From: Natronomonas marina
Lineage (GTDB): Archaea > Halobacteriota > Halobacteria > Halobacteriales > Haloarculaceae
DNA length: 64,000 nucleotides
Assembly: GCF_024298905.1 (NCBI RefSeq)
Contig: NZ_CP101154.1
Location: 3,622,932 to 3,686,931 of the forward strand
Direction: 5' to 3'
Under the pieces are notes generated by a model. It made no database searches and had not been told where the DNA came from. It saw nothing but the letters and a program-made list of their open reading frames with translations. Below are positions 1-64,000 of this stretch, piece after piece (positions within the stretch are counted from its first letter, which is position 1; each line of letters begins with the position of its first letter). Made by a program: the position numbers and the translations under genes.

Positions 1-582
1 GCCCAGGGCGCCGAAGTAGCCGTTGGCGTAGTTCTGGCAGGTCATCACGGCCAGGCGGAGCGACTCGACGGCGGCGTCCGGGTCCGGCAGCGTCCGGCAG
101 CGGCCGGTTCGACTGGCGACCCCGTCGTGGACGAACCGGTAGTGGTACCGCTCGTCCGGCGAGAGAACGCCGTCGAGGTCGACCTTCACCGTGTGGTCGT
201 GGGCGGCGATGGCCTCGGCGTCGTCGACGACGCCCCGGTAGCAGGGGTCGTCGAACTCGGGGTCGTCCTCGCGGGCGACGACGACGCCCAGCGGCGCCTC
301 CGGGTCGAACGCTCCGGGGTCGACACGCGTCCAGAGGATGACGCCCTCGGGGGTCGGACCGCCGGAGGCGACCGACTGCGGGAACACCTCGCCGTCGTCG
401 ACGGATTCGACCTCGTAGACCGACTCGTCGTGGGCCTCGTGGGGGTCCTGCGCGAACGCGAGGTCGGCTTCCGAGAGCAGCGAGACGAGTTCGCCGTGGT
501 CGTAGGCGACCGACTCCCGCTGTGGGTTGCCGTCCGGTCGGTCGCCGTCGTCGCCGTCGCCGGCCTGTCCACTGATCGTCAC
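1..582 (-). CDS. PhoD-like alkaline phosphatase, 3' part cut by window edge
   Basis: Minus-strand frame open from a GTG at 582 to the window edge, about 194 residues of the N-terminal part. The stretch FPQSVASGGPTPEGV, then LWTRVDP and a CQNYANGYFGALG segment, match the PhoD-like gene at 2457-4385 (FPQSVASGGPTPAG, CNNYLDGYYGAFG), so the two are paralogues. PhoD enzymes are secreted, metal-dependent phosphomono- or diesterases that free phosphate outside the cell. No ATG or earlier GTG lies between 582 and the in-frame stop of the upstream phosphatase at 646, so GTG 582 is the best start. Unlike its paralogue it shows no twin-arginine signal from that start, so its export is unclear. It is probably the last gene seen of a phosphatase operon running leftwards. 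The active-site half lies outside the window. Confidence 0.8.
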   Translation of the reverse strand, partial: MTISGQAGDGDDGDRPDGNPQRESVAYDHGELVSLLSEADLAFAQDPHEAHDESVYEVESVDDGEVFPQSVASGGPTPEGVILWTRVDPGAFDPEAPLGVVVAREDDPEFDDPCYRGVVDDAEAIAAHDHTVKVDLDGVLSPDERYHYRFVHDGVASRTGRCRTLPDPDAAVESLRLAVMTCQNYANGYFGALG

Positions 583-645
583 GCGTCGCCGTACGGTCCC
601 GGTCGTTGAATCCGTTGTGGCTCCGGCGGCCGCCCGGCCGGGCGG

Positions 646-2460
646 TCAGGTCGAGAACCCGACGACCGTCTCCTCGCTCGTCGTACCGGGGACCGCCAGC
701 CACTCCTCGCCGTCCCGACTCGCCTGGAACGGCCCGACGGTGTAGCGGCCGGTCGCCGACGGTCCCTCGGGAACCTCGACGAAGTACGTGACCGACCCCT
801 CCGCGGCGGCCGTCCCCTCGAAGTAGACCCACTGGGTGTCGCCGGGCGCGCCGTCGTCGGTGCGGGTCGCGTCGCCGGCGACGACCTCCCACGATGCGGG
901 GATGCGGTCGCGGATTCGCACGCTCCGGTTCGACTCGAAGGAGAGGTCGATTCGGTTCGTCTGCCCCCCGGTGAAGACGGCGCCGTCGTCGGTGCGGGCG
1001 CCCTCGACGACCAGCGAGTCGGAGACCGGCCCGTCGTAGCGGTCGATCTGCGTCGGCCGGCGGGCGCCCCGCTCGGTCCGGTCGTCGGACTTGCGTATCT
1101 CGAAGGCGTCGGCGACGATGGGCTCGCCGTTTTCGTCCGTCTCGTGGGTGACGTACTCGACGCGGATGCGCTCGTCGTCGACGTCGAGCCGTTCGACGCC
1201 GAAGTGCCGGTTCGTGCGACGCGCGAGGAACTCGCTCGGCGTCGTGTTCCCGAAGCCGTAGTGGGAGGTGCCGCCGGTCCCGTTCGTGACGAACGTGGTC
1301 CCGACGTCGGACTCCCAGTCCCAGGCGTCGGCGGGCGCGTAGTCGTCCCGTCCCGGCTTCGCGGCGATGGGTTTCGTCCGCTCCCAGACGTGGTTGTCGC
1401 CGCAGACCACGAGGTCGACGCCGTACTCGTCGAACAGCGTCCCCCAGCGGTCCCGCAGCAGGTCCCGGGGGGCGTGGTCCGGCGAGTCCGTCCAGAACGG
1501 CCCGTGGAAGTAGACGACCTTCCACTTCACGTCGTCGTCGGCGACGGCGTCCTCGAGCACCCGGCGGATGTAGCGCTCCTGGACGTCGCCGTAGGTGACG
1601 CCGCCGAACTCGCAGGTGGGGTCGTAGATGGGGACGAACTCCTCGGCACGGCTCACGTCGCCACAGCCGTCCGTCGTCGTCGAGAGGCCGACGAAGCGGG
1701 TGTTGTCGTAGTCGAAGTGGTACCACCGCTGTTCGTGCTGTAAGTCATCGAGACCGAGGGAGTCCTCGATGGGCATCAGGTCGTTGAGTCGGCGGTCGTA
1801 CTGGGCGAGGCCGGTGCCCGGTTCGGCCTCGTGGTTGCCGGGGACCGTCATGAAGGGCGTCTCCGCGTAGACGGACTCGAAGGTCTCGAAGTACAGTTCC
1901 CACGTCGAGGGCTTGCCGTTCGCGTACGAGATGTCGCCGGACAGTATCTGGACGTCGGGGTCCAGCGAGGCGGCCGTCGCCATCACCTCCTCGGGGTCGT
2001 CCGTCGAGGGCCGCTGGAAGGGGTTCTCCGGGTCGGCGATGCCGTGGTCGCCGACGCCCGTGACGGTGAAGCCGTCGGCGTCGTCCGGCGCCGTCGAGAC
2101 GGTGAACGGTCCCGCCCGGCGGTCGTCCAGCACCGCCTCGTACTCGTAGGTCGTGTCGGGCGCGAGGCCGGTGACCGCCGCAGTGTAGGCGACGGCCTCC
2201 CGGCCCGGCACCGGCGAGCCCTCGGCGTCGACGACCGTCGTCGACCCGCCCGGTCGCCCGATTTCGACGCGGGCGTCCGTGGCCGGGGCGCCGGTCCAGC
2301 CGACCCGGAGCGTCGAGGCCGGGTCCCGGCCGCAGGCGACGTGGACGCCGGACGGTCCGTCGGGCGTCTCCGCCTGCCCCGCGACCGAGGCGACGAAGAA
2401 CGGCGCCGTCGACAGCCCCGCGACGCCGCGCAGGACGTCCCGCCGGTCGAGCTCGGTCAT
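646..2460 (-). CDS. Tat-exported metallophosphoesterase (purple-acid-phosphatase-like)
   Basis: 604 residues. Residues 6-12 (RRDVLRG) followed by a hydrophobic stretch form a twin-arginine signal. A fibronectin-III-like part follows (VRVGWTG-type strands, GLAPDTTYEYEAV), then a calcineurin-type phosphoesterase core with VGDHG, GDISYA, PGNHE, VVYFHGPFW and GDNHVWERT. These correspond to the metal-binding blocks of purple acid phosphatases, although the usual final GHxHxYER appears as GDNHVWERT. Probably a secreted phosphomonoesterase. Its ATG overlaps the stop of the upstream PhoD gene (ATGA, 2457-2460), so the two are translationally coupled. An open frame runs on upstream to 3069, but that part overlaps the PhoD gene and lacks protein-like composition; the signal peptide fixes the start at 2460. 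Confidence 0.85.
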   Translation of the reverse strand: MTELDRRDVLRGVAGLSTAPFFVASVAGQAETPDGPSGVHVACGRDPASTLRVGWTGAPATDARVEIGRPGGSTTVVDAEGSPVPGREAVAYTAAVTGLAPDTTYEYEAVLDDRRAGPFTVSTAPDDADGFTVTGVGDHGIADPENPFQRPSTDDPEEVMATAASLDPDVQILSGDISYANGKPSTWELYFETFESVYAETPFMTVPGNHEAEPGTGLAQYDRRLNDLMPIEDSLGLDDLQHEQRWYHFDYDNTRFVGLSTTTDGCGDVSRAEEFVPIYDPTCEFGGVTYGDVQERYIRRVLEDAVADDDVKWKVVYFHGPFWTDSPDHAPRDLLRDRWGTLFDEYGVDLVVCGDNHVWERTKPIAAKPGRDDYAPADAWDWESDVGTTFVTNGTGGTSHYGFGNTTPSEFLARRTNRHFGVERLDVDDERIRVEYVTHETDENGEPIVADAFEIRKSDDRTERGARRPTQIDRYDGPVSDSLVVEGARTDDGAVFTGGQTNRIDLSFESNRSVRIRDRIPASWEVVAGDATRTDDGAPGDTQWVYFEGTAAAEGSVTYFVEVPEGPSATGRYTVGPFQASRDGEEWLAVPGTTSEETVVGFST

Positions 2461-4385
2461 CGTCGCTCCCCCTCCGTCGTCGGGGTCGCGTCCGCGTCGG
2501 GGACGTCCGGCGGGCCGCCCTCGGTGTCCGTGAGGCCACCGTCCGCGGCGCCCGAGAGGAGCGAGGTGACGTCGGTCGGCGAGCCGACGAGTTCCTGTAT
2601 CTCCACCTCGCCCTCGGGGACCCGGTAGCTCCGCAGCAGTCGCTTCGGCGTGTCGGCCGAGTCGACCGTGCGGTCGACCTCGTAGGCGGTGTAGATGGCC
2701 TCGTCGTCGGTGAACTCGACCGTGGTGTAGCCGTGGCGCGACCAGTTGAACCACTCGACGTGGGGGTTCTGTGACTCGACGGCCGCCTCGACGGCGTCCT
2801 CCTCGAGTTCCGGCGGCGTCGGCGTCTGGGCCGCCAGGTTGTCGCTGGAGACGCTGGTCGACATGAACTCGACGCCGACGCGGGACGCCTCGGCGCCCGG
2901 GAACGGCGCCTGCTGTTCGAGTTCCCGGTAGTCGGTCTTCAGGTAGCCGGCGACGTAGGCGTGCATGTCGCCGGTCAGCGTCACCAGGTTCAGCGCCCCC
3001 TCCCGCGAGCGGGCCTCCCGGTCGAGTTCGCCCATGACGAGCTGTCGTTCGTACTCGTAGCCGTCCCAAGCGTCGTAGTTGACGTAGAAGCTGCCCCCCT
3101 CACCGAGGTTCGTGGCCTTCAGCGCCGCGTTCAGCACGGAGTTGCCCCACACCTTCCAGGTGGCCGGCGAGTTCGTCACGCCGTCGAGGAACCACTCGCG
3201 CTGGTCGGTTCCGAGCATCGTCCGGTCGGGGTCGTCGACCTTCCGGGAGGGCGGCGTCGCGGTGTCCCGCTGGCCGAACGCGTCCTCGGGCGGCGGCGAC
3301 CGGTAGAGCCGCTCGTCGGTCATCAGGACGTCCGCCAACCGGCCGAAGCGGAACCGACGGTACAGCCGGAACCGGTCGTGGAGGTCGTCGGCGTCGGGGT
3401 CGTAGTCGACCCGGAAGGGGAGGTACTCGACGAGCGCCTTGATGCCCTCGACGTAGAGCCGTCGCATCCGCTCGGGGTCGTCGCCGTAGGGGTGCGAGGC
3501 TGTGTTCGGGTAGCTCTCCTCGTAGTTCCACCACCGGTTGTTGACGATCTCGTGGTCGTCCCAGGTCATCACGAGCGTGTGCCGCGAGAGCGCCTCGGCG
3601 AAGAACTCGTCGCTCCGGTAGACCTGGTGGAGGTGCCGGAAGTCCGCCAGCGTGTGTGCGACGCCATTCCCGGAGGGAAGCTGGATTCCCCGGCCCTGGA
3701 CGTTGCCCCCGCCCGCGTACTCGTAGATGAGATCGCCGAGGTGGAGGAGGTAGTCGGCGTCCTCCTCGGCGACGTGGCCGAACGCCCCGTAGTAGCCGTC
3801 GAGGTAGTTGTTACAGGAGACACAGGCGAGCGTCAGGCGGTCGGGGTCGGCGTCCGGTTCCGGGAGCGTCCGCAGGCGGCCGACCGGCGAGGCGTCGCCG
3901 TCGTAGACGAACCGGTAGAAGTAGAAGCGGTCGGCGTCGAGTTCGCCGTCGAGGTCGACGTTCAGCGTGTAGTCGTCGTCGGGCGAGAGAGCGGCCGCGG
4001 GCACCCGGAAGTGCTCGGTGTCGGCCGTCGAGAAGTCCGCGGCGTCGTTGGGCGTCGAACGGTCCGGCGCCGGCGTGACCTGCAGGCCGACGTCCGCCCC
4101 GGCCTCGTAGGCGGCCTCGTCGACGCGCGTCCAGACGATGGCGCCGGCCGGCGTCGGACCGCCGCTTGCGACAGACTGCGGGAAGGCCGCCTCGCCGGTC
4201 CGCTCGACCGCGAAGAGGTCGTCGTCGCCGCTGGCGGGGTCGGGTTCGGCGTCCGTCGCCGCCGCTCCGGTCGAGAACAGCGTCGCCATCGCGCCCACGG
4301 CCGACCCGGCCCCGGCCGCCTCCAGTATCGCCCGTCGTGTGGCGGTCGTCCCCCTGCGTCGCTCGTTGCTGTCGTCGGGCATCAC
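2457..4385 (-). CDS. PhoD-like alkaline phosphatase, Tat-exported
   Basis: 642 residues, full length for the family. It starts with a twin-arginine signal (RRGTTATRRAILEAAGAG), has the PhoD N-terminal domain to about residue 150 and then the metallophosphatase core: LACVSCNNY, LLHLGDLIYEY, MTWDDHEIVNN and TLTGDMHAYVAGY carry the likely metal ligands (D, D, N/H, H). The likely role is release of phosphate from phosphoesters outside the cell. It is the first gene of a leftward operon (PhoD, PAP-like, PhoD paralogue) and is divergent from pstS across a 299-nt regulatory region, which suggests shared phosphate-starvation control. A TTTTTAC element near 4407-4413 sits about 27 nt before the ATG, as for a leaderless mRNA. 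A second ATG three bases inside is an alternative start. Confidence 0.88.
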   Translation of the reverse strand: MMPDDSNERRRGTTATRRAILEAAGAGSAVGAMATLFSTGAAATDAEPDPASGDDDLFAVERTGEAAFPQSVASGGPTPAGAIVWTRVDEAAYEAGADVGLQVTPAPDRSTPNDAADFSTADTEHFRVPAAALSPDDDYTLNVDLDGELDADRFYFYRFVYDGDASPVGRLRTLPEPDADPDRLTLACVSCNNYLDGYYGAFGHVAEEDADYLLHLGDLIYEYAGGGNVQGRGIQLPSGNGVAHTLADFRHLHQVYRSDEFFAEALSRHTLVMTWDDHEIVNNRWWNYEESYPNTASHPYGDDPERMRRLYVEGIKALVEYLPFRVDYDPDADDLHDRFRLYRRFRFGRLADVLMTDERLYRSPPPEDAFGQRDTATPPSRKVDDPDRTMLGTDQREWFLDGVTNSPATWKVWGNSVLNAALKATNLGEGGSFYVNYDAWDGYEYERQLVMGELDREARSREGALNLVTLTGDMHAYVAGYLKTDYRELEQQAPFPGAEASRVGVEFMSTSVSSDNLAAQTPTPPELEEDAVEAAVESQNPHVEWFNWSRHGYTTVEFTDDEAIYTAYEVDRTVDSADTPKRLLRSYRVPEGEVEIQELVGSPTDVTSLLSGAADGGLTDTEGGPPDVPDADATPTTEGERR

Positions 4386-4444
4386 CGTCGTCTGTGGCAG
4401 GATGTCGTAAAAACCCTCTAACAGAACCGTCGAAAAATACGTGC

Positions 4445-4488
4445 CACAGGACCTCTGTGTCCATATATCGTCTTCCCTGTTCCGGAAC
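4445..4488. promoter_or_regulatory. two small palindromes between the phosphatase and pst operons
   Basis: Two dyads lie upstream of the phosphatase operon. The first is CACAG-N5-CTGTG at 4445-4459, with the spacer GACCT extending a partial AGG/CCT symmetry. The second is a perfect 10-bp palindrome GTTCCGGAAC at 4479-4488. They sit about 60-100 nt from the phosphatase ATG and about 200 nt from pstS, so they could be operators for a phosphate-responsive regulator. No known site was matched. The rest of the 299-nt gap holds AT-rich promoter material and no ORF. Confidence 0.35.
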
Positions 4489-4635
4489 GTAGTACACCGT
4501 TCGGGTACGTATCACACGCCGCCCCGCTGTCCGGTCACTCGTCCCCGGGAGCTACCCGCCGTGCCGACTGGCTATATAGTCCTATTTAGTGCAGGGTTCC
4601 CAAACACCCCCATCTATGAATCTACTGTACGAACT

Positions 4636-4684
4636 ATATCGATATTAGCACGGTATTTAATCCGTCACGGCCGACGGACAGACG
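4636..4684 (+). promoter_or_regulatory. pstS promoter: ATATCGATAT palindrome plus TATA box
   Basis: A TATA-like element tatttaa at 4654-4660 is centred about 28 nt before the pstS ATG at 4685, the geometry of a leaderless haloarchaeal transcript. Nine bases upstream of it is a perfect palindrome ATATCGATAT (4636-4645), where an archaeal activator would be expected to bind. A further CTATATAG palindrome lies at about 4571-4578. Phosphate control is inferred from the genes only. Confidence 0.55.
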
Positions 4685-5665
4685 ATGGCAGACGGACACG
4701 CTGAAGGTCTGACGCGACGCAACGCGCTCAAAGCATTAGGTGGGGCCGGCGCGATTGCCGTGGCCGGCTGTACGACCGAAGGGGGCAACGGCAACGGCGA
4801 CTCGCTCTCCGGTGAAATCACCATCACTGGGTCGAGCACCGTCTTCCCGCTGATGGCGGCTATCGCCAAGGAGTTCGACCAGGAGCACGAGACCAACACC
4901 ACCGTCACCCCGACGGGGTCGGGAGGCGGGTTCTCGAACAACTTCTGTCCGGGCAACGCCGACTTCAACAACGCCAGCCGCCAGATCAAGCAAGCGGAGA
5001 AGGACCTCTGTGAGGAGAACGGCGTCGAGTGGACCGAACTCACCGTCGCGACGGACGCGCTGACCGTCGTCGTCAACCCCGAGGCGGACTTCGTCGACTC
5101 GCTGACCGTCGAGGAACTCGCCCAGATATGGAAGGCCGACGCCGTCGAGACGTGGAGCGAGGTCCGCGAGGAGTTCCCCGACGAGGAGATAGAACGGTTC
5201 GGTGCGGCCGACACCTCCGGCACTTACGACTACTTCATCGAGAACGTCCAGGGGTCGGATGCGGGCCACACCGACGACTACCGGGCGACGGAGAAGGACA
5301 ACGTCATCGCCGAGGGCGTCGCCAACGACAAGTACGCCATCGGCTACTTCGGGTTCTCGTACTTCTACAACAACCCGGACCAGCTGAAGGCGCTCGCCAT
5401 TGACAACGGCGACGGCCCCGTCGAGCCGAGCCTCGACACCGCGGCCTCCGGCGAATACCAGCCCCTCTCGCGGTCGCTGTACACCTATCCGGCCATGGCC
5501 TCGCTGTCCGAGGAGCACGTCGCCGAGTTCGCGCGGTACGTTCTCGAGCGTGCAGCCAGCCAGTCGCTCGTCGCCGACCAGGTCGGGTACGTTCCGCTCA
5601 CCGACGAACAGCAGCAGAGCCAGCAGGACACACTCGAGAGCGCCATCGAAGAGGCACAGGGCTGA
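4685..5665 (+). CDS. pstS: phosphate ABC transporter substrate-binding lipoprotein PstS
   Basis: 326 residues. A Tat-lipoprotein signal (TRRNALKALGG, then a hydrophobic stretch and AVAGC with the lipobox cysteine at residue 29) is followed by the PBP_like phosphate-binding fold. ITGSSTVFPL near residues 50-60 and TGSGGGFSNN near residue 78 fit the phosphate-binding loops. The protein would be anchored outside the membrane and deliver inorganic phosphate to PstC/PstA. First gene of the rightward pst operon, with a 94-nt gap to pstC. Confidence 0.93.
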   Translation: MADGHAEGLTRRNALKALGGAGAIAVAGCTTEGGNGNGDSLSGEITITGSSTVFPLMAAIAKEFDQEHETNTTVTPTGSGGGFSNNFCPGNADFNNASRQIKQAEKDLCEENGVEWTELTVATDALTVVVNPEADFVDSLTVEELAQIWKADAVETWSEVREEFPDEEIERFGAADTSGTYDYFIENVQGSDAGHTDDYRATEKDNVIAEGVANDKYAIGYFGFSYFYNNPDQLKALAIDNGDGPVEPSLDTAASGEYQPLSRSLYTYPAMASLSEEHVAEFARYVLERAASQSLVADQVGYVPLTDEQQQSQQDTLESAIEEAQG

Positions 5666-5759
5666 CATCCGAGATGGCTCCCGTATCGCCGGTTCCAGCC
5701 GAGAGCACGCCCGCCGAGGATGGGGACGTTGAAGTCATTCCCCGTCGAGGTGTCTCCGC

Positions 5760-6734
5760 GTGAGCAGCGATACAGACGAACTGGACATCACGCGGGAGGT
5801 CGGGTTCAAGCGCGTAAAGGAGTGGAGCTACGGGGGGTTCTTCGCAGTCTGTGCGCTCGTTACGGTGCTGACGACCATCGCGATATTCGGGACGCTCCTG
5901 TCCGACTCCATCAGCTTCTTCTCGGAGGTGGCCGTCCTCGAGTTCCTGACCGGTCTCGAGTGGAGCCCAAATCCGAGAGGCGCCGGCTTCTCGTGGGGTG
6001 TCGTGCCGCTCGTCTACGGCACGCTCGTCGTGACGGTGACGTCGGCGTTCGTCGCCATCCCCATCGGGACGCTGACCGCCATCTACCTCAGCGAGTACGC
6101 GAGTTCCCGCGTACGGTCGATACTGAAGCCGCTGCTGGAGGTGCTGGCGGGCATCCCGACGGTCGTCTACGGCTACTTCGCGCTCGTGTACGTCACCCCG
6201 CTGCTGCAGGCGACGCTCTTCCCGGAGATGAACATATTCAACCTCCTGTCGGCGTCGCTGATGGTGGGTATCATGATAATCCCGATGGTCTCCTCCATCA
6301 GCGAGGACGCGATGAGCGCGGTCCCGGACGACCTCAGGAACGCCGGCTACGGTCTCGGCGCCACGAAGTTCGAGGTTTCGACCGGCATCGTCGTGCCCGC
6401 CTCGATTTCGGGCATCGCCTCCTCGTACATCCTCGCCATCTCGCGGGCCGTCGGCGAGACGATGATCGTCGTCATCGCAGCCGGGTCCCAGCCCCGGCTT
6501 CCGGAGGTTCGGGAGGCCGCTTTCGGCATCCCGTTCGTCCACCCCGCCGACGTGCTTCTGGACTCGGGGGCGACGATGACCGTCGCGATGGTCAACATCG
6601 CGGGCGGTGACCTCGTCGGTGGGACCATCTCGTACGACGCGATGTTCGCCATCGGACTGACGCTGTTCTTCATCACCCTCGTCATGAACGTCGTAAGCGA
6701 CCTCATCGCCGAACGATACCGGGAGGCGTACTGA
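5760..6734 (+). CDS. pstC: phosphate ABC transporter permease PstC
   Basis: 324 residues with about six hydrophobic helices and the BPD_transp_1 coupling loop (the stretch from PDDLRNAGYGLGATKFE, about residues 188-220). The N-terminal helix region FFAVCALVTVLTTIAIFGTLLSD is followed by FSWGVVPLVYGTLVVT, as in PstC. It starts with GTG at 5760; no in-frame ATG before the first helix fits better. It forms the membrane channel with PstA, whose ATG starts one base after this stop codon. Confidence 0.92.
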   Translation: MSSDTDELDITREVGFKRVKEWSYGGFFAVCALVTVLTTIAIFGTLLSDSISFFSEVAVLEFLTGLEWSPNPRGAGFSWGVVPLVYGTLVVTVTSAFVAIPIGTLTAIYLSEYASSRVRSILKPLLEVLAGIPTVVYGYFALVYVTPLLQATLFPEMNIFNLLSASLMVGIMIIPMVSSISEDAMSAVPDDLRNAGYGLGATKFEVSTGIVVPASISGIASSYILAISRAVGETMIVVIAAGSQPRLPEVREAAFGIPFVHPADVLLDSGATMTVAMVNIAGGDLVGGTISYDAMFAIGLTLFFITLVMNVVSDLIAERYREAY

Positions 6735-6735
6735 G

Positions 6736-8508
6736 ATGGCCACGCAGGACTCCACCGCCGACCGGACCGACTTCGGTGAGGTGAGCCGCGTCAGGGGGAT
6801 CGCGTTCAAGTACCTCTCGTTCGGTGCCTCCCTCTTCGGCATCGTCGCCCTGGCGACGCTTCTCATCTACGTGTTCGTCGACGCGTTCGGGCTGGCGAGC
6901 GTCAGTCCCGGCTGGCTGCTGACGTACTTCCTGACGCTCGTCGTGCCGTTCGTCGGCTTCTGTCTCTACAGCGCCGACGACCGGTCCGTCACGCGGCGCG
7001 TGGTCGTCGCCCTCGGTGGCGGCCTCGTCGCGACCGCGGTGGTCTTCGAGGGCATCGAACTGCTGGTGTCCATCCCGCGGCTCAACTGGCAGCTGGCGTA
7101 CCTCTTCGTCGTCGTCGTGCCCGTGACGGCCTACGCCGTCTACACCGCCAGCCGGGAGCCGACCGGCGCCGCCGGATTCGGCCTCGTCGGCCGGTTCTAC
7201 GGCGGCACGATGGTCGGCATCGCGCTCGGCATCCTCTTTCTGGTGTTCGACCCGCGCCTGTGGATGCTGATGTACACGCTGGGCGTCCTTCCGGCGGCCC
7301 TGGTGTTCGGGTACAGCCGGCTGCGCCCCGAGTCGTCCGCATCGCTGTTCGTCGTCCCGGTCGGCCTCGTCGGCCTCGTGGCTGCGGCGTTCGTCCGGAA
7401 CGTGAACCAGGTCTACCCCACGCGGCCGCTCATCTTCCTGTGGACGCTCGTGATACCGGTCGCGGCGGTGGCAGCCGCTCTCGTGCTCGCCCGCGACGGG
7501 AGCCGCCGGGCCGCCCTCGGAGTCGGCGCCGTCGTCGTCGCCGCCGGTGCCGCAGGCCTTCCGGTCGGCGCGGTCGGACTTCCGGCGGGGTCTGCGGTCG
7601 CCGTGTTCGCGGTCGCGGCGGCGCCGACCGCCGCCTACGTCCACCAGGTCGTCCAGCGGGGCGAGGGCAGGGTCGGCCTGCTGTTACCCGTCCTCCTGGC
7701 CGGTGGGGCCGTGGCCGGTGCCGCCGCCGTCGGGACCTTCGGCTTCACGGGTCCCGACTCGTGGCTCACCCTGGAGTACCTGACGACCGCCCCGGACTTC
7801 TCGACCCCGGAGAACGCCGGGCTGTACACGGGAATCGTCGGCTCGGTCATCATCATCGCCATGGTCGCGGTGCTGTCGTTCGGGCTGGCGGTCGGGACCG
7901 CGGTCCTGCTCGAGGAGTACGCCTCCAACACCGGCGTCGTCGGCACCGTCACGCGGCTCATCCAGGTCAACATCACGAACCTGGCAGCCGTCCCGTCGGT
8001 GGTCTACGGCCTGCTCGGCCTCGGCCTGTTCGCCAACCTGCTCGGCCTCGGTCTCGGCACGGCCGTCACCGCGGCGCTGACGCTGTCGCTTCTCATCCTG
8101 CCCATCACCGTCGTCTCCGCACAGGAGGCGATTCGTGCCGTCCCCGACGAGATGCGGCGCGGGTCGGACGCGATGGGGGCGACCCGCTGGCAGACGACCA
8201 AGAACGTCGTCCTGCCGGAGGCGCTGCCCGGCATCTTCACCGGCGTCATCCTCAGCCTCGGCCGAGCAATCGGCGAGACGGCGCCGCTCATCATGATACA
8301 GATGGGGACCGCCGTCTACAGCGCCCCGAACAGCCTCTTCAACAAGTTCTCGGCGATGCCGATGCAGATTTACGCCTGGTCCGCCCTCCCACAGGAGGCG
8401 TTCCGCTACGGCGTCCTCGCGGCCGGCGTCGTCACGCTGCTCGTCGTCCTGCTGAGCATGAACGCGACCGCCATCATCCTCCGCAACCGCACGGAGAGCG
8501 ACCTGTAG
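6736..8508 (+). CDS. pstA: phosphate ABC transporter permease PstA, long haloarchaeal form
   Basis: 590 residues, about twice the length of bacterial PstA. Residues 1 to about 345 form an extra multi-helix membrane region. The conventional permease domain starts near residue 359 (NAGLYTGIVGSVIIIAMVAV), with the ABC coupling loop at about 473-500 (RRGSDAMGATRWQTTKNVVLP). Second channel subunit of the phosphate importer. It starts directly after pstC. No pstB (ATPase) or phoU gene follows: the next gene has its own promoter and is unrelated. The ATPase must be encoded elsewhere. Confidence 0.92.
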   Translation: MATQDSTADRTDFGEVSRVRGIAFKYLSFGASLFGIVALATLLIYVFVDAFGLASVSPGWLLTYFLTLVVPFVGFCLYSADDRSVTRRVVVALGGGLVATAVVFEGIELLVSIPRLNWQLAYLFVVVVPVTAYAVYTASREPTGAAGFGLVGRFYGGTMVGIALGILFLVFDPRLWMLMYTLGVLPAALVFGYSRLRPESSASLFVVPVGLVGLVAAAFVRNVNQVYPTRPLIFLWTLVIPVAAVAAALVLARDGSRRAALGVGAVVVAAGAAGLPVGAVGLPAGSAVAVFAVAAAPTAAYVHQVVQRGEGRVGLLLPVLLAGGAVAGAAAVGTFGFTGPDSWLTLEYLTTAPDFSTPENAGLYTGIVGSVIIIAMVAVLSFGLAVGTAVLLEEYASNTGVVGTVTRLIQVNITNLAAVPSVVYGLLGLGLFANLLGLGLGTAVTAALTLSLLILPITVVSAQEAIRAVPDEMRRGSDAMGATRWQTTKNVVLPEALPGIFTGVILSLGRAIGETAPLIMIQMGTAVYSAPNSLFNKFSAMPMQIYAWSALPQEAFRYGVLAAGVVTLLVVLLSMNATAIILRNRTESDL

Positions 8509-8611
8509 CGCTCCGCAACGAGCCCCGGGCGGCCCACGCCCCACCCCTCACGGCTGGCGTCCACCCCACCGACACCGCCCGTGTTCCCTCTCGGCGGGAG
8601 CGGGCTCGCTG

Positions 8612-8619
8612 TTATATAT
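8612..8619 (+). promoter_or_regulatory. TATA box of the 8643 membrane-protein gene
   Basis: ttatatat, centred 27 nt before the ATG at 8643, as expected for a leaderless mRNA. It separates this gene from the pst operon. Confidence 0.6.
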
Positions 8620-8642
8620 CCGTCCGGCGCGTCCCTGCTCCC

Positions 8643-9020
8643 ATGTCCCTCAGAACTATCGGTCTCGCACTGGTCGCCGGTGTCGCCGCCTTCCTCCTCG
8701 TCGGCGTCGCCGTCACCGAACTCCTGGCCGCTCGAATCGAGTTCTCGCTGTTCGTCGGGATTCCGGCGGGCATCGTCGCCGGTGCGGTCGTGACCGCGCT
8801 CGTCGCACTCGGTGTCGGCCGGGACGACGCCGGCGCTCGCCGGATCGCCGTCGCCGCCGGCACCTTCGGGGCCGCGTTCCTCGTGACCACCGTCGCGGTC
8901 GCGGTGCTGGTCGGCATCGGCGTCGTCCTCTCGATGGCGGCCGGCGTCGTCGTCGGTCTCGTCGCCGCCCTCGTTGGCTACCTCCGTGGGCCGGGCGGCC
9001 GGTCCGGGACGCCCGTCTGA
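8643..9020 (+). CDS. small four-helix membrane protein
   Basis: 125 residues, almost entirely hydrophobic, with four predicted membrane segments in two hairpins (starting GLALVAGVAAFLLVG, LFVGIPAGIVAGAVV, GTFGAAFLVTTVAVAVL and VLSMAAGVVVGLVAAL) and a short charged turn (GRDDAGARR). No family recognised. The start is supported by the TATA box 27 nt upstream. It converges with the beta-propeller gene, five bases between the two stops. Confidence 0.75.
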   Translation: MSLRTIGLALVAGVAAFLLVGVAVTELLAARIEFSLFVGIPAGIVAGAVVTALVALGVGRDDAGARRIAVAAGTFGAAFLVTTVAVAVLVGIGVVLSMAAGVVVGLVAALVGYLRGPGGRSGTPV

Positions 9021-9025
9021 CCACC

Positions 9026-11062
9026 TCACTCGTCGTCCAGCCGAAGTTCGTGGGTCTCCTCCCAGTCGCGCTCGTCGACGACGGTCACCGACGAGTCGCC
9101 GAAGACGTAGAGGTAGTCGCCGACGTAGGCGGTCCGGTGGACGCGCCCCTCGGTCTCGACGGTCGTCTCGACGTCGAGGCCGTCGCCGTAGTCGAAGACG
9201 TACGCCTCGTCGCCGGCCGGCAGGAAGAAGACGCCGTGGCGGCGGTCCATGAGGAACGCGTGGTGGCTCTCGGCGACCGCCGACCACCGGGTGTCGAGGA
9301 TGCGGTCGGTCTCGACGGTCGGGTTCGACGGGTCCGAGACGTCGAAGACGACCAGTTTCACCTTGCCGTCCTCCTCGCCGATACCGAGGACGCGGTCCTC
9401 GGAGAGGGGGTGGAGGTACGACGAGAAGCCGGGAAGCTTCAGTTCGCCCTCGACGGTGGGCTCTTCGGGATTCGAGAGGTCGACGACGTGGAACGGGTCG
9501 ACCCGCCGGAAGGTGACGACGTAGGCCTCGTCGCCGACGTAGCGGACCGAGTAGATGCGCTCGGTGACGCCCATCCCCTTCGCGCTGCCGACCGTCGACA
9601 GCGACCCGTCGAGGACGTAGAGGTCGTTCTCGCTGTCGGACCCCATGGCACCGGAGACGGTCGTTGCGATGCGGAGTCGGCCGTCGTGTTCGTCCATCGA
9701 GAACTGGTCGAGCGGGTGGCCGGGGACCGAGCCGGTCGCGCCGGCCTCGACCGTCGGGGACTCGCCGTCGGTGCCCTCGACGTCGAAGGCGACGATGCCG
9801 GTCTGCTCGAACTGCCGCTTGTTGTCGGCGGCCCACGCCCGCATCTCCTCGTGGAGTTCCCGCTCGGCCTCGCGGCGCTCCTCGGAGTCGAGGCCGGCCA
9901 GCCAGGCGTCGATGGCGCGCTCTATCTCGATGCGCTTGGCTCGCTGGCTCAGTTCGTACTCCCGTAGCTGTTCGATGCGATTCAGCGTCGCCTCGTCGAG
10001 GCGGTCGGACTGGTTCTCCAGCAGGAAGCGGGCGACCATGTCGGCGCGGTCGACTCGCTCGGGGTAGGTGACGTAGACGCGGTCGGTCGAGACGTAGACG
10101 ACCGACCGGCCGCCGGTCCCGACGAACGACGCCGTGTCGTGGACGGCCCCGTCGGTCGGGTCGAGGAGCGAGACGGTGTAGGTGGTGTCGACCGGCGTCG
10201 GCTTCTCGGGGCGGTGGATCGCCGTGCAGTCGACGGAGACCCCCTCCATCGGCTCGACCGGACAGGGGTCGTCGACGTCGACGCCGTCGGCGGTCACCAG
10301 ATAGACCGTGCCGGCGTGGAGCCGGGCGGTGACGACGCGGTCCGACAGTTCCTTCGACCAGGTCCGTTCGGGGTCCTCGCGGTCGCCGACGTCGTAGCCG
10401 ACGACGGTGTCGCCCTCGAAGACGAGGAGGGTGTCGCCCGACAGCAGCAGTTTCCCGGAGACGTCGAGCCTGCTCGCCACCTCGGGGGCGGCCGGGTCGC
10501 TGGCGTTTATCAGGCGGACGCCCGATTCGGCGTCGGGGCGTCGCCGGTCGTCGCCCTCGCGGACCACCCGCGGGTGGCGGTCCGGCGGCGAGTAGTAGAT
10601 CGTTCCCGGCGTCGTCTTCAGGACGTCCGGTTCGTCGATGCCCTCGACCTGGACGTTCGTGTCGGAGGCGCGGCGCTCGCCGCCGTCGTCCCCGCCGTTC
10701 CCGGCGGCCTCCTCGGCGACGGTCCCCTGCGGTGCGGCCGTCGGCGCGTCGCGCGCGACGTCGTCGGTCGTCTCGACCTCCCGGACGTCGCCACCCGCGC
10801 CGGCTCCGCCGGCCCGGAAGGCCCGGTCCGGTCGCCCGGTCGACCGGAGGTACGAGCGAAACTCGGCCTCGGAGGCGAACGTCCCAACGGAGGGACTCGC
10901 CTCCCCGTCGGGTCCGGGGTCGTCGACGGGGCCGGGACGGTCGTCGGGCCGGTCCGGCGAGGCGACGTCCTCGAGGACCACCGCCCCGACGCCGCCGGCG
11001 ACGAGGGCGACGGTGACGATGGCGGCCACCTGGACGGTCGAGAGTGCTGTCGTTCGGCTCAT
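9026..11062 (-). CDS. secreted or membrane-anchored beta-propeller domain protein
   Basis: 678 residues. One N-terminal membrane helix (VAAIVTVALVAGGVGAVVL) is followed by a low-complexity acidic, Pro/Gly-rich linker to about residue 140 and then a long repeat region. The sequence NVQVEGIDEPDVLKT near its start and repeats such as VRLINASDPAAPEVASRL, FHVVDLSNPEEPTVEGEL and VVFDVSDPSNPTVETD are typical of the archaeal Beta_propel family (PF09826). About residues 385-440 hold a charged helical insertion. It is likely displayed on the outer face of the cell; function unknown. A gtttatc element at about 11084-11091 lies about 27 nt before the ATG. Confidence 0.82.
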   Translation of the reverse strand: MSRTTALSTVQVAAIVTVALVAGGVGAVVLEDVASPDRPDDRPGPVDDPGPDGEASPSVGTFASEAEFRSYLRSTGRPDRAFRAGGAGAGGDVREVETTDDVARDAPTAAPQGTVAEEAAGNGGDDGGERRASDTNVQVEGIDEPDVLKTTPGTIYYSPPDRHPRVVREGDDRRRPDAESGVRLINASDPAAPEVASRLDVSGKLLLSGDTLLVFEGDTVVGYDVGDREDPERTWSKELSDRVVTARLHAGTVYLVTADGVDVDDPCPVEPMEGVSVDCTAIHRPEKPTPVDTTYTVSLLDPTDGAVHDTASFVGTGGRSVVYVSTDRVYVTYPERVDRADMVARFLLENQSDRLDEATLNRIEQLREYELSQRAKRIEIERAIDAWLAGLDSEERREAERELHEEMRAWAADNKRQFEQTGIVAFDVEGTDGESPTVEAGATGSVPGHPLDQFSMDEHDGRLRIATTVSGAMGSDSENDLYVLDGSLSTVGSAKGMGVTERIYSVRYVGDEAYVVTFRRVDPFHVVDLSNPEEPTVEGELKLPGFSSYLHPLSEDRVLGIGEEDGKVKLVVFDVSDPSNPTVETDRILDTRWSAVAESHHAFLMDRRHGVFFLPAGDEAYVFDYGDGLDVETTVETEGRVHRTAYVGDYLYVFGDSSVTVVDERDWEETHELRLDDE

Positions 11063-11193
11063 GAACGCCGCTATGACAGCTACTGATAAACCACTCTCCT
11101 AAGGACAAAGAGCGGTTTGACCCTTGGTCGGCGAGAGTGCGGATTGCTGGCCCCCAACCGCTTATTACCCACAAGCGCGTCTTTTTGCGGGAG
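11063..11193. promoter_or_regulatory. divergent promoter region, beta-propeller gene and bat
   Basis: 131 nt between divergent genes. On the plus strand cttattac (11161-11168) is centred about 28 nt before the bat ATG at 11194. On the minus strand a tttatc element (about 11084-11091) serves the beta-propeller gene. I found no close match to a Bat upstream activating site here, so bat itself may not be Bat-regulated. Confidence 0.5.
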
Positions 11194-13230
11194 ATGAACG
11201 ACACTGGGGGACCGGCGGCTCGCGTGCTGTTCGTCACCGAACGGCCGGCCCGGTGGCGGGGGGCGCGAGCCGCGCTGGAAGCCCGCGACGGCCTCTCGGT
11301 AGCCGTCGCCGAGGGCGTTCCCGACGGGCGCATCGCTCCCGATGTCGACTGCGTGGTCGGAATCCACGACGACGCCACGGACGGACTGGCGTTGCTGGAG
11401 GCCGTCCGGGAGTTGCGGCCGTCGCTCCCGTTCGTTCTGCTTTCGGGAGTCGACGACGGCCGGGTCGCAAGCCGGGCCGTCTCGGCCGGCGTCTCGGAGT
11501 TCGTCCCGGCGTTGGACCCCGGCGCGGAGGACCTGCTGGTCGACCGCGTCGAGGGTGCCGTCGCCGAGCGGCGCCCCGCCCGCGACGGCGGCAGCGTCCC
11601 GATGCCCATCGACGACGTCGGCATCCGGGAGGAACTCCGGCTGAAGGAGCGCGCCATCGACGAGGCGCCGGTCGGCATCACCATCACCGACCCGGACCGC
11701 CCGGACAACCCGATGATATACATCAACGACGCCTTCGAGGAGCTGACGGGCTACGACAAGGCGGAGGCAGTGGGACGGAACTGCCGGTTCCTCCAGGGCG
11801 AGGACTCCGACGGGGAGGCCATCGACGCGATGCGAGAGGCGGTCGACGAGGGGGAGCCTGTCTCCGTCGAACTGCTGAACTACCGGCCGGACGGCGAGCC
11901 GTTCTGGAACAAGGTCGACATCGCGCCGGTCCACGGCCCCGACGGCGAGGTGACCAACTTCGTCGGCTTCCAGACGGACATCACCGACCGCAAGGAGGCC
12001 GAGATGGAGGCCAGGCGGCGCCGCGAGGAACTGGAGCACCTGCTCGTTCGCATCGACGGTCTCCTGCAGGACGTGACCCGGGAACTGGTACAGGCCGGCT
12101 CCCGCCCGGAGATAGAGCGCGCCGTCTGTGAGCGCGTCGCGGCCGACGACACCTACGAGTTCGGCTGGATCGGCGCGCCGGACTACGCCACCGAGACGAT
12201 CGTCGCCAGCGCACAGGCCGGCGAGTGGTCGCCCACCGAGGAAGCGCTCGCGGCCGACCTCTCGGACGAGGAGGGAGGGCCGACGGTGGCCGCCTACCGA
12301 ACCGGCGAAATCCAGGTCGTCGGGGGAAGCGAGGATCTCGCCGACCTCGCCGCGAGGACGCCGTGGCTCGATGCCGACGACCTCGGCGGAGTCGCCGCGA
12401 TTCCGCTGTCGTACGGCGAGACGACCTACGGCGTGTTGACGCTGTACACCACCGACGGGGCGGCGCTGAACGAACACGAGATGGTGGTCATGGCGGCGCT
12501 GGGGCGGGCGGCGGGGACGGCCATCAACGCCCTCGAGCGGGGCCGGATACTCGCCTCCGACAGCGTGACCGAACTCGTCCTCGAGACGACCGACAGCGAC
12601 CTCTTCTTCGTCGAGCTATCGAAGGAGACCGGCTCGTATCTCGAGTTCGACGGGTCGGTCCACCGCGACGACGGCTCCGTCCTGACGTTCTTCACGACCG
12701 ACGCCGACGCCGAGGCGGTCCGGGACGTCGCGGCCGGCTACCCCGACATCGAGTCGGCCAGCCCCATCCACGAGTTCGACGACGCCACGCTGTGGGAGTT
12801 CGGCCTCGCCAACGCCTCTATCACGGCGACGCTGGCCGAGCGCGGCGTGAAGATCAGTTCGATAACCGTCGCCGACGGCACCGCCGAGATCTCGGTAGAG
12901 CTCCCGAAGGAGAACGAGGTGCGGGCCATCGTCGAACTCGTCCGCGAGCGGTACCCCGACACGAAGATAGCCGCCCACCGCGAGCGCGAGCGGCCGCCAC
13001 AGACCCGGCGCGGCTTCGTCGCCGACCTCGAGGAGCGGCTCACCGAACGGCAGCTGACGGCGCTGCGGAAGGCCCACGTCAGCGGCTACTACGAGTGGAA
13101 CCGCTCGGTCACCGGCGAGGAACTGGCGACGTCGATGGGCATCGACCGCTCGACGTACCACCAGCACCTCCGGGCCGCCGAGCGGAAGCTGACGGAGGCG
13201 TTCTTCGAGCGGGCGGTCACCCACGGCTGA
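11194..13230 (+). CDS. bat: Bat-type bacterio-opsin activator with LOV, GAF and HTH_10 domains
   Basis: 678 residues. Domains in order: a degenerate response-regulator-like part (about 5-115), a PAS/LOV domain (about 150-270), GAF (about 295-445), the Bat-associated domain (about 455-610) and a C-terminal HTH_10 (about 620-672, TSMGIDRSTYHQHLRAAERK). The PAS core contains NCRFLQ with C197, plus N229, N239 and Q260. These are the photoactive cysteine and flavin contacts of LOV domains, at the same spacing (+32, +42, +63) as in plant phototropin LOV2. Bat activates bop and the retinal-synthesis genes in Halobacterium, and its position beside blh, crtY and bop supports the same role. The open frame begins at 11137, but the ATG at 11194 has a TATA element 27 nt upstream and starts directly with the receiver-like domain. 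It converges with blh, the two genes overlapping by 14 nt. Confidence 0.92.
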   Translation: MNDTGGPAARVLFVTERPARWRGARAALEARDGLSVAVAEGVPDGRIAPDVDCVVGIHDDATDGLALLEAVRELRPSLPFVLLSGVDDGRVASRAVSAGVSEFVPALDPGAEDLLVDRVEGAVAERRPARDGGSVPMPIDDVGIREELRLKERAIDEAPVGITITDPDRPDNPMIYINDAFEELTGYDKAEAVGRNCRFLQGEDSDGEAIDAMREAVDEGEPVSVELLNYRPDGEPFWNKVDIAPVHGPDGEVTNFVGFQTDITDRKEAEMEARRRREELEHLLVRIDGLLQDVTRELVQAGSRPEIERAVCERVAADDTYEFGWIGAPDYATETIVASAQAGEWSPTEEALAADLSDEEGGPTVAAYRTGEIQVVGGSEDLADLAARTPWLDADDLGGVAAIPLSYGETTYGVLTLYTTDGAALNEHEMVVMAALGRAAGTAINALERGRILASDSVTELVLETTDSDLFFVELSKETGSYLEFDGSVHRDDGSVLTFFTTDADAEAVRDVAAGYPDIESASPIHEFDDATLWEFGLANASITATLAERGVKISSITVADGTAEISVELPKENEVRAIVELVRERYPDTKIAAHRERERPPQTRRGFVADLEERLTERQLTALRKAHVSGYYEWNRSVTGEELATSMGIDRSTYHQHLRAAERKLTEAFFERAVTHG

Positions 13231-14245
13231 GGCCGGCCCAGACGCCCTCCCGGAGGTCCATCCACGTCACGACGGCGACGTGCGGCAGCGTCAGGACGGC
13301 GACGAATACGAGATACAGCGCCGCCAGTTCCGCCGGCGTCGAGGGCGTGGCCGGCACGAGGGCGCCGAACCCGACGAGGAGCACGAGCGACAGCGCGGTC
13401 AGCGGCGCGGCCTCGCGGGCGAACCGCCGGAGGCCCGCCCCGACGGTCGCCGTCTCGCCGTCGGCGGCCGCGACCCGCAGGACGTGCCGCAGCGAGTGCC
13501 AGACACAGAAGTAGACTCCGACCGCGACGAGCGGCGGTACGGCGAGGAAGAACGTCCACAGGAGTGCGGTCTCGCCGGCGTCGACCCGCCAGCCGCGGGT
13601 CGCGCCCGCCTGCCGGTAGCCGGCTGCGAGCGTCCCGACGGTGACCGCGAGGAAGGCCGCCCCGCCGACCAGCCGCGTTCCCGGCGCGAACAGCCACGTC
13701 ACGGCCAGGTCCGCGCCGAACAGTTCGACCCACGTCCCGACGACCGCCCGGTAGCGGCCCGGGAACGCGACGAGCGGGACGAACATCGGCAGGCCGCCCC
13801 GGACCACGAGCGTCGCGGCCCGTAGCGGCCGCGACCGGAGGTGCTCGGCGCCGACGAAGGCCACGAGGGCGTGGACATCGCCCTGCCCCCAGTGGAACCA
13901 CGTCACGGCGACGAACAGCAGCGCCGCGGGGACGGGCGCGGTCAGCCACAGCACCGCGTAGGCACCGCCGGCCAGCAGGTAGAGTGCCCCGACCAGCGCC
14001 ATGGACTCGGGCAGCGAGCGACCGCCCAGGCGGGCGGGAACGAGGTAGTCGACCGCGCCGTGGGGCAACCCCAGGACGACGACGCTGGCCGCGAGCGGCA
14101 GGTACCGGAGCGTCGGGCCGGGGGCGACGCCGGCCACCGCCGAGACGGCCGACAGGGCGACGACGACGCCACAGACCGCCCAGGCGGGGCGGGTGGCGAC
14201 CCGGTCGAAGGCCGCCCGCGCGTGGGCGGTTGCGGTCACCTCCAT
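13217..14245 (-). CDS. blh: Brp/Blh-type beta-carotene 15,15'-dioxygenase
   Basis: 342 residues, polytopic membrane protein. Family signatures are visible: LGLPHGAVDYLVP, WFHWGQGDVHAL, YFCVWHSLRHV and LPHVAVVTWMD. The histidines in these blocks fit the iron ligands proposed for Brp/Blh. The enzyme cleaves beta-carotene into two retinal molecules, the chromophore of the opsin at 15178. The start at 14245 overlaps the end of crtY by 10 nt; the open frame extends to 15043, but that extension lies over crtY in another frame and is not coding. The terminal 14 nt overlap the 3' end of bat on the opposite strand. Confidence 0.92.
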   Translation of the reverse strand: MEVTATAHARAAFDRVATRPAWAVCGVVVALSAVSAVAGVAPGPTLRYLPLAASVVVLGLPHGAVDYLVPARLGGRSLPESMALVGALYLLAGGAYAVLWLTAPVPAALLFVAVTWFHWGQGDVHALVAFVGAEHLRSRPLRAATLVVRGGLPMFVPLVAFPGRYRAVVGTWVELFGADLAVTWLFAPGTRLVGGAAFLAVTVGTLAAGYRQAGATRGWRVDAGETALLWTFFLAVPPLVAVGVYFCVWHSLRHVLRVAAADGETATVGAGLRRFAREAAPLTALSLVLLVGFGALVPATPSTPAELAALYLVFVAVLTLPHVAVVTWMDLREGVWAGLSRG

Positions 14246-15030
14246 CGGTCCATCACCCACCGGAACAGCACCAGTCCCTGGACGACGAACAGGTTCGTCA
14301 CCGCGAAGAACAGCGCCTCCTCTATCGGCAGTCCGAGGATGGCCAGTCCGGTCGTGTGTTCGGCGGAGATGTGCCAGATGCCGGTCGCGATGGCGATGCG
14401 GTCGACGACCCAGAGGTAGACGGTCGGGACGGCGACCCCGACCGCGAGCACGCGCCGCTGGTGGTACAGTTGCGGGGCACCGACGACCCACTGGAGGAGG
14501 AGGACGGGCGCGCTCCAGGCGAGGATGGCGCCGAGGTACAGCGTCGACGGCGTCGACAGCAGCGCTAGGCCGGCGACGCCGAGGCCGACGGCGACGGCGC
14601 CGGCGAGCAGTCGCGGGGCGACCGACAGCGCCTCCCGCCTGACGAGCGAGCCGAGGTCGCCGCCGCGCAACAGGCCCGGTTCGGGCCACCCCTCCCGGAG
14701 CGTCAACTGGCCGAGCCACAGTGCCGTCAACACCGGCTGTAACACGAAGAAGAGGTACTCGCCGAGCGGGGCCAGCCAGAGGTGCACGAGCGTGCGGCCG
14801 TCGCCGTAGCCCCAGACGCCCCGCGAGATGAGGTAGTTGTCCCACGGCGTCGTGTAAACCACCGCGAGCAGGGTGACGACGGCGACGCCGACCCAGTAAC
14901 TCGACCCGCCGACCGACCAGACGGTCCGGCGCGGCGTGCGGGTCCGGGTGACCACCGCCGCGGCCGCCAGCATCGACAGCGCCGGGACGAGGAAGGCGAC
15001 GTGGAACTGCAGGTACGAGGGGCCGCTCAC
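14236..15030 (-). CDS. crtY: lycopene beta-cyclase (archaeal CrtYcd type)
   Basis: 264 residues, about seven membrane helices made of two related lycopene-cyclase halves. Signatures are VYTTPWDNYLI near residue 63 (PWDN motif), EYLFFVLQPVL and PIEEALFFAVTNLFVVQG. It converts lycopene to beta-carotene, the substrate of Blh. Two consecutive GTG codons stand at 15033 and 15030. I choose 15030 because it overlaps the stop of the small ORF at 15027-15173 (GTGA), the coupling pattern seen elsewhere in this genome. It lies in an apparent operon bop - small ORF - crtY - blh. Confidence 0.92.
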   Translation of the reverse strand: MSGPSYLQFHVAFLVPALSMLAAAAVVTRTRTPRRTVWSVGGSSYWVGVAVVTLLAVVYTTPWDNYLISRGVWGYGDGRTLVHLWLAPLGEYLFFVLQPVLTALWLGQLTLREGWPEPGLLRGGDLGSLVRREALSVAPRLLAGAVAVGLGVAGLALLSTPSTLYLGAILAWSAPVLLLQWVVGAPQLYHQRRVLAVGVAVPTVYLWVVDRIAIATGIWHISAEHTTGLAILGLPIEEALFFAVTNLFVVQGLVLFRWVMDRWR

Positions 15031-15173
15031 CACGGTCGGTCACGGGTCGTCGGTCCGACCCGCGCCGGCGTCGCCGGCGCCCCGATGTGCGGTCCGCTGT
15101 CGCGGCTGTCGCTGTCGTCGCGGCTGTCGTCGCCCGATTCCGCCGCGCGTCCGGCGAGTGGTGTCGTCGTCAT
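15027..15173 (-). CDS. 48-residue acidic protein between bop and crtY
   Basis: ATG at 15173, four bases after the bop stop, and TGA at 15029-15027 overlapping the crtY GTG start (GTGA). The reading frame therefore fills the bop-crtY gap exactly. The product starts MTTTPLAGRAAESGDD and continues with a run rich in Asp, Ser and Arg (DSRDDSDSRDS), then a Pro/Ala/Gly tail ending DRPW. No hydrophobic segment and no recognised family. Small proteins near bop in Halobacterium (for example Brz and Brb) are known regulators, but I see no similarity to judge that. Its precise fit between two genes, rather than composition, is the evidence that it is translated. Confidence 0.6.
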   Translation of the reverse strand: MTTTPLAGRAAESGDDSRDDSDSRDSGPHIGAPATPARVGPTTRDRPW

Positions 15174-15177
15174 GGTG

Positions 15178-15936
15178 TCAGTCGGCGGGGCGTCCCGTGT
15201 CCGTCGCCCGGTCGGTCGCCGCCGCCGCGTCGTCGAGCGCCTCGTCGCTCGACAGGAGGACGTACCCGAACCCGAGTTTCGCGGTCAGATCGAGGACCAC
15301 GAAGCCGGCCGTCTCGACGACGGGGCCGGTCGCGCCGAGGCCGCCGGTGCCGGCCAGCCACCAGACGGGATAGCAGAGCCAGGTGACCGCCACGAGGTTC
15401 CGGAGGGTCCGGAACGTCGACCGCAGTGCCGCCGACAGCGGGGCGGCCCGCGCCGTGAGCGGCCCGAACAGGTAGTACAGAAGCGAGAGCAGAACGCCCG
15501 TCGAGACGGCCCACCAGACCAGCGGTTCCCCGGCGGGCGCGTAGACGCCGGTGGCCGTCGATAGCGTCGCCAGCACGCCCGTGACCACCATCAGGCCATC
15601 GAGGCCGACGAGGACGGCGAGTTGGCGTCGCGTCGCGCCGGCCAGCAGGCCGAGGCCGACGAACAGAAGCGGCGTCGTGAACATCCAGTCTGTGTAGCGC
15701 GCCCAGTACACCTGGGTCGGGCGGCCGCCGAGTTCGACGGCGGTGACCCCGAACCCGACCGCCATCGCGAGGTAGTTCACGAACGCGGTGGCGGTGGCGA
15801 AGACGACGACGACGTAGAACTCCCGGCGCCGACGGTCCTCGACGCCGCGGCCGTCCGAAAGGAAGTACAGGGTGCCCACCAGCATGCCGACCGCCCCGAG
15901 CCACAGGCACACCTGCTCGGCTCCAGGGGTCGGCAT
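15178..15936 (-). CDS. bop: bacteriorhodopsin-like microbial rhodopsin lacking Asp96
   Basis: 252 residues, seven helices. The retinal Schiff-base lysine is K220 (VLDLTAKLGFG), with the counterions D83 (WARYTDWMFTTPLL; D85 in bacteriorhodopsin) and D216 (D212). R80, W84, T87, D113, W186, Y189, P190 and E208 (E204) are also conserved. The cytoplasmic proton donor D96 is replaced by G94, and E194 of the release group by G198. The sensory-rhodopsin threonine before the lysine is absent (Ala as in bacteriorhodopsin), and no transducer gene is adjacent. It is therefore most like a light-driven proton pump, but with a missing donor that should slow reprotonation; a signalling role cannot be excluded. 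First gene of the operon that also makes its retinal. Confidence 0.93.
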   Translation of the reverse strand: MPTPGAEQVCLWLGAVGMLVGTLYFLSDGRGVEDRRRREFYVVVVFATATAFVNYLAMAVGFGVTAVELGGRPTQVYWARYTDWMFTTPLLFVGLGLLAGATRRQLAVLVGLDGLMVVTGVLATLSTATGVYAPAGEPLVWWAVSTGVLLSLLYYLFGPLTARAAPLSAALRSTFRTLRNLVAVTWLCYPVWWLAGTGGLGATGPVVETAGFVVLDLTAKLGFGYVLLSSDEALDDAAAATDRATDTGRPAD

Positions 15937-15963
15937 GGGTACCTAGTACTACTCGACCGACCC

Positions 15964-15991
15964 CAATGAATCGCTTACCAAACTGGTTGGG
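15964..15991 (-). promoter_or_regulatory. bop promoter: TATA-like element and Bat-type upstream activating site
   Basis: ACCaaactggTTgGG on the plus strand at 15977-15991 matches 11 of 13 defined positions of the Halobacterium Bat UAS as I remember it (ACCcnactagTTnGG). It lies 41-55 nt upstream of the bop ATG, close to the published position of the UAS in Halobacterium (about -52 to -39). A weak TATA-like attcattg (complement of 15964-15971) is centred near -31. The site is in the opposite orientation to bop but is nearly symmetric (CCAA...TTGG). Confidence 0.6.
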
Positions 15992-16053
15992 GACGCCGGC
16001 GCCGTGGGGGCGGTTCCGGAAGGCCATTGCTCGCCGGCGTCGAAGCCGGCGGC

Positions 16054-16572
16054 ATGCGAATCGGCGTCGGCAGCGGGAACCCGGTCAAGCGGCGCGCGGT
16101 GGAATCGGTCGTGGAGGAGGGGGACGCCGGCCCGACCGTCGAGGCCGTCGCCGTCGACTCGGGGGTGAGCGAACAGCCGACCGGCCACGCCGAGACGGTC
16201 GCCGGGGCGGAGAACCGCGCGCGGAACGCCCTCGCGGCGGGGTACGACCTCGGCGTCGGCATCGAGGGCGGCGTCGCCGGGTTCGACGGGGCTCCGGGGC
16301 TGTACCTCGTCATGTGGGCCGCGGCGGCCGACGGCCGGCGACTGGAACGCGGCGCCGGGCCCGCCATCCGCCTGCCGGTGGAAATCGCCGAACGGGTCCG
16401 GGACGGCGAGGAGCTGGGACCCGTGATGGACGACGTCCTCGACGAGACGGGCGTGGCGCGCGGCCGGGGGGCGTCCGGCGCGTTCACCAGCGGACGGATC
16501 ACCCGCACGGAGGCGCTGGGGACCGCCGTCGCGGGTGCGCTCGGTCCCTTCGAGACCGACCTGTACCGCTGA
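16054..16572 (+). CDS. YjjX-type inosine/xanthosine triphosphatase
   Basis: 172 residues, the usual family length. It begins with MRIGVGSGNPVKRRAVESV, the N-terminal substrate loop of the family, and has GIEGGV near residue 71 and GRGASGAFTSGRITR near the end. The enzyme hydrolyses (deoxy)ITP and XTP, removing damaged purine nucleotides. The ATG at 16054 is preferred to the longer frame from 16027 because the conserved start of the domain follows it directly. It is divergent from bop; the 117-nt gap holds the bop promoter. Confidence 0.85.
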   Translation: MRIGVGSGNPVKRRAVESVVEEGDAGPTVEAVAVDSGVSEQPTGHAETVAGAENRARNALAAGYDLGVGIEGGVAGFDGAPGLYLVMWAAAADGRRLERGAGPAIRLPVEIAERVRDGEELGPVMDDVLDETGVARGRGASGAFTSGRITRTEALGTAVAGALGPFETDLYR

Positions 16573-16605
16573 CCGCGAGCCCGAACCGCACCGCCGACCG
16601 CCGGG

Positions 16606-17859
16606 CTATCGGCGGTAGCGGTCGAGCCGTTCGGGCAGTTTCTCGGCGACGGTGCCGCCGAGGCGGGCCCGGAGCGTGCCGAGGATGCCCCGCGGCACGA
16701 ACAGGACGAAGAGGATGAACACCACGCCGAGATAGAGGTCGGCCCGGCCGTCGACGAAGACGTTGACGAACCGGAGCAGCGTGAAGTCCCCGACGCCGGC
16801 CGAGAGGACGCTCGCGGGCAGTTCGTCCCGGAGGAACCGGGCCAGTCCGTGCGATTCCGTCGAGAGGACGCCCGCGGTGGTCTCGTGGAACAGGTGGCCG
16901 TACAGCGGGCCGGCGAGCGTTCCGAAGCCGCCGATGATGGACGCGAGCAGCGCGTCGGCGGTGACGAAGAGGTCGAAGGTGTTCGACGGCGCCACGGACC
17001 GACGGTAGCCCGCGAAGAGACCGCCGCCGACGGCCGCGAAGAAGCCGCTGAGGCCGAAGGCGCCGAGCTTGTACCAGAAGGTGTCGTAGCCGACGGCCTC
17101 GGCGCGCTCCTCGTTTTCGCGGATGGCGACCATCACCCGGCCGAACGGCGAGTGGATGACCCGCTGCATCGCCAGGTAGCACACCAGGACGACGACGCCG
17201 ATGGCGTAGTAGGAGACGAACGCCGGTTCGAGGTCGATGCCGAGACCGAGGACGTTCTCGAAGCTGTCGCCGGTGAGCCGTCCCAGGCGGACCTGTCGCG
17301 GGTCGGCTATCACGCCGGGGAGCCCGCCCAGGAAGTCGGGGAGACCGGGGTAGCCGACCGCGAACCCCTCTCGGCCCGCGGCCACGCTGGCGCCGTCCCG
17401 GGGGTTCGAGCCGACGTAGTCCCAGTTCTGGATGAACACGCGGGCCACCTCCGCGAAGCCCAGCGTCACCATGGCGAAGTAGACGCCCGTCAGCCGGAAG
17501 GAGACGGCGCCGACCGCCAGGGCCACGATGAAGGCCAGGACCGCGCCGACGAGGAGCAGCAGCAGGAACGGCGTCTCCGCCGCCAGGCCGGGCACCTTCC
17601 CGGACCCGGCCAGGACGACGAAGTAGGCACCGATGCCGTAGAACATCGCGTGGCCGAAGGAGAGATAGCCCGTATAGCCGCTGACGAAGTCGAAACTCAT
17701 CGCAAAGAGGCCGATGTACAGCACCGCGACCATCGTCGTCACGCGCGGCAGGAAGACGTTGAGTAGCTGTCCCAGCGGGATACCGGTTCCCGGAAGGACG
17801 ACCGACAGGCCGACGAGGAACTGGTAGACGAGCGGGTAGGCGACCAGGAGCGCGACCAC
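16606..17859 (-). CDS. livM: branched-chain-type ABC transporter permease (LivM family)
   Basis: At least 417 residues with about ten hydrophobic segments. The family block GYTGYLSFGHAMFYGIGAYFV is present, and the ABC coupling loop appears as HSPFGRVMVAIRENEERAEAVGYDT. The coordinates use a GTG at 17859, the first standard start codon. The same frame stays open upstream to 18069 and encodes an acidic, then Arg-rich, stretch that looks translated (DPDPAPEGADAADGE..., RRNDSTLGTFRRYLS), with no ATG, GTG or TTG. An ATT at 18024 overlaps the TAG of livH and could be the real start. Last gene of the leftward transporter operon. Confidence 0.87.
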   Translation of the reverse strand: MVALLVAYPLVYQFLVGLSVVLPGTGIPLGQLLNVFLPRVTTMVAVLYIGLFAMSFDFVSGYTGYLSFGHAMFYGIGAYFVVLAGSGKVPGLAAETPFLLLLLVGAVLAFIVALAVGAVSFRLTGVYFAMVTLGFAEVARVFIQNWDYVGSNPRDGASVAAGREGFAVGYPGLPDFLGGLPGVIADPRQVRLGRLTGDSFENVLGLGIDLEPAFVSYYAIGVVVLVCYLAMQRVIHSPFGRVMVAIRENEERAEAVGYDTFWYKLGAFGLSGFFAAVGGGLFAGYRRSVAPSNTFDLFVTADALLASIIGGFGTLAGPLYGHLFHETTAGVLSTESHGLARFLRDELPASVLSAGVGDFTLLRFVNVFVDGRADLYLGVVFILFVLFVPRGILGTLRARLGGTVAEKLPERLDRYRR

Positions 17860-18019
17860 GGCGACGTGGGCGGTGTGCGTCGAGAGGTACCGCCGGAACG
17901 TCCCCAGCGTGGAGTCGTTGCGCCGTGCCGCGGCCGCCTCCGTCCCGGCGGTATCGGTGTCTGTGTCGGCGGTCTCGCCGTCGGCGGCGTCGGCACCCTC
18001 GGGGGCGGGGTCGGGGTCG

Positions 18020-19015
18020 CTAATGGCCGCCCACCTCCTCGACGCCGAAGAGACCGGTCGGGCGGACGATCAGGACGGTCACGAGCACGGCGAACAGCAC
18101 CAGTTCCGGCAGGCCGGGGAAGTCGACGACGTTGATGAACAGCCACGACATCAGCGCGTCGACGAGGCCGACCAGCATGCCGGCGACGACGGTGCCCTTG
18201 AACGAGCCCAGGCCGCCGATGATGACGACGATGAACGCGATCAGCAGCGTCTCGACGCTCAGCGGGACGGTCGCGCCGAACCGGGGGTCCCACATCAGGA
18301 GGACGCCGGCCATCCCCGCCAGTCCGGCGCCGACGCCGAAGACGACGGTGAAGGCCCGCCGGATGTCGATGCCGAGCGCCTGGGTCATCTCGGGGTCCTC
18401 GCTGCCGGCGCGGATGTAGAGCCCGTACCGCGTCCGGTTGAGGAACAGGAAGACGCCGACGACGAGCAACAGGCCGACGAGCGCCTCGAAGGCGAACAGC
18501 GCCCAGCGGGTGTTCACGCCCAGAATCTCGTAGCGGCGGGCGAAGAACGCGGGTGCGGTCCCGACGGCGTCCTGCCACGTCGTCTGTGGCTGGAGGCCGG
18601 CCAGCGTGACGACGATGCGGGCCGCCTCGTCGAGCACCAGCACCAGTCCGAAGGTGAGCAGTATCTGGAACAGCGGCTCCCGGTCGTAGATGGGCCGGAT
18701 GAGCGCGAGTTCGACGCCGGCGCCGAAGGCCGTCAGCACGGCGAAGACGGCCGCGACGGCGACGAAGAACAGGGCGAACCGCGCGATCCCGCTCGTCCCC
18801 GAGGACACCGCCGCGACCATGATGGCCCCGCCGAGGTAGGCGCCGATCATCGTCAGCGAGCCGTGTGCGAAGTTCAGCACGCCCATCAGCCCGAAGATGA
18901 GGCTGAGCCCGCTGGCGATGACGATGTAGAGTGCGGCCTTCGAGACGGCGCGGATGCCGATGTCGACGGGCGCAAACAGCGGCACGGCGTCGACGGCTGC
19001 GACGGCGGCCGTCAT
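18020..19015 (-). CDS. livH: branched-chain-type ABC transporter permease (LivH family)
   Basis: 331 residues with about eight hydrophobic helices. LSLIFGLMGVLNFAHGSLTMIGAYLG near residues 39-64 is the typical LivH signature, and the coupling loop is YIRAGSEDPEMTQALGIDIRR. The ATG at 19015 overlaps the livF stop (ATGA). Forms the membrane channel with LivM. The frame extends to 19720, but that part overlaps livF and is spurious. Confidence 0.9.
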   Translation of the reverse strand: MTAAVAAVDAVPLFAPVDIGIRAVSKAALYIVIASGLSLIFGLMGVLNFAHGSLTMIGAYLGGAIMVAAVSSGTSGIARFALFFVAVAAVFAVLTAFGAGVELALIRPIYDREPLFQILLTFGLVLVLDEAARIVVTLAGLQPQTTWQDAVGTAPAFFARRYEILGVNTRWALFAFEALVGLLLVVGVFLFLNRTRYGLYIRAGSEDPEMTQALGIDIRRAFTVVFGVGAGLAGMAGVLLMWDPRFGATVPLSVETLLIAFIVVIIGGLGSFKGTVVAGMLVGLVDALMSWLFINVVDFPGLPELVLFAVLVTVLIVRPTGLFGVEEVGGH

Positions 19016-19710
19016 GCCGAGAGGTACCTCCGGATGGTCTCGTCGTCGCGGGTGACGTCCTCGGTCGATCCCGACTCGACGACGGTCCCGTGGTCCAGCA
19101 GGTAGAACCGGTCCGCGAGGTCCATCGCCAGCGGGAAGTTCTGCTCGACGAGCAGCACCGTCGTCTCGGTGGCGACCGTCGACAGCGCGTCGGCGACGGC
19201 CTCGACGATCTGCGGCGCCAGTCCCTCGCTCGGTTCGTCCACGAGCAGCGTGTCGTTGTCCCCGACCAGCCCGCGCGCGATGGCGACCATCTGCTGTTGG
19301 CCGCCCGAGAGGTCGCCCGCCTCCCGGCCCCGGTGGTCGGCCAGGTCCGGGAACGCGTCGTAGGCCGTCTCGAAGGCGGTCTGGACGGACGCGTCGGGCG
19401 GCGTGGCGATGCGGATGTTCTCGTCGACGGTCAGGTGCGAGAACATTCGCCGCTCCTCGGGCACCCAGCCGATGCCCATGCGGGCGACCTCGTGGGTCGG
19501 CCGGCCGGTGACGTCGACGCCGTCGTAGGTGACGGTGCCCCGGCGCGGCGGCGTCAACTGGAGGATCGAGCGCAGCGTCGTCGTCTTGCCGACGCCGTTG
19601 CGGCCGATGAGCGCGACCGTTTCGCCGGCCTCGACGGACAGCGAGACGCCCTGCAGGACGTGGCTTTCGTCGTAGTAGCTGTGGACATCGTCGACCTCCA
19701 GCAGGCTCAT
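19012..19710 (-). CDS. livF: ABC transporter ATP-binding protein (LivF family)
   Basis: 232 residues. Walker A GRNGVGKTT at 36-44, signature LSGGQQQM and Walker B TLLVDEPSEGLAP, followed by the switch histidine region; short form typical of LivF. One of the two ATPases driving the importer. It overlaps livG (ATGA, 19707-19710) and livH. Confidence 0.92.
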   Translation of the reverse strand: MSLLEVDDVHSYYDESHVLQGVSLSVEAGETVALIGRNGVGKTTTLRSILQLTPPRRGTVTYDGVDVTGRPTHEVARMGIGWVPEERRMFSHLTVDENIRIATPPDASVQTAFETAYDAFPDLADHRGREAGDLSGGQQQMVAIARGLVGDNDTLLVDEPSEGLAPQIVEAVADALSTVATETTVLLVEQNFPLAMDLADRFYLLDHGTVVESGSTEDVTRDDETIRRYLSA

Positions 19711-20504
19711 GCGGCCTCACCCCCGGCGGCGTCCCCGCCCGTCGCCTCGCCGCGCTCGTAGCCGCCGAGGTAGGCGTCCTGGACGCGCTCGCTGTTCCGG
19801 ACGGCCGTCGGGTCGTCGTCCGCGATGAGCGATCCCTGGTGGAGGACGGCGATGCGGTCGGAGACTTCCATCACCACGTCCATGTTGTGCTCGACGAGCA
19901 GGACGGCGTGGTCCTCGGCGATGTCCTCGACGAGGTCGGTCAGCGCGCCGATGCCGTCGCTGGAGACGCCCGCCGTCGGTTCGTCGAGCAGGAGTACGTC
20001 GGGGTCGCCGGCCAGCGCGATGGCGACCTCGAGGTTGCGCTTCTCGCCGTGGCTGAGCGTCTCCGCGACCGCGTCGGCGTCGTCGGCCAGTCCCACCCGG
20101 TCGAGGATGTCGTAGGCCTCCCGCTCGTACTCCGGGAAGGCGTCGACGTTGCGCCAGGCCCGCCAGGCGTCGCCGTCGCCGTGGGCCTGGGCGGCGATGC
20201 GGACGTTCTCCAGCACCGTCGAGGCCGCGAAAATGTTCGTTATCTGGTAGGAGCGGTGGATGCCGGCGAGCGCCGTCTCGTGGGGGTCGTAGTCGGTGAT
20301 GTCGACGTAGTCGCCCGAACCGCGGTACTCGACGGTGCCGGCCGACGGCGACAGCACCCCCGTCAGGAGGTTGAAGAACGTCGTCTTGCCGGCGCCGTTG
20401 GGGCCGATGAGCGAACAGCACTCCTCGCCGAGTTCGAAGTCGACGTCGTCGACCGCGGTGACGCCGCCGAAGCGCTTCGTGAGTCCGTTCGTTCGAAGCA
20501 CCAT
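19707..20504 (-). CDS. livG: ABC transporter ATP-binding protein (LivG family)
   Basis: 265 residues. Walker A GPNGAGKTT at 34-42, signature LSHGEKRN and Walker B VLLLDEPTAGV; the LSHGE variant and the length match LivG. It starts one base after the stop of the binding-protein gene and overlaps livF by 4 nt, so all five transporter genes form one operon. Confidence 0.92.
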   Translation of the reverse strand: MVLRTNGLTKRFGGVTAVDDVDFELGEECCSLIGPNGAGKTTFFNLLTGVLSPSAGTVEYRGSGDYVDITDYDPHETALAGIHRSYQITNIFAASTVLENVRIAAQAHGDGDAWRAWRNVDAFPEYEREAYDILDRVGLADDADAVAETLSHGEKRNLEVAIALAGDPDVLLLDEPTAGVSSDGIGALTDLVEDIAEDHAVLLVEHNMDVVMEVSDRIAVLHQGSLIADDDPTAVRNSERVQDAYLGGYERGEATGGDAAGGEAA

Positions 20505-20505
20505 C

Positions 20506-21930
20506 TTACAGCGAACAGTTCATGTCCGGGTCGTCGGCCGGGAGCGTGGTCTGCTCGGCGGGGATGCGCGCCAGCGGTTCGCCGGGCTTGATGGGCGCGT
20601 TCCAGCTCTCCTCGTCGTTGGGAACCGGGTAGGCGACGGTCATCGCCGAGCGAGCCTGGTTGTTGTACTCCTGGTAGGTGTAGGCGTCCTCGCCCTTCGG
20701 CGTCTCGGCGATGGTCATCCCGCGCATCTCGGCGGCGATGTCGGCGCCCTCGGTCGACCCGCCGGTCTCGACGGCCTGGGCGATGGAGGAGGCCGCAGCG
20801 AAGGTGCCCGACGTGAAGAGGTCCGGCACCTTGCCGTACGTCGAGGTGTAGCTCTCGACGAAGGCGTCGTTGATCTCGTTGTCGTACTGGTTCCAGTGGT
20901 ACCGCGTGGTGAACGGGCCGAGCTGGGCGTCGCGGATGTCCTGGGCGGTGAACCCCTCGCCGAGCACCCGCTGTGCGACGCCGCCGACGGCGGCGGTCGA
21001 TATCTCGGTTGCGAAGCCGCCGAACATCCGGAGCCCGTAGTCGCCCGACAGCCCCGTCTCGAGGAACGCCGGCAGCGTGACGACGGTGAAGCCGCCGATG
21101 ACGGCGTCGGCGTCGGCCTCGACGGCGTTGCTGTAGAGCCCCTCGAAGTCGCCGGTGCCGGTCCCCCGGGGGACGAACCGCTCGCCGACGATCTCGATGC
21201 CCTCGCTCTCGAGGACGCTCCGGTAGTTCGACGCGACGGCGCGACCGAACGAGTAGTCGGCGGCCATGATGAACACGCGCTCGACGTCGGTCTCCTGGGC
21301 GACGTATCGGCCGCCGGAGCGGGCGTCCATCGCCGTGTTCTCGCTGGCGCGGAAGAGGAGTTCGTTGCAGAACTCGCTGCTGGAGGTGATGCCGGCCGAC
21401 GCCGCCGGCCCGGCGACGTACGGGACGTTTGCCTCCAGCACGACGGTCTCGATGACGCGTCTGGCGCCGTCCGAGGAGGCGACGCCGAACAGCATGTCGA
21501 CCTCCTCGTCCAGCACGAGGTCCTGGGCGACCGTCTGGGCGGTGTCCGGGCTGAACTCCGAGTTCTCGATGACCAGTTCGTAGGTCACGTCGCCGGCCTC
21601 GACGGTCTGGGTGCCGGCCTGGGCGACGTCCAGCGGATCCTGGTCGTACTTGTAGGCCAGCCCCGAGAGGAACCCCCACAGGGACTGCTGGCCGTAGTAC
21701 TGGAGGTCACCCGTCAGCGGCTGCATGACCCCGATCTTGACCGTGCCGGAGGCGCCCGCGTCGCCGGTGGTGGTGCCGGTGTCCGTGCCGTCACCGTTTC
21801 CGTTCCCGTCACCGTTTCCGTTACCGTTACCGTTCCCGTTGCCGTTCCCCGTACAGCCGGCCAGCCCGATGCCGACCGTGCCTGCCGCGGCGGCCTTGAT
21901 CCACTGGCGTCGTGTCTGGTTCCTCGCCAT
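20506..21930 (-). CDS. ABC transporter substrate-binding lipoprotein (LivJ/amide-type)
   Basis: 474 residues from the ATG at 21930. Tat-lipoprotein signal (NQTRRQWIKAAAAG, then GLAGC) followed by a Gly-Asn repeat linker and a periplasmic-binding fold I domain (VKIGVMQPLTGDLQYYGQQ, then VDMLFGVASSDGARRVI). Peripla_BP_6 proteins bind branched-chain amino acids, amides, urea or carboxylic acids; the substrate cannot be read from sequence. The ATG is chosen over an upstream in-frame one at 21957 because the signal peptide follows it and a conserved promoter dyad sits exactly 37 nt before it. Neighbours suggest a hydroxy acid or ester-derived substrate. Confidence 0.88.
   Translation of the reverse strand: MARNQTRRQWIKAAAAGTVGIGLAGCTGNGNGNGNGNGNGDGNGNGDGTDTGTTTGDAGASGTVKIGVMQPLTGDLQYYGQQSLWGFLSGLAYKYDQDPLDVAQAGTQTVEAGDVTYELVIENSEFSPDTAQTVAQDLVLDEEVDMLFGVASSDGARRVIETVVLEANVPYVAGPAASAGITSSSEFCNELLFRASENTAMDARSGGRYVAQETDVERVFIMAADYSFGRAVASNYRSVLESEGIEIVGERFVPRGTGTGDFEGLYSNAVEADADAVIGGFTVVTLPAFLETGLSGDYGLRMFGGFATEISTAAVGGVAQRVLGEGFTAQDIRDAQLGPFTTRYHWNQYDNEINDAFVESYTSTYGKVPDLFTSGTFAAASSIAQAVETGGSTEGADIAAEMRGMTIAETPKGEDAYTYQEYNNQARSAMTVAYPVPNDEESWNAPIKPGEPLARIPAEQTTLPADDPDMNCSL
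21791..21852 (-). repeat. Gly-Asn/Gly-Asp codon repeat inside the binding-protein gene
   Basis: About ten tandem copies of a 6-nt unit (gt/gg + aac/gac type codons, read on the plus strand as ccgttn) encode a GNGNGN...GDGNGNGDG linker just after the lipidated cysteine. A flexible tether between membrane anchor and binding domain; such codon repeats are prone to slippage. Confidence 0.8.
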
Positions 21931-21966
21931 GGGAGAGACGTTCACACAGTCGGGCAAAAGGGGGGA

Positions 21967-21982
21967 GGTTCACATGTCAACC
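21967..21982 (-). promoter_or_regulatory. cluster operator copy 1 (liv operon promoter)
   Basis: GGTTCACATGTCAACC, symmetric at 14 of 16 positions. Its gene-proximal edge is exactly 37 nt from the ATG at 21930. A TATA-like cttttgc lies between at about 21952-21959. It shares sequence and spacing with copies at 23173, 26714 and 26770. Confidence 0.7.
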
Positions 21983-22102
21983 GCCGCGTGCCATCGAGAC
22001 ACCTCCCGGTCGATGCGATTCCGGGGCGTCGAACGTAGTGCCGGGATTTCGGAGGGGCCACGTCCGGGACGTCGAACCGAGTGACGGCGACCTGAAACGA
22101 TC

Positions 22103-23053
22103 TCACTCACCGACGACGGCCACGAGCCGGTCGGCGACGTCGTCGATGGCGCTGCGCCCCTCGTCGACGTACTCGTAGAGGCTCAGAAAGCCGTGAATCT
22201 GGGCCTCGTAGTGGAGGTGTTCGACGTCGGTCCCGTCGGCCGCGAGGCGGTCGGCGTAGGCGGCGCCCTCCTCGCAGAGCGGGTCGAAGCCGGCGGTGAG
22301 GACCGTCGCCGACGGCAGCCCCGAGAGGTCCCGCGCGCGAAGCGGGAAGGCGTAGGCGTTGCCCACGTCGGCCGGGCCGGTGAGGTACTGGTCGAGGTAC
22401 CACTCGACGCTGTCCATCTCGAGGAAGTAGTCGGTCCCGTAGTCGTCGTAGGAGTCGAACCACCGGACCGACGGGGGGTTCACCGAGGGATAGACGAGGA
22501 GCTGGTGTGCGAACTCGGGGCCGTCGCGGTCGCGGGCGGCGAGTGCGACCGCGGCGGCGAGGTTGCCGCCGGCGCTGTCGCCGCCGACCGCCACCCGGTC
22601 GGGGTCGGCCTGGAGGTCGGCCGCGTGGGTCGCCGCCCACTCGGTGGCCCGATAGCAGTCCTCCAGCCCCGCCGGGAAGGGGTGCTCCGGAGCGCGTCGG
22701 TAGCCGACCGAGACGACGACGGCCTCGGCTTCGTTCGCCAGCAGCCGGCACGGGCCCTCGTAGGCGTCGAGCGACCCGCGGACCCAGCCGCCGCCGTGGA
22801 AGTAGACCAGCAGCGGGAACGGTCCCTCCCCGTCGGGGACGTAGACGCGGAGCGGGACGGGACCGTTCGGACCCTGAATCTCGAGGTCGGTGACGCCGCC
22901 CACGTCGGCCAGCTCCTCGACGGCGAAGAGGTCCTCCAGCAGCGCCCGCCCCGCCGCGACCGACAGCGTCGAGGAGGGCGGCGCGATGCCGGACTCCAGT
23001 TCCGACAGCAGCGCCTCCGCCTGGGGGTCCAGTTCCGGGTCGCGCTCGGTCAT
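22103..23053 (-). CDS. alpha/beta hydrolase, hormone-sensitive-lipase family esterase
   Basis: 316 residues. Oxyanion-hole motif YFHGGGW, nucleophile elbow GDSAGGN, then an acidic residue in TAGFDPLCEEG and a histidine in QIHGFLSL complete the catalytic triad of the HSL (family IV) esterases. Likely hydrolyses short-chain carboxylic esters in the cytoplasm; no signal peptide. The ATG at 23053 overlaps the stop of a 28-codon ORF (23050-23136) that begins at the inferred transcription start. It sits between the transporter and the HTH_10 regulator, suggesting that it processes the imported compound. Confidence 0.85.
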   Translation of the reverse strand: MTERDPELDPQAEALLSELESGIAPPSSTLSVAAGRALLEDLFAVEELADVGGVTDLEIQGPNGPVPLRVYVPDGEGPFPLLVYFHGGGWVRGSLDAYEGPCRLLANEAEAVVVSVGYRRAPEHPFPAGLEDCYRATEWAATHAADLQADPDRVAVGGDSAGGNLAAAVALAARDRDGPEFAHQLLVYPSVNPPSVRWFDSYDDYGTDYFLEMDSVEWYLDQYLTGPADVGNAYAFPLRARDLSGLPSATVLTAGFDPLCEEGAAYADRLAADGTDVEHLHYEAQIHGFLSLYEYVDEGRSAIDDVADRLVAVVGE

Positions 23054-23136
23054 GGTCGTCCCTCTGCCGCCCCGGTCGGTCGTCCCGGTCGGGTCGTCGT
23101 TCGGGTCGCGGGTCTGTGAGCGTGCTGTGGTCGCAT
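23050..23136 (-). CDS. 28-codon leader ORF upstream of the HSL-type esterase
   Basis: ATG at 23136, exactly 37 nt from the edge of operator copy 2 and about 27 nt after a tttttgata TATA element, so it should lie at the 5' end of a leaderless mRNA. It ends with TGA overlapping the esterase ATG (ATGA). The product begins MRPQHAHRPATR and is Arg/Pro/Thr-rich. It has the same length (28 codons) as the ORF before the acyl-CoA synthetase and shares a GRP at positions 18-20. It may act as a translation-coupling leader rather than a functional peptide. Confidence 0.5.
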   Translation of the reverse strand: MRPQHAHRPATRTTTRPGRPTGAAEGRP

Positions 23137-23172
23137 ACCACGGTGTTGGCGACGGTGCTATCAAAAACGAGA

Positions 23173-23188
23173 GGTTCGAGTATCAACC
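23173..23188 (-). promoter_or_regulatory. cluster operator copy 2 (esterase promoter)
   Basis: GGTTCGAGTATCAACC; the outer GGTTC and TCAACC are kept, the core is the most divergent of the four. The proximal edge lies 37 nt from the ATG of the 28-codon ORF at 23136, with tttttgata (about 23158-23168) as the TATA element in between. Confidence 0.65.
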
Positions 23189-23208
23189 GCGGGCCGTCGG
23201 CGCGGCGT

Positions 23209-24168
23209 CTATCGACGACGCCCCGTGAGCGTCTCGACGATTTCGGTCTCGTTCTCCTCGACGACCGAGAGGTGGCCCAGGTCGGGGTAGACGTGCGCCT
23301 CGGCCGTCGGGACGTGCTCGGTCAGGTACAGCCCCATCTGCAGCGGGACGATGGTGTCCGCCCGGCCGTACCACAGGTGGACCGGAACCTCGACGTCGCC
23401 GAGGTCGAACCCCCAGGGGCTGCCGTAGATGGCCGTCTCCCGGACCAGCGGGTCGAGACCGTGGTTGCTCGTCGATTCGATCATGCTGGCGTGGAGGACC
23501 TTGCCGACCTCTCCCCGCCACAGCGGGCCGTCGGCGGGCGCGGCCGACTCGGCGACGTCTTCGAGGAACGCCTCGCGGTCGCGGCGCACCCCCCGGGACA
23601 GGAGCCACAGGCCGGCCTTGCTCGCGGGCGGGACGGCCCGCGCCGCGTAGTACCAGAGCCGCTGGCGGAGGCCGACCGACGCCATCGGCGCGAGACCGCA
23701 GACGATTCCGGCCCGCTCGACGCGGTCGGGGCAGCGGGCGGCCGTCACCGCGGCGTAGGGACCGCCGCCGGAGACCCCGAACACCGGGAACGTCCCGAGA
23801 CCGAGCGCGTCGGCGACGTCGCGGACGTCGTCGGGCCAGTCGGTCAGTTCGCGGTCGGGGTCGGGCGTCGAGACGCCCATGCCCGGACGCTCGGGCGCGA
23901 CGATTCGGACGCCGTACTCGCGGCCGACCTCGTCGAACATCGCCCCGAAGACCCGCGAGTTGGGGAAGCCGTGGAAGACGACGAGCGGCGTCCCGTCGGG
24001 GTCGCCCACGTCGGCGTAGCCGATTTCGCGGCCGTCACGGACCGTCACCGTCCGAGGGTTCCGTGCGATGTCGGCGGCGACCTGCAGGGCCTTCGAGTCG
24101 GGGTCCGTGTCCGGGTCCGCACCGTCGTCGGAGAGGAACTCGCCGAGCGTCCGCCGGAGGCTGCTCAT
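23209..24168 (-). CDS. alpha/beta hydrolase
   Basis: 319 residues. Classic alpha/beta-hydrolase order: VVFHGFPNSR (oxyanion loop), GVSGGGPYA with the nucleophile serine, GRADTIVPL with the acid and LGHLSVVEE with the histidine. No signal peptide; substrate unknown. It begins 44 nt downstream of the HTH_10 gene on the same strand and ends 20 nt before operator copy 2, so it is probably transcribed with the regulator. Confidence 0.83.
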   Translation of the reverse strand: MSSLRRTLGEFLSDDGADPDTDPDSKALQVAADIARNPRTVTVRDGREIGYADVGDPDGTPLVVFHGFPNSRVFGAMFDEVGREYGVRIVAPERPGMGVSTPDPDRELTDWPDDVRDVADALGLGTFPVFGVSGGGPYAAVTAARCPDRVERAGIVCGLAPMASVGLRQRLWYYAARAVPPASKAGLWLLSRGVRRDREAFLEDVAESAAPADGPLWRGEVGKVLHASMIESTSNHGLDPLVRETAIYGSPWGFDLGDVEVPVHLWYGRADTIVPLQMGLYLTEHVPTAEAHVYPDLGHLSVVEENETEIVETLTGRRR

Positions 24169-24212
24169 GTCCGAACCTACCGGGACGAGCGAGTAAACGC
24201 TTCCGCCCCTCC

Positions 24213-24920
24213 TCAGCGGTCGTCGACGTGTTCCAGCGCCTCGACGAGGCTCCGGAGCACCTTCTTCTCGCCGCGGCGCATGTTCTTCGAGACGGCGGTC
24301 GTCGAGACGTCGAACTCGTCGGCCAGCGTCGACAGCGTCGCCTCGCGGGGGTTGTCGAAGTAGCCCGCTTCCGCAGCAGTGCGGATGGTTTCCTCCTCGA
24401 CGGCCGACAGCGACCGACAGGCGTCCAACATTGCGGTCGCGGCCTCGGCGTTGGTCATCACGTCGAACAGCTGGTCGAGTTCGAGATCCGACCGCGCGAG
24501 CACCTCGTAGTCGTTGTTCTTGTCGAGTTCGTACAGCGTCTCGTCGGCGGTGCCGCCGTCGTCGAAGCCGACCTGCCACTGCTCGGAGCCGTCCTCGATG
24601 TGGAACGGGCCGGTGATGTAGCCGCCCTGCTCGTGGATGGTCGTCATCGCGTCGGTCTGTTCGATGACCGCGCGTATCGTCGCGGTGTCGCCCCGGCGGG
24701 TGAACAGCCCGTAGTCGGTCATGTTCTCGTGGTCCCGCAGCGCCGACAGGCCGTTGTCCAGGGCCCCGCGGTCGGCGCCCTCGACGACGAGCCGCGTCTC
24801 CAGTTCCTCGGCGGCCGAATCGAGCTGCCAGTGCATCGTCGAGAACGTCACCTCGTGGTCGACGGTGGTGTCGATGAAGGGGCAGTCGAACTGCTCCATC
24901 TCCATGGTGACGTCTAACAT
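24213..24920 (-). CDS. HTH_10 (Bat-type) transcription regulator
   Basis: 235 residues. N-terminal Bat-associated-type domain (about 5-155) and a C-terminal HTH_10 at about 175-225, with AAEAGYFDNPREATLSTLA then FDVSTTAVSKNMRRGEKK. This family includes bacterio-opsin activator and many haloarchaeal regulators that sense small molecules or redox. It lies in the middle of the cluster whose promoters carry the 16-bp dyad and is the natural candidate for the protein that binds it. A tacataatc element (about 24945-24953) lies 27 nt before the ATG. Confidence 0.85.
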   Translation of the reverse strand: MLDVTMEMEQFDCPFIDTTVDHEVTFSTMHWQLDSAAEELETRLVVEGADRGALDNGLSALRDHENMTDYGLFTRRGDTATIRAVIEQTDAMTTIHEQGGYITGPFHIEDGSEQWQVGFDDGGTADETLYELDKNNDYEVLARSDLELDQLFDVMTNAEAATAMLDACRSLSAVEEETIRTAAEAGYFDNPREATLSTLADEFDVSTTAVSKNMRRGEKKVLRSLVEALEHVDDR

Positions 24921-25026
24921 GAGTTCCCTCTTTCGCGTCCACGTACATAATCGTTCACCACGGTTCAGCCCCGCTCGTCGGGTTTCTCGCCCCCGGTTCG
25001 GCCCCCGAACCCGCCCGCTCGCCCGG

Positions 25027-26598
25027 TCACGGTTCCGTCCTCCCCGTCGGCCCGAACCGCTCCTCGACGGCGGCCCGGTCGACCGTTCCGGGACCGTTCG
25101 TCGGCAACTCCTCGACCACCTCGAGTGCGGTAGGCACCGCGTACTCGGCGACGCGGGTGGCGAGGAACGACGCCAGTTCCGCGAGCGTCAGCGACGCCTC
25201 GCCGACGACGACGGCGTGGCCGACCGCGCCCAGTCGCTCGTCGGGGACGCCGAAGACGACCGCCTCCTCGACGGCCGGGTGGTCGGCGATGGCGGTCTCG
25301 ACCCGCCGGGGGTAGACGTTCTCGCCGTCGGTGACGAACATGTCGTCGGTCCGGCCCTCGACGTGGAGGTAGCCGTCGGCGTCGACCCGCGCGAGGTCCC
25401 CCGTCGAGACCCAGGCGCCGAAGGTGTCCTCGTCGGGCGACCCCCAGTAGCCGGCGGCGGCGGCCGGTCCCGCCAGTTCGAGTTCGCCCACCTCGCCGGG
25501 ACCGAGCGGCTCGCCGTCCCCGTCGACGACCCGGGCGTCGACGCACATCGCGGGTACGCCGACGCTCTCGGCCTTCTCGGCCGGGGCGTCGGTCGGCATC
25601 ACGAAGTCGTTCGGCCCGCACTCGGTGAGCCCGTACCCCTGCGAGAAGTCGACGCCCCGGTCCCGCCAGGCCTCGATGGTCGGCAGCCGGCAGGGACCGC
25701 CGCCACTCTTGACGAACCGGAGCGTCGAGAGGTCCGTCTCGTTCCACTCGTCGTGGCGGGCCATCGCGCCCAGCGTCGTCGGCGTCCCGACCAGCACCGT
25801 CGACGGCTCCCGCTCGACGTCGTCGAGGGCGGCGGCCGGGCCGACCTCCCGCCGCAACAGCACCGTCGCCCCCATCTGGAAGAAGGGCAGCGTCAGGACG
25901 TTCCAGCCGCCGGTGTGGAACATCGGGAACACGATAGGCGTCACGTCGTCGGGGCGGATGCCCCACGAGACGACGGTGTTGTAGGCGTTCCAGTGTATCG
26001 AGCCGTGGTCCAGCACCGTCTCCTTCGGCGTGCCCGTCGACCCGCCCGTGTGCAACAGCAGGTGCGGGTCCGAGAGGGCGGCCTCGACGGTCTCGACGTC
26101 GGTCCCGTGGTCGGCGGCGGAAAGCGGGTCGTAGCGGTGGTCGCGGTCGGTCGGCAGCGACCGGACGACCGGGTCGGCGTCGGTCCGCCGGAGGGCGTCG
26201 ATGAGGTCGGTCTCGAACGGCGTCTCGACGACGACGACGGCAGGGTCGACGTCGCCGAAGACGGCGGCCAACTCGCGCTCGGCCAGCCGGTGGGACAGCG
26301 GCGCCAGGAGCGCCCCCGTCTTGGCGGTCCCGAAGAACAGGTCGACCAGCTCGATTCGGTTCCGCGACAGCACCGCCACCCGGTCGCCGGTCTCGACGCC
26401 CAGCGAGCGGAGCGCGCGGGCCGTGCGGCTGGCGCGGTCGTCGACGTCCGCGTAGGTGTAGGTCGCCCCCTGGGCCGGCTCCTTCACCGCGATTCGGTCG
26501 GGCGACAGCGCCGCCCGCCGGCCGCTGGGGTCGCCGACCCACTCGTAGGCCCGGTCGCCGTGATCGTGGGGGACCGCCCGCCCGCCCGGTTCAGACAT
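25027..26598 (-). CDS. AMP-binding acyl-CoA synthetase lacking the A10 lysine
   Basis: 523 residues. ANL-superfamily motifs: HTGGSTGTPK (phosphate loop), YGLTECGP, STGDLARVD and GRTDDMFVTDGENVYPRR. At the A10 motif, where the catalytic lysine is normally found (P-x-x-x-x-G-K-h-x-R), the sequence is LPTNGPGTVDRAAV with T505 in place of Lys. That lysine orients substrates for acyl-adenylate formation, so the protein may be weak in that half-reaction, use another residue, or be specialised. It presumably activates a carboxylic acid to a CoA thioester. The ATG at 26598 is preceded by the 28-codon ORF and operator copy 3, divergent from the SDR. Confidence 0.87.
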   Translation of the reverse strand: MSEPGGRAVPHDHGDRAYEWVGDPSGRRAALSPDRIAVKEPAQGATYTYADVDDRASRTARALRSLGVETGDRVAVLSRNRIELVDLFFGTAKTGALLAPLSHRLAERELAAVFGDVDPAVVVVETPFETDLIDALRRTDADPVVRSLPTDRDHRYDPLSAADHGTDVETVEAALSDPHLLLHTGGSTGTPKETVLDHGSIHWNAYNTVVSWGIRPDDVTPIVFPMFHTGGWNVLTLPFFQMGATVLLRREVGPAAALDDVEREPSTVLVGTPTTLGAMARHDEWNETDLSTLRFVKSGGGPCRLPTIEAWRDRGVDFSQGYGLTECGPNDFVMPTDAPAEKAESVGVPAMCVDARVVDGDGEPLGPGEVGELELAGPAAAAGYWGSPDEDTFGAWVSTGDLARVDADGYLHVEGRTDDMFVTDGENVYPRRVETAIADHPAVEEAVVFGVPDERLGAVGHAVVVGEASLTLAELASFLATRVAEYAVPTALEVVEELPTNGPGTVDRAAVEERFGPTGRTEP

Positions 26599-26677
26599 GC
26601 CGGCCCGCCGGTCGTCTCGGCCGCCCCCCGCCGTTCCGTGGCACAGTTCCCGATACACCGGTCTCCTCGCGTCTCAT
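26591..26677 (-). CDS. 28-codon leader ORF upstream of the acyl-CoA synthetase
   Basis: ATG at 26677, exactly 37 nt from operator copy 3 and about 27 nt after a TATA-like gtttgatg. It ends with TGA at 26593-26591, just inside the synthetase start (ATGTCTGA). A GGAGGT stretch stands just upstream of the ATG, so it could be read with a Shine-Dalgarno sequence if transcription starts earlier. Product MRREETGVSGTVPRN... then GGGRPRRPAGRHV. Same length as the ORF before the esterase. Confidence 0.5.
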   Translation of the reverse strand: MRREETGVSGTVPRNGGGRPRRPAGRHV

Positions 26678-26713
26678 GTCCACCTCCTTTCGGCCATCGG
26701 GCATCAAACGCCG

Positions 26714-26729
26714 GATTCACATATCAACC
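26714..26729 (-). promoter_or_regulatory. cluster operator copy 3 (acyl-CoA synthetase promoter)
   Basis: GATTCACATATCAACC, 14 of 16 identical to copy 1. Proximal edge 37 nt from the ATG at 26677. It faces leftwards and lies 41 nt from copy 4, which serves the divergent SDR gene. Confidence 0.7.
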
Positions 26730-26769
26730 CCCGGTTCTCGGCGGCGGGTTCTCGCCCCCGACGGTCGGT

Positions 26770-26785
26770 GGTTCGCATGTCAACC
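26770..26785 (+). promoter_or_regulatory. cluster operator copy 4 (SDR promoter)
   Basis: GGTTCGCATGTCAACC, 15 of 16 identical to copy 1. Proximal edge 37 nt from the SDR ATG at 26822, with a poor TATA-like catacc near 26792-26797. Same spacing as the three minus-strand copies, now in the opposite transcription direction. Confidence 0.7.
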
Positions 26786-26821
26786 CCGGAAGCCATACCG
26801 CTCGGCGTTCCACACCGTGGT

Positions 26822-27697
26822 ATGAGTTCGGAACCGGACGCGAGCGACGGCGAGCTTTCGCCGCCGCCGATCACCGAAGAGCGGGTGCTGACGCTCGACG
26901 ACGAGCGATTCACGACCGACAACGTCGCCGTGGTGACCGGCGCGGCGTCGGGTATCGGGCGGGCGACGGCCATCGCGCTGGCGGTCAACGGTCTCACCGT
27001 CGTCGGCCTCGACGTCGACGAGGCGGGTCTGGACGGGACCGTCGAGCGGGTCGAGGAACTCGACGCCGACGGCCGGGCGGTCGCCGCGGCCGCGGACCTG
27101 ACCGACGACGGAGAGACCGAGGCGGCAATCGAGGCCGCGAGCGAGGAAGGGCAGATCCGCTATCTGGCCAACATCGCCGGGATGCAGCACATCGCCTCCC
27201 TCGCCGAGTTCCCGATGGACGTCTACGACACCATGAGCGGCGTCATGCTGCGTGCGCCGTTCCTGCTCTCGAAACTCGTGATGCCGCACGTCCGGGCGAC
27301 CGAGGACGGCGTCGGCGCCATCGGCAACATGTCGTCGGTCCACGGCCACTACGCCACGCGGGACAAGCCGGCCTACATCACCGCGAAGCACGGCCTCAAC
27401 GGACTGACGCGGGCCATCGCCGCGGAGGGCGACGGGACGCTGCGCGGCTTCTCGATCAGCGCCGGCTACGTGCTGACGCCGCTGATGGCCGACCAGATAG
27501 CCGACACCGCCGAGGAGCGCGGTATCACCGAAGACGAGGTCGTCGAGGACGTCATGCTAGGGCAGGCCCGCACGAAGGAACTGATGATGCCCGTCGAGGT
27601 GGCCAACCTCTTCGTGTTCGGCTTCTCCTCGCACGCCAGACACCTCAACGGCGGCGACCTGCTGTTCGACGGCGGCTACACCAAGACCTACGAGTAG
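26822..27697 (+). CDS. short-chain dehydrogenase resembling D-3-hydroxybutyrate dehydrogenase
   Basis: 291 residues. TGAASGIG at 39-46 binds NAD(P); NIAGMQHIASLAEFP, SSVHGHYA and AYITAKHG hold the catalytic Ser, Tyr and Lys; GYVLTPLMADQI plus ARTKEL follow. The pattern (AG-QH, GYVLTPL, EERGITEDEV, TK) is that of bacterial 3-hydroxybutyrate dehydrogenases (BdhA), and an extra 33-residue N-terminal segment is present. Likely oxidises 3-hydroxybutyrate or a similar hydroxy acid to the ketone. The usual CPG before GYV is replaced by ISAG. Divergent from the acyl-CoA synthetase and sharing its regulatory region; the ATG is fixed by the 37-nt spacing to operator copy 4. Confidence 0.85.
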   Translation: MSSEPDASDGELSPPPITEERVLTLDDERFTTDNVAVVTGAASGIGRATAIALAVNGLTVVGLDVDEAGLDGTVERVEELDADGRAVAAAADLTDDGETEAAIEAASEEGQIRYLANIAGMQHIASLAEFPMDVYDTMSGVMLRAPFLLSKLVMPHVRATEDGVGAIGNMSSVHGHYATRDKPAYITAKHGLNGLTRAIAAEGDGTLRGFSISAGYVLTPLMADQIADTAEERGITEDEVVEDVMLGQARTKELMMPVEVANLFVFGFSSHARHLNGGDLLFDGGYTKTYE

Positions 27698-27756
27698 CGT
27701 CGGAGGTCCACGCCGCCGACGCCAACGGCTTTGTGCCGGCGGCCCCTCCTCGTACT

Positions 27757-28254
27757 ATGCCCACGAAGGCCGTCGACTTCTCGCTGCCGAACGTCGCCGC
27801 CGGGCCGGACCCGTACACGCTCGCCGAGCGCCCCGACGACGTGGCGTTCGTCGTCCTGTACCTCCAGCGGGACTACCACTGTACGAACTGCCGAAAGCAG
27901 GTGCAGGCGCTGGCCGACCACGTCGAGGCGTTCCGCGAGCGGGCCGCCGAGGTGGTCTCGGTGCTCCCCGAACCCGTCGAGCAGGCGGCCGAGTGGCAGG
28001 AGCAGTACGACCTGCCGTACCCACTTCTCGCCGATCCCGAGGCGGAAGTCGGCGACGCCTACGACCAGCCGGTCCGGTTCGGCCTGCTGGGGAAACTGAG
28101 CGACTTCTTCGGCCGGATGCCGGAGGTGGTCGTCGTCGACCGTCGGGGTGAGGTGCCCGAAATCGCCTGGAGCTACGCGGGACGCTCGACGTTCGACCGA
28201 CCGGAGGTCGAGGAGGTGCTCGCGGCGCTGGACGAGTTGCGGGCGGGCAACTGA
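27757..28254 (+). CDS. AhpC/TSA-type redoxin
   Basis: 165 residues, thioredoxin fold. FVVLYLQRDYHCTNCRKQVQAL carries a CxxC at about residues 46-49 in the peroxiredoxin/redoxin active-site position; PYPLLADPEAEVGDAY and EVVVVDRRGEVP are the following conserved parts. It probably reduces peroxides or protein disulfides in the cytoplasm. Begins 59 nt after the SDR; no operator dyad in between, so membership of the regulon is unclear. Confidence 0.82.
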   Translation: MPTKAVDFSLPNVAAGPDPYTLAERPDDVAFVVLYLQRDYHCTNCRKQVQALADHVEAFRERAAEVVSVLPEPVEQAAEWQEQYDLPYPLLADPEAEVGDAYDQPVRFGLLGKLSDFFGRMPEVVVVDRRGEVPEIAWSYAGRSTFDRPEVEEVLAALDELRAGN

Positions 28255-28359
28255 GCGCGAGCGCCGGCGACGACGGCCGTCGGGAGGACCCGCAACCGGC
28301 GGCGTCGACGGCAGCCGCCGACCACCGAAGCTAACTACCGCCTGCGCGATGTGGTCCGC

Positions 28360-30138
28360 ATGGAACTGGAGGCCTACTGGGGGGTCGGGCCGAAGACAAA
28401 GGCGACGCTGGAGTCGGCCATCGGCCGGGAGGCCGCCGTCGACGCCATCGAGACGGGCGACGTCTGGACGCTCGTCGACGCGGGCGTCGACCGCCACCGA
28501 GCGACGCGCATCCTCCGCCGGGCACGCAGCGCCGACGGCATGGACCTGCTGGCGACCCGCGACGCCAGGGCCGTCTACAAGGAACTCATCGAACTGGCGG
28601 CCGGCTACGCCGTCAACGACGACGCCGCCGGCCGCATCCGGACGCTGACGCCGCTGACCGACGGCGACGAAATCGAAAGGCGCCTCGATGCCGTCGAGAC
28701 TGCCGCCGAGACGTGGGCCGCCCTGGACGAGTCGACCCGAGAGGCGGTCCTCGCGGCCTTCGAGGAACACGACCCCGCCGAGGGCGGCCGGCTCGCGGCG
28801 GTGCGGGCCGTCGTCGCCCTCGACGAATCGGGCGCGTCGGGTCCGGCCTTCGAGCCGATCGTCGACCTCGACGCCGACCGGCTGGCCGACGCCGCGACGG
28901 CGCTGGCGGCGCTGGAGGACGGTCGCCTCGGCAGCGGCGCCGACGACGAACTCGACCGCCTCCGGGCGGCCCGCGAGGCCGTCGACACGATGGCTGCCAG
29001 CGCCCCGTCGCTGGTCGAGGAGTTGCGCTCGGAGGGCGTCCGCGACACAGCAGGCTTCCGGGAGGGACTGGTCGAGCACCTCCGCACCGAGACGGCGGTC
29101 GACCCCGCCCGGGCCCGCGAGGCGATGGCGACCGAGGCCGCCGACGCGACGGCCTTCGTTACCGAGACGCTCCGGGCGCTCCGGGCGGACCTCGACGCGG
29201 CCGTCGAGGAGCGGGCCGCGACGGTCCGGGAGGACCTGGAGGCCGACATCGAGGCCGCCGGCGAGGACGTCGACCGGGCCCGGCGTGCGGTCGCCCGCGT
29301 CGGCCGAGACCTTTCGCTGGCCCGCTTCGTCGAGGCGTTCGACCTCGTCCGGCCGGGACGGGCAGACGGCGATCCGGGGACGCTCGCCGTCGCGGGCGCA
29401 CGAAACCTCACGCTCTCGGCGGCCGGCGAGTCCGTCCAGCCGGTGACCTACGCCCTGGGCGACCACGAGTTCGGGGCGCCGGACGGCCAGCAGGTCGACC
29501 CGCCGAGCGGCCAGCAGGTGTCGGTGCTGACCGGCGCCAACAGCGGCGGCAAGACGACGCTGCTGGAGACGCTGTGCCAGGTCGAGATCCTCGCCCACAT
29601 GGGGCTACCCGTCCCGGCGGAGTGGGCGACCGTCTCGGCCTGTGACCGCATCGTCTTCCACCGGCGACACGCCAGTTTCAACGCCGGCGTCCTCGAGTCG
29701 ACGCTGCAGTCGGTCGTCCCGCCGTTGGTCTCCGGCGACCGGACGCTCATGCTCGTCGACGAGTTCGAGGCCATCACCGAACCCGGCCGCGCCGCCGACC
29801 TGCTATACGGCCTGGTGAACCTGACCGTCGAGGAGGGCGCCCTCGGGACGTTCGTGACCCACCTGGCGGACGACCTCGAACCGCTGCCGGAGACGGCCCG
29901 CACCGACGGCATCTTCGCGGAGGGGCTGACCGACGACCTGGAACTGGAGGTCGACTACCAGCCACGGTTCGGCGAGGTGGGCCGCTCGACGCCGGAGTTC
30001 ATCGTCTCCCGACTGGTCGCAAACGCCGACGACCGGAGCGAGGCGGCCGGGTTCCGGACGCTCGCACGGTCGGTCGACACCGACGTCGTCCAGCGAACCC
30101 TCTCGGCGGTCGAGTGGGGGGACACGGAGGGCGAGTGA
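28360..30138 (+). CDS. MutS-like ATPase (archaeal MutS-related family) with N-terminal HhH region
   Basis: 592 residues. The first 60 residues (WGVGPKTKATLESAIG, LVDAGVDRHRATRILRR) look like helix-hairpin-helix DNA-binding motifs, followed by a long helical region (about 120-330). The C-terminal MutS ATPase has Walker A GANSGGKTT near 392-400, Walker B TLMLVDEFEA and FVTHLADDL. The mismatch-recognition domain of MutS1 is missing, so this is closer to MutS-related proteins that act on recombination intermediates. An alternative GTG lies at 28351; the ATG has a taactac element about 27 nt upstream. Confidence 0.8.
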   Translation: MELEAYWGVGPKTKATLESAIGREAAVDAIETGDVWTLVDAGVDRHRATRILRRARSADGMDLLATRDARAVYKELIELAAGYAVNDDAAGRIRTLTPLTDGDEIERRLDAVETAAETWAALDESTREAVLAAFEEHDPAEGGRLAAVRAVVALDESGASGPAFEPIVDLDADRLADAATALAALEDGRLGSGADDELDRLRAAREAVDTMAASAPSLVEELRSEGVRDTAGFREGLVEHLRTETAVDPARAREAMATEAADATAFVTETLRALRADLDAAVEERAATVREDLEADIEAAGEDVDRARRAVARVGRDLSLARFVEAFDLVRPGRADGDPGTLAVAGARNLTLSAAGESVQPVTYALGDHEFGAPDGQQVDPPSGQQVSVLTGANSGGKTTLLETLCQVEILAHMGLPVPAEWATVSACDRIVFHRRHASFNAGVLESTLQSVVPPLVSGDRTLMLVDEFEAITEPGRAADLLYGLVNLTVEEGALGTFVTHLADDLEPLPETARTDGIFAEGLTDDLELEVDYQPRFGEVGRSTPEFIVSRLVANADDRSEAAGFRTLARSVDTDVVQRTLSAVEWGDTEGE

Positions 30139-30189
30139 GACGGGCGGCGCCGGGGCCGTGCCCGCGAGGATTCCCCCGAGAGACGAGCC

Positions 30190-30217
30190 GACAGCCGCCC
30201 GTGGCCCGGCGGCTGTC
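30190..30217 (+). terminator. perfect hairpin after the MutS-like gene
   Basis: GACAGCCGCC and GGCGGCTGTC form a perfect 10-bp stem with an 8-nt loop, 52 nt after the stop. There is no T-tract directly after it, so it may be a processing or stability hairpin rather than a true terminator. Confidence 0.4.
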
Positions 30218-30232
30218 GACCCGGGGCGACGA

Positions 30233-30261
30233 ATTAGATGTGTCTAATCTATAGTTTAGAC
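30233..30261. promoter_or_regulatory. two overlapping palindromes, probable metalloregulator operator
   Basis: ATTAGATGTGTCTAAT (30233-30248; arms ATTAGA/TCTAAT) overlaps GTCTAATCTATAGTTTAGAC (30242-30261; symmetric at 18 of 20 positions). The TTAGAC/GTCTAA half-sites resemble DtxR/MntR-family operators. Upstream of a ttattac TATA element (30270-30276) and the metal transporter operon, in a 273-nt gap otherwise holding a hairpin and a 35-codon ORF. Confidence 0.6.
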
Positions 30262-30307
30262 CAGAACTGTTATTACTTTGTGCGGGTCACTATCCGGGTA
30301 AGAACGT

Positions 30308-30415
30308 ATGTTTGTCGAGCGGCCCGGGTCACCGAAACGGACCCAGCGACGAGGACGCGACGGAGAGACCGCACCCGGCGGAGTGTGGGGACGCGACGGA
30401 GGGACGGACGCGTGA
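30308..30415 (+). CDS. 35-codon leader ORF upstream of the metal-binding protein gene
   Basis: ATG at 30308, some 33 nt after the centre of the TATA element, with TGA at 30413-30415 overlapping the GTG start of the next gene (GTGA). Product begins MFVERPGSPKRTQRR and is Arg/Gly-rich. It would couple ribosome passage to initiation at the unfavourable GTG. Third leader ORF of this kind in the window. Confidence 0.45.
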   Translation: MFVERPGSPKRTQRRGRDGETAPGGVWGRDGGTDA

Positions 30416-31479
30416 CGGCGCCGGATCGGGGACCGATAACGCGACGGGAGGCCCTCCGCGTCGGCGGTGCGGCCGCCCTGGCCGGCGCGGCCGGCTGTAC
30501 CGCCCTGCCGAGCGCGCCGGTGCAGTCGGGCGACGACGAGGGCGGCGGTCCCGTCGCCGTCGCCTCCTTCTTCAGCTTCTTCGACTTCGGCCGAAAGATC
30601 GCCGACGGCACCCCGTTGACGGTGGAGAACCTGGTACCGACGGGCTTCCACGGCCACGGGTGGGATCCGAACGCGCGGATCACCCAGCGCATCATCGAGG
30701 CGGACGCGTTCGTCCACGTCGGGGAGGACTTCCAGCCGTGGGCCGACCGCGCCATCGAGACCATCGAGGGCGACGACGTCGACACCGCGCTCGTCAACGT
30801 CCGGGAGGGAATCGACCTGGTCGACCTCGCGGCGACGCTGGACCGCGACGAGGAGGGCGTCGGCGAACAGCGCGGCAAGGACCCCCACTTCTGGCTGGAC
30901 CCCCGGCGTGCCAGGCGGTCCGTGGACAACATCGCCGAGGGGTTCGCCGACATCGTCCCCGAGCACGCCGACGCGTTCCGCGACAACGCCGAGACCTACA
31001 AGACCGACGTCCTCGACCGCATCGACGCCGACTACGCCGCCATGTTCGACCGCGCAGACCGAGACATCGTCCAGCTTGCGGCCCACAACGCCTTCCAGTA
31101 CATCGGGGTCCGCTACGGCGTCCGGATGCGACCGCTGGTGACGAACCTCGCCGCCAGCGGGGACGTCAAACCGGCGGACATCCGGGAGGCTGCCCGCGTC
31201 ATCCGGGACAACGACATCCGCTACATCGCAAACGGCGTCTTCGAGAAACAGGACCCCGCCCAGACGCTCGTCCGCGAGACCGGCGTGGAGGCGTACTTCC
31301 CCGTGACACCGTACGCCGGCGTTCGGGAGGAGTGGGTCGCGGAGAACTGGGGCTACGAGGAGATCGCCTACAACATCAACATGCCCACCTTCGAAATCGT
31401 GCTCGGCAACGAGACGCCCGAGGCGGCCGCTCCCTCGCCGGAGTGGCTCGAACAGTGGCGGAACTTCGATTCGATATGA
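30412..31479 (+). CDS. metal (Zn/Mn-type) ABC transporter substrate-binding lipoprotein
   Basis: 355 residues. The Tat-lipoprotein signal (ITRREALRVGG, then GAAGC) directly follows the GTG at 30412, which is why I reject the frame's ATG at 30238. Cluster A-I (ZnuA/TroA) fold: histidines in TGFHGHGWDPN, KDPHFWLDP and LAAHNAFQYIG are the likely metal ligands. The usual long His-rich loop of ZnuA is absent, so Zn versus Mn cannot be decided. The stop overlaps the ATPase start (ATGA). Confidence 0.87.
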   Translation: MTAPDRGPITRREALRVGGAAALAGAAGCTALPSAPVQSGDDEGGGPVAVASFFSFFDFGRKIADGTPLTVENLVPTGFHGHGWDPNARITQRIIEADAFVHVGEDFQPWADRAIETIEGDDVDTALVNVREGIDLVDLAATLDRDEEGVGEQRGKDPHFWLDPRRARRSVDNIAEGFADIVPEHADAFRDNAETYKTDVLDRIDADYAAMFDRADRDIVQLAAHNAFQYIGVRYGVRMRPLVTNLAASGDVKPADIREAARVIRDNDIRYIANGVFEKQDPAQTLVRETGVEAYFPVTPYAGVREEWVAENWGYEEIAYNINMPTFEIVLGNETPEAAAPSPEWLEQWRNFDSI

Positions 31480-32348
31480 GCAGCCAGGACACGGGGACGG
31501 CGACGACCGACGAGGCGGCCAGCGGCCGCACCGACGAGAGGCTCGACGCCGCCGACACCGACGCCGACACCGACGCCGCGACCGATACCGACCGCCCCGG
31601 GACGCCGAGCGACCCGGTCGTCGACCTCGCGGACGTGACGTTCGGCTACACCGCGACCCCGGTCGTCGAGGACGTCTCGCTGACGGTCGACCGGGGCGAG
31701 TACGTCGCCATCGTGGGGCCGAACGGCTCCGGGAAGTCGACGCTCATGCAACTGATGCTCGGGCTGCTCGAGCCCGACCGCGGGTCGGCCCGGCTGTTCG
31801 GCGAGCGAGCCGACCGGTTCGACGACGGCGAACGGCTCGGCTACGTCGCCCAGACCGCCAACGCCGCCAAGGAGATGCCCATCACCGTCCGCGAGGTCGT
31901 GAAGATGGGTCGGTTCCCGCACGTCGGGTTCGGCCTGCTCTCGGGGGAGGACTGGGCCATCGTCGACGACGCCCTCGAGACGGTCGGGATGAGCGCCTTC
32001 GCCGACCGCCGCATCACGGAGCTGTCGGGCGGCCAGCGCCAGCGGGCGTTCATCGCCCGCGCCCTGGCGAGCGAGGCGGACCTGCTCGTCCTCGACGAGC
32101 CGACCGTCGGCGTCGACGCGGAGTCGGTCACCGCCTTCTACGACCTCCTGGCGTCGCTGAACGCCGAGGACATCACCGTCCTCCTCATCGAGCACGACCT
32201 CGGCGCGGTGGTCGAGCACGCCGACCGCGTGGTCTGTCTCAACCGCGAGGTCTACTTCGACGGTCCCACCGACGAGTTCGTCGACAGCGACGCCCTCGCG
32301 CGGGCGTTCGGTACCGAGGCCCGGTTCCTCTCGGAGGTGAACCGATGA
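31476..32348 (+). CDS. metal ABC transporter ATP-binding protein
   Basis: 290 residues. An acidic, Asp/Thr-rich N-terminal extension (1 to about 48) precedes the ABC domain: Walker A GPNGSGKST at 81-89, LSGGQRQR, LLVLDEPTVGVD, then the H-loop LIEHDLG. Matches the ZnuC/MntB-type ATPases. Overlaps both neighbours by 4 nt. Confidence 0.9.
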   Translation: MSSQDTGTATTDEAASGRTDERLDAADTDADTDAATDTDRPGTPSDPVVDLADVTFGYTATPVVEDVSLTVDRGEYVAIVGPNGSGKSTLMQLMLGLLEPDRGSARLFGERADRFDDGERLGYVAQTANAAKEMPITVREVVKMGRFPHVGFGLLSGEDWAIVDDALETVGMSAFADRRITELSGGQRQRAFIARALASEADLLVLDEPTVGVDAESVTAFYDLLASLNAEDITVLLIEHDLGAVVEHADRVVCLNREVYFDGPTDEFVDSDALARAFGTEARFLSEVNR

Positions 32349-33439
32349 CCGCCGCGGCGGCGCTCGTGGCGGCCGCGGTCGGCCTGGTCGACCCCACGCT
32401 GCTGGTGGCCCCCACGTCGCTTCTGGCCCCGCTGCAGGGCGCCCTCGACGCGGTCGGGGAGGCGGTGTTCGCCCTGCTCCTGCTGGTCCTCGACCAGTGG
32501 TACTGGCTGATGGACTGGCTCTACTACTTCACCGGGCTGGAGATGCTGAACCCCCAGTATCGGTTCATGCACCGTGCGCTCCTCGTGGGGCTCTGCATCG
32601 GTGTGATGGCGCCGCTCATCGGCACCTTTCTCGTCCACCGACAGCTCGCGCTCATCGGGGACGCCCTGGCCCACACCGGGTTCGCCGGGGTCGCCGTCGG
32701 CCTGTTCCTGAACGCCGTCATCGACCTCGGGGTGTCGCCGTACCTCACCGCCGTCGTCGTGGCGATGATAGCCGCGCTGTTCATCGAACTCATCTCCGAG
32801 GTGACCGACGCCTACAACGACGTCTCGATGGCCATCGTCCTCTCGACGGGGTTCGCGCTCGGCACGACGCTCATCAGCCTCAACGCGGGCGGACTCGCCG
32901 TCGGCGTCAACCAGTTCCTCTTCGGCAACCTGGCGACGGTGTCCCCGGAGAGCGCCGCCATCCTGCTCGTGCTTTTCGCCGTCATCGTGGTCACGGTTGC
33001 GGTCACGCGCAACCAGCTGCTGTACGTCACCTTCGACGAGACGGCGGCCGCCGTCTCCGGCATCCCCGTCAACTGGTACAACCGCGTGATGGTGATGCTC
33101 ACCGCGATGGTCGTCGTCGGCGCGATGCAGATCATGGGCGTCATCCTCGTCGCCGCGATGCTCGTGGTCCCGGTCGCCGGCGCCACCCAGGTCTCCCGGA
33201 GCTTCAGCGAATCGCTCTGGGTGTCGGTCGTCCTCGCCGAACTCGCGGTCCTGCTGGGCATCGCCGTCGCCTACTACACTGGCGTCACCGCCGGGGGCGT
33301 CATCGTCCTCGTCGCCGTCGGCATCTACGTCGCCGCGGTCGTGCTGGGCAAACTCCAGAACGTCCGCGGGACGGCAACCACGCCGGAGGTGGGTGCCATC
33401 GAGGCCGACGACACCGAGGTCGGTACGAGAAGCGATTGA
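32345..33439 (+). CDS. metal ABC transporter permease (ABC-3 family)
   Basis: 364 residues, about nine helices. ABC-3 features: FLVHRQLALIGDALAHTGFAGVAVG and the charged cytoplasmic loops around QLLYVTFDETAAAVSGIPV. Compared with bacterial ZnuB it has an N-terminal extension of about 75 residues with an added hydrophobic segment (FALLLLVLDQWYWLMDWLYYF). Third gene of the operon, ATGA overlap with the ATPase. Confidence 0.9.
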   Translation: MTAAAALVAAAVGLVDPTLLVAPTSLLAPLQGALDAVGEAVFALLLLVLDQWYWLMDWLYYFTGLEMLNPQYRFMHRALLVGLCIGVMAPLIGTFLVHRQLALIGDALAHTGFAGVAVGLFLNAVIDLGVSPYLTAVVVAMIAALFIELISEVTDAYNDVSMAIVLSTGFALGTTLISLNAGGLAVGVNQFLFGNLATVSPESAAILLVLFAVIVVTVAVTRNQLLYVTFDETAAAVSGIPVNWYNRVMVMLTAMVVVGAMQIMGVILVAAMLVVPVAGATQVSRSFSESLWVSVVLAELAVLLGIAVAYYTGVTAGGVIVLVAVGIYVAAVVLGKLQNVRGTATTPEVGAIEADDTEVGTRSD

Positions 33440-33504
33440 CGGTCCCGACGGGCGGTGCCGGCGGGCGCCCTGCCGGCCCGGAACCCCCTGCCCGTGACCT
33501 CACC

Positions 33505-33717
33505 TCACTCGACGCCCTCGCGCCGCTTCGCTCGCTGCAGCGCCTCGTAGTAGGTCGCGGCGTCGGCCTCCCGGACGAAGGTCGCCAGTTCCTCGTGGCC
33601 GAGGTCCAGAGCGGCGAACCGCGCGCCCATGTAGTTGTGTTCGTCGTCGAGAGCGCCGGCGTCGAGGACGTCCCGGAGCTGTCGGACCACCTCGTCGGTG
33701 ATGTCGACCCGCGTCAC
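33505..33717 (-). CDS. small protein of unknown function
   Basis: 70 residues, GTG start at 33717 overlapping the stop of the J-domain gene (GTGA). Soluble and mostly helical; begins MTRVDITDEVVRQLRDVLD and ends AKRREGVE. No family recognised, but the overlap makes it a true gene of a two-gene operon. Confidence 0.65.
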   Translation of the reverse strand: MTRVDITDEVVRQLRDVLDAGALDDEHNYMGARFAALDLGHEELATFVREADAATYYEALQRAKRREGVE

Positions 33718-34337
33718 GAGGCATACCTCCGGGCGGCGTCGTAGGCCTCCTGTACCCGCTGGAACTCCTCTTCGTCGCCGCCCTGGTCGGGGTGGACCTC
33801 CTTGACGCGCCGGCGGTAGGCGCGCCGGACGGCCTCCTCGTCGGCGCCGCTCGACAGGCCCAGCACGTCGTAGGCGGCGTCGGCGGCCCCGACCCGTTCC
33901 TCGCGGCCGGCGGGGTCCTCGGGGCCGAAGGAGAGTTCGGGCGTCTCGAAGGGGAGTCGGTTGCCGAGCGCGACCCCCGGCATCTCGTGTTCGGCGAGGA
34001 TGACGTGGGTCGGCGCCCGCTCCAGCGCCAGGAAGGTACGGGCGTCGAAAGTGACGGCGACGTCGCGGTGCGGGAGGAGGAAGGCGACGCGGTTGCCGGC
34101 GACCTCGGCGTCCTCGACGAACCGCTCGTCGATGCGGTTCAGGTACTCGCGTATCTCCGTGCGGCGGATGGCCTCGGTCGAGCGCCCCGACTGTCCTCCG
34201 CCGGCCGACTCGCCGCGGTCGGGGAAGAGTCGTCGGGCGACGAGGAAGGTGACGGCGACGACGACGCTCACGAGGACGCCGGCGGCGACGCCGAGATACA
34301 GCCAGCGGGGCAGCGACACGAACGGTTCGACGACCAC
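33714..34337 (-). CDS. membrane-anchored J-domain protein
   Basis: 207 residues. N-terminal membrane helix (LYLGVAAGVLVSVVVAVTFLVA), a middle domain, and a C-terminal J domain (AAYDVLGLSSGADEEAVRRAY) with the HPD motif at 182-184. A J domain recruits and stimulates DnaK/Hsp70; here it would do so at the inner face of the membrane. Start at GTG 34337 because a cttaag element sits 27 nt upstream (34359-34364) and the membrane helix follows. Confidence 0.83.
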   Translation of the reverse strand: MVVEPFVSLPRWLYLGVAAGVLVSVVVAVTFLVARRLFPDRGESAGGGQSGRSTEAIRRTEIREYLNRIDERFVEDAEVAGNRVAFLLPHRDVAVTFDARTFLALERAPTHVILAEHEMPGVALGNRLPFETPELSFGPEDPAGREERVGAADAAYDVLGLSSGADEEAVRRAYRRRVKEVHPDQGGDEEEFQRVQEAYDAARRYAS

Positions 34338-34384
34338 GGCTACGCTTGGGGCGAATCGCTTAAGAGATTGTTGGAGGCGGGCAC

Positions 34385-35137
34385 TCAGCCGATGTACCGT
34401 AGGTCCTCGTCGCTGGGCGCGGAGGCGCCCTGCTCCATCTGCTGGATGCGCTCGACGACCTCCTGCATCTCCTCGGCGCGGTCCTCGAGGGCGTCGTAGC
34501 CCACGTCGAAGCCGACCGCCTCCTGGAGGACCTCGAGCACCGCACGGGCGCTCTGTGGGTCGACGAGGTAGCCGCTGGTCTCGCCCATCAGGCAGGCCGC
34601 CTCGAAGCCGCGGCGCTCGCCCAGGCCGAGAAGCAACCCGGAGATACCGACGATGCCGCCGGCGGGTTCGTTCTCGCGGAACTCGACGCCGACGGTCTCC
34701 AGGTCGTCGACGAACGCGTCGGTGGTCGCCGCGCCGACGACGTCCGGCTCCTCGACGAGTTCGCCCGTCGGCACGCCGCCCATGGCGAAGATGCGCTCGA
34801 CGTCGAACGCCTCGGCGACGTCGAGAAAGCCCTCCGTCAGCCGATAGTGGCCCGGGCCGTCGCCAGCCTGGTGGTCGCCGGTCAGCACCAGCATGTCGCG
34901 GTCGGCGTCGCGGACCGCGTACACCTCCGCGGAGGCCAGCGTCGTCCGGCCGTCCTCGACGGTCACCTGCGGCGGGAAGTGCTCGGAGTAGACCCGCCGG
35001 ACCAGTTCGGCGTCGAACTCCTCGAGGAGGTGTTCGGCGGCCAGTTTGCCGACGTGGCCGACGCCCGGCAGTCCCTCGACCAGCACCGGCGCCTCGAGGT
35101 CGGGGTCGGCCGGCGCCTCGATGTCGAATGCGTCCAT
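34385..35137 (-). CDS. PAC2-family proteasome assembly chaperone
   Basis: 250 residues. VLVEGLPGVGHVGKLAAEHL near residue 18, VYSEHFPPQV, GDHQAGDGPGHYR, IFAMGGVPTGE and GISGLLLGLGERRG form the PAC2 family pattern; a coiled C-terminal helix (ALEDRAEEMQEVVERIQQMEQ) ends it. PAC2 proteins assist 20S proteasome assembly in archaea and eukaryotes. It has its own TATA-like element (about 35158-35168, 27 nt upstream), although it follows nop10 and aif2a in the conserved archaeal order. Confidence 0.85.
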   Translation of the reverse strand: MDAFDIEAPADPDLEAPVLVEGLPGVGHVGKLAAEHLLEEFDAELVRRVYSEHFPPQVTVEDGRTTLASAEVYAVRDADRDMLVLTGDHQAGDGPGHYRLTEGFLDVAEAFDVERIFAMGGVPTGELVEEPDVVGAATTDAFVDDLETVGVEFRENEPAGGIVGISGLLLGLGERRGFEAACLMGETSGYLVDPQSARAVLEVLQEAVGFDVGYDALEDRAEEMQEVVERIQQMEQGASAPSDEDLRYIG

Positions 35138-35194
35138 GCGAACCACTGGGACCCGGACCGCATAAGAACACGGCGATGTTTCAACAGACCGAAC

Positions 35195-35371
35195 TCAATC
35201 GCGCCGTCGCGCCCGCCGCCGGTACTCCCCGTAGGGGTCCTCGGGGTTGTACGGTGCCGGCGCGCTGTTGACGGCGTCGGCACCGCACTCCGGGCACGTC
35301 TCGCCGAGGGTGTAGACCGGCGCCTCGTGGGCGGTCTCCCACGCCGAGCAGACCCGGATGTCGGACTTCAT
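35195..35371 (-). CDS. nop10: H/ACA ribonucleoprotein subunit Nop10
   Basis: 58 residues: MKSDIRVCSAWE..., YTLGETCPECG, then PAPYNPEDPYGEYRR. The zinc-ribbon cysteines (C8, C26, C29, with a Trp/His at the second position) and the PxPYxPEDxYGxYRR tail identify Nop10, a core protein of RNA-guided pseudouridylation complexes. Its ATG is the base after the aif2a stop. Confidence 0.93.
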   Translation of the reverse strand: MKSDIRVCSAWETAHEAPVYTLGETCPECGADAVNSAPAPYNPEDPYGEYRRRARRRD

Positions 35372-36172
35372 CTACTCCTCGTCGGTGCGGCGCTCGCGGT
35401 GGAAGTCGGCGGTGCCGCCCGTGGCCTCGATGGCCTCGCCCGCGCGGTCGGCGCTGGCCTCCAGTTGAGACTCGGCGGTCTTGTAGTTGGGCGCCTTCAC
35501 GCGGATGCGGTACTCGGGGGCGCCGACGTAGGTGACCTCAAGTTCGACCTCGTCGGGCACCTCGCCGTTGCCCTCGGCGGCCTCCAGCGCCGCCCGGACG
35601 TCCTCGACGCCGTCGGCGCCCGGCGCCTCCAGGTCGACGTAGCCCGTCACCGTCACGTACGGGACGGAGACGTTCTCGCGGGCCGTCTCGACGATGGCGT
35701 CCAGTTCCTCGTCGTCGAGGTCGGTATCGTCCAGCGCCTCGGGACCGTGGATGGCGGCCTCCTCGAAGCCGTCGTACAGCGTGCCGTGGGCCTCGATGAG
35801 TTCGTTGGCGACTCGGCGGAACGTCTCGTCGTCGACGTCCTCGCCGAAGGCGATTTCCATCCACTTGTCGGCCTTCTGGTCGTTCTTCCACTCCTGGACC
35901 TTCTCGGAGCGCTGGTGGTCGTTGACGTCCTTGATGGAGAGGTCGACCTGCTGGGCGTCCTCGTCGACCTCGAGCACCTTGCAGACGACCATCTGGTCTT
36001 CGTTGACGTGGTCGCGGACGTTCTTGATCCACCCGGAGGCGACTTCGCTGACGTGGACCAGCCCGCGTTTGTCTTCGTACTCCTCGAGGTCGACGAACAC
36101 GCCGAAGTCCTCGATTTCGTCGACGCGACCGACGACGAGTTCGCCCGGCGTGGGCCAGCCACTGTATTTCAT
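35372..36172 (-). CDS. eif2a: translation initiation factor aIF2 subunit alpha
   Basis: 266 residues. S1 RNA-binding domain at 1-85 ([31 protein letters not shown]), helical middle domain, then the alpha/beta domain ending [18 protein letters not shown]. Part of the aIF2 complex bringing initiator tRNA to the ribosome. The ATG at 36172 has a ttttattc element about 27 nt upstream, favouring it over the in-frame codon at 36178. Confidence 0.95.
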
Positions 36173-36228
36173 ACCCACTGTTACCCGTGTGACGAGAATA
36201 AAAGCTCCGTTCGCCCGCCGGTCGGTCG

Positions 36229-36402
36229 CTATCGGGCCTCGACCGTCTCGAGGACCTCGCCGTGAATCTCGGCCTCGCCGCCCGTCGGCGTCACGAGCGT
36301 CGAGCCACAGACCGCACAGTCGACGACGCTGGCGGCCTTCCCGAAGACCACCTGCTCGTTCTCGCAGTCGTCACACCGGACGGTGAAGAAGTTCCCCGCC
36401 AT
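36229..36402 (-). CDS. rps27e: 30S ribosomal protein S27e
   Basis: 57 residues. Zinc ribbon C-x2-C (CDDC, residues 10-13) and C-x2-C (CAVC), with the conserved [15 protein letters not shown]. Three bases separate it from rpl44e upstream, as in many archaea. Confidence 0.94.
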
Positions 36403-36404
36403 CG

Positions 36405-36686
36405 TCACTCCTGGAAGGTGAGTCGACCGGCGCGCCATCCCTCGCGGAGGTGGGCCTTGCCGCACTCGCTGCATCGGTACTTCAGGTCGGTCTTCTTGGT
36501 GGGCTTGTCGCCACCGGGAACCTTGGAGAAACGCCCGGCGTTGCCGATGACGGCCTTCCCGCGACGGGTGCGGCGGGCGTCCCACTTGGTGCCCGAGGAA
36601 CGGCCCGAGCGGACCTTCTCCACCTCGTGTTCGTGGTGGGTATGGCAGTGCGGACAGTACGTGTTGAACCGGCGTGGCATCTCCAT
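36405..36686 (-). CDS. rpl44e: 50S ribosomal protein L44e
   Basis: 93 residues, [22 protein letters not shown] start, zinc ligands CPHC (residues 11-14) and CSEC (about 72-75). Contacts the E site of the large subunit. A gttttaac element about 27 nt before the ATG (about 36711-36720) is its promoter; first gene of the translation cluster. Confidence 0.95.
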
Positions 36687-36784
36687 AGTTACCGACCGAT
36701 AACGCGTCGTGGGTTAAAACGGGTTTGGTTTCACCGCCGGGGACGGCCGCCGGCACCCGACGGTGTGGCACCCGAAGACACTTC

Positions 36785-37768
36785 ATGACGGGTGGTGACG
36801 GCTGCACCGTGTCGAGACCGACTGCCCTCCCGGCGCTGGCGCTCGTCGCCCTCCTCCTCGCGGCCGGTAGCGGGGTCGCGGCGCCACCGCCAACCCCCGT
36901 CTGTGAGATATGCGGGGAAGCCTTCCACGAGAACGTCACCGCGACCGACGCGACGCTTCAGGTCCGCGAGGACGGCGACGTCCGCTGGCGCGTCGAGAAC
37001 GAACTGACCGAACCGACCGCCGGCGAGTGGCGCGAGAACCCCGGGCGAGCCGAAACCCGGGTCGAGGACGCCCTCGACAACCGGTTCAGGCCGCCGGTGA
37101 ACCCCACCGACCCGACCGTCGAGATCGAGGACGGCACGCTCACCATCGAGTTCGTCGACCGCGGCGCCGCCCGACAGCGCCTCGGCCTGCTCGTGGTGCC
37201 GTACCTCAACGGCGAGGGGAGTACGACCAACTACGTCATCAACGCTGACGAGTTCGTCGTCGCGGCACCCGACGGACAGCGAATCGTCAACGAGCCGTCC
37301 GGCGCGACCGTCGAGGACGGGCGGGCCGTCTGGACCGGCGTGGCGGCGACCGACGGGGACGACGAGCGCAGCGCCGCCTGGCAGGCGCCCGAACCGGGCG
37401 AAACCTACGTCGTCGCCGGGTCGGGACCGACGGCCGGCGCCCGGAGCGCGGTCGTGACGACGCTGGAACCGCTCGACCCTGGACTGTACGGGCGGTACGC
37501 GCTGGGGCTGCTGTTCGTGGTGCTTGCGACCTACGGAATCTACCGGCTCGAGGGGACCCGGCTCCCCCGGCGGTCGGTCGCCGGCGGCATCGCGCTGACC
37601 GTGGTCCCGTACGTCGCCGCCGTCGCGGCGATTCATCCGTGGTGGCCCCGCGGCCTCGGCGCGCTCGTCTTTTGGCCGCTGCTCGGCCTCGCGATCGTCC
37701 TGCTGCCGGCCGTCGGTGGTGGCGTGCTGTACGCGCGGGCGGCGGCCGCCGACCGCCCCGCGAGGTGA
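36785..37768 (+). CDS. exported membrane-anchored protein of unknown function
   Basis: 327 residues. N-terminal signal peptide (LPALALVALLLAAGSGVAA), then CEICGEAF with two cysteines, an extracytoplasmic beta-rich domain to about residue 240, and three C-terminal helices (YALGLLFVVLATYGIY, GIALTVVPYVAAVAAI, LVFWPLLGLAIVLLPAV). No family recognised. The start is the ATG at 36785, which the signal peptide follows; the frame opens at 36725 with a non-signal stretch. Confidence 0.72.
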   Translation: MTGGDGCTVSRPTALPALALVALLLAAGSGVAAPPPTPVCEICGEAFHENVTATDATLQVREDGDVRWRVENELTEPTAGEWRENPGRAETRVEDALDNRFRPPVNPTDPTVEIEDGTLTIEFVDRGAARQRLGLLVVPYLNGEGSTTNYVINADEFVVAAPDGQRIVNEPSGATVEDGRAVWTGVAATDGDDERSAAWQAPEPGETYVVAGSGPTAGARSAVVTTLEPLDPGLYGRYALGLLFVVLATYGIYRLEGTRLPRRSVAGGIALTVVPYVAAVAAIHPWWPRGLGALVFWPLLGLAIVLLPAVGGGVLYARAAAADRPAR

Positions 37769-37846
37769 ACCGCAAGGCGAACGACCGCGCCCGTCGCGTT
37801 CCCGCCCTTCGAAGCGCTTAACCCGGACTCCGCCGAAGGCCCGCCC

Positions 37847-38113
37847 ATGCAGCGGCTCATCATCCACGGGGACCCCGGCATCCGGAAGGACGCCGTCATC
37901 GAGTACGACGGCGAGGAGTACGTCTGCTTCGGCGTCTCCCGGCAGGGCGAGTGGCACGGCCCCGACCGGCCCCAGCTGTGGTGTACCATCGGCAAGGAGG
38001 AGGAACGCGAGGACTTCGAGCGGCGCAACTTCGTCCCGATGCACATGCCGGTCGACGACGTCGACGCCGACGCCATCGAGGTCCTGAAGGCGTCCGGCGA
38101 CCTGGCAGTATGA
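37847..38113 (+). CDS. small conserved-looking soluble protein
   Basis: 88 residues, MQRLIIHGDPGIRKDAVIEYDG... with EEYVCFGVSRQGEWHG, QLWCTIGKEEE and a DVDADAIEVLK tail. Compact and acidic; no function known to me. A gcttaac element is 27 nt before the ATG. The stop overlaps the next gene's start (ATGA). Confidence 0.72.
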   Translation: MQRLIIHGDPGIRKDAVIEYDGEEYVCFGVSRQGEWHGPDRPQLWCTIGKEEEREDFERRNFVPMHMPVDDVDADAIEVLKASGDLAV

Positions 38114-38565
38114 GCGCGCCCGGCGGTCGGGCGACCCCGACGCTTCTCCGGTCCGGTCTCGGAATCGCGGTACTCGGCGTCCTCGCCGGCGCCCTCTCGA
38201 CGGTCGGGGGGTTCCTGCCGCTCCTGCTCGAAGGCCCGCCGGGTCGGATTCGCTCGGCCGCCGCCGCCCTCTCCGTGGTCCTGTTCCTCGTCGCGCCGGT
38301 CGGCGTGCTCCTCGTCGGCTACTGGACCGGCCGTCGCCTCGACGTCGGCGAGACGTGGGCCCGCGTGGCCGGGACGTTCGGGGTCGTCGGCGCCGTCGCG
38401 TCGTTCGCGGCGGCGTTCCTCGTCACGACGTTTGCGCCGGTCGCCCCGATGCGGGGCCCCGGCGGCGGTGGCAGTGCCGTCGCCGTCAACTCGGTCCTGC
38501 GCGGGGTTCGCTTCGCGCTCGCCGGCCTGGCCGGCGCCGCCGTCGCGCAGTTCCGCGCCGGCTAG
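38110..38565 (+). CDS. small membrane protein
   Basis: 151 residues with four hydrophobic segments (GIAVLGVLAGALSTVGGFLP, ALSVVLFLVAPVGVLLVGYW, VAGTFGVVGAVASFAAAFLV, FALAGLAGAAVAQF). Translationally coupled to the 88-residue protein by ATGA. No family recognised. Confidence 0.7.
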   Translation: MSAPGGRATPTLLRSGLGIAVLGVLAGALSTVGGFLPLLLEGPPGRIRSAAAALSVVLFLVAPVGVLLVGYWTGRRLDVGETWARVAGTFGVVGAVASFAAAFLVTTFAPVAPMRGPGGGGSAVAVNSVLRGVRFALAGLAGAAVAQFRAG

Positions 38566-38600
38566 GGGGACCGACCCCCGTGTCAACGCGACCCTCGGAA

Positions 38601-38612
38601 GACGTATACGTC
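38601..38612. promoter_or_regulatory. perfect palindrome over the cold-shock gene TATA box
   Basis: GACGTATACGTC, a perfect 12-bp palindrome whose centre gtatac stands 27-32 nt before the ATG at 38636, at the TATA position. A dimeric regulator bound here would block or replace TBP. Confidence 0.5.
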
Positions 38613-38635
38613 CCCTCCCCCTCGCTCTACTCGCA

Positions 38636-38830
38636 ATGGCAAACGGCACGGTTGACTTCTTCAACGACACTGGCGGTTACGGTTTCATCTCGACTGACGA
38701 CGCTGACGAGGACGTGTTCTTCCACATGGAGGACGTCGGCGGCCCGGACCTCGAGGAAGGACAGGACATCGACTTCGACATCGAGCAGGCCCCCAAGGGC
38801 CCCCGCGCGACGAACGTCGTTCGTAACTAA
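38636..38830 (+). CDS. CspA-type cold-shock protein
   Basis: 64 residues, one cold-shock domain: GTVDFFNDTGGYGFISTD (RNP1-like), DVFFHMED (RNP2-like) and a GPRATNVVRN end. Binds single-stranded nucleic acid and acts as an RNA chaperone. More acidic than bacterial Csp, as usual in haloarchaea. After the stop, a GGTCGCGCGACC palindrome (about 38852-38863) and T-rich sequence probably end the transcript. Confidence 0.92.
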   Translation: MANGTVDFFNDTGGYGFISTDDADEDVFFHMEDVGGPDLEEGQDIDFDIEQAPKGPRATNVVRN

Positions 38831-39029
38831 CTGCGGATACGGTCGGCCGCGGTCGCGCGACCGATTTCGTTCTCAGTTTTCGGACAGCAGAACACCGACG
38901 AGTCACGACGCCGCACGGGATTCCCGATTGCGACTCCGGTCCCGAACCGACGCCGTAGCGGACGCCTCCGTCCGTTCCGGCCGGCGCCCATCGAAAGATT
39001 AAAATTCGAAAATATAGAAGCAGGAATAA

Positions 39030-39959
39030 ATGAGGCGTCGAAGGCTGCTCCAGGGGTCAATAGGGGTCGTCGGTGCCCTTGCGGGATGTGTCGACCGTTT
39101 CACTCCCGGTGCAGGCTCGGATGCTCGCGCCTGCCCGTCGACGGTCCCACGGGTCGAGAACGCGGACTACGACGGCGAGTTCGAGATGAACTGTCATCGC
39201 CCGGGCGGGTCGACGCCCGACGGGTCGGGGACGGCGCTGACCGCCGACGACCGGTCGGCGTCGCTTCCGGACGCGGACATCGCGTTCACGCTGACCAACG
39301 GTCGGGACCGCCACTTCGACACGAACTTCTACGACTGGAGTCTCCAGAAACGCGCCGACGGCGAGTGGCACGGCGTGGTCGCCAGACGGGTGCCCGCGGA
39401 CTCCGAATCGTCGCTCGCCCCCGGTGACTCGCACGCGTGGTCGGTCTCGATACGCAACGAGGACCTCGGGCAGCCGGTCGAGCCCGTCGAGGCCGACGAG
39501 TCGCCGTCCCTGCGGGCTCTCGGTGCTGGAACGTACGCCTTCGTCGTCGCCGGCTCCTACGGCGAGGCGGGCCGGTCGATACGGGACAACCAGCCGTCGG
39601 TGGGCTACGCGAGGCCGTTCGAACTGGATGGTGACTCCCTCGAGTTGGTTCCGACGGAGGCCGTCGAGGACGCGACGCGCGACGGCGACACCGTCACGGT
39701 GTCCGTCGGCGTCGACGACCCCGAAACCATCACCGTCGAGCGAGGGGTGGACCCGTCGACGCCGGACGACGGCCGCCACACCACCCTCATCACCGAGACG
39801 GTCTACGGCCGCCCCACGCTCCGGAACGTCCTGGCACACTTCGAGGAGGGCGTCGAACGGGTCCGGCTTCGCACCGGCGCCACCGCCGGGTCGAGACTGC
39901 GCCGGGGCACCACGTTCTCGTACCGGGGAACGACGTACGGCGTGACGAACCGCGAGTGA
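39030..39959 (+). CDS. haloarchaeal lipoprotein of unknown function
   Basis: 309 residues. Twin-arginine-like start MRRRRLLQGSIGVVGALAGC with the lipobox cysteine at 20, then an extracellular domain rich in beta strands (PDADIAFTLTNGRDRHFDTNF, GTYAFVVAGSYG, a C-terminal GTTFSYRGTTYGV). Resembles lipoproteins with immunoglobulin-like domains. A ttaaaat element (38999-39005) is 27-28 nt before the ATG; the 199-nt gap upstream is unusually AT-rich near that box. Confidence 0.72.
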   Translation: MRRRRLLQGSIGVVGALAGCVDRFTPGAGSDARACPSTVPRVENADYDGEFEMNCHRPGGSTPDGSGTALTADDRSASLPDADIAFTLTNGRDRHFDTNFYDWSLQKRADGEWHGVVARRVPADSESSLAPGDSHAWSVSIRNEDLGQPVEPVEADESPSLRALGAGTYAFVVAGSYGEAGRSIRDNQPSVGYARPFELDGDSLELVPTEAVEDATRDGDTVTVSVGVDDPETITVERGVDPSTPDDGRHTTLITETVYGRPTLRNVLAHFEEGVERVRLRTGATAGSRLRRGTTFSYRGTTYGVTNRE

Positions 39960-39974
39960 GCGGCCGCCGTCCCG

Positions 39975-41096
39975 CTACTGCACCGCCCGCGTCGCCTCGC
40001 GCATGATTCCGATGGCCTCCTTCAGCGTCTCCATCCCCACCGCGTAGGAGATGCGGGCGTGGCCGGCGCCGTGGTCGCCGAACGCCTCGCCGGGGACGAC
40101 GACCACGCCGCGGTCGATGACCTCGTCGACCCAGCCGTCGGGGACGCGGGGCATCGCGTAGAAGGCGCCCTTCGGCGTCGGCACCTCCAGCCCCATGTCC
40201 TCGAGGCCGTCCAGCAGGACGTCGCGGCGCTGTTCGAACGCCTCGCGCATCTTCGCGGTGTGGTCCTGCGGGCCGGTCAGGGCCGCCTCGGCGGCGTACT
40301 GGGCCGGCGCGGAGGCACACGCCTGGACGTACTGGTGGACCCGGAGCATGCGCTCGATGCGCTCGTGGGAGCCCGTCACCCAGCCGAGCCGCCAGCCGGT
40401 CATCGAGTAGGCCTTCGAGGCGGCGTTGACGACGACGACGTTGTCGGAGTCGGCGTAGCTCATCGGCGAGTGGTGCTCGCCGTCGAAGACGAACGGCTCG
40501 TACACCTCGTCGGAGATACAGAGGACGTCGTGGTCGTCGGCGATGCGGGCGAACGCGCGCACGTCGGCCTCGCTCTGGACCGCGCCGGTCGGGTTGGCGG
40601 GGCTGTTGACGACGAAGGCGGCGGTGTCGTCGGTGATGGCGTCCTCGACGGCCTCGGGCGACATCGTCAGGTCGTCCCGGAGGGCGACGGGCCGGGGTTC
40701 GCCGCCGGCGATGTGGGTCAGCGCCTCGTAGGAGACGAAGCCGGGGTCGGGGTAGACGACCTCCTGTCCGGCGTCGACGTGGGCCTCGATGGCGATGTGT
40801 AACGCCTCGCTGCCGCCGGCCGTGGCGATGACGTTCCCGGGGTCGACCGAGAAGCCGTTGTCGCGGTCGTGTTTGGCGGCGATGGCATCGCGCAACTCGG
40901 CGGTGCCCTTGTTCGAGGTGTAGGCGTCGGTCTCGCCGGCCTCGATGGCGTCGACGGCGGCCTGCCGGGCGTGCTCCGGTGCCGGGAAGTCCGGCTGGCC
41001 GAGTCCGAGGTTGATGGCGTCCTCGCCGGCCGCCTCGAACACCTCGCGGATGCCGCTGATGGAGACCTTCTCGACGCGGGCGGAGAACTCCGTCAT
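39975..41096 (-). CDS. class I pyridoxal-phosphate aminotransferase
   Basis: 373 residues. Fold-type I aminotransferase of the aspartate family: GQPDFPAPEHA, AYTSNKGTAELR, VVNSPANPTGAV, ISDEVYEPF, and NAASKAYSMTGWRLGW with the PLP-binding lysine and phosphate-contacting Arg. Probably an aspartate or broad-specificity amino-acid aminotransferase; substrate not decidable here. No cofactor or pathway genes are adjacent. Confidence 0.87.
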   Translation of the reverse strand: MTEFSARVEKVSISGIREVFEAAGEDAINLGLGQPDFPAPEHARQAAVDAIEAGETDAYTSNKGTAELRDAIAAKHDRDNGFSVDPGNVIATAGGSEALHIAIEAHVDAGQEVVYPDPGFVSYEALTHIAGGEPRPVALRDDLTMSPEAVEDAITDDTAAFVVNSPANPTGAVQSEADVRAFARIADDHDVLCISDEVYEPFVFDGEHHSPMSYADSDNVVVVNAASKAYSMTGWRLGWVTGSHERIERMLRVHQYVQACASAPAQYAAEAALTGPQDHTAKMREAFEQRRDVLLDGLEDMGLEVPTPKGAFYAMPRVPDGWVDEVIDRGVVVVPGEAFGDHGAGHARISYAVGMETLKEAIGIMREATRAVQ

Positions 41097-41138
41097 ACTC
41101 GGTGTGGTGGCGCGAGTCGGGTTAACTCTGCTGGATAC

Positions 41139-41288
41139 TCACTCCTCGGTTGCCTCCCGGAGTCGGTCGAGGTGCCGCTCCAGGCGCCGCAGCGTCGCGT
41201 CGGCGTCGGTGTACCCCTGCTCGTACTCCTCGTAGGCCGCGTCGGCCTTCCGCAGGAACTGCTCGACGGCCTCCTCGGTGTCGGTCAT
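41139..41288 (-). CDS. 49-residue coiled-coil protein
   Basis: Short ORF, MTDTEEAVEQFLRKADAAYE then DADATLRRLERHLDRLREATEE. Very acidic, all-helical, with a heptad-like pattern of Leu and Ala. A gttttcc element is about 27 nt upstream of the ATG at 41288. No function known to me. Confidence 0.6.
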   Translation of the reverse strand: MTDTEEAVEQFLRKADAAYEEYEQGYTDADATLRRLERHLDRLREATEE

Positions 41289-41407
41289 GGACCGTCGTTC
41301 GGTCGGCGTCGGGAAAACGGTCGGGGTGTCGTCCCGGTCGGCTTCCGCCGCCGTGGCAGTTCGTGGTCGGATTTGGGCCGGACGCTGGCGCCAGTTCGGC
41401 GAACGCG

Positions 41408-41413
41408 TTTATA
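41408..41413 (+). promoter_or_regulatory. TATA box of the 33-residue membrane peptide gene
   Basis: tttata, centred about 26 nt before the ATG at 41436; one of the clearest TATA boxes in the window. Confidence 0.6.
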
Positions 41414-41435
41414 CCGGATTCACCAACAGTGGACC

Positions 41436-41537
41436 ATGCACCAGCTCCGCGCCAAACTCGCGCTCGCCGGCGTCTTCACGGGCCTCGGGCTCCTGACGCT
41501 CGTCCTCGTGGTGACGACGCTGCCGACGCTCGCCTGA
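41436..41537 (+). CDS. 33-residue single-pass membrane peptide
   Basis: MHQLRAKLALAGVFTGLGLL followed by a hydrophobic run to TTLPTLA. A basic N-terminus and one membrane helix. The strong TATA box at leaderless distance and the U-rich, hairpin-rich region after the stop argue for a real small gene. Confidence 0.55.
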   Translation: MHQLRAKLALAGVFTGLGLLTLVLVVTTLPTLA

Positions 41538-41570
41538 GGCCCCGCGACGAAGGGACTCACGTACGAGCAT

Positions 41571-41745
41571 CCGCGAGCGTGCCGACGGCACGCTCGCGGT
41601 TCCCGGCGACGAGACGGCGGAGCCGTCGAGTCGCCGTAGCGAGAGCCGACTAACGCGGCCCGGAGGGCCGCGGCTGGAGGCTCTCGCGCATATTTTCCCC
41701 ACGTTTTTGCCGGCCGCTCGCCGCCGGCGAGCGGCCGTGTAAAAA
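41571..41745. repeat. array of four perfect hairpins between the 33-residue gene and purNH
   Basis: Hairpin 1: 13-bp arms, 3-nt loop (41571-41599). Hairpin 2: CGGCGAC...GTCGCCG (41604-41636) enclosing GACGGC/GCCGTC across a symmetric GA/GA internal loop. Hairpin 3: 9-bp outer arms (41639-41647 with 41679-41687) enclosing GCGGCCC/GGGCCGC. Hairpin 4: 13-bp arms with one central base (41711-41737), flanked by TTTTT (41704-41708) and AAAAA (41741-41745). The T-tracts could end transcription from both sides. No ORF. Confidence 0.7.
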
Positions 41746-41754
41746 GTGGGTGTT

Positions 41755-43326
41755 CTAGTGCTTGAACGCCCGCTGACCGGTGAACGCCATCGCCATGTCG
41801 TGGTCGTCGGCGGCCTCGATGACGTCCTCGTCGTTGACGGAGCCGCCGGGCTGGACGACGGCCTCGATGCCGGCGTCGGCGGCCTCCTCGATGCCGTCCG
41901 GGAACGGGAAGAAGGCGTCCGAGGCCATCACGGCGCCGTCGGCGTCCTTTCCCTCGGCGTGCTCGTCGGCCTTCATCGCGGCGAGGCGGACGGCGTCGAC
42001 GCGGGAGACCTGCCCCATCCCGACGCCGACGGTCTCGGTGCCCGTAGCGAAGAGGATGGCGTTGGACTTGACGTGCTTGATGGTCCGCCAGGCGAACAGC
42101 ATGGTCTCCAGTTGGGCATCGGTGGGTTCGCGGTCGGTGACGACCTCGAGGTCGTCGGCGGTCAACGACTGTCGGTCCCGCTCCTGGACCAGTCGGCCGC
42201 CGACGAGATCCGATTCGACGGGCGACGCGGCGGGGCCGTCCAGTTCGCCCACGTCGAGCACGCGGAGGTTGTCCGACTCCCGGAGGACGTCGAGGGCGGC
42301 GTCGGAGTAGCCGGGCGCGACGACGACCTCCTTGAAGGAGTCGGTGACGGCCTCGGCGGTGGCGGCGTCACAGGTGCGGTTCAGCGCGACGATGCCGCCG
42401 AAGGCGCTCATCGGGTCCGTCGACAGCGCGTCGTCGTAGGCCGCCGAAAGCGAGTCGGCGACCGCACAGCCGGCGGGGTTGGTGTGCTTGATGACCGCCG
42501 CGGCGGGGTCGTCGAACTCCCGGATGAGGTTCAACGCGCCGTCGGCGTCGTTGTAGTTGTTGTACGACAGCGCCTTGGCGCCCTCGTTCAACTGGTCGGC
42601 GCCGACGACGCTGGCCTCGTCGGCCGAGCCGTCGGCGTAGACGGCGGCCTCCTGGTGGGGGTTCTCGCCGTAGCGCAGCGCCCGGTCGCGGTCGTCGCTC
42701 CCGAGACGCCGGGCGGGGAACTGCCCGCCGTCGTCGCCCTCGACGGACACCTCGCCGTCGGCGACGGTCACGCGGTCCTCGGTGAACCACCGCACTGCAC
42801 GCGGGTAGGCGCTGAACTCCGCCTCGTGGAGGACCCGCTCCTTGAGGTCGTCCGTGTCGTCGCCCTCGTAGACCGGAACGGGTTCCTGGGTGACGATGGG
42901 ACCGCCGTCGACCGTCTCGTCGACGACGTGGACGGTACAGCCGGTCACCGAGACGCCGGCCTCCAGCACCTGCTCGTGGGCGTCCATCCCGGGGAACGAC
43001 GGCAGGAGCGACGGGTGGACGTTCAGCGTCGTCGGGGCGTCGTCGAGGAACTCCTCGGTGAGGATGCGCATGTAGCCGTCCAGACAGACCAGGTCGACGT
43101 CGTACCCCTCGAGTCGCTGGAGGATGCGGCGCTCGTGTCGCTCCCGCGGCTCCTCGTCGTCCTTCTCGACGACTTCGGTCGGAATTCCCCGCTCGGCGGC
43201 ACCCGAGAGCACCGGGGCGCCCTCCTCGTTCGTGAGCACGACGGCGAACTCGACACCGCCCGGTTCCGTGTCGGCCAGATGCAACAGGTTCCGGCCGCGG
43301 TTCGAGGCCATTCCGGCTATTTTCAT
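41755..43326 (-). CDS. purNH: PurN-PurH fusion: GAR and AICAR transformylase
   Basis: 523 residues. Residues 1 to about 190 are a GAR transformylase (PurN): [42 protein letters not shown] with catalytic Asn and His, and [10 protein letters not shown] with the Asp. Residues about 205-523 are the AICAR transformylase half of PurH ([33 protein letters not shown], ending GQRAFKH). The IMP-cyclohydrolase domain of bacterial PurH is missing, so ring closure needs a separate enzyme. Both reactions use 10-formyl-tetrahydrofolate. The start at 43326 has a cttttgc element 27 nt upstream. Divergent from purB. Confidence 0.94.
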
Positions 43327-43378
43327 ACACGAGATGGGCTCCGCCGCCGCAAAAGGAGTTGCGGTTGCGGTCGTCGGA

Positions 43379-43398
43379 ATACCCACGGACGTGGGTAT
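43379..43398. promoter_or_regulatory. perfect dyad between purNH and purB
   Basis: ATACCCAC-GGAC-GTGGGTAT, two perfect 8-bp arms around a 4-nt spacer, between the divergent purine genes (207-nt gap). The right arm runs into gtataag, which could be a second TATA box. The nearest TATA elements are cttttgc for purNH and ctttttc (43503-43509) for purB. A purine-responsive operator is inferred. Confidence 0.55.
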
Positions 43399-43533
43399 AA
43401 GCGGTCGATGAAACGGCTTCCAGCCGCCGTCTGTTCATGTACGTGTATCATCGCCGCGAATCCCCGAGCGCGGTCGGACGATCCGGGTCGGGCAAGCGAC
43501 ACGCTTTTTCGCCGGGTCTCCCCACCCTCGGGT

Positions 43534-44919
43534 ATGACCGACCGGGGCCCACTGGAGGCCGTCTCGCCGCTGGACGGCCGGTACGCCCGTTACACGGAAC
43601 CGCTCGTGGAGTACGCCAGCGAGGCGGCGCTGATGCGCGCCCGCGTCCGCGTCGAGGTCGAGTACCTGCTCGCGCTGGCCGACCTCGAGGCGACGCCGCT
43701 CGCGCTGGACGACGACGCCCGCGCCGACCTGCGGGCGCTGTACGAGGCGTTCGACGCCGACGACGCCGACGTGATAAAGCGCCTGGAGACGGAGGGGTAC
43801 GGCGACTACGAGGCGACCAACCACGACGTCAAGGCCGTCGAGTACTTCGTCCGGATGGCGCTGCCCGACGAGGAGACGCAGGGGCCGTGGGTCCACTTCG
43901 GACTGACCAGCGAGGACGTCAACAACCTCGCCCACCGCCTGCTCGTGAAGCCGGCCGTCGAGACGGTGCTGGTCCCCGCGATCCGGGAGGTGCGGGACGA
44001 CCTCGCGGACGCCGCCCGAGAGCACCGCGACCTGCCGATGTTGGCCCGCACCCACGGCCAGCCGGCGACGCCGACCACCTACGGGAAGGAACTGGCCGTC
44101 TACGCCTCGCGGCTGGGGCGGGCGCTCGGCCGGCTGGAGGCCGCGAGTGCCGACCTCTCGGGCAAACTGGCCGGCGCCTCCGGCACCTACGCGGCCCACC
44201 ACGCCGCCTACCCCGACGTCGACTGGCGGGCCTTCGCCGAATCGTTCGTCGCGTCGCTCGGCCTCGAACACGAACCGCTGACGACGCAGGTCAACCCCTG
44301 TGACGACCTTGCGGCCGTCTTCGACGCGCTGCGCGGCGTCAACAACGTCCTCCGCGACCTCGACCTCGACGTGTGGCTCTACGTCTCGGACCGCTACCTC
44401 GGCCAGGAGACCGTCGACGGCGAGACGGGGTCGTCAACGATGCCGCACAAGGTCAACCCCATCGACTTCGAGAACAGCGAGGGCAACCTGACGAAGGCCA
44501 ACTCGGATCTGAACTTCCTGGCCGACTACGTCACCACCTCGCGGCTCCAGCGGGACCTCTCGGACTCGACGGTCAAGCGTAACATCGGCGCGGCGCTCGC
44601 TCACTGTCTCATCGGCTACCGCAAGACCGCCGCCGGCCTCGAGAAGGTGACGCCCAACGAGGGCGTCATGCGGGAGGACCTGGCGAACAACCCCGAGGTC
44701 ATCGGCGAGGCCGTCCAGACGGTCCTCCGGCGGGAGGGCGACACCGAGGCCTACGAGCGCATCAAGGAGTTGACTCGCGGCCGGCGGGCGACGCTGGAGG
44801 AGTTCCGGGAGCTGTTCGAGGACCTCGATGTCGAGGAGTCGGTTCGGGCGGAACTGCGCGCGCTCACGCCGGCCGACTACACCGGTCTCGGCGCCGAGTT
44901 GGTGGACGAACTGGACTGA
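43534..44919 (+). CDS. purB: adenylosuccinate lyase
   Basis: 461 residues. Fumarase/aspartase superfamily: SPLDGRYARY at the start, TNHDVKAVEYFVR, FGLTSEDVNN, ARTHGQPATPTTYGKE and the signature GSSTMPHKVNPIDFEN. Catalyses two steps, SAICAR to AICAR and adenylosuccinate to AMP, thus feeding the PurH half of the divergent fusion gene. A ctttttc element is 27 nt before the ATG. Confidence 0.95.
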   Translation: MTDRGPLEAVSPLDGRYARYTEPLVEYASEAALMRARVRVEVEYLLALADLEATPLALDDDARADLRALYEAFDADDADVIKRLETEGYGDYEATNHDVKAVEYFVRMALPDEETQGPWVHFGLTSEDVNNLAHRLLVKPAVETVLVPAIREVRDDLADAAREHRDLPMLARTHGQPATPTTYGKELAVYASRLGRALGRLEAASADLSGKLAGASGTYAAHHAAYPDVDWRAFAESFVASLGLEHEPLTTQVNPCDDLAAVFDALRGVNNVLRDLDLDVWLYVSDRYLGQETVDGETGSSTMPHKVNPIDFENSEGNLTKANSDLNFLADYVTTSRLQRDLSDSTVKRNIGAALAHCLIGYRKTAAGLEKVTPNEGVMREDLANNPEVIGEAVQTVLRREGDTEAYERIKELTRGRRATLEEFRELFEDLDVEESVRAELRALTPADYTGLGAELVDELD

Positions 44920-44962
44920 CCCGCGGGTCGACCGACACCACGGACCCCGACCGTCGGCACCG

Positions 44963-45367
44963 CTACCGGTCGATGTGCAGCGACACGCGACCGACCGCGA
45001 CCGTCTCGTCGTCCTCGGCCGAGGATACGTCCACGCGGACGACGCCCGTCGAGCCGCCGGTCCGAACGACCGACCCCTCGGCCGTCAGGTCGCCGGTCGC
45101 CGGACGGACGTAACTGACGTTCAACTCCGTGGTGGCGTGCGGCGTTCCGCCGGGGTCATCGAGCGTCGTTCGGAGGGTCGCGCTGCCGGCGTGGTCGACG
45201 AGCGTTGCGACCACGCCCCCCTGCAGGAAGCCGGTCCCCGGGTTCCCGAGCGATTCGTCGTACGGCAACGAGAGGCGAACGTACCCCGTCCGCTGCTCCT
45301 CGATCACGAGCCCCAGGTCCCGGAGGTGCTCGTGCTGCTCGAGCATCCGGTGGTTGACGTCGGTCAT
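44963..45367 (-). CDS. hotdog-fold thioesterase (PaaI family)
   Basis: 134 residues. GNPGTGFLQGGVVATLVDHAGSATL (a variant of the HGG-type loop with the catalytic Asp in DHA) and NVSYVRPATGDLTAEGSVV identify a 4HBT/PaaI hotdog enzyme hydrolysing acyl-CoA thioesters. The ATG at 45367 has a gttttatc element 27 nt upstream. Confidence 0.82.
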   Translation of the reverse strand: MTDVNHRMLEQHEHLRDLGLVIEEQRTGYVRLSLPYDESLGNPGTGFLQGGVVATLVDHAGSATLRTTLDDPGGTPHATTELNVSYVRPATGDLTAEGSVVRTGGSTGVVRVDVSSAEDDETVAVGRVSLHIDR

Positions 45368-45448
45368 GGACCGGCTTCGGCGCCGGGCCACGATAAAACG
45401 TGCGGCGTCACGCGCCCGGGTGGAGGCGGTGATCGGCCGTCCTGGCGG

Positions 45449-46693
45449 TCACTCGACGCCGGGCGCCTCGTCCTCCAGCCGCGTGAGGTCGTCGAACGTC
45501 TCCCGCCGGCGCGTCACGCGCTCGTCGTCGCCCTCGATTGCGACCTCGGCGGGCCGGGGCTGGGAGTGGAACTGGCTGGCCAGATCGATGCCGTAGGCGC
45601 CGACGTTGCCGACCGCCAGCAGGTCGCCCGCCTCCGGGCGGGGGATCGGCCGGTCGGTACAGAAGACATCGGCGCTGGTACACAGCGGGCCGCCGACGCT
45701 CGAGGCGACCGGCTCGCGGTCGGGACCGGTCACGTTGCGGACGTGGTGGTAGGCGTCGAACATCGCCGGCCTGATCATGTCGGTCAGCCCGGCGTCGACG
45801 CCGACGACGCGTGTCCCGGGGGTCTGCTTGATGGTGTTGACCCGGGTCAGGAGCGCCCCGGCGTCGGCCACGAGGTACCGTCCCGGCTCCAGCGCGACCG
45901 TCGCGTCGACGCCCGCCGTCACCTCCCGGATCATCGCCGCCGCGGCCTCGAGGTCCAGCGGGTCCGCGTCGGGCCGGTAGGGAACGCCGAATCCGCCGCC
46001 CAGGTCGAGGAACTCCAGGCCGCCGACCCGCTCGGCGAGGTCGGCCACCTTCCGGAGGGCGCGGCGGTGGTCCTCGAGGTCGTCGGCGAGGACGCCGCTG
46101 CCGACGTGGGCGTGCAGACCCACGAGGTCGAACCGCTCCCGTGCCGCCTCGGCGACGCGTTCGACCTCGTCGTAGGGCAGGCCGAACTTCGCGTCCTTGC
46201 CGGTGGCGACCTTCTCGTGGTGGCCCGTCCCGATGCCGGGGTTGACCCGGAGCGCGAGCCGGCCGTCGAAGCCGCGCTCGGCGAGCCGATCCAGCGTCAT
46301 CTCGGCGCCCGCCGTCACCGTCAACTCGGGGGTGTCCGCCCAGAGGTCGACCGCGTAGTCGAGGTCGCCGTCCGGCGGGTTGACGGCGGTGTACTGGAGG
46401 TCCTCGGCGGCGACGCCGGCCGCCAGCGCCCGGTGGAGTTCCCCGGCGGCGGCACACTCGACGTCGGCACCGGCGTCGTACAGCGTCCGTATCACCGCCC
46501 GCCCGGTGTTGGCCTTGGCGGCGTACATGACGTGGGCGAAGTCGAAGGCGGCCTCGAACCGGACGAAGTTCTCCCGAATTCGGTCGTGGTCGGTCACGTA
46601 CAGCGGCGTGCCGTACTCGTCGGCGAGCCGCTGGAGCCGGTCGTCGTCCCAGTCGGCGAGGCGCCTGACGGCCGGCGAGGCGGTAAGACTCAT
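45449..46693 (-). CDS. lysA: diaminopimelate decarboxylase
   Basis: 414 residues, fold-type III PLP enzyme. MYAAKAN with K60 binding PLP, HAHVGSG, LDLGGGFGVPY, LEPGRYLVADAG, and the partner-subunit CTSADVF cysteine block. Final step of lysine synthesis, meso-diaminopimelate to lysine. ATG 46693 with a ttgttatc element 27 nt before it. dapD, dapB and dapA follow further along the same strand, but are separated by unrelated genes. Confidence 0.92.
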   Translation of the reverse strand: MSLTASPAVRRLADWDDDRLQRLADEYGTPLYVTDHDRIRENFVRFEAAFDFAHVMYAAKANTGRAVIRTLYDAGADVECAAAGELHRALAAGVAAEDLQYTAVNPPDGDLDYAVDLWADTPELTVTAGAEMTLDRLAERGFDGRLALRVNPGIGTGHHEKVATGKDAKFGLPYDEVERVAEAARERFDLVGLHAHVGSGVLADDLEDHRRALRKVADLAERVGGLEFLDLGGGFGVPYRPDADPLDLEAAAAMIREVTAGVDATVALEPGRYLVADAGALLTRVNTIKQTPGTRVVGVDAGLTDMIRPAMFDAYHHVRNVTGPDREPVASSVGGPLCTSADVFCTDRPIPRPEAGDLLAVGNVGAYGIDLASQFHSQPRPAEVAIEGDDERVTRRRETFDDLTRLEDEAPGVE

Positions 46694-46775
46694 TACCGGA
46701 GGATGGGCGGGCCGGATAACAAGACTGTCGCCTCGGACCGAAACGCTTGGGCTCGTCGAGCGCCCACCGGCGACC

Positions 46776-47084
46776 ATGACCGACGACCGACGACGAACGG
46801 ACGGGGACGGCCACCGCGAGCGCGACGACCGACCCGCTGGGCCCGTCGGAGCCGTCCTCGGCGCGACGCTGGGACCGTTCGGCGCCGCCGTCGGCGGCGT
46901 CGTCGACGCGAACCGGCTGGCGGTGAAACTCTCGGTCGGCACCGGCGCCGACGCCGACGACGACGGGACGACCATCGAAATCGAAGCCCCCGAATCGAAC
47001 GAGAAGCGCGACGCCGACGGGGGAGCGGGCGCCGACGAAACCGGCGGGACGACGGACGCCGGATCCGACGCGAGCGACGACTGA
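46776..47084 (+). CDS. small acidic protein of unknown function
   Basis: 102 residues. Charged ends flank a short hydrophobic, Gly-rich middle (PVGAVLGATLGPFGAAVGGVVDANRLAVKLSVG); the tail is Asp/Glu/Gly-rich. No family recognised; plausible haloarchaeal protein that associates with a membrane or partner. Converges with the regulator gene at 47100. Confidence 0.55.
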   Translation: MTDDRRRTDGDGHRERDDRPAGPVGAVLGATLGPFGAAVGGVVDANRLAVKLSVGTGADADDDGTTIEIEAPESNEKRDADGGAGADETGGTTDAGSDASDD

Positions 47085-47099
47085 CGACCGACCCGCGAG

Positions 47100-47756
47100 T
47101 CAGACCCGGGATCCGTCGGTTTCGCGCTCGACGTCGACCCGGAACCCGTCCTCGATGTCGACCCGGACCGCCGTCGTCACCGTCCGGTAGACCTCGCAGT
47201 TCCCGCCGCCGTCGCGTATCCTGGTGCTGGCCTCGACCAGTCCGGCCGCCTGGAGTTCCTCGAGGCGGCGGTAGACGGTCGGCAGCGAGTAGCCGGTCGC
47301 GTCCGCCAGTTCGCTCGCACTGAGGGGCGCCTCGACGAGTGCCCGACAGCAGCGGCGGGCCTTGGCGTCCCCGAGCGCCTCGAAGACGGTCGCGTCGGGG
47401 CCGGAGACGGCCGGCGCCACCAGTTCCTCGACCGCGTCCCGGAGGGCAGTCGCCGCAAGCGGCGCGACCAGGTGGTCGTCGACCGCCGGCCCGGTCGCGC
47501 CCGGGTCCGACTCGTGGAGCGCGAGAACCCGCCCGTCGTACCCATCCGCTCGGAGGCGTTCGGGGAAGCGTCGCGGGCCGACCCCGTCGCCCCGCTCGTC
47601 GACGGCGACGAGGGCGACGCCGTCGCTCGCCGCCTCGACTGCCTGCCCGCCGTCTCGTACCCTCCGGACCCGGTACCCGTCGGACGCCACCTCGACGAAC
47701 CGCTCGGCGAAGGCCGCATCGTCACCGACGAGGAGAATCGTGGGCTCGTCTTCCAT
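47100..47756 (-). CDS. receiver-like domain plus winged-helix transcription regulator
   Basis: 218 residues. The N-terminal part (TILLVGDDAAFAERFVEVA..., LVAVDERGDG) resembles the HalX/response-regulator receiver with an Asp at the phosphorylation position, though sequence is divergent and the next loop lacks the usual KP. The C-terminal part (SASELADATGYSLPTVYRRLEELQAAGLVE) is an ArsR/MarR-type winged helix followed by a short beta domain. Target unknown. Confidence 0.75.
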   Translation of the reverse strand: MEDEPTILLVGDDAAFAERFVEVASDGYRVRRVRDGGQAVEAASDGVALVAVDERGDGVGPRRFPERLRADGYDGRVLALHESDPGATGPAVDDHLVAPLAATALRDAVEELVAPAVSGPDATVFEALGDAKARRCCRALVEAPLSASELADATGYSLPTVYRRLEELQAAGLVEASTRIRDGGGNCEVYRTVTTAVRVDIEDGFRVDVERETDGSRV

Positions 47757-47894
47757 CGTTGGCTCGGGCTCTGTCTGTCAATTTCCACGACCACCGTGGA
47801 GCAAAAAGATACTGTGTGAACGGTTGACGCACCACCGTCCGCGAGCCGTCGACTGCGGGGTTCCCGACGCCATCTTTCCCGCCAGTCGTGCCCG

Positions 47895-48344
47895 CTACTC
47901 GACGGCGATGGTGACCGGTTCGGCGTCGTCGGACTCCTCCTCCGTCGCCGTCGACAGTTCCGACAGCGCGAGTTCGAAGTTGCGCTTGTTGGCCTTCCAG
48001 ACGGCGTCGAAGAGGGTCCCGAGGACGGGCACCGAACCGACTGCGAAGTCCAGCGAGACGTTGGCGACCATCCGGAGAAGGGTCAGGAACGGGACGCCCA
48101 GCCGTGCCGACTCGACGACGATGTACGCCGACAGCGCCGCGGAGACGGCGTCCCCGCCGCCGGGAACGATACCGAGGATGGGGTCCAGACCGACCCGGAT
48201 GCTCGTTCCGGGTACCCGGACGCTCTCGTCGAGGAGGTACGCGACGAACCGCATCCGCCGGACCGCCGCCTCGTCGACGGAGTCGGGAAGCGCCATCTCG
48301 CCGTCGAACTGTTCGTCCAGCGGCGCCGCGAGTTCGTCAGCCAT
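47895..48344 (-). CDS. DUF4112-family membrane protein
   Basis: 149 residues. GLDPILGIVPGGGDAVSAALSAYIVVESARLGVP is the DUF4112 signature, and FAVGSVPVLGTLFDAVWKANKRNFELA its second block. Two or three membrane-embedded stretches; function unknown. A gtttatc element is 27 nt before the ATG (about 48368-48377). Confidence 0.82.
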   Translation of the reverse strand: MADELAAPLDEQFDGEMALPDSVDEAAVRRMRFVAYLLDESVRVPGTSIRVGLDPILGIVPGGGDAVSAALSAYIVVESARLGVPFLTLLRMVANVSLDFAVGSVPVLGTLFDAVWKANKRNFELALSELSTATEEESDDAEPVTIAVE

Positions 48345-48414
48345 ACCGCCACTGGGGACGCCGGCGGGATAAACTCGCGGCCAAATACGAGTTGGCGGGA
48401 ACGCCCCGACGGCG

Positions 48415-49251
48415 TCAGTTGTCCCGCAGGGCGTCCTCGCGGCGGGTCGCCTCCAGCGTCTCCGTCTCGAGGTCGGTGGCGACGACGGCGGGCTTGTAGG
48501 CGCCGCCCTCGAAGAGGTCGTGCTCGCCGACGCTGGACTCGACGAACCGGGTGAAGGCGCGGCGCTCCGGCGGCAGGTGGCCGTAGACGACCTCCTCCTC
48601 GACGAGGTCGTACACCGGGATTCGCGGCGTCAACAGCGTGTTCTCGCCGACGACGCTGTCCGCTCCGACGACGAACCCGGAGGTGACCCGACAGCCCGCC
48701 CCCAGCGAGACGCCGTCCTCGACGACGACCGGGGCGGCCTCGACCGGTTCCAGCACGCCGCCGATAAGCGTGTTCGCGCCGAGTTTGACGCCGTCGCCGA
48801 TCTGTGCGGCCGACCCGACGGTGTCACAGGAGTCGACGAGCGTCCCGTCGCCGACGTGGGCGCCGATGTTGACGAACGAGGGACTCATCAGGATGGCGTC
48901 GCTGCCGACGTAGGCGCCCCGGCGGACGACCGTCCCGTCCGGGGTGTTCCGCGTGCCACGGTCGGGAAGGTCGTCAGTCTCCCGGAGCGGCAGGACGTCG
49001 TGGTAGTCGACGCCGCCGTAGCTGTGGGTCTCGATGTCCCGCAGCCCGAAGTTCAGCAGGATGCCCTGCTTGACCCACTCGTTTGCCTGCCACTCGCCGT
49101 CTCGCTTCTCGGCGGCCCGTACCTCGCCGGCCTCCAGGGCCGCGAGGAAGTCCTCGAGTATCGCGTGTTCGTCGGCGCCCGCCTCCTCGGCCGACAGTCC
49201 CGACTCGTAGCGCCGCTGCAGGTCCCGAACGTCGTCTTCGAGCGCGCTCAT
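48415..49251 (-). CDS. dapD: tetrahydrodipicolinate N-succinyltransferase
   Basis: 278 residues. N-terminal helical domain, then a left-handed beta-helix of hexapeptide repeats (GAYVGSDAILMSPSFVNIGAHVG, GTLVDSCDTVGSAAQIG, GVKLGANTLIGGVLEP). Transfers a succinyl group from succinyl-CoA to tetrahydrodipicolinate in the DAP route to lysine. The ATG at 49251 starts MSALEDDVRDLQ; the longer frame runs into a repeat-bearing intergenic region and is not likely translated. Confidence 0.9.
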   Translation of the reverse strand: MSALEDDVRDLQRRYESGLSAEEAGADEHAILEDFLAALEAGEVRAAEKRDGEWQANEWVKQGILLNFGLRDIETHSYGGVDYHDVLPLRETDDLPDRGTRNTPDGTVVRRGAYVGSDAILMSPSFVNIGAHVGDGTLVDSCDTVGSAAQIGDGVKLGANTLIGGVLEPVEAAPVVVEDGVSLGAGCRVTSGFVVGADSVVGENTLLTPRIPVYDLVEEEVVYGHLPPERRAFTRFVESSVGEHDLFEGGAYKPAVVATDLETETLEATRREDALRDN

Positions 49252-49340
49252 TGTCGGGGGGACGGAAACGCGGGACTTGGCTCTGTCGAAGCCGTAGCGG
49301 CGACGGGGGCCGCCGCGGAGCCTCGGCACCCGCAGTCTCG

Positions 49341-49447
49341 TAGTGGTTACTGCGAGTCTCTACCACCGCGATGGTCCGTATCCGTGACGAGAGGCGCAAG
49401 TCGGCGTCTTTCGACACCGTTGCTGAAACTATTCGCAGTAACCACTA
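49341..49447. mobile_element. 107-bp MITE-like element with 15-bp terminal inverted repeats
   Basis: TAGTGGTTACTGCGA (49341-49355) is repeated as an exact inverted copy TCGCAGTAACCACTA (49433-49447) with 77 nt in between. No ORF lies inside. Outside are imperfect direct repeats, cagtctcgtag on the left (49333-49343, reaching into the repeat) and cagtcgtag on the right (49449-49457). The right end abuts the stop codon of the 49448-49732 gene. Could be a MITE or IS remnant; a large hairpin terminator is the alternative. It occupies most of the gap upstream of dapD. Confidence 0.5.
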
Positions 49448-49732
49448 TCAGTCGTAGGTGACCCAGGTCAGGAAGGCGATGGCGAGCAGTTCCAGCGCCT
49501 GCAGCAGCATCATCGCCCGGGCCGCCGGCGTCGTCAGTTCGAGCCCGGAGAAGGTGTAGTAGTAGAACGCCAGGACGTTCTCCGCCAGCAGCAACACCGC
49601 GAAGACCAGCGTGCCGAGGGTCTGTTTGGACCGTATCCGCCGGTAGTTGCTGCCCCAGACGTACGCCAGGGCCACCAGGAGGACGACGTTGACCGCGGCG
49701 GCGATTCGTGCGACGGTGAGCAGCGTGCTCAT
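49448..49732 (-). CDS. small three-helix membrane protein
   Basis: 94 residues with three hydrophobic helices (VARIAAAVNVVLLVALAYVW, LGTLVFAVLLLAENVLAFYYYTF, MMLLQALELLAIAFLTWVTY). The ATG overlaps the stop of a 21-codon ORF (ATGA), itself coupled to the upstream winged-helix gene. Similar small membrane proteins paired with an ArsR-like regulator are common in haloarchaea; function unknown. Confidence 0.75.
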   Translation of the reverse strand: MSTLLTVARIAAAVNVVLLVALAYVWGSNYRRIRSKQTLGTLVFAVLLLAENVLAFYYYTFSGLELTTPAARAMMLLQALELLAIAFLTWVTYD

Positions 49733-49794
49733 TCGGCGTTCCCTCCGCCCGTCGCGTCGTGCTGTTCGTTCACGGTGTCGTCTCGCCCTGTCAT
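49729..49794 (-). CDS. 21-residue peptide ORF coupled on both sides
   Basis: ATG at 49794 overlaps the stop of the winged-helix gene (ATGA); its own TGA overlaps the ATG of the membrane-protein gene (ATGA). Product starts MTGRDDTVNEQHDATG and ends NAE: soluble, acidic. The two 4-nt overlaps make translation likely, either for the peptide or as a coupling bridge. Confidence 0.55.
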   Translation of the reverse strand: MTGRDDTVNEQHDATGGGNAE

Positions 49795-50069
49795 GATTGG
49801 ACCTCCTCCATTATCTCCGTGGCTTTCTCCCAGTGGTGTCGCGTCCGGTCGGTGATGAGATAGACCGCCCCGTAGTCCGACTCGGTGCTCTCGACGATGC
49901 CGTTGTCCTCCAGTACCTCCAGATGGTGCTCTATCGTCTTGTAGTCGAGGTCGAGCTCGTCGGCCAGCTGGTTGCGATTGCGGGGCCGCTCGTCGAGCGC
50001 CCGCAGGATGCGAGCCCTGTTCGGACCGCCCCGCGTCCCGGCGAGGACCTGCCACAGCACCGGTTCCAT
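49791..50069 (-). CDS. winged-helix (ArsR-like) transcription regulator
   Basis: 92 residues. GGPNRARILRALDERPRNRNQLADELDLDYKTIEHHLEVLEDNGIV is a compact ArsR-type DNA-binding domain; a short beta wing and helix complete it. No metal ligands visible. The ATG at 50069 has a ttttatc element near 27 nt upstream. First gene of a three-ORF operon. Confidence 0.82.
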   Translation of the reverse strand: MEPVLWQVLAGTRGGPNRARILRALDERPRNRNQLADELDLDYKTIEHHLEVLEDNGIVESTESDYGAVYLITDRTRHHWEKATEIMEEVQS

Positions 50070-50146
50070 CGATTGGGACTCCCACGGGGACGATGATAAA
50101 ACACACCGGAACGGCCGGGCAAAGACGCCGCAGGCGGCCCGCGGGC

Positions 50147-50887
50147 CTACAGCACCTCGGAGAACTCGTACCAGCCGGGGTCGCGGCCGACGAGCCACTC
50201 GGCGGCGTCGACGGCGCCGGCGGCGAACACCCGCCTCGATTCGGCGCGGTGGGTCAGCGTCAGCACCTCGTCGTTGCCCGCCAGGAGCACCTCGTGTTCG
50301 CCGCGGACCGTCCCGGCCCGGCGGACGTGGACGCCGACCTCCGAGGCCTCGCGGCCGTGTTCCCCCTCGCGGCCGTGCGTGCGGTCCAGTTCCTCGCCGC
50401 GGACCTCGTCGACGACATCCAGCACCGTCCTCGCCGTCCCGCTGGGGGCGTCGCGCTTGCCGCTGTGGTGGGTCTCGGTCAACTCGACGTCGTAGTCGGG
50501 CAGGGCCTCGACGCCCGCGGCGACGACGTCAAGCAGCGCCTGGACGCCCCGGGCGAAGTTCGAGGCCTTCAGCACGGCCGTCGACTCGCTGGCCGCCCGC
50601 AGGTCGGCGGTGCCGCCGGAGTCGAATCCCGTCGTGCCGACGACGTAGGCGACGCCCGCCTCGGCGGCGAGGGCGGCGTGTTCGCGGCTGGCCGCCGGGA
50701 CCGTGAAGTCGACGAGTACGTCGGCGTCCGCCAGCAGGGCGGGCAGTTCGTCGGCTGGGTAGACCCTGACGTCCTCGACGTCGTCCGACGAGCGGGCGAC
50801 GCCCTCGACGTCGTGACCGCGGCGACTGGCCTCGGCGACCACCTCGCTGCCCGTCCGGCCCGTGGCACCGGCGACGACGAGTTTCAT
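50147..50887 (-). CDS. dapB: 4-hydroxy-tetrahydrodipicolinate reductase
   Basis: 246 residues. N-terminal dinucleotide-binding VVAGATGRTGSEV, DFTVPAASREHA, VGTTGF, and the catalytic ETHHSGKRDAPSGTA. Reduces the DapA product with NAD(P)H. Its start overlaps the dapA stop by 4 nt (50884-50887). Confidence 0.93.
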   Translation of the reverse strand: MKLVVAGATGRTGSEVVAEASRRGHDVEGVARSSDDVEDVRVYPADELPALLADADVLVDFTVPAASREHAALAAEAGVAYVVGTTGFDSGGTADLRAASESTAVLKASNFARGVQALLDVVAAGVEALPDYDVELTETHHSGKRDAPSGTARTVLDVVDEVRGEELDRTHGREGEHGREASEVGVHVRRAGTVRGEHEVLLAGNDEVLTLTHRAESRRVFAAGAVDAAEWLVGRDPGWYEFSEVL

Positions 50888-51765
50888 TCCAGGTCCTCGA
50901 GGACTCGGCGCAGTCGCTGGCGGGTCTCCGGCTGCAGCGGACAGAGCGGCGACCGCATCGTCGCCGAGTGGATTCCCCGCATCTCCATGGCCTCGTTGAT
51001 GGGGATTGGGTTGCTCTCGGCGAACAGCGCCCGGAAGAGGTCGCCCAGTTCGTACTGGAGTTCGCGGGCGCGGTCGAGGTCGCCGGCCAGCGCCGATCCG
51101 ACCAGGGCGACGACGCGCTCGGGTTCGACGTTCGCGGCCACGGAGATACAGCCGGTACCGCCCTGGGCGACGACGGGCAGCGTCAGCGCGTCGTCGCCGG
51201 ACAGCACCGCGAAGTTCTCGTTGCGGGTCCGCTCTACGACCTCGTTGGTCCGGTTGAGGTCGCCGCTCGCGGCCTTGTAGCCGACGACGTTCTCGTGTTC
51301 AGCCAGCGCGACGGCGGACTCGACGGCGATGTTGCGGCCGGTCCGACTCGGGACGTTGTAGATGATTTGCGGCAGGTCGACGGCGTCGGCGACGGCCCGG
51401 AAGTGTTCCTCCATGCCGTCCGGTTCCGGCCGGTTGTAGTACGGCGAGATGAGAAGCAGGCCGTCGGCGCCCGCGTCGGCGGCCCGCTCGGAGAGGTCCA
51501 GCGCCTCGCGGGTGTTGTTCGACCCGCTGCCGGCGATGACGGGCACGTCGTCGACGGCGTCGACGACCGTCTCGACGACCTCGACGTGTTCGTCGTGGCT
51601 CATCGTCGCCGACTCGCCGGTCGTGCCGACCGGCACGAGGCCGTCGACGCCCGCCGCCTCCAGGCGCCGTGCGTGGGCGCGAAGCGTGTCGTGGTCGATG
51701 CTCTCGTCGTCGTGGAACGGCGTCGTCATCGCGGGGAAGACGCCGGTGAACGTGTCGTGTGTCAT
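50884..51765 (-). CDS. dapA: 4-hydroxy-tetrahydrodipicolinate synthase
   Basis: 293 residues, TIM-barrel lyase. VPVGTTGESATMSHDEH, Y136 in IIYNVPSRTGRNI and K164 in VVGYKAASGDL form the Schiff-base active site. Condenses pyruvate with aspartate semialdehyde, the entry to DAP/lysine synthesis. ATG at 51765; the frame runs to 51903 but the DapA fold starts at MTHDTFTGVFPAM. No TATA element at leaderless distance, so a leader is likely. Confidence 0.93.
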   Translation of the reverse strand: MTHDTFTGVFPAMTTPFHDDESIDHDTLRAHARRLEAAGVDGLVPVGTTGESATMSHDEHVEVVETVVDAVDDVPVIAGSGSNNTREALDLSERAADAGADGLLLISPYYNRPEPDGMEEHFRAVADAVDLPQIIYNVPSRTGRNIAVESAVALAEHENVVGYKAASGDLNRTNEVVERTRNENFAVLSGDDALTLPVVAQGGTGCISVAANVEPERVVALVGSALAGDLDRARELQYELGDLFRALFAESNPIPINEAMEMRGIHSATMRSPLCPLQPETRQRLRRVLEDLE

Positions 51766-51932
51766 GGGTGGATGTCGGTGGTGTCGGGTTCGGATGGTCG
51801 TCGGGGCGGTGCGTCCGGAACCGGCCTGCGACGGGGGTGCCACGCCCGCCGCAGACCCCGCTACGGACGTTTGCCTTTCGAGAAAGCGAGGCCGTCGGCG
51901 CACTCGCCAGTCGCCACGCGCGGACGGCTGAC

Positions 51933-52012
51933 GGGGGCGCGACGTCGCATGTGCCCAAACGGGGTGCGAACCGACTTATGCGTTGTGAGTCGGCGTCGCC
52001 TGGCACGCCCCC
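51933..52012. other. 80-nt cloverleaf-like fold upstream of dapA
   Basis: In the 308-nt gap between dapA and the acyl-CoA dehydrogenase gene, GGGGGCG (51933-51939) pairs with CGCCCCC (52006-52012). Inside are a CCGACT-N11-AGTCGG hairpin (51971-51993), a cgacgtcg palindrome and a small GGCGtCGCC hairpin (about 51992-52000). The geometry recalls a tRNA but the T-arm and anticodon arm do not fit. Nothing else identifiable lies in the gap apart from the operator at 52055. Confidence 0.35.
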
Positions 52013-52054
52013 TGATAACGGCCCTCCCTTCGGCGGGGAAAGGGTCTAAACGTG

Positions 52055-52068
52055 GTGTTACGTAACAC
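52055..52068. promoter_or_regulatory. perfect 14-bp palindrome at the acyl-CoA dehydrogenase start
   Basis: GTGTTACGTAACAC, perfect, ending 5 nt before the ATG at 52074. A tctaaac TATA-like element (52044-52050) lies just upstream. A protein bound here would cover the transcription start, so this looks like a repressor site. Confidence 0.6.
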
Positions 52069-52073
52069 GGGGC

Positions 52074-53240
52074 ATGGTTCTGGGCGAGACGGAGATGCAC
52101 GACCTCATCCGCGAGTCGGTCCGGGAGATAGCGTCCGATTTCGACCACGACTACTGGCGCGAGCACGTCGAAGAGAAGCGGTTCCCGACGGAGTACTGGG
52201 AGGCGCTGGCCGACGACGGCTGGCTCGGCGTCGCCATCCCCGAGGAGTACGGCGGCGAGGGGATGGGGATGCTCGAGATGACCATCATCATCGAGGAGCT
52301 GTCCCGCGGCGGTGGTCAGGGCGGCATCGTCTTCGTCCTCACGCCGGTGTTCGGCGGGATCGGCATCACCCGCCACGGCAGCGAGGCACAGAAACGGGAG
52401 TACCTCCCCAAAATCGCGGACGGCGAGATGCGATTCTGCATGGCGCTGACCGAACCGCAGGCGGGGACGAACACGCTCAACATCGAGACGACCGCCGAGG
52501 AGACCGACGAGGGGTGGCGCGTCAGCGGCGAGAAGACGTTCATCTCGGGCGTCGAGAACGCCGACACGATGCTCTTGGTCGCTCGCACCTCCGAGTTCGA
52601 CCCCTCGAACCCGACCCACGGCGTCACGCTGTTCCTCGTCGACGACCCGACCGAACGCGATGGCATCTCGCTGTCGGAGGTCGAGACCTCCGTCCCGTGG
52701 TTCGAGAAGCAGTACGCCGTCCGCTACGACGACCTGGCGGTCCGCGAGGAGGACGTCCTCGGGACGGTCGACGGCGGCCTCTACCTGCTGTGGGACACGC
52801 TGAACACCGAACGCATCGGCGGCGCGGCCTCGGCGCTCGGCGGCGGCCTCCGGGCGGTCGACCTCGCGGTCGACTACGCCGGCGACCGCGAGGTGTTCGG
52901 CGCGCCCATCGGCTCCCACCAGGCCATCCAGCACCCCATCGCCGAATCGTACGCGAAACTGACGGCCGCCCGCGAGGTGACGTACAAGGCGGCCAAGAAG
53001 TGGGACGAGGACGAGGACTGCGGGATGGAGGCCAACGCCGCGAAACTCCTGACCTCGCGGTTCGGGACGGAGGCCGCCGACCGCGCCATCCAGGCCCACG
53101 GCGGCAACGGGTTCACCCCCGAGTACGAGGTGTTCGCCATCTGGCAGAACCTCCGCCTCACCCAGACGGCGCCCGTCTCCAACGAGATGGTGCTGAACTA
53201 CATCGGCGAGCACGAACTCGGGATGCCGCGCTCGTACTGA
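52074..53240 (+). CDS. acyl-CoA dehydrogenase family protein
   Basis: 388 residues with the three ACAD domains: VAIPEEYGGEGMGM, ALTEPQAGTNTLN (flavin/substrate loop), SGEKTFISGVENAD and IQAHGGNGFTPEYEVFAIWQN. FAD-dependent oxidation of an acyl-CoA to the enoyl-CoA is the family reaction. The C-terminal motif that normally reads (R)IYEGT, with the catalytic Glu, is here LTQTAPVSNE, so the usual base is not visible. The gene stands alone behind its own palindromic operator. Confidence 0.88.
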   Translation: MVLGETEMHDLIRESVREIASDFDHDYWREHVEEKRFPTEYWEALADDGWLGVAIPEEYGGEGMGMLEMTIIIEELSRGGGQGGIVFVLTPVFGGIGITRHGSEAQKREYLPKIADGEMRFCMALTEPQAGTNTLNIETTAEETDEGWRVSGEKTFISGVENADTMLLVARTSEFDPSNPTHGVTLFLVDDPTERDGISLSEVETSVPWFEKQYAVRYDDLAVREEDVLGTVDGGLYLLWDTLNTERIGGAASALGGGLRAVDLAVDYAGDREVFGAPIGSHQAIQHPIAESYAKLTAAREVTYKAAKKWDEDEDCGMEANAAKLLTSRFGTEAADRAIQAHGGNGFTPEYEVFAIWQNLRLTQTAPVSNEMVLNYIGEHELGMPRSY

Positions 53241-53364
53241 GCGGCGGTAGCGGGGCGGAACGCGGTCGATTCGACCCGTCGCAGGCCGCGAACGCCCTTC
53301 CGTGGGTGACATTCTCTCTCTCGACAGAAACCATTTAGCCGTCAACGCCCAACGGCCGGCCACC

Positions 53365-54201
53365 ATGCGACACGTCGGACTCAAGGCCCGGATGGCGGTC
53401 GTCGGGAGCATCCTGTTCGGCTTCTACATGCTCCTGGCGATCGTCGCGATGGCCTACGGCGCCCCGCTCGTACTCGTACTGCTGGGGACGGTGCTGTTCG
53501 CCGGCTTCCAGTACAAGTTCGGCAAGTGGGCCGCCCTCCGGAGCGTCCGCGCCGAGGACATGCCCGAGGACAGGTACCCGAACGTCCACCAGTCGGTCGA
53601 GCGCCTCTGTTCGGAGATGGACCTCGAGAAGCCCGCGCTGAAGGTCGCCGACATGGGCGTCCCGAACGCCTTCGCGGTCGGCCGCCGTGGGGCGGGCGTC
53701 GTCGTCGTCTCGACGGAGCTGATGCACCTGCTCGATCACGACGAACTTGAGGCGGTGCTGGCCCACGAACTCGCCCACATCGACAACCGCGACGTCATCA
53801 CGATGGTGATGGGCCAGGCCGTCGCCTCGCTGCTCGGCTTCGCGGCCTACTTCGCCATCGCCTTCTCGCGGGAGGGCGGCATCGGGAACATCATCCTCGG
53901 CTACGTCGCCTCCATCGTCGTCCAGTCGGTGGCGATGGTGTTCGTGCTCGCCATCTCGCGGTACCGGGAGTACGTCGCCGACGACGACGCCGCCCGGCAC
54001 GTCGGCGGCGACGCGATGGCAGAGGCCCTGGAGAAGATCTCGACGGCCGGCACGCGCGGCGACGCCGAACTCGACGACAACGTCTCGGCGCTGTGTATCT
54101 TCGGCGGCGAGCGGTCCGCCCTGGAGCGGCTCTTTGCGACCCACCCGCCGATCGAGAAGCGCATCGAGGCGGTCCGGGGCGTCGAGCGCGAGTACTACTG
54201 A
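53365..54201 (+). CDS. htpX: HtpX-like M48 zinc metalloprotease
   Basis: 278 residues. Two N-terminal helices (VVGSILFGFYMLLAIVAMA, LVLVLLGTVLFAGF), the zinc site HELAH at 134-138, two further helices (AVASLLGFAAYFAIAF, VASIVVQSVAMVFVLAI) and the downstream glutamate in REYVADDDAARHVGG. Membrane protease for quality control of membrane proteins. A catttag element lies close to 27-31 nt upstream of the ATG. Confidence 0.9.
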   Translation: MRHVGLKARMAVVGSILFGFYMLLAIVAMAYGAPLVLVLLGTVLFAGFQYKFGKWAALRSVRAEDMPEDRYPNVHQSVERLCSEMDLEKPALKVADMGVPNAFAVGRRGAGVVVVSTELMHLLDHDELEAVLAHELAHIDNRDVITMVMGQAVASLLGFAAYFAIAFSREGGIGNIILGYVASIVVQSVAMVFVLAISRYREYVADDDAARHVGGDAMAEALEKISTAGTRGDAELDDNVSALCIFGGERSALERLFATHPPIEKRIEAVRGVEREYY

Positions 54202-54331
54202 ACCCACCGCTCCGACCCGGTTTTGCGGCGATCCCATCGGCCACGTAGCGTCCGGGACCGCACCCGGCGTTCACCACCCCCGCCCGACCGGAACCGGAAA
54301 GCGATAAACCGCTCGCCGCACTGCCCTCCGT

Positions 54332-56767
54332 ATGGAGTACCACGAGGCGGCGAACTTCCTGTTCGACCTCCGCCGGTACTCGCCGACGACGGGCGTCGAG
54401 TCGACCCGACGCCTGCTGGAGTATCTCGACTGTCTCGACCCCGAGTTCCGGGTCGTTCAGGTCGCGGGATCGAACGGGAAGGGCAGCACCGCCCGCATGG
54501 TCGAGCGCGTCCTTCGGGAGGCGGGGTACAGCGTGGGGCTGTACACCTCGCCGCACCTCGACGACGTCCGCGAGCGGGTCCGGGTCGACGGCCGGAAGGT
54601 CACCCGCCGGGCCGTCACCGAGTTCGTCGAGACGGCGGAGCCGTACGTCACCGAGCGGGCGGCCGAGGGGGACTCGCCCACCTTCTTCGAGACCACCACC
54701 GCGCTCGCCGCGTGGGCCTTCGCCCGCGCCGACGTCGACGTCGCGGTGCTGGAGGTCGGCATCGGCGGCCGCTACGACGCCACGAGCGCGCTCGAAGCCG
54801 ACGCCGCCGCGGTCACGAGCGTCACGCTCGAACACGCCGACATCCTGGGCGACACCGTCGAGGAAATCGCCCGCGACAAGGCCGCCGTCGCGCCGTCGAA
54901 CCGCCCGCTCGTCACCGGCGCCACGGGCGCAGCACGGTCGGCCGTCGAGGACGCCGCCGCCGACGTCCTGCGGGTCGGCACCGACCCCGACGCCGAGGTC
55001 CGGGTCGTCGACCGCGGCCGCGAGGGTCTCGAACAGGCCGTCACCGTCGAGGGCGACGGCTGGTCCGTCGAGACGGCCGTCCCGCTTCTGGGGAGCTACC
55101 AGGCGAACAACGCCGGCGTCGCCGCGGCGCTGGCCCGGCAGGTGGCCGACCCCTCGCCGGGCGATATCGCGCGGGGGCTCCGGAACGCCCACTGGCCCGG
55201 CCGCTTCGAGGTGATGGACCGGGACCCGCTGGTCGTGCTCGACGGCGCTCACAACCCCGGTAGCTGCGAGGGGGTCGCCGAGACGCTCTCGACGTTCGAC
55301 TACGACGACCTCCACCTCGTGTTCGGCGCGATGTGCGACAAGGACCACGCCGGCATGGTCGAGGCGCTGCCGGACGCCGACCGCGTGTACACCTGCCGGC
55401 CGGACTTCGAGCGGGCGGAGACGCCGGAGGTGCTGGCCAAGACCTTCGAGGACGCCGACGTGACCGCCCGGTCGGCGGTCGCCGACGCCGTCGAGGCGGC
55501 GCTGGGCGCGGCCGACGAGGGGGACGCCGTCCTGGTCTGTGGCTCGCTGTTCGTCGTCGCGGAGGCCCGCCGCCGGTGGACCCGCCTTCGGGTGCCCAAG
55601 CGCGTGCCGGACCTCGAGACCGCCGAGGGGGTCCTCGATGCCGCCGAGGTCACCGAGGGCGGCGTCCGCCGGATGCGCGGCAAGGGCGTCCACCGCGTCG
55701 TCGCCACGCGGGTCCAGCCCCGACAGGCCGACTACCTCAAGCAGGAACTGCTGTCGCTGGGCGGGGAGTGTGCCACCTCCGGGCTGATCGCCCAGGACCG
55801 CGAACTCGTCGACGTCGTCCTGATGGGGACGCTGGCGCAGTTCCGCCGCCTCGTCGGGAAACTCGACGACCAGCCCTACGGCCTGTCGGTCGTCGGCGAG
55901 GAACTGCGCGAGACGCTCGCCATTCAGCGCCGGCCCGACGAGCGGGGCTACCCCTGGGAGAACGGCACCGCGGTGATGGGCGTACTCAACGTCACGCCCG
56001 ATTCGTTCCACGACGGCGGCCGCTACGAGGACGTCGAGGACGCCGTCGCCAGTGCCGAGGCGATGGTCGAGGCTGGCGCCGACGTCGTCGACGTGGGCGG
56101 CGAATCCACGCGGCCGGGCGCCGACCCGGTCCCGGTCGACGAGGAGCGAGAGCGCGTCGTCCCGGTCGTCGAGGCGCTGACCGACCTGGACTGCCTCGTC
56201 TCCGTCGACACGCGGAGGGCCGAGGTTGCCCGCGCCGCGCTGGAGGCGGGCGCCGACGTGCTGAACGACGTCTCCGGTCTCGAGGACCCCGAGATGCGGC
56301 TCGTCGCCGCCGACCACGACGTCCCGGTGGTCGTGATGCACTCCGTGGAGACGCCGGTCGACCCCGACGCCGACATCGAGTACGACGACGTGGTCGGCGA
56401 CGCGCTGGACGCCCTGACCGAGCGGGTGCTGCTCGCCGAGAAGGCGGGGCTGGACCGCTCACAGATCGTCGTCGACCCCGGCCTCGGCTTCGGGAAGTCC
56501 GCCGCCGAGAGCTTCGAGTTGCTGGGGCGACTGGGGGAGTTCCGGGCGCTCGGCTGTCCGGTGCTGGTCGGCCACTCCCGGAAGTCGATGTTCGGGCTGG
56601 TCGGCCGGGAGACCTCCGAGAATCGCCTCGCGGCGACCGTGGCGGCGACGGCGGTGGCCGCCGAGCGCGGCGCCGACATCGTCCGCGTCCACGACGTCGA
56701 AGAGAACGTCGCCGCGGTGCGGACGGTCGCGGCCGCGGCCGACCCCGGGAGGTTCGACGGGGCGTAG
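54332..56767 (+). CDS. folCP: FolC-FolP fusion: folylpolyglutamate synthase and dihydropteroate synthase
   Basis: 811 residues. Residues 1 to about 420 are a Mur-ligase-type folylpolyglutamate/dihydrofolate synthase (QVAGSNGKGST P-loop, YTSPHLDDVRERV, GIGGRYDATSA, LDGAHNPGSCEGV). From about 547 it is dihydropteroate synthase (MGVLNVTPDSFHDGG, GGESTRPGADP, SVDTRRAEV, DPGLGFGKS, GHSRKSM, RVHDVEENVA). Between them (about 425-540) is a segment found in haloarchaeal FolCP whose role is unclear (VATRVQPRQADYLKQEL). One protein would supply two steps of tetrahydrofolate synthesis, the cofactor of PurNH. Confidence 0.93.
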   Translation: MEYHEAANFLFDLRRYSPTTGVESTRRLLEYLDCLDPEFRVVQVAGSNGKGSTARMVERVLREAGYSVGLYTSPHLDDVRERVRVDGRKVTRRAVTEFVETAEPYVTERAAEGDSPTFFETTTALAAWAFARADVDVAVLEVGIGGRYDATSALEADAAAVTSVTLEHADILGDTVEEIARDKAAVAPSNRPLVTGATGAARSAVEDAAADVLRVGTDPDAEVRVVDRGREGLEQAVTVEGDGWSVETAVPLLGSYQANNAGVAAALARQVADPSPGDIARGLRNAHWPGRFEVMDRDPLVVLDGAHNPGSCEGVAETLSTFDYDDLHLVFGAMCDKDHAGMVEALPDADRVYTCRPDFERAETPEVLAKTFEDADVTARSAVADAVEAALGAADEGDAVLVCGSLFVVAEARRRWTRLRVPKRVPDLETAEGVLDAAEVTEGGVRRMRGKGVHRVVATRVQPRQADYLKQELLSLGGECATSGLIAQDRELVDVVLMGTLAQFRRLVGKLDDQPYGLSVVGEELRETLAIQRRPDERGYPWENGTAVMGVLNVTPDSFHDGGRYEDVEDAVASAEAMVEAGADVVDVGGESTRPGADPVPVDEERERVVPVVEALTDLDCLVSVDTRRAEVARAALEAGADVLNDVSGLEDPEMRLVAADHDVPVVVMHSVETPVDPDADIEYDDVVGDALDALTERVLLAEKAGLDRSQIVVDPGLGFGKSAAESFELLGRLGEFRALGCPVLVGHSRKSMFGLVGRETSENRLAATVAATAVAAERGADIVRVHDVEENVAAVRTVAAAADPGRFDGA

Positions 56768-56803
56768 TCGCTTCCGGAGTGCGCCCGACGGCAGGCGACC
56801 GCC

Positions 56804-58771
56804 TCAGTCCGTCGTCGCCTCGGCTTCCGCCCGCCGGCCGTAGATGTCGTCGATCTCCTCGCTGTAGGTCTCCCGGATGTTGCGGCGCTTCTTCTTCATC
56901 GACGGCGTGAGCAGGTCGTTGTCGGCGGTCCACTCCTGACCGACCAGCCGGAACTCCTTGATGGTCTCGTGGTGGCCGAGGCGCTCGTTGACCCGGTCGA
57001 CCTCCTCGGCGATCCACTCGTGGACGCGGTCGTCGCGGACGGCGGTCTCGGGGTCCTCGGGGAGGTCGATGCCCTCCTCGTCGGCCCACTCGCGCATCTG
57101 TTCGAGGTTCGGCGCGATGACCGCGCCGATGAACTTCTCGTCGTCGCCGGTGACCATGATCTGGTCGACGCGGGCGGAGGTGGCGAACTCGCCCTCGATG
57201 GGTTCGGGTGCGACGTTCTTGCCCGTGTCGAGTACGAGGAGGTTCTTCCGCCGGTCGACGAAGGTGACGTAGCCGTCCTCGTCGCGGGCGACGATGTCGC
57301 CGGTCCGGAAGTAGCCGTCCTCGGTGAACGCCGCCGCGGTCTTGTCCGGCTTGTTCCAGTACGACGAGAAGACGTTGGGTCCCTTCGCCAGCAGTTCGCC
57401 CACCTCGCCCTCGGCGGACTCCTTGGTCTCCTCGGTGACGACGTGAGGGTCGAGCGCGAGGTCGACCTCACAGAGGGCGGTGCCCATCGTCCCGATGCGG
57501 ATGTCCTCGGGCGGGTTCGTGGTCAGCGCGGGCGCCGTCTCGGTGAGACCGTACCCCTCGAGGATGGTCAGCCCCATCGCGCGGTACAGTTTCGCCAGGT
57601 CCGCCGACAGCGACCCGCCGCCGGAGACGAACAGTTTGATGTTGCCGCCCAGCGCCTCCCGAACCTGCGAGAAGACCAGTCGGTCGGCGATGGAGAGCTT
57701 CGTCTCCAGGAGGAATCCGGGGTCGTCGGCGTCGTCGTAGGTCTGTGCCGTGTCGACGGCCCACTCGAAGATGCGCTTCTTGACCGGCGACTCGGCGGCC
57801 TGCTCGCGCATCTGGTTGTAGATGCGCTCGTAGACCCGCGGCACCGACGCCGCGGCGTCCGGGCCGACCTGCTCGATGTCGTCGCCGACGGTGTCGGCGC
57901 TCTCGGCGTAGGCGACGGTCATCCCGATGCCGAGTTCGTGGAAGTGGTTGATGCGCTCGAAGGCGTGCGCCAGCGGCAGGAAGGACAGCGCCGTCATGCC
58001 CGCCTCCATCACCGGGATGTCGTCGCCCTTGTCGGGTCGCGGTCCGATGCGCTTCCGGAGCTGGTTGAAGCAGGTCCGCCAATTCTTGTGCGTCAACTCG
58101 ACGCCCTTCGGGTCGCCCGTCGTCCCGGAGGTGTAGACGAGCGAACAGAGGTCCGTCCACTCGCGGTCGTCGAGCCACGACTGGAACCGCTCCTCGTCGA
58201 AGCTCTCGACGCCGAGTTCGTGGACCTCCGCGAGGCTGTGGATGTCCTCGCGGTCGGCGTGGGCCTCGAACTCGTCGACGACGACGACGAACTCCAGGTC
58301 GAGTTCGTCCTCGACGGAGAGGACCGTCTCCAGCAGGTCCTCGTTCTCGACGACGCACCCCATCGCGTCGTTGTCGTCCAGCAGGTACTGGACCTGCGGC
58401 GCCGACGATTCCGTGTAGACGGTCGTGACGACGCCCTGCGCGGACTGGATGGCGTAGTCGGCGTGAGACCACTCCATCCGCGTGTCGGCGTAGATGCCGA
58501 CCCGGTCGTCCGACCCGACGCCGAGTTCGCGGAAGCCCGCGGCAAGGTGCCGAACGATGTCGCCCATCTCCTCGTAGGTGATGGCGCCGTACTCCCCTTC
58601 GGGCGGTTCCGGCACCACCCCCGGCGTCAGCGAGCGATCGTGGACACCCCCCTTGTACATCTGGGCGTCCCGGTCCGCGTTCCGCTCGACGGAGTCGAAC
58701 AGCAGTTCCGGGATGGTCGTCTCCCCTATCACCTCGTCCGTGTACTCCCGTTCGGTCTCTCTCCAGTCCAT
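56804..58771 (-). CDS. long-chain acyl-CoA synthetase (AMP-forming, FadD15-like)
   Basis: 655 residues. VYTSGTTGDPKGVELTHKN, LPLAHAFERI, LFVSGGGSLSADLAKLY, EGYGLTETAPAL, YFRTGDIVARDEDGYV and VDRRKNLLVLDTGKNVAP form the long-chain family pattern, with LTPSMKKKRRNI near the C-terminus (A10 lysine region). Activates fatty acids or isoprenoid acids to CoA esters. I choose ATG 58771 (MDWRETERE): the TATA element tttaatatg (complement of 58794-58802) is 27 nt from it but only 18 nt from the other ATG at 58780. Confidence 0.9.
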   Translation of the reverse strand: MDWRETEREYTDEVIGETTIPELLFDSVERNADRDAQMYKGGVHDRSLTPGVVPEPPEGEYGAITYEEMGDIVRHLAAGFRELGVGSDDRVGIYADTRMEWSHADYAIQSAQGVVTTVYTESSAPQVQYLLDDNDAMGCVVENEDLLETVLSVEDELDLEFVVVVDEFEAHADREDIHSLAEVHELGVESFDEERFQSWLDDREWTDLCSLVYTSGTTGDPKGVELTHKNWRTCFNQLRKRIGPRPDKGDDIPVMEAGMTALSFLPLAHAFERINHFHELGIGMTVAYAESADTVGDDIEQVGPDAAASVPRVYERIYNQMREQAAESPVKKRIFEWAVDTAQTYDDADDPGFLLETKLSIADRLVFSQVREALGGNIKLFVSGGGSLSADLAKLYRAMGLTILEGYGLTETAPALTTNPPEDIRIGTMGTALCEVDLALDPHVVTEETKESAEGEVGELLAKGPNVFSSYWNKPDKTAAAFTEDGYFRTGDIVARDEDGYVTFVDRRKNLLVLDTGKNVAPEPIEGEFATSARVDQIMVTGDDEKFIGAVIAPNLEQMREWADEEGIDLPEDPETAVRDDRVHEWIAEEVDRVNERLGHHETIKEFRLVGQEWTADNDLLTPSMKKKRRNIRETYSEEIDDIYGRRAEAEATTD

Positions 58772-58864
58772 ACGTGCCATACGTTCCCACTGACATATTA
58801 AATCATCCCGGAACCGGGGTCGTCGCCCGAGCGTGCCGAAACCGGGCGTTCGTCCCGGGGGCCG

Positions 58865-59929
58865 CTACCGGGCGTCGACGCCGCGCTCGCGGAACAGCCC
58901 GATGTAGTCGCCGGCGACGGCAGCGTGGTCGTAGGCCCGCATCGGTTCGGCGAGGTCGCGGTGCGGTATCGCCCAGGCGTCGACGAGGGCGTCGTCCAGC
59001 GCCTCCGATTCGGTGACGCGGATGCCGCGGTCGTGCCCCTCCAGCAGTTCGTGGGCGCTGGAGTCGGTCTGGTACTCGACGACGCCGACGCAGCCGGCCG
59101 AAAGCGCCCACAGCAGTTCCTCGGCGAACTGCTCGCGGCGCGCCGTCTGGACGAAGGCGTCGGCGGCCCGGTACGTCGCCACCCGCGCCTCGCGGTCGAG
59201 GTCGCCGACGAAGGCGACCCGGTCGGCGATGCCCAGCTCGGCGGCCTGGGTCTCGTAGTCGGCCCGCTCGGGACCGTCGCCGATCACGGTCGCCGACCAG
59301 TCCTCGCGGCGGCGAAGCTCCGCCAGGGCCAGCAGGAAGCTCCCGAGGTTGGCGTCGGCGTCCAGCCGGCGGGCGTAGACGGCCTCGGGACCGTCCCGCT
59401 CCCGCGGCGGCGTCGACTCCACGAGCGGGTAGTCGACGCTCTGGGGCACGACCGCCGTGTCGGCCGCCGGGACGCCGAGTTCGCGGACCCGGGTCCGCCC
59501 CAGTTCCGAGGGGGTGACGACGAGCGTCGGCGCGCGGGCCGCGAGCCGACGGCGACGGGGGTCGGCCGGTCCCGGTTCGTCGCCGAACCAGTCGCAGACC
59601 ACCGGCGCGCGGGCGAGGGCACCGCCGACGCTGGCGGCGACGGCCGCGCCGGGCGGCGACGGCGAGACGACGACGGCGTCCGGCCGGTCGCGGGCCAAAA
59701 GCGCCGGAATGCGGGCCAGGAAGGAGGTCCGGGCGGGGGCGACCGTCACCGCCTCGTAGACGACGCCCTCGCGCTCGATGCGACGCTCGTGGTCGTCCCA
59801 CCAGCCGGTGCAGTAGACGGTGACATCGTGGTCGCGGTCGGCGAACTCCCGGGCGAACCGTCGCAGCCGGACCGCGCCGTCCCGGTCGGCGTGCGGCGGC
59901 GGGTCCTCGATGACGACCGCGATTCGCAT
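58865..59929 (-). CDS. family 4 glycosyltransferase
   Basis: 354 residues, GT-B fold. N-terminal MRIAVVIEDPPPHADRDGAVRLRRF (acceptor side), then TLVVTPSELGRTRVRELGVP, a C-terminal donor site with VIGDGPERADYETQA and an E-x7-E-like REQFAEELLWALSAGCVGVVE. Transfers a sugar from a nucleotide donor; acceptor unknown. No glycosylation cluster around it. Confidence 0.82.
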   Translation of the reverse strand: MRIAVVIEDPPPHADRDGAVRLRRFAREFADRDHDVTVYCTGWWDDHERRIEREGVVYEAVTVAPARTSFLARIPALLARDRPDAVVVSPSPPGAAVAASVGGALARAPVVCDWFGDEPGPADPRRRRLAARAPTLVVTPSELGRTRVRELGVPAADTAVVPQSVDYPLVESTPPRERDGPEAVYARRLDADANLGSFLLALAELRRREDWSATVIGDGPERADYETQAAELGIADRVAFVGDLDREARVATYRAADAFVQTARREQFAEELLWALSAGCVGVVEYQTDSSAHELLEGHDRGIRVTESEALDDALVDAWAIPHRDLAEPMRAYDHAAVAGDYIGLFRERGVDAR

Positions 59930-60010
59930 GGGCGCCGGGACGAACCCGCGGTGGAAAAACACCGGGGACTCCGCGCCGCCGTCGGAACGTTCACGGCGGC
60001 CCCGCCCGCA

Positions 60011-60481
60011 GTGGCGGACGTGTTCACGACCGACGAGCTGGCGGGGATCGTCGACCTGTTCGGCGCGCTCCACCGGTCGGAACTGGAGACGGCGCTGTCG
60101 GAGCTGGCCTTCCGGCGGGGCGACGACCCCCCCGAGGGCGCCGTCGACGAGGCCCTCGAGGCGTTCGTCCTCGTCGCCTTCGAGGACGGGGGCGACGAGC
60201 CCCTGCTCGCGCCCGGCCCGGCGGCGTTCCCGACGCTGCCGGAGGGCGCCGAGGACCTCCCGCACATCCTCGACGTCGAGAAGCGGTCGGTCGACGAAGA
60301 GCGGGTCGGTCGCGCGGCCGAGGAACGGCTCCGTGCGGAGGCCGCCCGCGCCGTCGCCGACGGCGACGACGCCCGGGCCGCCGAACTGCTCGACGTGAGC
60401 TACGACCTCGAATCGTGGGCGCCGGTCGAGTTGGGGGCGCTGCGGGAGCGACTCGACGACGCCACCGATGGGACGAACTAA
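60011..60481 (+). CDS. conserved-looking soluble protein of unknown function
   Basis: 156 residues from a GTG at 60011 (a second GTG is at 60020). Helical: FTTDELAGIVDLFGALHRSELETALSELAFRRG, then a loop with FPTLPEGAEDLPHIL and a charged C-terminal helix with RAEAARAVADGDDARAAELLDVSYDLE. It could be a small haloarchaea-specific family; no function seen. Followed after 24 nt by the Nudix gene. Confidence 0.65.
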   Translation: MADVFTTDELAGIVDLFGALHRSELETALSELAFRRGDDPPEGAVDEALEAFVLVAFEDGGDEPLLAPGPAAFPTLPEGAEDLPHILDVEKRSVDEERVGRAAEERLRAEAARAVADGDDARAAELLDVSYDLESWAPVELGALRERLDDATDGTN

Positions 60482-60505
60482 GAGCGCCGGGGACCTACGT
60501 CGGGT

Positions 60506-61105
60506 ATGGACTGGCAGCGGGTGGCCGCCCACGAGCCGATCGAGGTGACCGACGAGGAGCGCGAGGCCGCCGTCCTCGCGCCGGTCGTCACCCGCGCCGA
60601 CGGCGAGTACCTGCTGTTCACGAAGCGCGCGGACCACCTCGGCGAACACCCCGGCCAGATGAGCTTCCCCGGGGGCGGCCGCGAGCCGAGCGACGAGGAC
60701 CTCGTCGCCACCGCCAAACGCGAGGGCCGCGAGGAGATCGGACTCCGGCCCGAGGAGGTCGACGTCGTCGGCCAACTCGACGACATCCGTACCATCACCA
60801 ACTACGCCGTCCGGCCGTTCGTCGCCAAAATCCCGGACCGGGAGTACACCCCCGACGAGCGCGAGGTCGCCGAAATAGCGGTCCTGTCGGTGGCGGCGCT
60901 GACCGACCTGGGCAACTACGAGTCCGAGCGCCGCGACCACCCCCACTACGGCGAGGTACGTATCCACTTCTTCCGGGTCGACGGCTACACCGTCTGGGGG
61001 GCGACCGGCCGCATGCTCGTGCAGTTGCTCGAGCTGGCGACCGACTGGGAGATGCCCGCCGAACCCGACCGCGTCGTCGACCCCGACGCCGACTTTCCCG
61101 TCTGA
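60506..61105 (+). CDS. Nudix hydrolase, CoA pyrophosphatase type
   Basis: 199 residues. LLFTKRADHLGEHPGQMSFPGGGRE followed by the Nudix box GGGREPSDEDLVATAKREGREEIGL; the LLTxRAxxLxxHxGQxxFPGG-like leader is the CoA diphosphatase (UPF0035) signature. Would split CoA or its derivatives to 3'-phosphoadenosine and phosphopantetheine. Confidence 0.86.
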   Translation: MDWQRVAAHEPIEVTDEEREAAVLAPVVTRADGEYLLFTKRADHLGEHPGQMSFPGGGREPSDEDLVATAKREGREEIGLRPEEVDVVGQLDDIRTITNYAVRPFVAKIPDREYTPDEREVAEIAVLSVAALTDLGNYESERRDHPHYGEVRIHFFRVDGYTVWGATGRMLVQLLELATDWEMPAEPDRVVDPDADFPV

Positions 61106-61144
61106 GCCGGAACGGTTTTGTTCCGGCTTCCCGCTCACCCGGAC

Positions 61145-61612
61145 GTGACCGCCGACTTCGACGACTTCGACCACGAATCACACATGCGGCGCGCCTTCGA
61201 GGAGGCCCGGGCCGCCACCGAGCGCGGCGACCGGCCGTTCGGGAGCGTCCTCGTCCGCGACGACGAGGTCGTCATGGCCGAATCGAACCGCGTCGTCACC
61301 GAGAACGACGTCCGGCGGCACCCGGAACTCCATCTCGCGTACCGCGCCTGCCGGGAGATGACCGCCGGGGAACGCGCCGAGACGGTCATGTACACCAGCA
61401 CGGAGCCGTGCCCGATGTGTGCCGGCGGGATCGTGCAGGCGGGCTTCGACCGCGTCGTCTACAGCGTCGGCGGCGACGAGATAGCCGAGTTCGTCGGGCA
61501 GGCGCCGGCGGTCCGCTCGGCCCGAATCCTCGACGGCGTCACCGAGGTCGTCGGGCCGGTGCTGAACGAGGAGGGGCGGGCGCTCCACGACGCGTTCGGC
61601 TGGGATCGCTAG
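61145..61612 (+). CDS. nucleoside/base deaminase (cytidine-deaminase superfamily)
   Basis: 155 residues. Zinc site: H59-P-E61 (usually HAE) and PCPMC with C89 and C92; E61 is the catalytic acid. RPFGSVLVRDDEVVMAESNRV and EPCPMCAGGIVQAGFDRVVYSV resemble guanine deaminase/TadA-like proteins. Likely deaminates a free base or nucleotide. GTG at 61145 is used because a gttttgttc element (61113-61120) is 27 nt upstream; the earlier TTG at 61118 falls inside that element. Confidence 0.8.
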   Translation: MTADFDDFDHESHMRRAFEEARAATERGDRPFGSVLVRDDEVVMAESNRVVTENDVRRHPELHLAYRACREMTAGERAETVMYTSTEPCPMCAGGIVQAGFDRVVYSVGGDEIAEFVGQAPAVRSARILDGVTEVVGPVLNEEGRALHDAFGWDR

Positions 61613-61627
61613 TCGACCCCGGCGCCG

Positions 61628-62068
61628 TCACTGCTCTCGGGCGTCGTAGCGTTCGACCAGCACGGCCAGCCACCACAGTTTCAGGCCGACCGAGGCGACC
61701 GTCCCGAGGGCGGCCCCGGCGGGTCGGCGCCGCCAGGCGGCGTACAGCGCGGCGAAAAAGCCCAGCGCGCCAGCCGCGTTGCAGACGTTCGGGTAGCCGA
61801 ACCCGACCGTGTGGTTGCCCTCCTCGTGAATCCACCACCGCTCGGCCAGCACCGCGCGGGTCATCCAGGCGTCCTCGTGGGCCGGCGGCGAGAAGAGAAA
61901 CGGGTTGACGACGGTCCACACCAGCGCCGCGGCGAGGAGGCGGACGTTCCGGCGGTAGACCGCGTACACCAGCACCGGCCCGGTCGGAACCCGCGACCAG
62001 CCGCTCTTCGGGTTGGCGTGGCGGCGCCACAGCGTCTCCTCTATCTCGTCGGCGGCGGGGACGTTCAT
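61628..62068 (-). CDS. small membrane protein of unknown function
   Basis: 146 residues. N-terminal soluble part (NVPAADEIEETLWRRHANPKSGWSRV), then four hydrophobic stretches (VYAVYRRNVRLLAAALVWTVV, AGALGFFAALYAAW, TVASVGLKLWWLAVLV among them) and the characteristic GFGYPNVCNAAG. It looks like a haloarchaeal membrane family; role unknown. Converges with the deaminase gene. Confidence 0.72.
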   Translation of the reverse strand: MNVPAADEIEETLWRRHANPKSGWSRVPTGPVLVYAVYRRNVRLLAAALVWTVVNPFLFSPPAHEDAWMTRAVLAERWWIHEEGNHTVGFGYPNVCNAAGALGFFAALYAAWRRRPAGAALGTVASVGLKLWWLAVLVERYDAREQ

Positions 62069-62144
62069 GCGTCGTCCATCGGCCCGGACGGGGATAATCG
62101 TACCTCCGGGTCCGGGGGAGACGCGAACCGGACGGGACGCCCGG

Positions 62145-63869
62145 TCAGTCGGCGCCCGGCGCGCGGCCGGCCTCGAAGAACCGCGAGAGGTCGGCGTCGA
62201 CGCCGTCGGCGACTTCCTCGACGGAGTCGTAGGGCCGGTCGACGAGGATGTTGCCGGCCCGCTGCTTGCCGACGCCGGGCAGCATCCGCAACTCGTCCAT
62301 CGAGGCAGCGTTGACGTCGAGCGGGTAGGGGACGCCCGACACCGACCGGAAGCCGTAGTCGGTGACGGCGACGTCGACCGTCCGGCCGAGTTCGCGCTCG
62401 CCCGGGATGCCGACGAGCAGGGCGTAGGTACCCAGTTGCCGGCCGAAGGTCCTGCCGTCCTGATGGTACTCGAGGTAGACGTTCGGCAGGACGGTCCCCG
62501 GCGGGGCGACCCGCTTCAGCATCGGGCGGTCGATCTCCTCGCGGACCTCCTCCTTGTAGCTCTTGAACAGTTGCTTGTGGTCGTTGGCCACCTCCGCACC
62601 GGTCTCGGCCATCTCGGTGCCCTCGAAGGCCATCACCTGCCGGATGTTGATGCGCCGGAGCATCAGCCCCTCGTCGTAGACGTCCTGCAGGAACCGCTTG
62701 TTGTGCTCGAAGGTCTCGCGGCGCTCGCCCTCCAGGCCGTGGACGAGGTTGATTCCGGGGAGGAGTTTCGGCAGGCGGTCGGCGTCCGGATCGACGCTCG
62801 GCCCGGTGTCCGGCTCCTCGCCGGGGCGCCAGCCGCCGGCCTCGTTGACCACGCGGACCGCCTCAAGACACTCCTCTGCGGTCACGAGCAGGTTGTTCTT
62901 CTCCTGGACGAGCGGGTCGGCCGACTCCAGGCCGAAGGCGGCGGTGTCGCCGGGCGTGTTGTGCTCGGCGATGATGCGAATCCCCTCCCGGGACTTCTCG
63001 GGGTACTCCGTGATGGTCACGGGGTTCATGTTGTCGAGGTGCAGCGTGCCGAGATTCGGGACGGCCTCGCGGATGCCGCCGTACAGTTCCCGGAGCGCGT
63101 CGGGGTTGGGCGCCTCGCCGTCGCCGCCGTACGCGAGGATGTCGGCCTGGCGGCCGAGCCGGAAGTGTCGGACGCCGTGGTCCGACAGGGCGTCGACCTC
63201 CGCCACGACGGCGTCGGGCGTCCGGAAGGCTGGGTCGCCGTACATCGGCTCCGTGCAGAACGAACACCGGTAGGGACAGCCCCGGGAGGTCTCCATCTCC
63301 GCGATGAGGTAGTCGGGGTGGTCGGGGTGCTGCTCGACGACGAAGGCGCCCTTCGCCGCCCAGCGGTCCAACTCGGCGTTGTCGCGGTAGCGGTCCTCGA
63401 ACCCCTCGAGGCCGCCGTGGACGAGGTCGTAGACCGCGGCCTCGACGTCCGCCAGCGCGAGGAAGTCGTAGTCGAGGTTCTGCCGCTCGGTCTCGGTGGC
63501 GCCCTCGTTGGACTCGCCGACGCCGAACCGGACGGGACCGCCCATCACGCTCGTTCCCTCGGCGGTCCAGGCCAGCTCGCGCACCTCGTCGGGTTCGGCG
63601 GGCGTGCCGCCGACGTAGTTGCCCGGGACGGTCATGCCGCCGACGTAGACGAACAGGTCGGCGTCGACGACGTCGCGTTTCTTGTGTCCGTCCTCGCGGA
63701 GTTCGTCGATGGTGTGGTAGGTGACCGACTCCCGGGGGACGCCGGCGTCGACGGCGGCCCCGGCGGCGAAGCGCGGGTACGTCGAGACGTAGGGCGGCAC
63801 GCCGAAGTGTGCCGGTTCGTCGACGTACCCGTCGACTATCGTGACCTCGATTTCCGCCGGGTCCTTCAT
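62145..63869 (-). CDS. radical SAM protein with C-terminal helix-hairpin-helix
   Basis: 574 residues. N-terminal Rossmann-like part (1 to about 150), the iron-sulfur site SRGCPYRCSFC with C198, C202 and C205, an SPASM-free radical SAM barrel, and a C-terminal HhH region (DELRMLPGVGKQRAGNILVDRPYDSVEEVADG, about 530-565). Archaeal radical SAM/HhH proteins of this kind are widespread, and the HhH suggests a nucleic-acid substrate. Reaction unknown. Confidence 0.85.
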   Translation of the reverse strand: MKDPAEIEVTIVDGYVDEPAHFGVPPYVSTYPRFAAGAAVDAGVPRESVTYHTIDELREDGHKKRDVVDADLFVYVGGMTVPGNYVGGTPAEPDEVRELAWTAEGTSVMGGPVRFGVGESNEGATETERQNLDYDFLALADVEAAVYDLVHGGLEGFEDRYRDNAELDRWAAKGAFVVEQHPDHPDYLIAEMETSRGCPYRCSFCTEPMYGDPAFRTPDAVVAEVDALSDHGVRHFRLGRQADILAYGGDGEAPNPDALRELYGGIREAVPNLGTLHLDNMNPVTITEYPEKSREGIRIIAEHNTPGDTAAFGLESADPLVQEKNNLLVTAEECLEAVRVVNEAGGWRPGEEPDTGPSVDPDADRLPKLLPGINLVHGLEGERRETFEHNKRFLQDVYDEGLMLRRINIRQVMAFEGTEMAETGAEVANDHKQLFKSYKEEVREEIDRPMLKRVAPPGTVLPNVYLEYHQDGRTFGRQLGTYALLVGIPGERELGRTVDVAVTDYGFRSVSGVPYPLDVNAASMDELRMLPGVGKQRAGNILVDRPYDSVEEVADGVDADLSRFFEAGRAPGAD

Positions 63870-63924
63870 GTTCGGGTGGTGGACGCCGAGGCGTAAAACC
63901 GACTCGGATGGACTCGCCCGACGC

Positions 63925-64000
63925 TCAGACGTAGATGCAGCCCTCGCGCTCGTCGTGCGGGGTCGTCGGCTCGAACCCTCGGTCGACGGCCCGGGCGGTC
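63925..64000 (-). CDS. C-terminal end of an unidentified gene, cut by the window edge
   Basis: Minus-strand frame ending at TGA 63927-63925 with TARAVDRGFEP, then TTPHDEREGCIYV. Too short to name. It stands 55 nt upstream of the radical SAM gene on the same strand. Confidence 0.5.
   Translation of the reverse strand, partial: TARAVDRGFEPTTPHDEREGCIYV

Follow-up and report, generated by a model that had tools for sequence, protein, structure and literature searches.

A LOV-type Bat regulator retaining the photoactive cysteine at a rhodopsin locus of Natronomonas marina, a candidate blue-light receptor and activator in one chain

In Halobacterium salinarum, bop is under the control of the activator Bat (PMC3184054). 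Direct light sensing by Bat is a question dating from 2001, when a light input to the H. salinarum protein was proposed (Baliga 2001, as related in PMC4682037). The activity of the bop promoter is enhanced by light and requires Bat, Brz, and Brb, and Bat was described as a flavin-containing protein (Tarasov 2011, PMC3184054). H. salinarum Bat (VNG1464G/OE3101R) has the PAS–GAF–BAT–HTH_10 organization of the protein analyzed here and likewise adjoins retinal and rhodopsin genes, whereas its photoactive position is occupied by His instead of Cys, and the two proteins are 38% identical. The LOV domain of Halorubrum hochstenium Bat (BAT-LOV*), a Pro form, was characterized in vitro (Yee 2015, PMC4682037). 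This protein also has a receiver–LOV–GAF–HTH organization and a flavin-binding LOV fold, but Pro replaces the Cys of our protein, photoreduction is inefficient, and no adduct is formed. In the same study, a direct light response of Bat was "suggested", not established, and a Cys-less redox ancestor was raised as a possibility. The Bat proteins of H. salinarum and Halorubrum are poor tests of light sensing because both lack the cysteine.

LOV proteins with the cysteine have been described from haloarchaea as well. The sections of Losi 2014 (PMC4844311) considered here list 167 archaeal LOV proteins, give the HTH-fused share of the halobacterial ones as 30%, liken one LOV–HTH architecture to Bat, and note the absence of the cysteine from H. 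salinarum Bat. The LOV–HTH proteins in them belong to the same architecture class as our Bat and carry the reactive Cys; the treatment in those sections is at the sequence level only (sequence lists and a distance tree) and contains no analysis of promoter elements or of Cys loss. ALovD-1, a canonical haloarchaeal Cys-LOV, photocycles at 3 M salt, but its host is a PAS/histidine kinase protein and not Bat (Valle 2025, PMC12202551). YtvA of Bacillus subtilis and plant phototropin LOV2 have the pocket residues and the fold in common with our Bat, whereas their output is a STAS domain or a kinase instead of GAF–BAT–HTH_10. A light input to Bat had thus already been proposed and Cys-bearing Bat-like LOV proteins catalogued, and the additions made here are the pattern of Cys loss, a genome-specific promoter element, and a correction about bop. 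These three points were not found in the literature searched (most subscription journals lay outside its scope), nor was any report of flavin, a photocycle, or light-dependent DNA binding for a Cys-type Bat.

The window, which is the whole stretch of 64,000 nucleotides analyzed from N. marina, encodes a Bat protein with the following features.
11194–13230, plus strand: LOV-type Bat regulator, 678 aa (open frame; Pfam PAS_9, GAF_2, BAT, and HTH_10)
11218–11583, plus strand: N-terminal receiver-like domain, residues 9–124 (AlphaFold2 β/α pattern; homolog alignment)
11641–12003, plus strand: LOV domain, residues 150–270 (YtvA_fam, PDB LOV matches, and Foldseek)
11782–11784, plus strand: codon of C197, the adduct-forming cysteine (aligned to the YtvA cysteine)
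11833–11835, plus strand: codon of R214, the second flavin-phosphate arginine, at Cys+17 (sequence)
11878–11880, plus strand: codon of N229, flavin contact (sequence; invariant in the homolog alignment)
11908–11910, plus strand: codon of N239, flavin contact (sequence; invariant in the homolog alignment)
11971–11973, plus strand: codon of Q260, the signal-transducing glutamine (sequence; invariant in the homolog alignment)
11983–12093, plus strand: long helix, residues 264–300, a LOV-to-GAF linker of the J-alpha/coiled-coil type (AlphaFold2 secondary structure)
12103–12525, plus strand: GAF domain, residues 304–444 (GAF_2, 1.4e-11)
12559–13020, plus strand: BAT domain, residues 456–609 (PF15915, 3.1e-44)
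13039–13194, plus strand: HTH_10 DNA-binding domain, residues 616–667 (PF04967, 3.1e-20)

An earlier note on this DNA had described a complete LOV domain with C197, N229, N239, and Q260, fused to GAF and HTH_10. All four residues are present at the conserved LOV places, C197 lying in GRNCRFLQG (motif GXNCRFLQ), and the phosphate Arg (R214) can be added to them. The offsets from the Cys claimed in that note (+32, +42, and +63) all agree with what we take to be the numbering of plant LOV2; alignment with YtvA confirms +32 and +42, and at +63 the YtvA loop is two residues shorter. NCBIfam YtvA_fam matches residues 151–287 with E = 9.8e-48, a domain hit that does not reach the cut-off for whole proteins. 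The top matches among solved structures are LOV photoreceptors (YtvA and phototropin, E down to 4.2e-33). Because of these matches, the resemblance to known LOV domains is far beyond chance. In a Foldseek search, the LOV part of the AlphaFold2 model showed the PAS/LOV fold and matched crystal structures of photoactive LOV domains (8qi8, TM 0.92; 9vf8, 0.92; 3t50, 0.90), which are CrPhot LOV1, MrLOV, and Brucella LOV. Among 27 diverse Bat homologs with a mean column identity of 47%, no substitution occurs at N196, Q201, N229, N239, or Q260, and C197 is nearly invariant. The presence of a canonical and complete LOV domain ahead of GAF–BAT–HTH_10 in one protein is strongly supported.

Pfam assigned PAS, GAF, BAT, and a C-terminal HTH_10, and the AlphaFold2 model gives the order receiver-like, PAS/LOV, helix 264–300, GAF, BAT, and HTH. 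Its mean pLDDT of 82 and pTM of 0.39 indicate that the domains are reliable and that their mutual arrangement is not. The receiver-like domain had been overlooked in the earlier note. In the alignment, a residue other than Asp occupies the phospho-acceptor position, where Asp is found in several homologs, and the domain is therefore probably a pseudo-receiver. The same genome encodes a second Cys-LOV (GENCRLLQG) in a long multi-PAS protein (L006, G000:C1:121184–121597), which is 55% identical to the Bat LOV domain.

The neighboring genes and the candidate promoter element are as follows.
13217–14245, minus strand: brp/blh, β-carotene 15,15'-dioxygenase, retinal synthesis (PF15461, 8.3e-77)
14236–15033, minus strand: lycopene cyclase domain protein (TIGR03462, 3.6e-40)
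15178–15936, minus strand: bacteriorhodopsin/cruxrhodopsin-like rhodopsin with Asp85, Thr89, and Gly96, lacking the proton donor (PF01036; PDB 4pxk, 2.1e-85; alignment)
15976–15991, minus strand: UAS-like palindromic element CCCAACCAGTTTGGTA, probable Bat site, ending ~40 bp before the rhodopsin ATG

Bat is thus linked to a rhodopsin and to retinal synthesis genes, which lie downstream of it in the order brp/blh, lycopene cyclase, and rhodopsin and converge with it, an organization shared by Natronomonas relatives. The three minus-strand genes probably form an operon. The description of Bat as lying "beside bop" holds in that a rhodopsin gene is linked, two genes away, but not in the identity of that gene. 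In the alignment, Asp85, Thr89, and Asp212 are kept, and both Asp96 and Glu194 are replaced by Gly, so that the bacteriorhodopsin triad Asp85/Thr89/Asp96 is incomplete. The canonical DTD bacteriorhodopsin is encoded 1.27 Mb away (C1:2368275), and a halorhodopsin is the third rhodopsin of the genome. In the three closest relatives of the window rhodopsin, position 96 is Ala and position 194 is Asn, and in each case there is an additional rhodopsin whose score resembles that of the canonical type. Possible roles of the Gly96 protein are those of a slow pump and of a photosensor; the large ORFs in its vicinity include no transducer gene that was noticed.

Linkage was surveyed at 112 LOV-Bat loci with enough flanking sequence. 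A rhodopsin gene lies within 7 kb at 54 of them, and a rhodopsin, brp, or crtY gene at 63. Control of rhodopsin is not the universal role of LOV-Bat, because 48 of the surveyed loci encode a Cys-Bat in a neighborhood that contains neither a rhodopsin nor a brp or lycopene cyclase gene. Rhodopsin-less Cys-LOV Bat-like loci were seen in Natrialbaceae and Haloferax (L137, L141, L153, L158, L161, L166, and similar loci), and the Cys-LOV Bat-like gene of Natronorubrum bangense adjoins an aldehyde ferredoxin oxidoreductase gene.

The UAS-type element before the window rhodopsin has the form ACC-N2-ACTAGTT-N-GGT, which is located ~53–58 bp before the start codon of linked rhodopsins. It resembles what we take to be the H. 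salinarum bop UAS consensus (Baliga and DasSarma 1999). The chance expectation of a CCCAACCAGTTTGGTA-type element in the window is 0. An element score of at least 9/13 was obtained in the expected zone of 39 of 49 promoters (shuffled mean, 7.6). In the whole 4-Mb genome, CCNNACNNGTTNGGTA has two exact matches, one before each of the two proton-pump-type rhodopsins, the window one and the distant canonical bacteriorhodopsin, and the reversed-pattern control has 0. There is some circularity in recovering the pattern at rhodopsin promoters, since it was derived from them; what is independent is its scarcity across the genome together with the outcome of the reversed-pattern control. A search of 16 related genomes gave 24 sites (control, 3), and 15 of these precede a rhodopsin gene of the same strand by 55–170 bp. 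A related element, ACCATACTGATTGGGT, precedes the rhodopsin of a close H. salinarum relative (L231). Action of Bat on the linked rhodopsin locus is supported because a UAS-like element precedes that rhodopsin, and Bat is most likely the protein that would bind it. A one-mismatch search of the genome cannot delimit a wider regulon, as its matches, 56 compared with 10 for the control, are mostly GC-rich background.

A similar element also precedes an EMC6_arch gene (PF19094) by ~80–94 bp, in the same genome, where it has a mismatch (L327, G000:C1:3464182–3464581), and in the four nearest relatives (L328–L330 and L356). EMC6_arch is the archaeal homolog of a membrane-protein insertase subunit, and co-regulated insertion of rhodopsin is possible. 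As a general Bat target the gene was dismissed: among the 30 genomes examined (28 of 30 loci were recovered in the final oriented search), the element is confined to these five.

The earlier note had called for a survey of the cysteine in other haloarchaeal Bat proteins, and homologs were gathered at the level of the family and of the class and from named genomes. Among ~159 sequences with a recognizable LOV motif, the residue at the photoactive position is Cys in 136, Pro in 15, His in seven, and Tyr in one; the sample was picked by similarity to a Cys-bearing query, which biases the Cys percentage upward. The motif is NHRFLQG in Bat of H. salinarum DSM 3754 (L151), in a close relative (L201), in Halobaculum saliterrae, and in the second Bat of Halohasta salina. 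The Pro clade, probably Halorubrum and its relatives, has NPRFLQG or NPR[LI]LQG. In both the His and Pro proteins, the remaining flavin residues are kept. A tree was built from the GAF–BAT–HTH part alone, independently of the LOV columns, by a quick search in which the outgroup was not cleanly separated; the His sequences are united with support 100 and the Pro sequences with support 95, each group as a single branch amid Cys sequences. Because each clade is a single branch among Cys relatives, the ancestral cysteine of Bat was probably lost at least twice independently. Related elements are present in the Cys, His, and Pro lineages, and for this reason the DNA target seems, judging from these promoters, to predate the replacement of the sensor residue. 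Whether loss of the cysteine tracks the type of the adjacent rhodopsin was also considered, and no correlation emerged: DTD rhodopsins adjoin Cys, His, and Pro forms alike, and halorhodopsins adjoin members of both the Cys and the Pro group. The lone Tyr protein has a degraded motif, NYQFLRG (L142, 6422–8626), and is encoded in the same locus as a halorhodopsin; it is possibly a third loss. Four Bat-type proteins (L087, L088, L089, and L090) fall inside the LOV-Bat tree and have sequence without the LOV motif at the LOV position.

We propose that Cys-LOV Bat combines a flavin-binding blue-light receptor and a DNA-binding activator in one chain, which binds the element and through which blue light modulates rhodopsin genes; on the sequence evidence, we regard this as probable. 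Flavin binding, the photocycle, binding of Bat to the element, and both the existence and the sign of light control are what we infer. Bat would be a cytoplasmic protein, holding flavin in the LOV pocket in the dark. Upon blue-light illumination, the C197–flavin adduct would form and Q260 would flip. This change would be relayed via helix 264–300 to GAF, BAT, and HTH_10 and would alter activation at elements of the ACC-N2-ACTAGTT-N-GGT type. The core predicted targets are the linked rhodopsin and the distant canonical bacteriorhodopsin. The LOV domain may bring in light as an input besides low oxygen, the control described for H. salinarum.

The main rival to light modulation is that the LOV domain of Bat is mainly a flavin redox or oxygen sensor, as proposed for the Cys-less Halorubrum protein, with blue light playing a minor part and the cysteine only tuning the response. 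The Pro-type LOV* binds flavin and changes its shape upon reduction (Yee 2015, PMC4682037), H. salinarum Bat is an activator of the oxygen response (PMC2253796, PMC3184054), and the Cys-less clades, as described above, retain the rest of the flavin pocket. The cysteine is nevertheless retained in 136 of ~159 LOV-Bat proteins across deep divergence, as would be expected if most lineages were under selection for adduct chemistry, and the Cys-less forms are nested within the tree and look derived; we consider this rival rather unlikely. It is highly improbable that the LOV domain is vestigial, that is, folded but photochemically unused. The receiver domain of the same protein does look degenerate, and the literature searched holds no experiments on a Cys-type Bat, but the near-invariance of the pocket residues among the 27 homologs speaks against such disuse.

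The LOV domain could also be photoactive while a paralogous HTH_10 protein binds the element, the neighboring rhodopsin lying outside Bat control. The genome encodes several other BAT/HTH_10 proteins, including a Bat-like one without LOV (L002, 36% identity), which are competing candidates for the same element and were counted against our preferred explanation, and the 48 unlinked LOV-Bat loci point in the same direction. On the other hand, the linkage to rhodopsin is conserved at 54 of 112 loci, and the 10-kb surroundings of the three rhodopsin genes contain none of the paralogs listed. We judge involvement of a paralog to be quite improbable. Returning to light-modulated Bat, a broader version would hold that the Cys-LOV form with direct blue-light control of rhodopsin is ancestral and still the commonest in haloarchaea, the His lineage of H. 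salinarum and the Pro lineage of Halorubrum being separate derived losses in which a photoreceptor became a redox sensor. We put this forward tentatively, at somewhat short of an even chance.

For the question of direct light sensing by Bat, the window locus offers an intact LOV domain, a well-defined candidate element, and two predicted targets. The Bat tree bears on the idea, raised in 2015, of an ancestral Cys-less redox sensor, as the Cys-less state looks derived within Bat. Most Bat proteins surveyed keep the light-reactive cysteine that was lost in both of those studied in the laboratory. If light control by Cys-LOV Bat is ancestral, the textbook picture of bop as dominated by oxygen would stem from atypical species.

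Follow-up and report, generated by a model that had tools for sequence, protein, structure and literature searches.

Overlap coupling of neighbouring genes is already known in haloarchaea. In Haloferax, nearly all of the overlapping gene pairs that were tested proved strictly coupled (PMC6728339), a Shine-Dalgarno motif helps the coupling and is not essential for it, and genes have to overlap or lie very close together to be coupled, the effect falling steeply with distance and being gone at about 22 nt (PMC10666635). Short ORFs that serve only to deliver ribosomes to a downstream gene have been described as well (reviewed in PMC12548453). Moreover, small basic proteins are encoded near bop or bat in other haloarchaea, one of which, Brb, affects bop transcription, and in Halorhabdus utahensis a small ORF lies between bat and crtY (PMC3184054).

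We analysed a 64,000-nt stretch of Natronomonas marina DNA (the window). On its minus strand bop, encoding a bacteriorhodopsin-like opsin of the light-driven proton pump type (15178..15936; PF01036, E 7.9e-55), is followed by a mini-ORF, by crtY, which stands at the beginning of retinal synthesis and encodes a lycopene cyclase with a CarR domain (14236..15030; TIGR03462, E 3.6e-40; its score against the Pfam lycopene cyclase model is slightly below the cut-off), and by brp/blh, of the beta-carotene 15,15'-dioxygenase family (13217..14245; TIGR03753, PF15461). The bat gene, with PAS, GAF, BAT and HTH_10 domains, lies on the plus strand (11137-13230) and is convergent to bop-crtY-brp. The mini-ORF (15027..15173, minus strand) is a frame of 48 codons running from an ATG (15173-15171) to a TGA (15029-15027), with the predicted product MTTTPLAGRAAESGDDSRDDSDSRDSGPHIGAPATPARVGPTTRDRPW. 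The first-pass annotation had described it as starting four bases after the bop stop and ending on the crtY start, and on both points it was right: between the bop stop (15180-15178) and the ATG there are only the four nucleotides CACC, and at the other end the choice between two in-frame GTGs for crtY, at 15033 and 15030, was settled by alignment with relatives (M-[ST]-G-P-[ST]-Y) in favour of the second (15030-15028), so that stop and start share the GTGA at 15027..15030, a classic 4-nt overlap. By eye, a Shine-Dalgarno motif is not evident before the mini-ORF or before crtY in the window. Upstream of bop, an inverted-repeat box was read from the sequence at 15977..15990 on the minus strand (ACCAAACTGGTTGG on the plus strand); it resembles the Bat upstream activator site, which we presume to be its function, and no copy of it was seen in the bop-crtY gap. 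The PAS domain of Bat in the window holds GRNCRFLQG, the motif of LOV blue-light domains, and its best NCBIfam match, below cut-off, is the YtvA blue-light family; judged from these features, this Bat may be a blue-light sensor.

Taken by itself, the ORF is only mildly unusual. When the 147-nt gap was shuffled preserving dinucleotides, an ATG ORF of at least 48 codons ending at the overlap arose in 1.2% of shuffles and one of at least 15 codons in 24%, so that the window alone proves little and it is the relatives that have to carry the argument. For this we compared 79 distinct bop-crtY junctions drawn from the family, the class and a genome collection; loci collected later served only to check both families for further members of the clade described below, and none was found. 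All ten junctions with a CrtY at least 67% identical, a set defined after the result had been seen, hold an ATG ORF of 19-48 codons that ends in an NTGA overlap at the crtY start, and the CrtYs of these mini-ORF bearers form one clade (support 99/95). The mini-ORF has 48 codons in the window, 31 in G133, 30 in each of G127 and G124, 21 in G117 and G053, 20 in Natronomonas gomsonensis (L008/L063), Natronomonas sp. CBA1123 (L009/L065) and Halohasta salina (L034/L061), and 19 in G123. Loss of the frame in close relatives, named by the first-pass annotation as the outcome that would speak against it, was looked for and did not occur. The other two frames hold such an ORF in 1/10 and 0/10 members of the clade; G123 has a second ATG ORF, of 23 codons, in the crtY frame. 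Among the 47 distant junctions, namely those with an overlap and a gap of at least 45 nt, five hold such an ATG ORF of at least 15 codons where shuffling expects 4.7, that is, distant junctions behave as shuffles do. L012, the sister sequence, lacks an ATG ORF and instead has a GTG ORF of 26 codons directly after the bop stop, and at the single Halorhabdus locus that was read as a second case (L194) there is no ATG ORF overlapping crtY. The Halohasta salina CrtY (L061), 68% identical to that of the window, sits inside an otherwise Haloarculaceae clade, with bop upstream of crtY and no brp found directly downstream, and its placement suggests that the bop-crtY unit was transferred between families.

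Conservation of the frame is not accompanied by conservation of the peptide. Over three close pairs, pooled by hand from pairwise comparisons with small numbers, nonsynonymous changes in the mini-ORFs amount to 15.5 in 167 sites and synonymous ones to 5.5 in 64 (pN/pS about 1.1); in the genes flanking them in these pairs the corresponding counts are 36 in 2153 and 95 in 817 (ratio 0.14). In the mini-ORFs the three codon positions differ little in GC content (0.69/0.70/0.74), in contrast with crtY and bop, in which it is 0.43-0.55 at the second position and 0.83-0.97 at the third. The isoelectric point runs from 4.9 to 12 across the clade: several peptides are rich in arginine with a pI above 10 and the relatives of the window peptide span 6.0 to 12, the window peptide itself having a pI of 4.9 and a net charge of -2. 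Its Asp/Ser/Arg-rich centre is a short tandem repeat with periods of 9 and 12. The window peptide had no Pfam or NCBIfam match, no match by tblastn against plasmids, and in 20 genomes of the genus all of its matches were of low complexity. The mini-ORFs in the subclade of the window (48, 31, 30 and 30 codons) share the same start, ATGACGACGACAC, and the same end, CCGTGGTGA, and vary in the interior, with length changes of whole codons; because the automatic alignment leaves these starts unpaired, they were compared from the ATG instead. The pattern in this subclade is, on sequence comparison, that of an ORF maintained for its start and its stop and not for its product.

We hypothesise that the mini-ORF acts independently of its sequence, its translation and not its product being what matters, and that it delivers ribosomes to crtY, a reading that we consider rather probable. 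A frame kept in ten of ten junctions while the peptide sequence is free is what a ribosome-delivering short ORF would be expected to show, small as these numbers are. Ribosomes translating the mini-ORF would stop at the TGA within the GTGA and restart on the overlapping crtY GTG, and the NTGA overlap characteristic of termination-reinitiation pairs is present at the crtY start in all ten members. In the window species, ribosomes leaving bop would restart at the mini-ORF ATG 4 nt further on, the mini-ORF would carry them over a 147-nt gap that could not otherwise be crossed, and the crtY-brp overlap would pass them on to the retinal-forming dioxygenase. Of the two candidate starts of brp, the ATG at 14245 and the GTG at 14239, it is the GTG that gives a GTGA overlap with the crtY stop; both starts (ATG at -10 and GTG at -4; 14236-14245 in the window) are kept across the clade and the overlap is available in every member in which brp follows. 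Translation of the mini-ORF, reinitiation and the feed of ribosomes from bop are all steps that we infer.

The best surviving alternative is that the gap is a neutral spacer, in which a chance or inherited frame has stayed open in GC-rich DNA with few stops and crtY initiates by itself. The codon-position GC and pN/pS of the mini-ORFs look non-coding, as this would predict, the distant junctions match the shuffles exactly, and the chance of an ATG ORF of at least 15 codons in a single sequence is 5-24%. However, the ATG ORF in the overlap frame is retained throughout the clade, and the window subclade keeps both ends of it while the interior changes. Common descent means that the ten members are not independent, and we therefore simulated an ancestral ORF evolving neutrally, without indels, in five lineages: an ATG ORF of at least 15 codons was retained in all five with a frequency of 0.036 at a branch length of 0.2, 0.008-0.013 at 0.3, about 0.001 at 0.5 and 0.0001 or less at 0.8. 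The fourfold-site distances of crtY between deep lineages are 0.31-0.52, and a rough saturation correction suggests real branch lengths of about 0.25-0.5. Retention by neglect is thus unlikely, for a clade that was picked post hoc, and we hold the neutral spacer to be a possible but doubtful explanation.

If the mini-ORF does deliver ribosomes, it can be asked where these come from. The spacings in the window, +4 from bop to the mini-ORF and -4 from the mini-ORF to crtY, fit the chain of restarts put forward above, and four of the ten members (the window, L003, L004 and, by a GTG, L159) have a frame that opens no more than 10 nt from the bop stop and runs through to crtY, where 0.6 are expected. 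An ATG close to the bop stop is confined to the window (+4) and two relatives (+7 nt). In the seven other members, at 25-79 nt from bop, the mini-ORF ATG is out of reach of a restart from bop, so that the mini-ORF would need its own initiation and be linked to crtY only. Coupling from bop itself would accordingly fit few members, the window species and two relatives by their ATGs. A bolder proposal, which we regard as unlikely, is a regulatory valve, in which translation of crtY and brp is tied to ribosomes leaving bop and retinal supply is set in proportion to opsin synthesis, adding a translational level to the control by Bat. The earlier suggestion that the ORF might merely couple crtY to bop holds up at the crtY end, where the search of relatives for the same overlaps recovered the NTGA throughout the clade, and fails for most members at the bop end, where such a short distance to an ATG is shared only by the two relatives.

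It is quite improbable, in our estimate, that an RNA or DNA element conserved in the gap (a hairpin, or a site of processing or of partial termination separating bop from the retinal genes) is what has been kept, with the ORF as a by-product. In both L008 and L009 bop is followed by a hairpin that differs between the two by one compensatory change (GGGGCC/GGCCCC against GGAGCC/GGCTCC; z -2.5 and -2.7), and the ORF of the window folds with a z of -2.6; against this, L010 has a z of 0, the mini-ORFs of L003 and L004 have 1.3 and 0.2, folding around the crtY start gave no common structure, and there was no Rfam match. A hairpin shared clade-wide was accordingly rejected, and so was a crtY start hidden in RNA structure, which was inconsistent across members. 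The hairpin of L008 and L009 lies downstream of the bop stop and upstream of the mini-ORF ATG, and may mark a 3' end, a processing site or a point of partial termination. As for promoters, an informal look by eye found no TATA-like box in the gap of the window, nor, across the clade, at the position where one would be expected ahead of the mini-ORF ATGs. The gaps of L037, L038, L039, L041 and L042 hold a motif near TTCCCGYTCGTGATA with a TATA-like stretch about 20 nt on, about 60 nt before crtY, an arrangement resembling an internal promoter for crtY in an outgroup without the ATG mini-ORF.

The least credible account, and the one the first-pass annotation had raised, is a small regulatory protein, Brb-like or other, acting in trans on opsin or retinal synthesis: the Brb precedent and the Arg-rich peptides of several members speak for it, but the three close pairs show no purifying selection, there is no coding periodicity, charge and length (19-48 codons) are unconserved and no family was matched, so that we find this very hard to believe.

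The preferred reading, delivery of ribosomes to crtY, bears on a simple need, since opsin and retinal must be made together and the bop and retinal genes are here 147 nt apart. This is farther than the reach of restarting reported for Haloferax (PMC10666635), and a bridging ORF without a useful product would, if the reading is true, solve the problem in a simple and natural way and be a native example from the archaea of ribosome delivery by a short ORF. The case is likewise a caution against naming ORFs of this sort as regulatory proteins, and where a small ORF in a bop/bat region has been mutated by a stop codon, the effect should not be read purely as loss of a protein.

Compared with the Brb-type proteins (PMC3184054), the locus is alike in having a small ORF in a bop/bat neighbourhood, some of those ORFs also overlapping the next gene, and differs in that the window peptide is acidic where Brb-like products are small and basic, is unconserved and is not beside a Brz-type zinc-finger gene, a pattern scan for paired CxxC motifs having found none in a plausible short frame near bop in the window. 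With the NTGA-overlap reinitiation described in Haloferax volcanii and E. coli (PMC6728339, PMC10666635) it shares a 4-nt overlap in a haloarchaeon and, in the window species, a bop stop near the mini-ORF start; the known pairs are two protein genes, whereas the coupling proposed here would have as its upstream partner an ORF of 48 codons whose product is not conserved. There is also a likeness to the ribosome-delivering short ORFs reviewed in PMC12548453: in both, a short ORF lies directly over a downstream start and its product is apparently irrelevant, although the examples seen there are bacterial or engineered and ours lies in an archaeal operon between two full genes. The mini-ORF of the window is likely, with moderate confidence, a further case of this kind.
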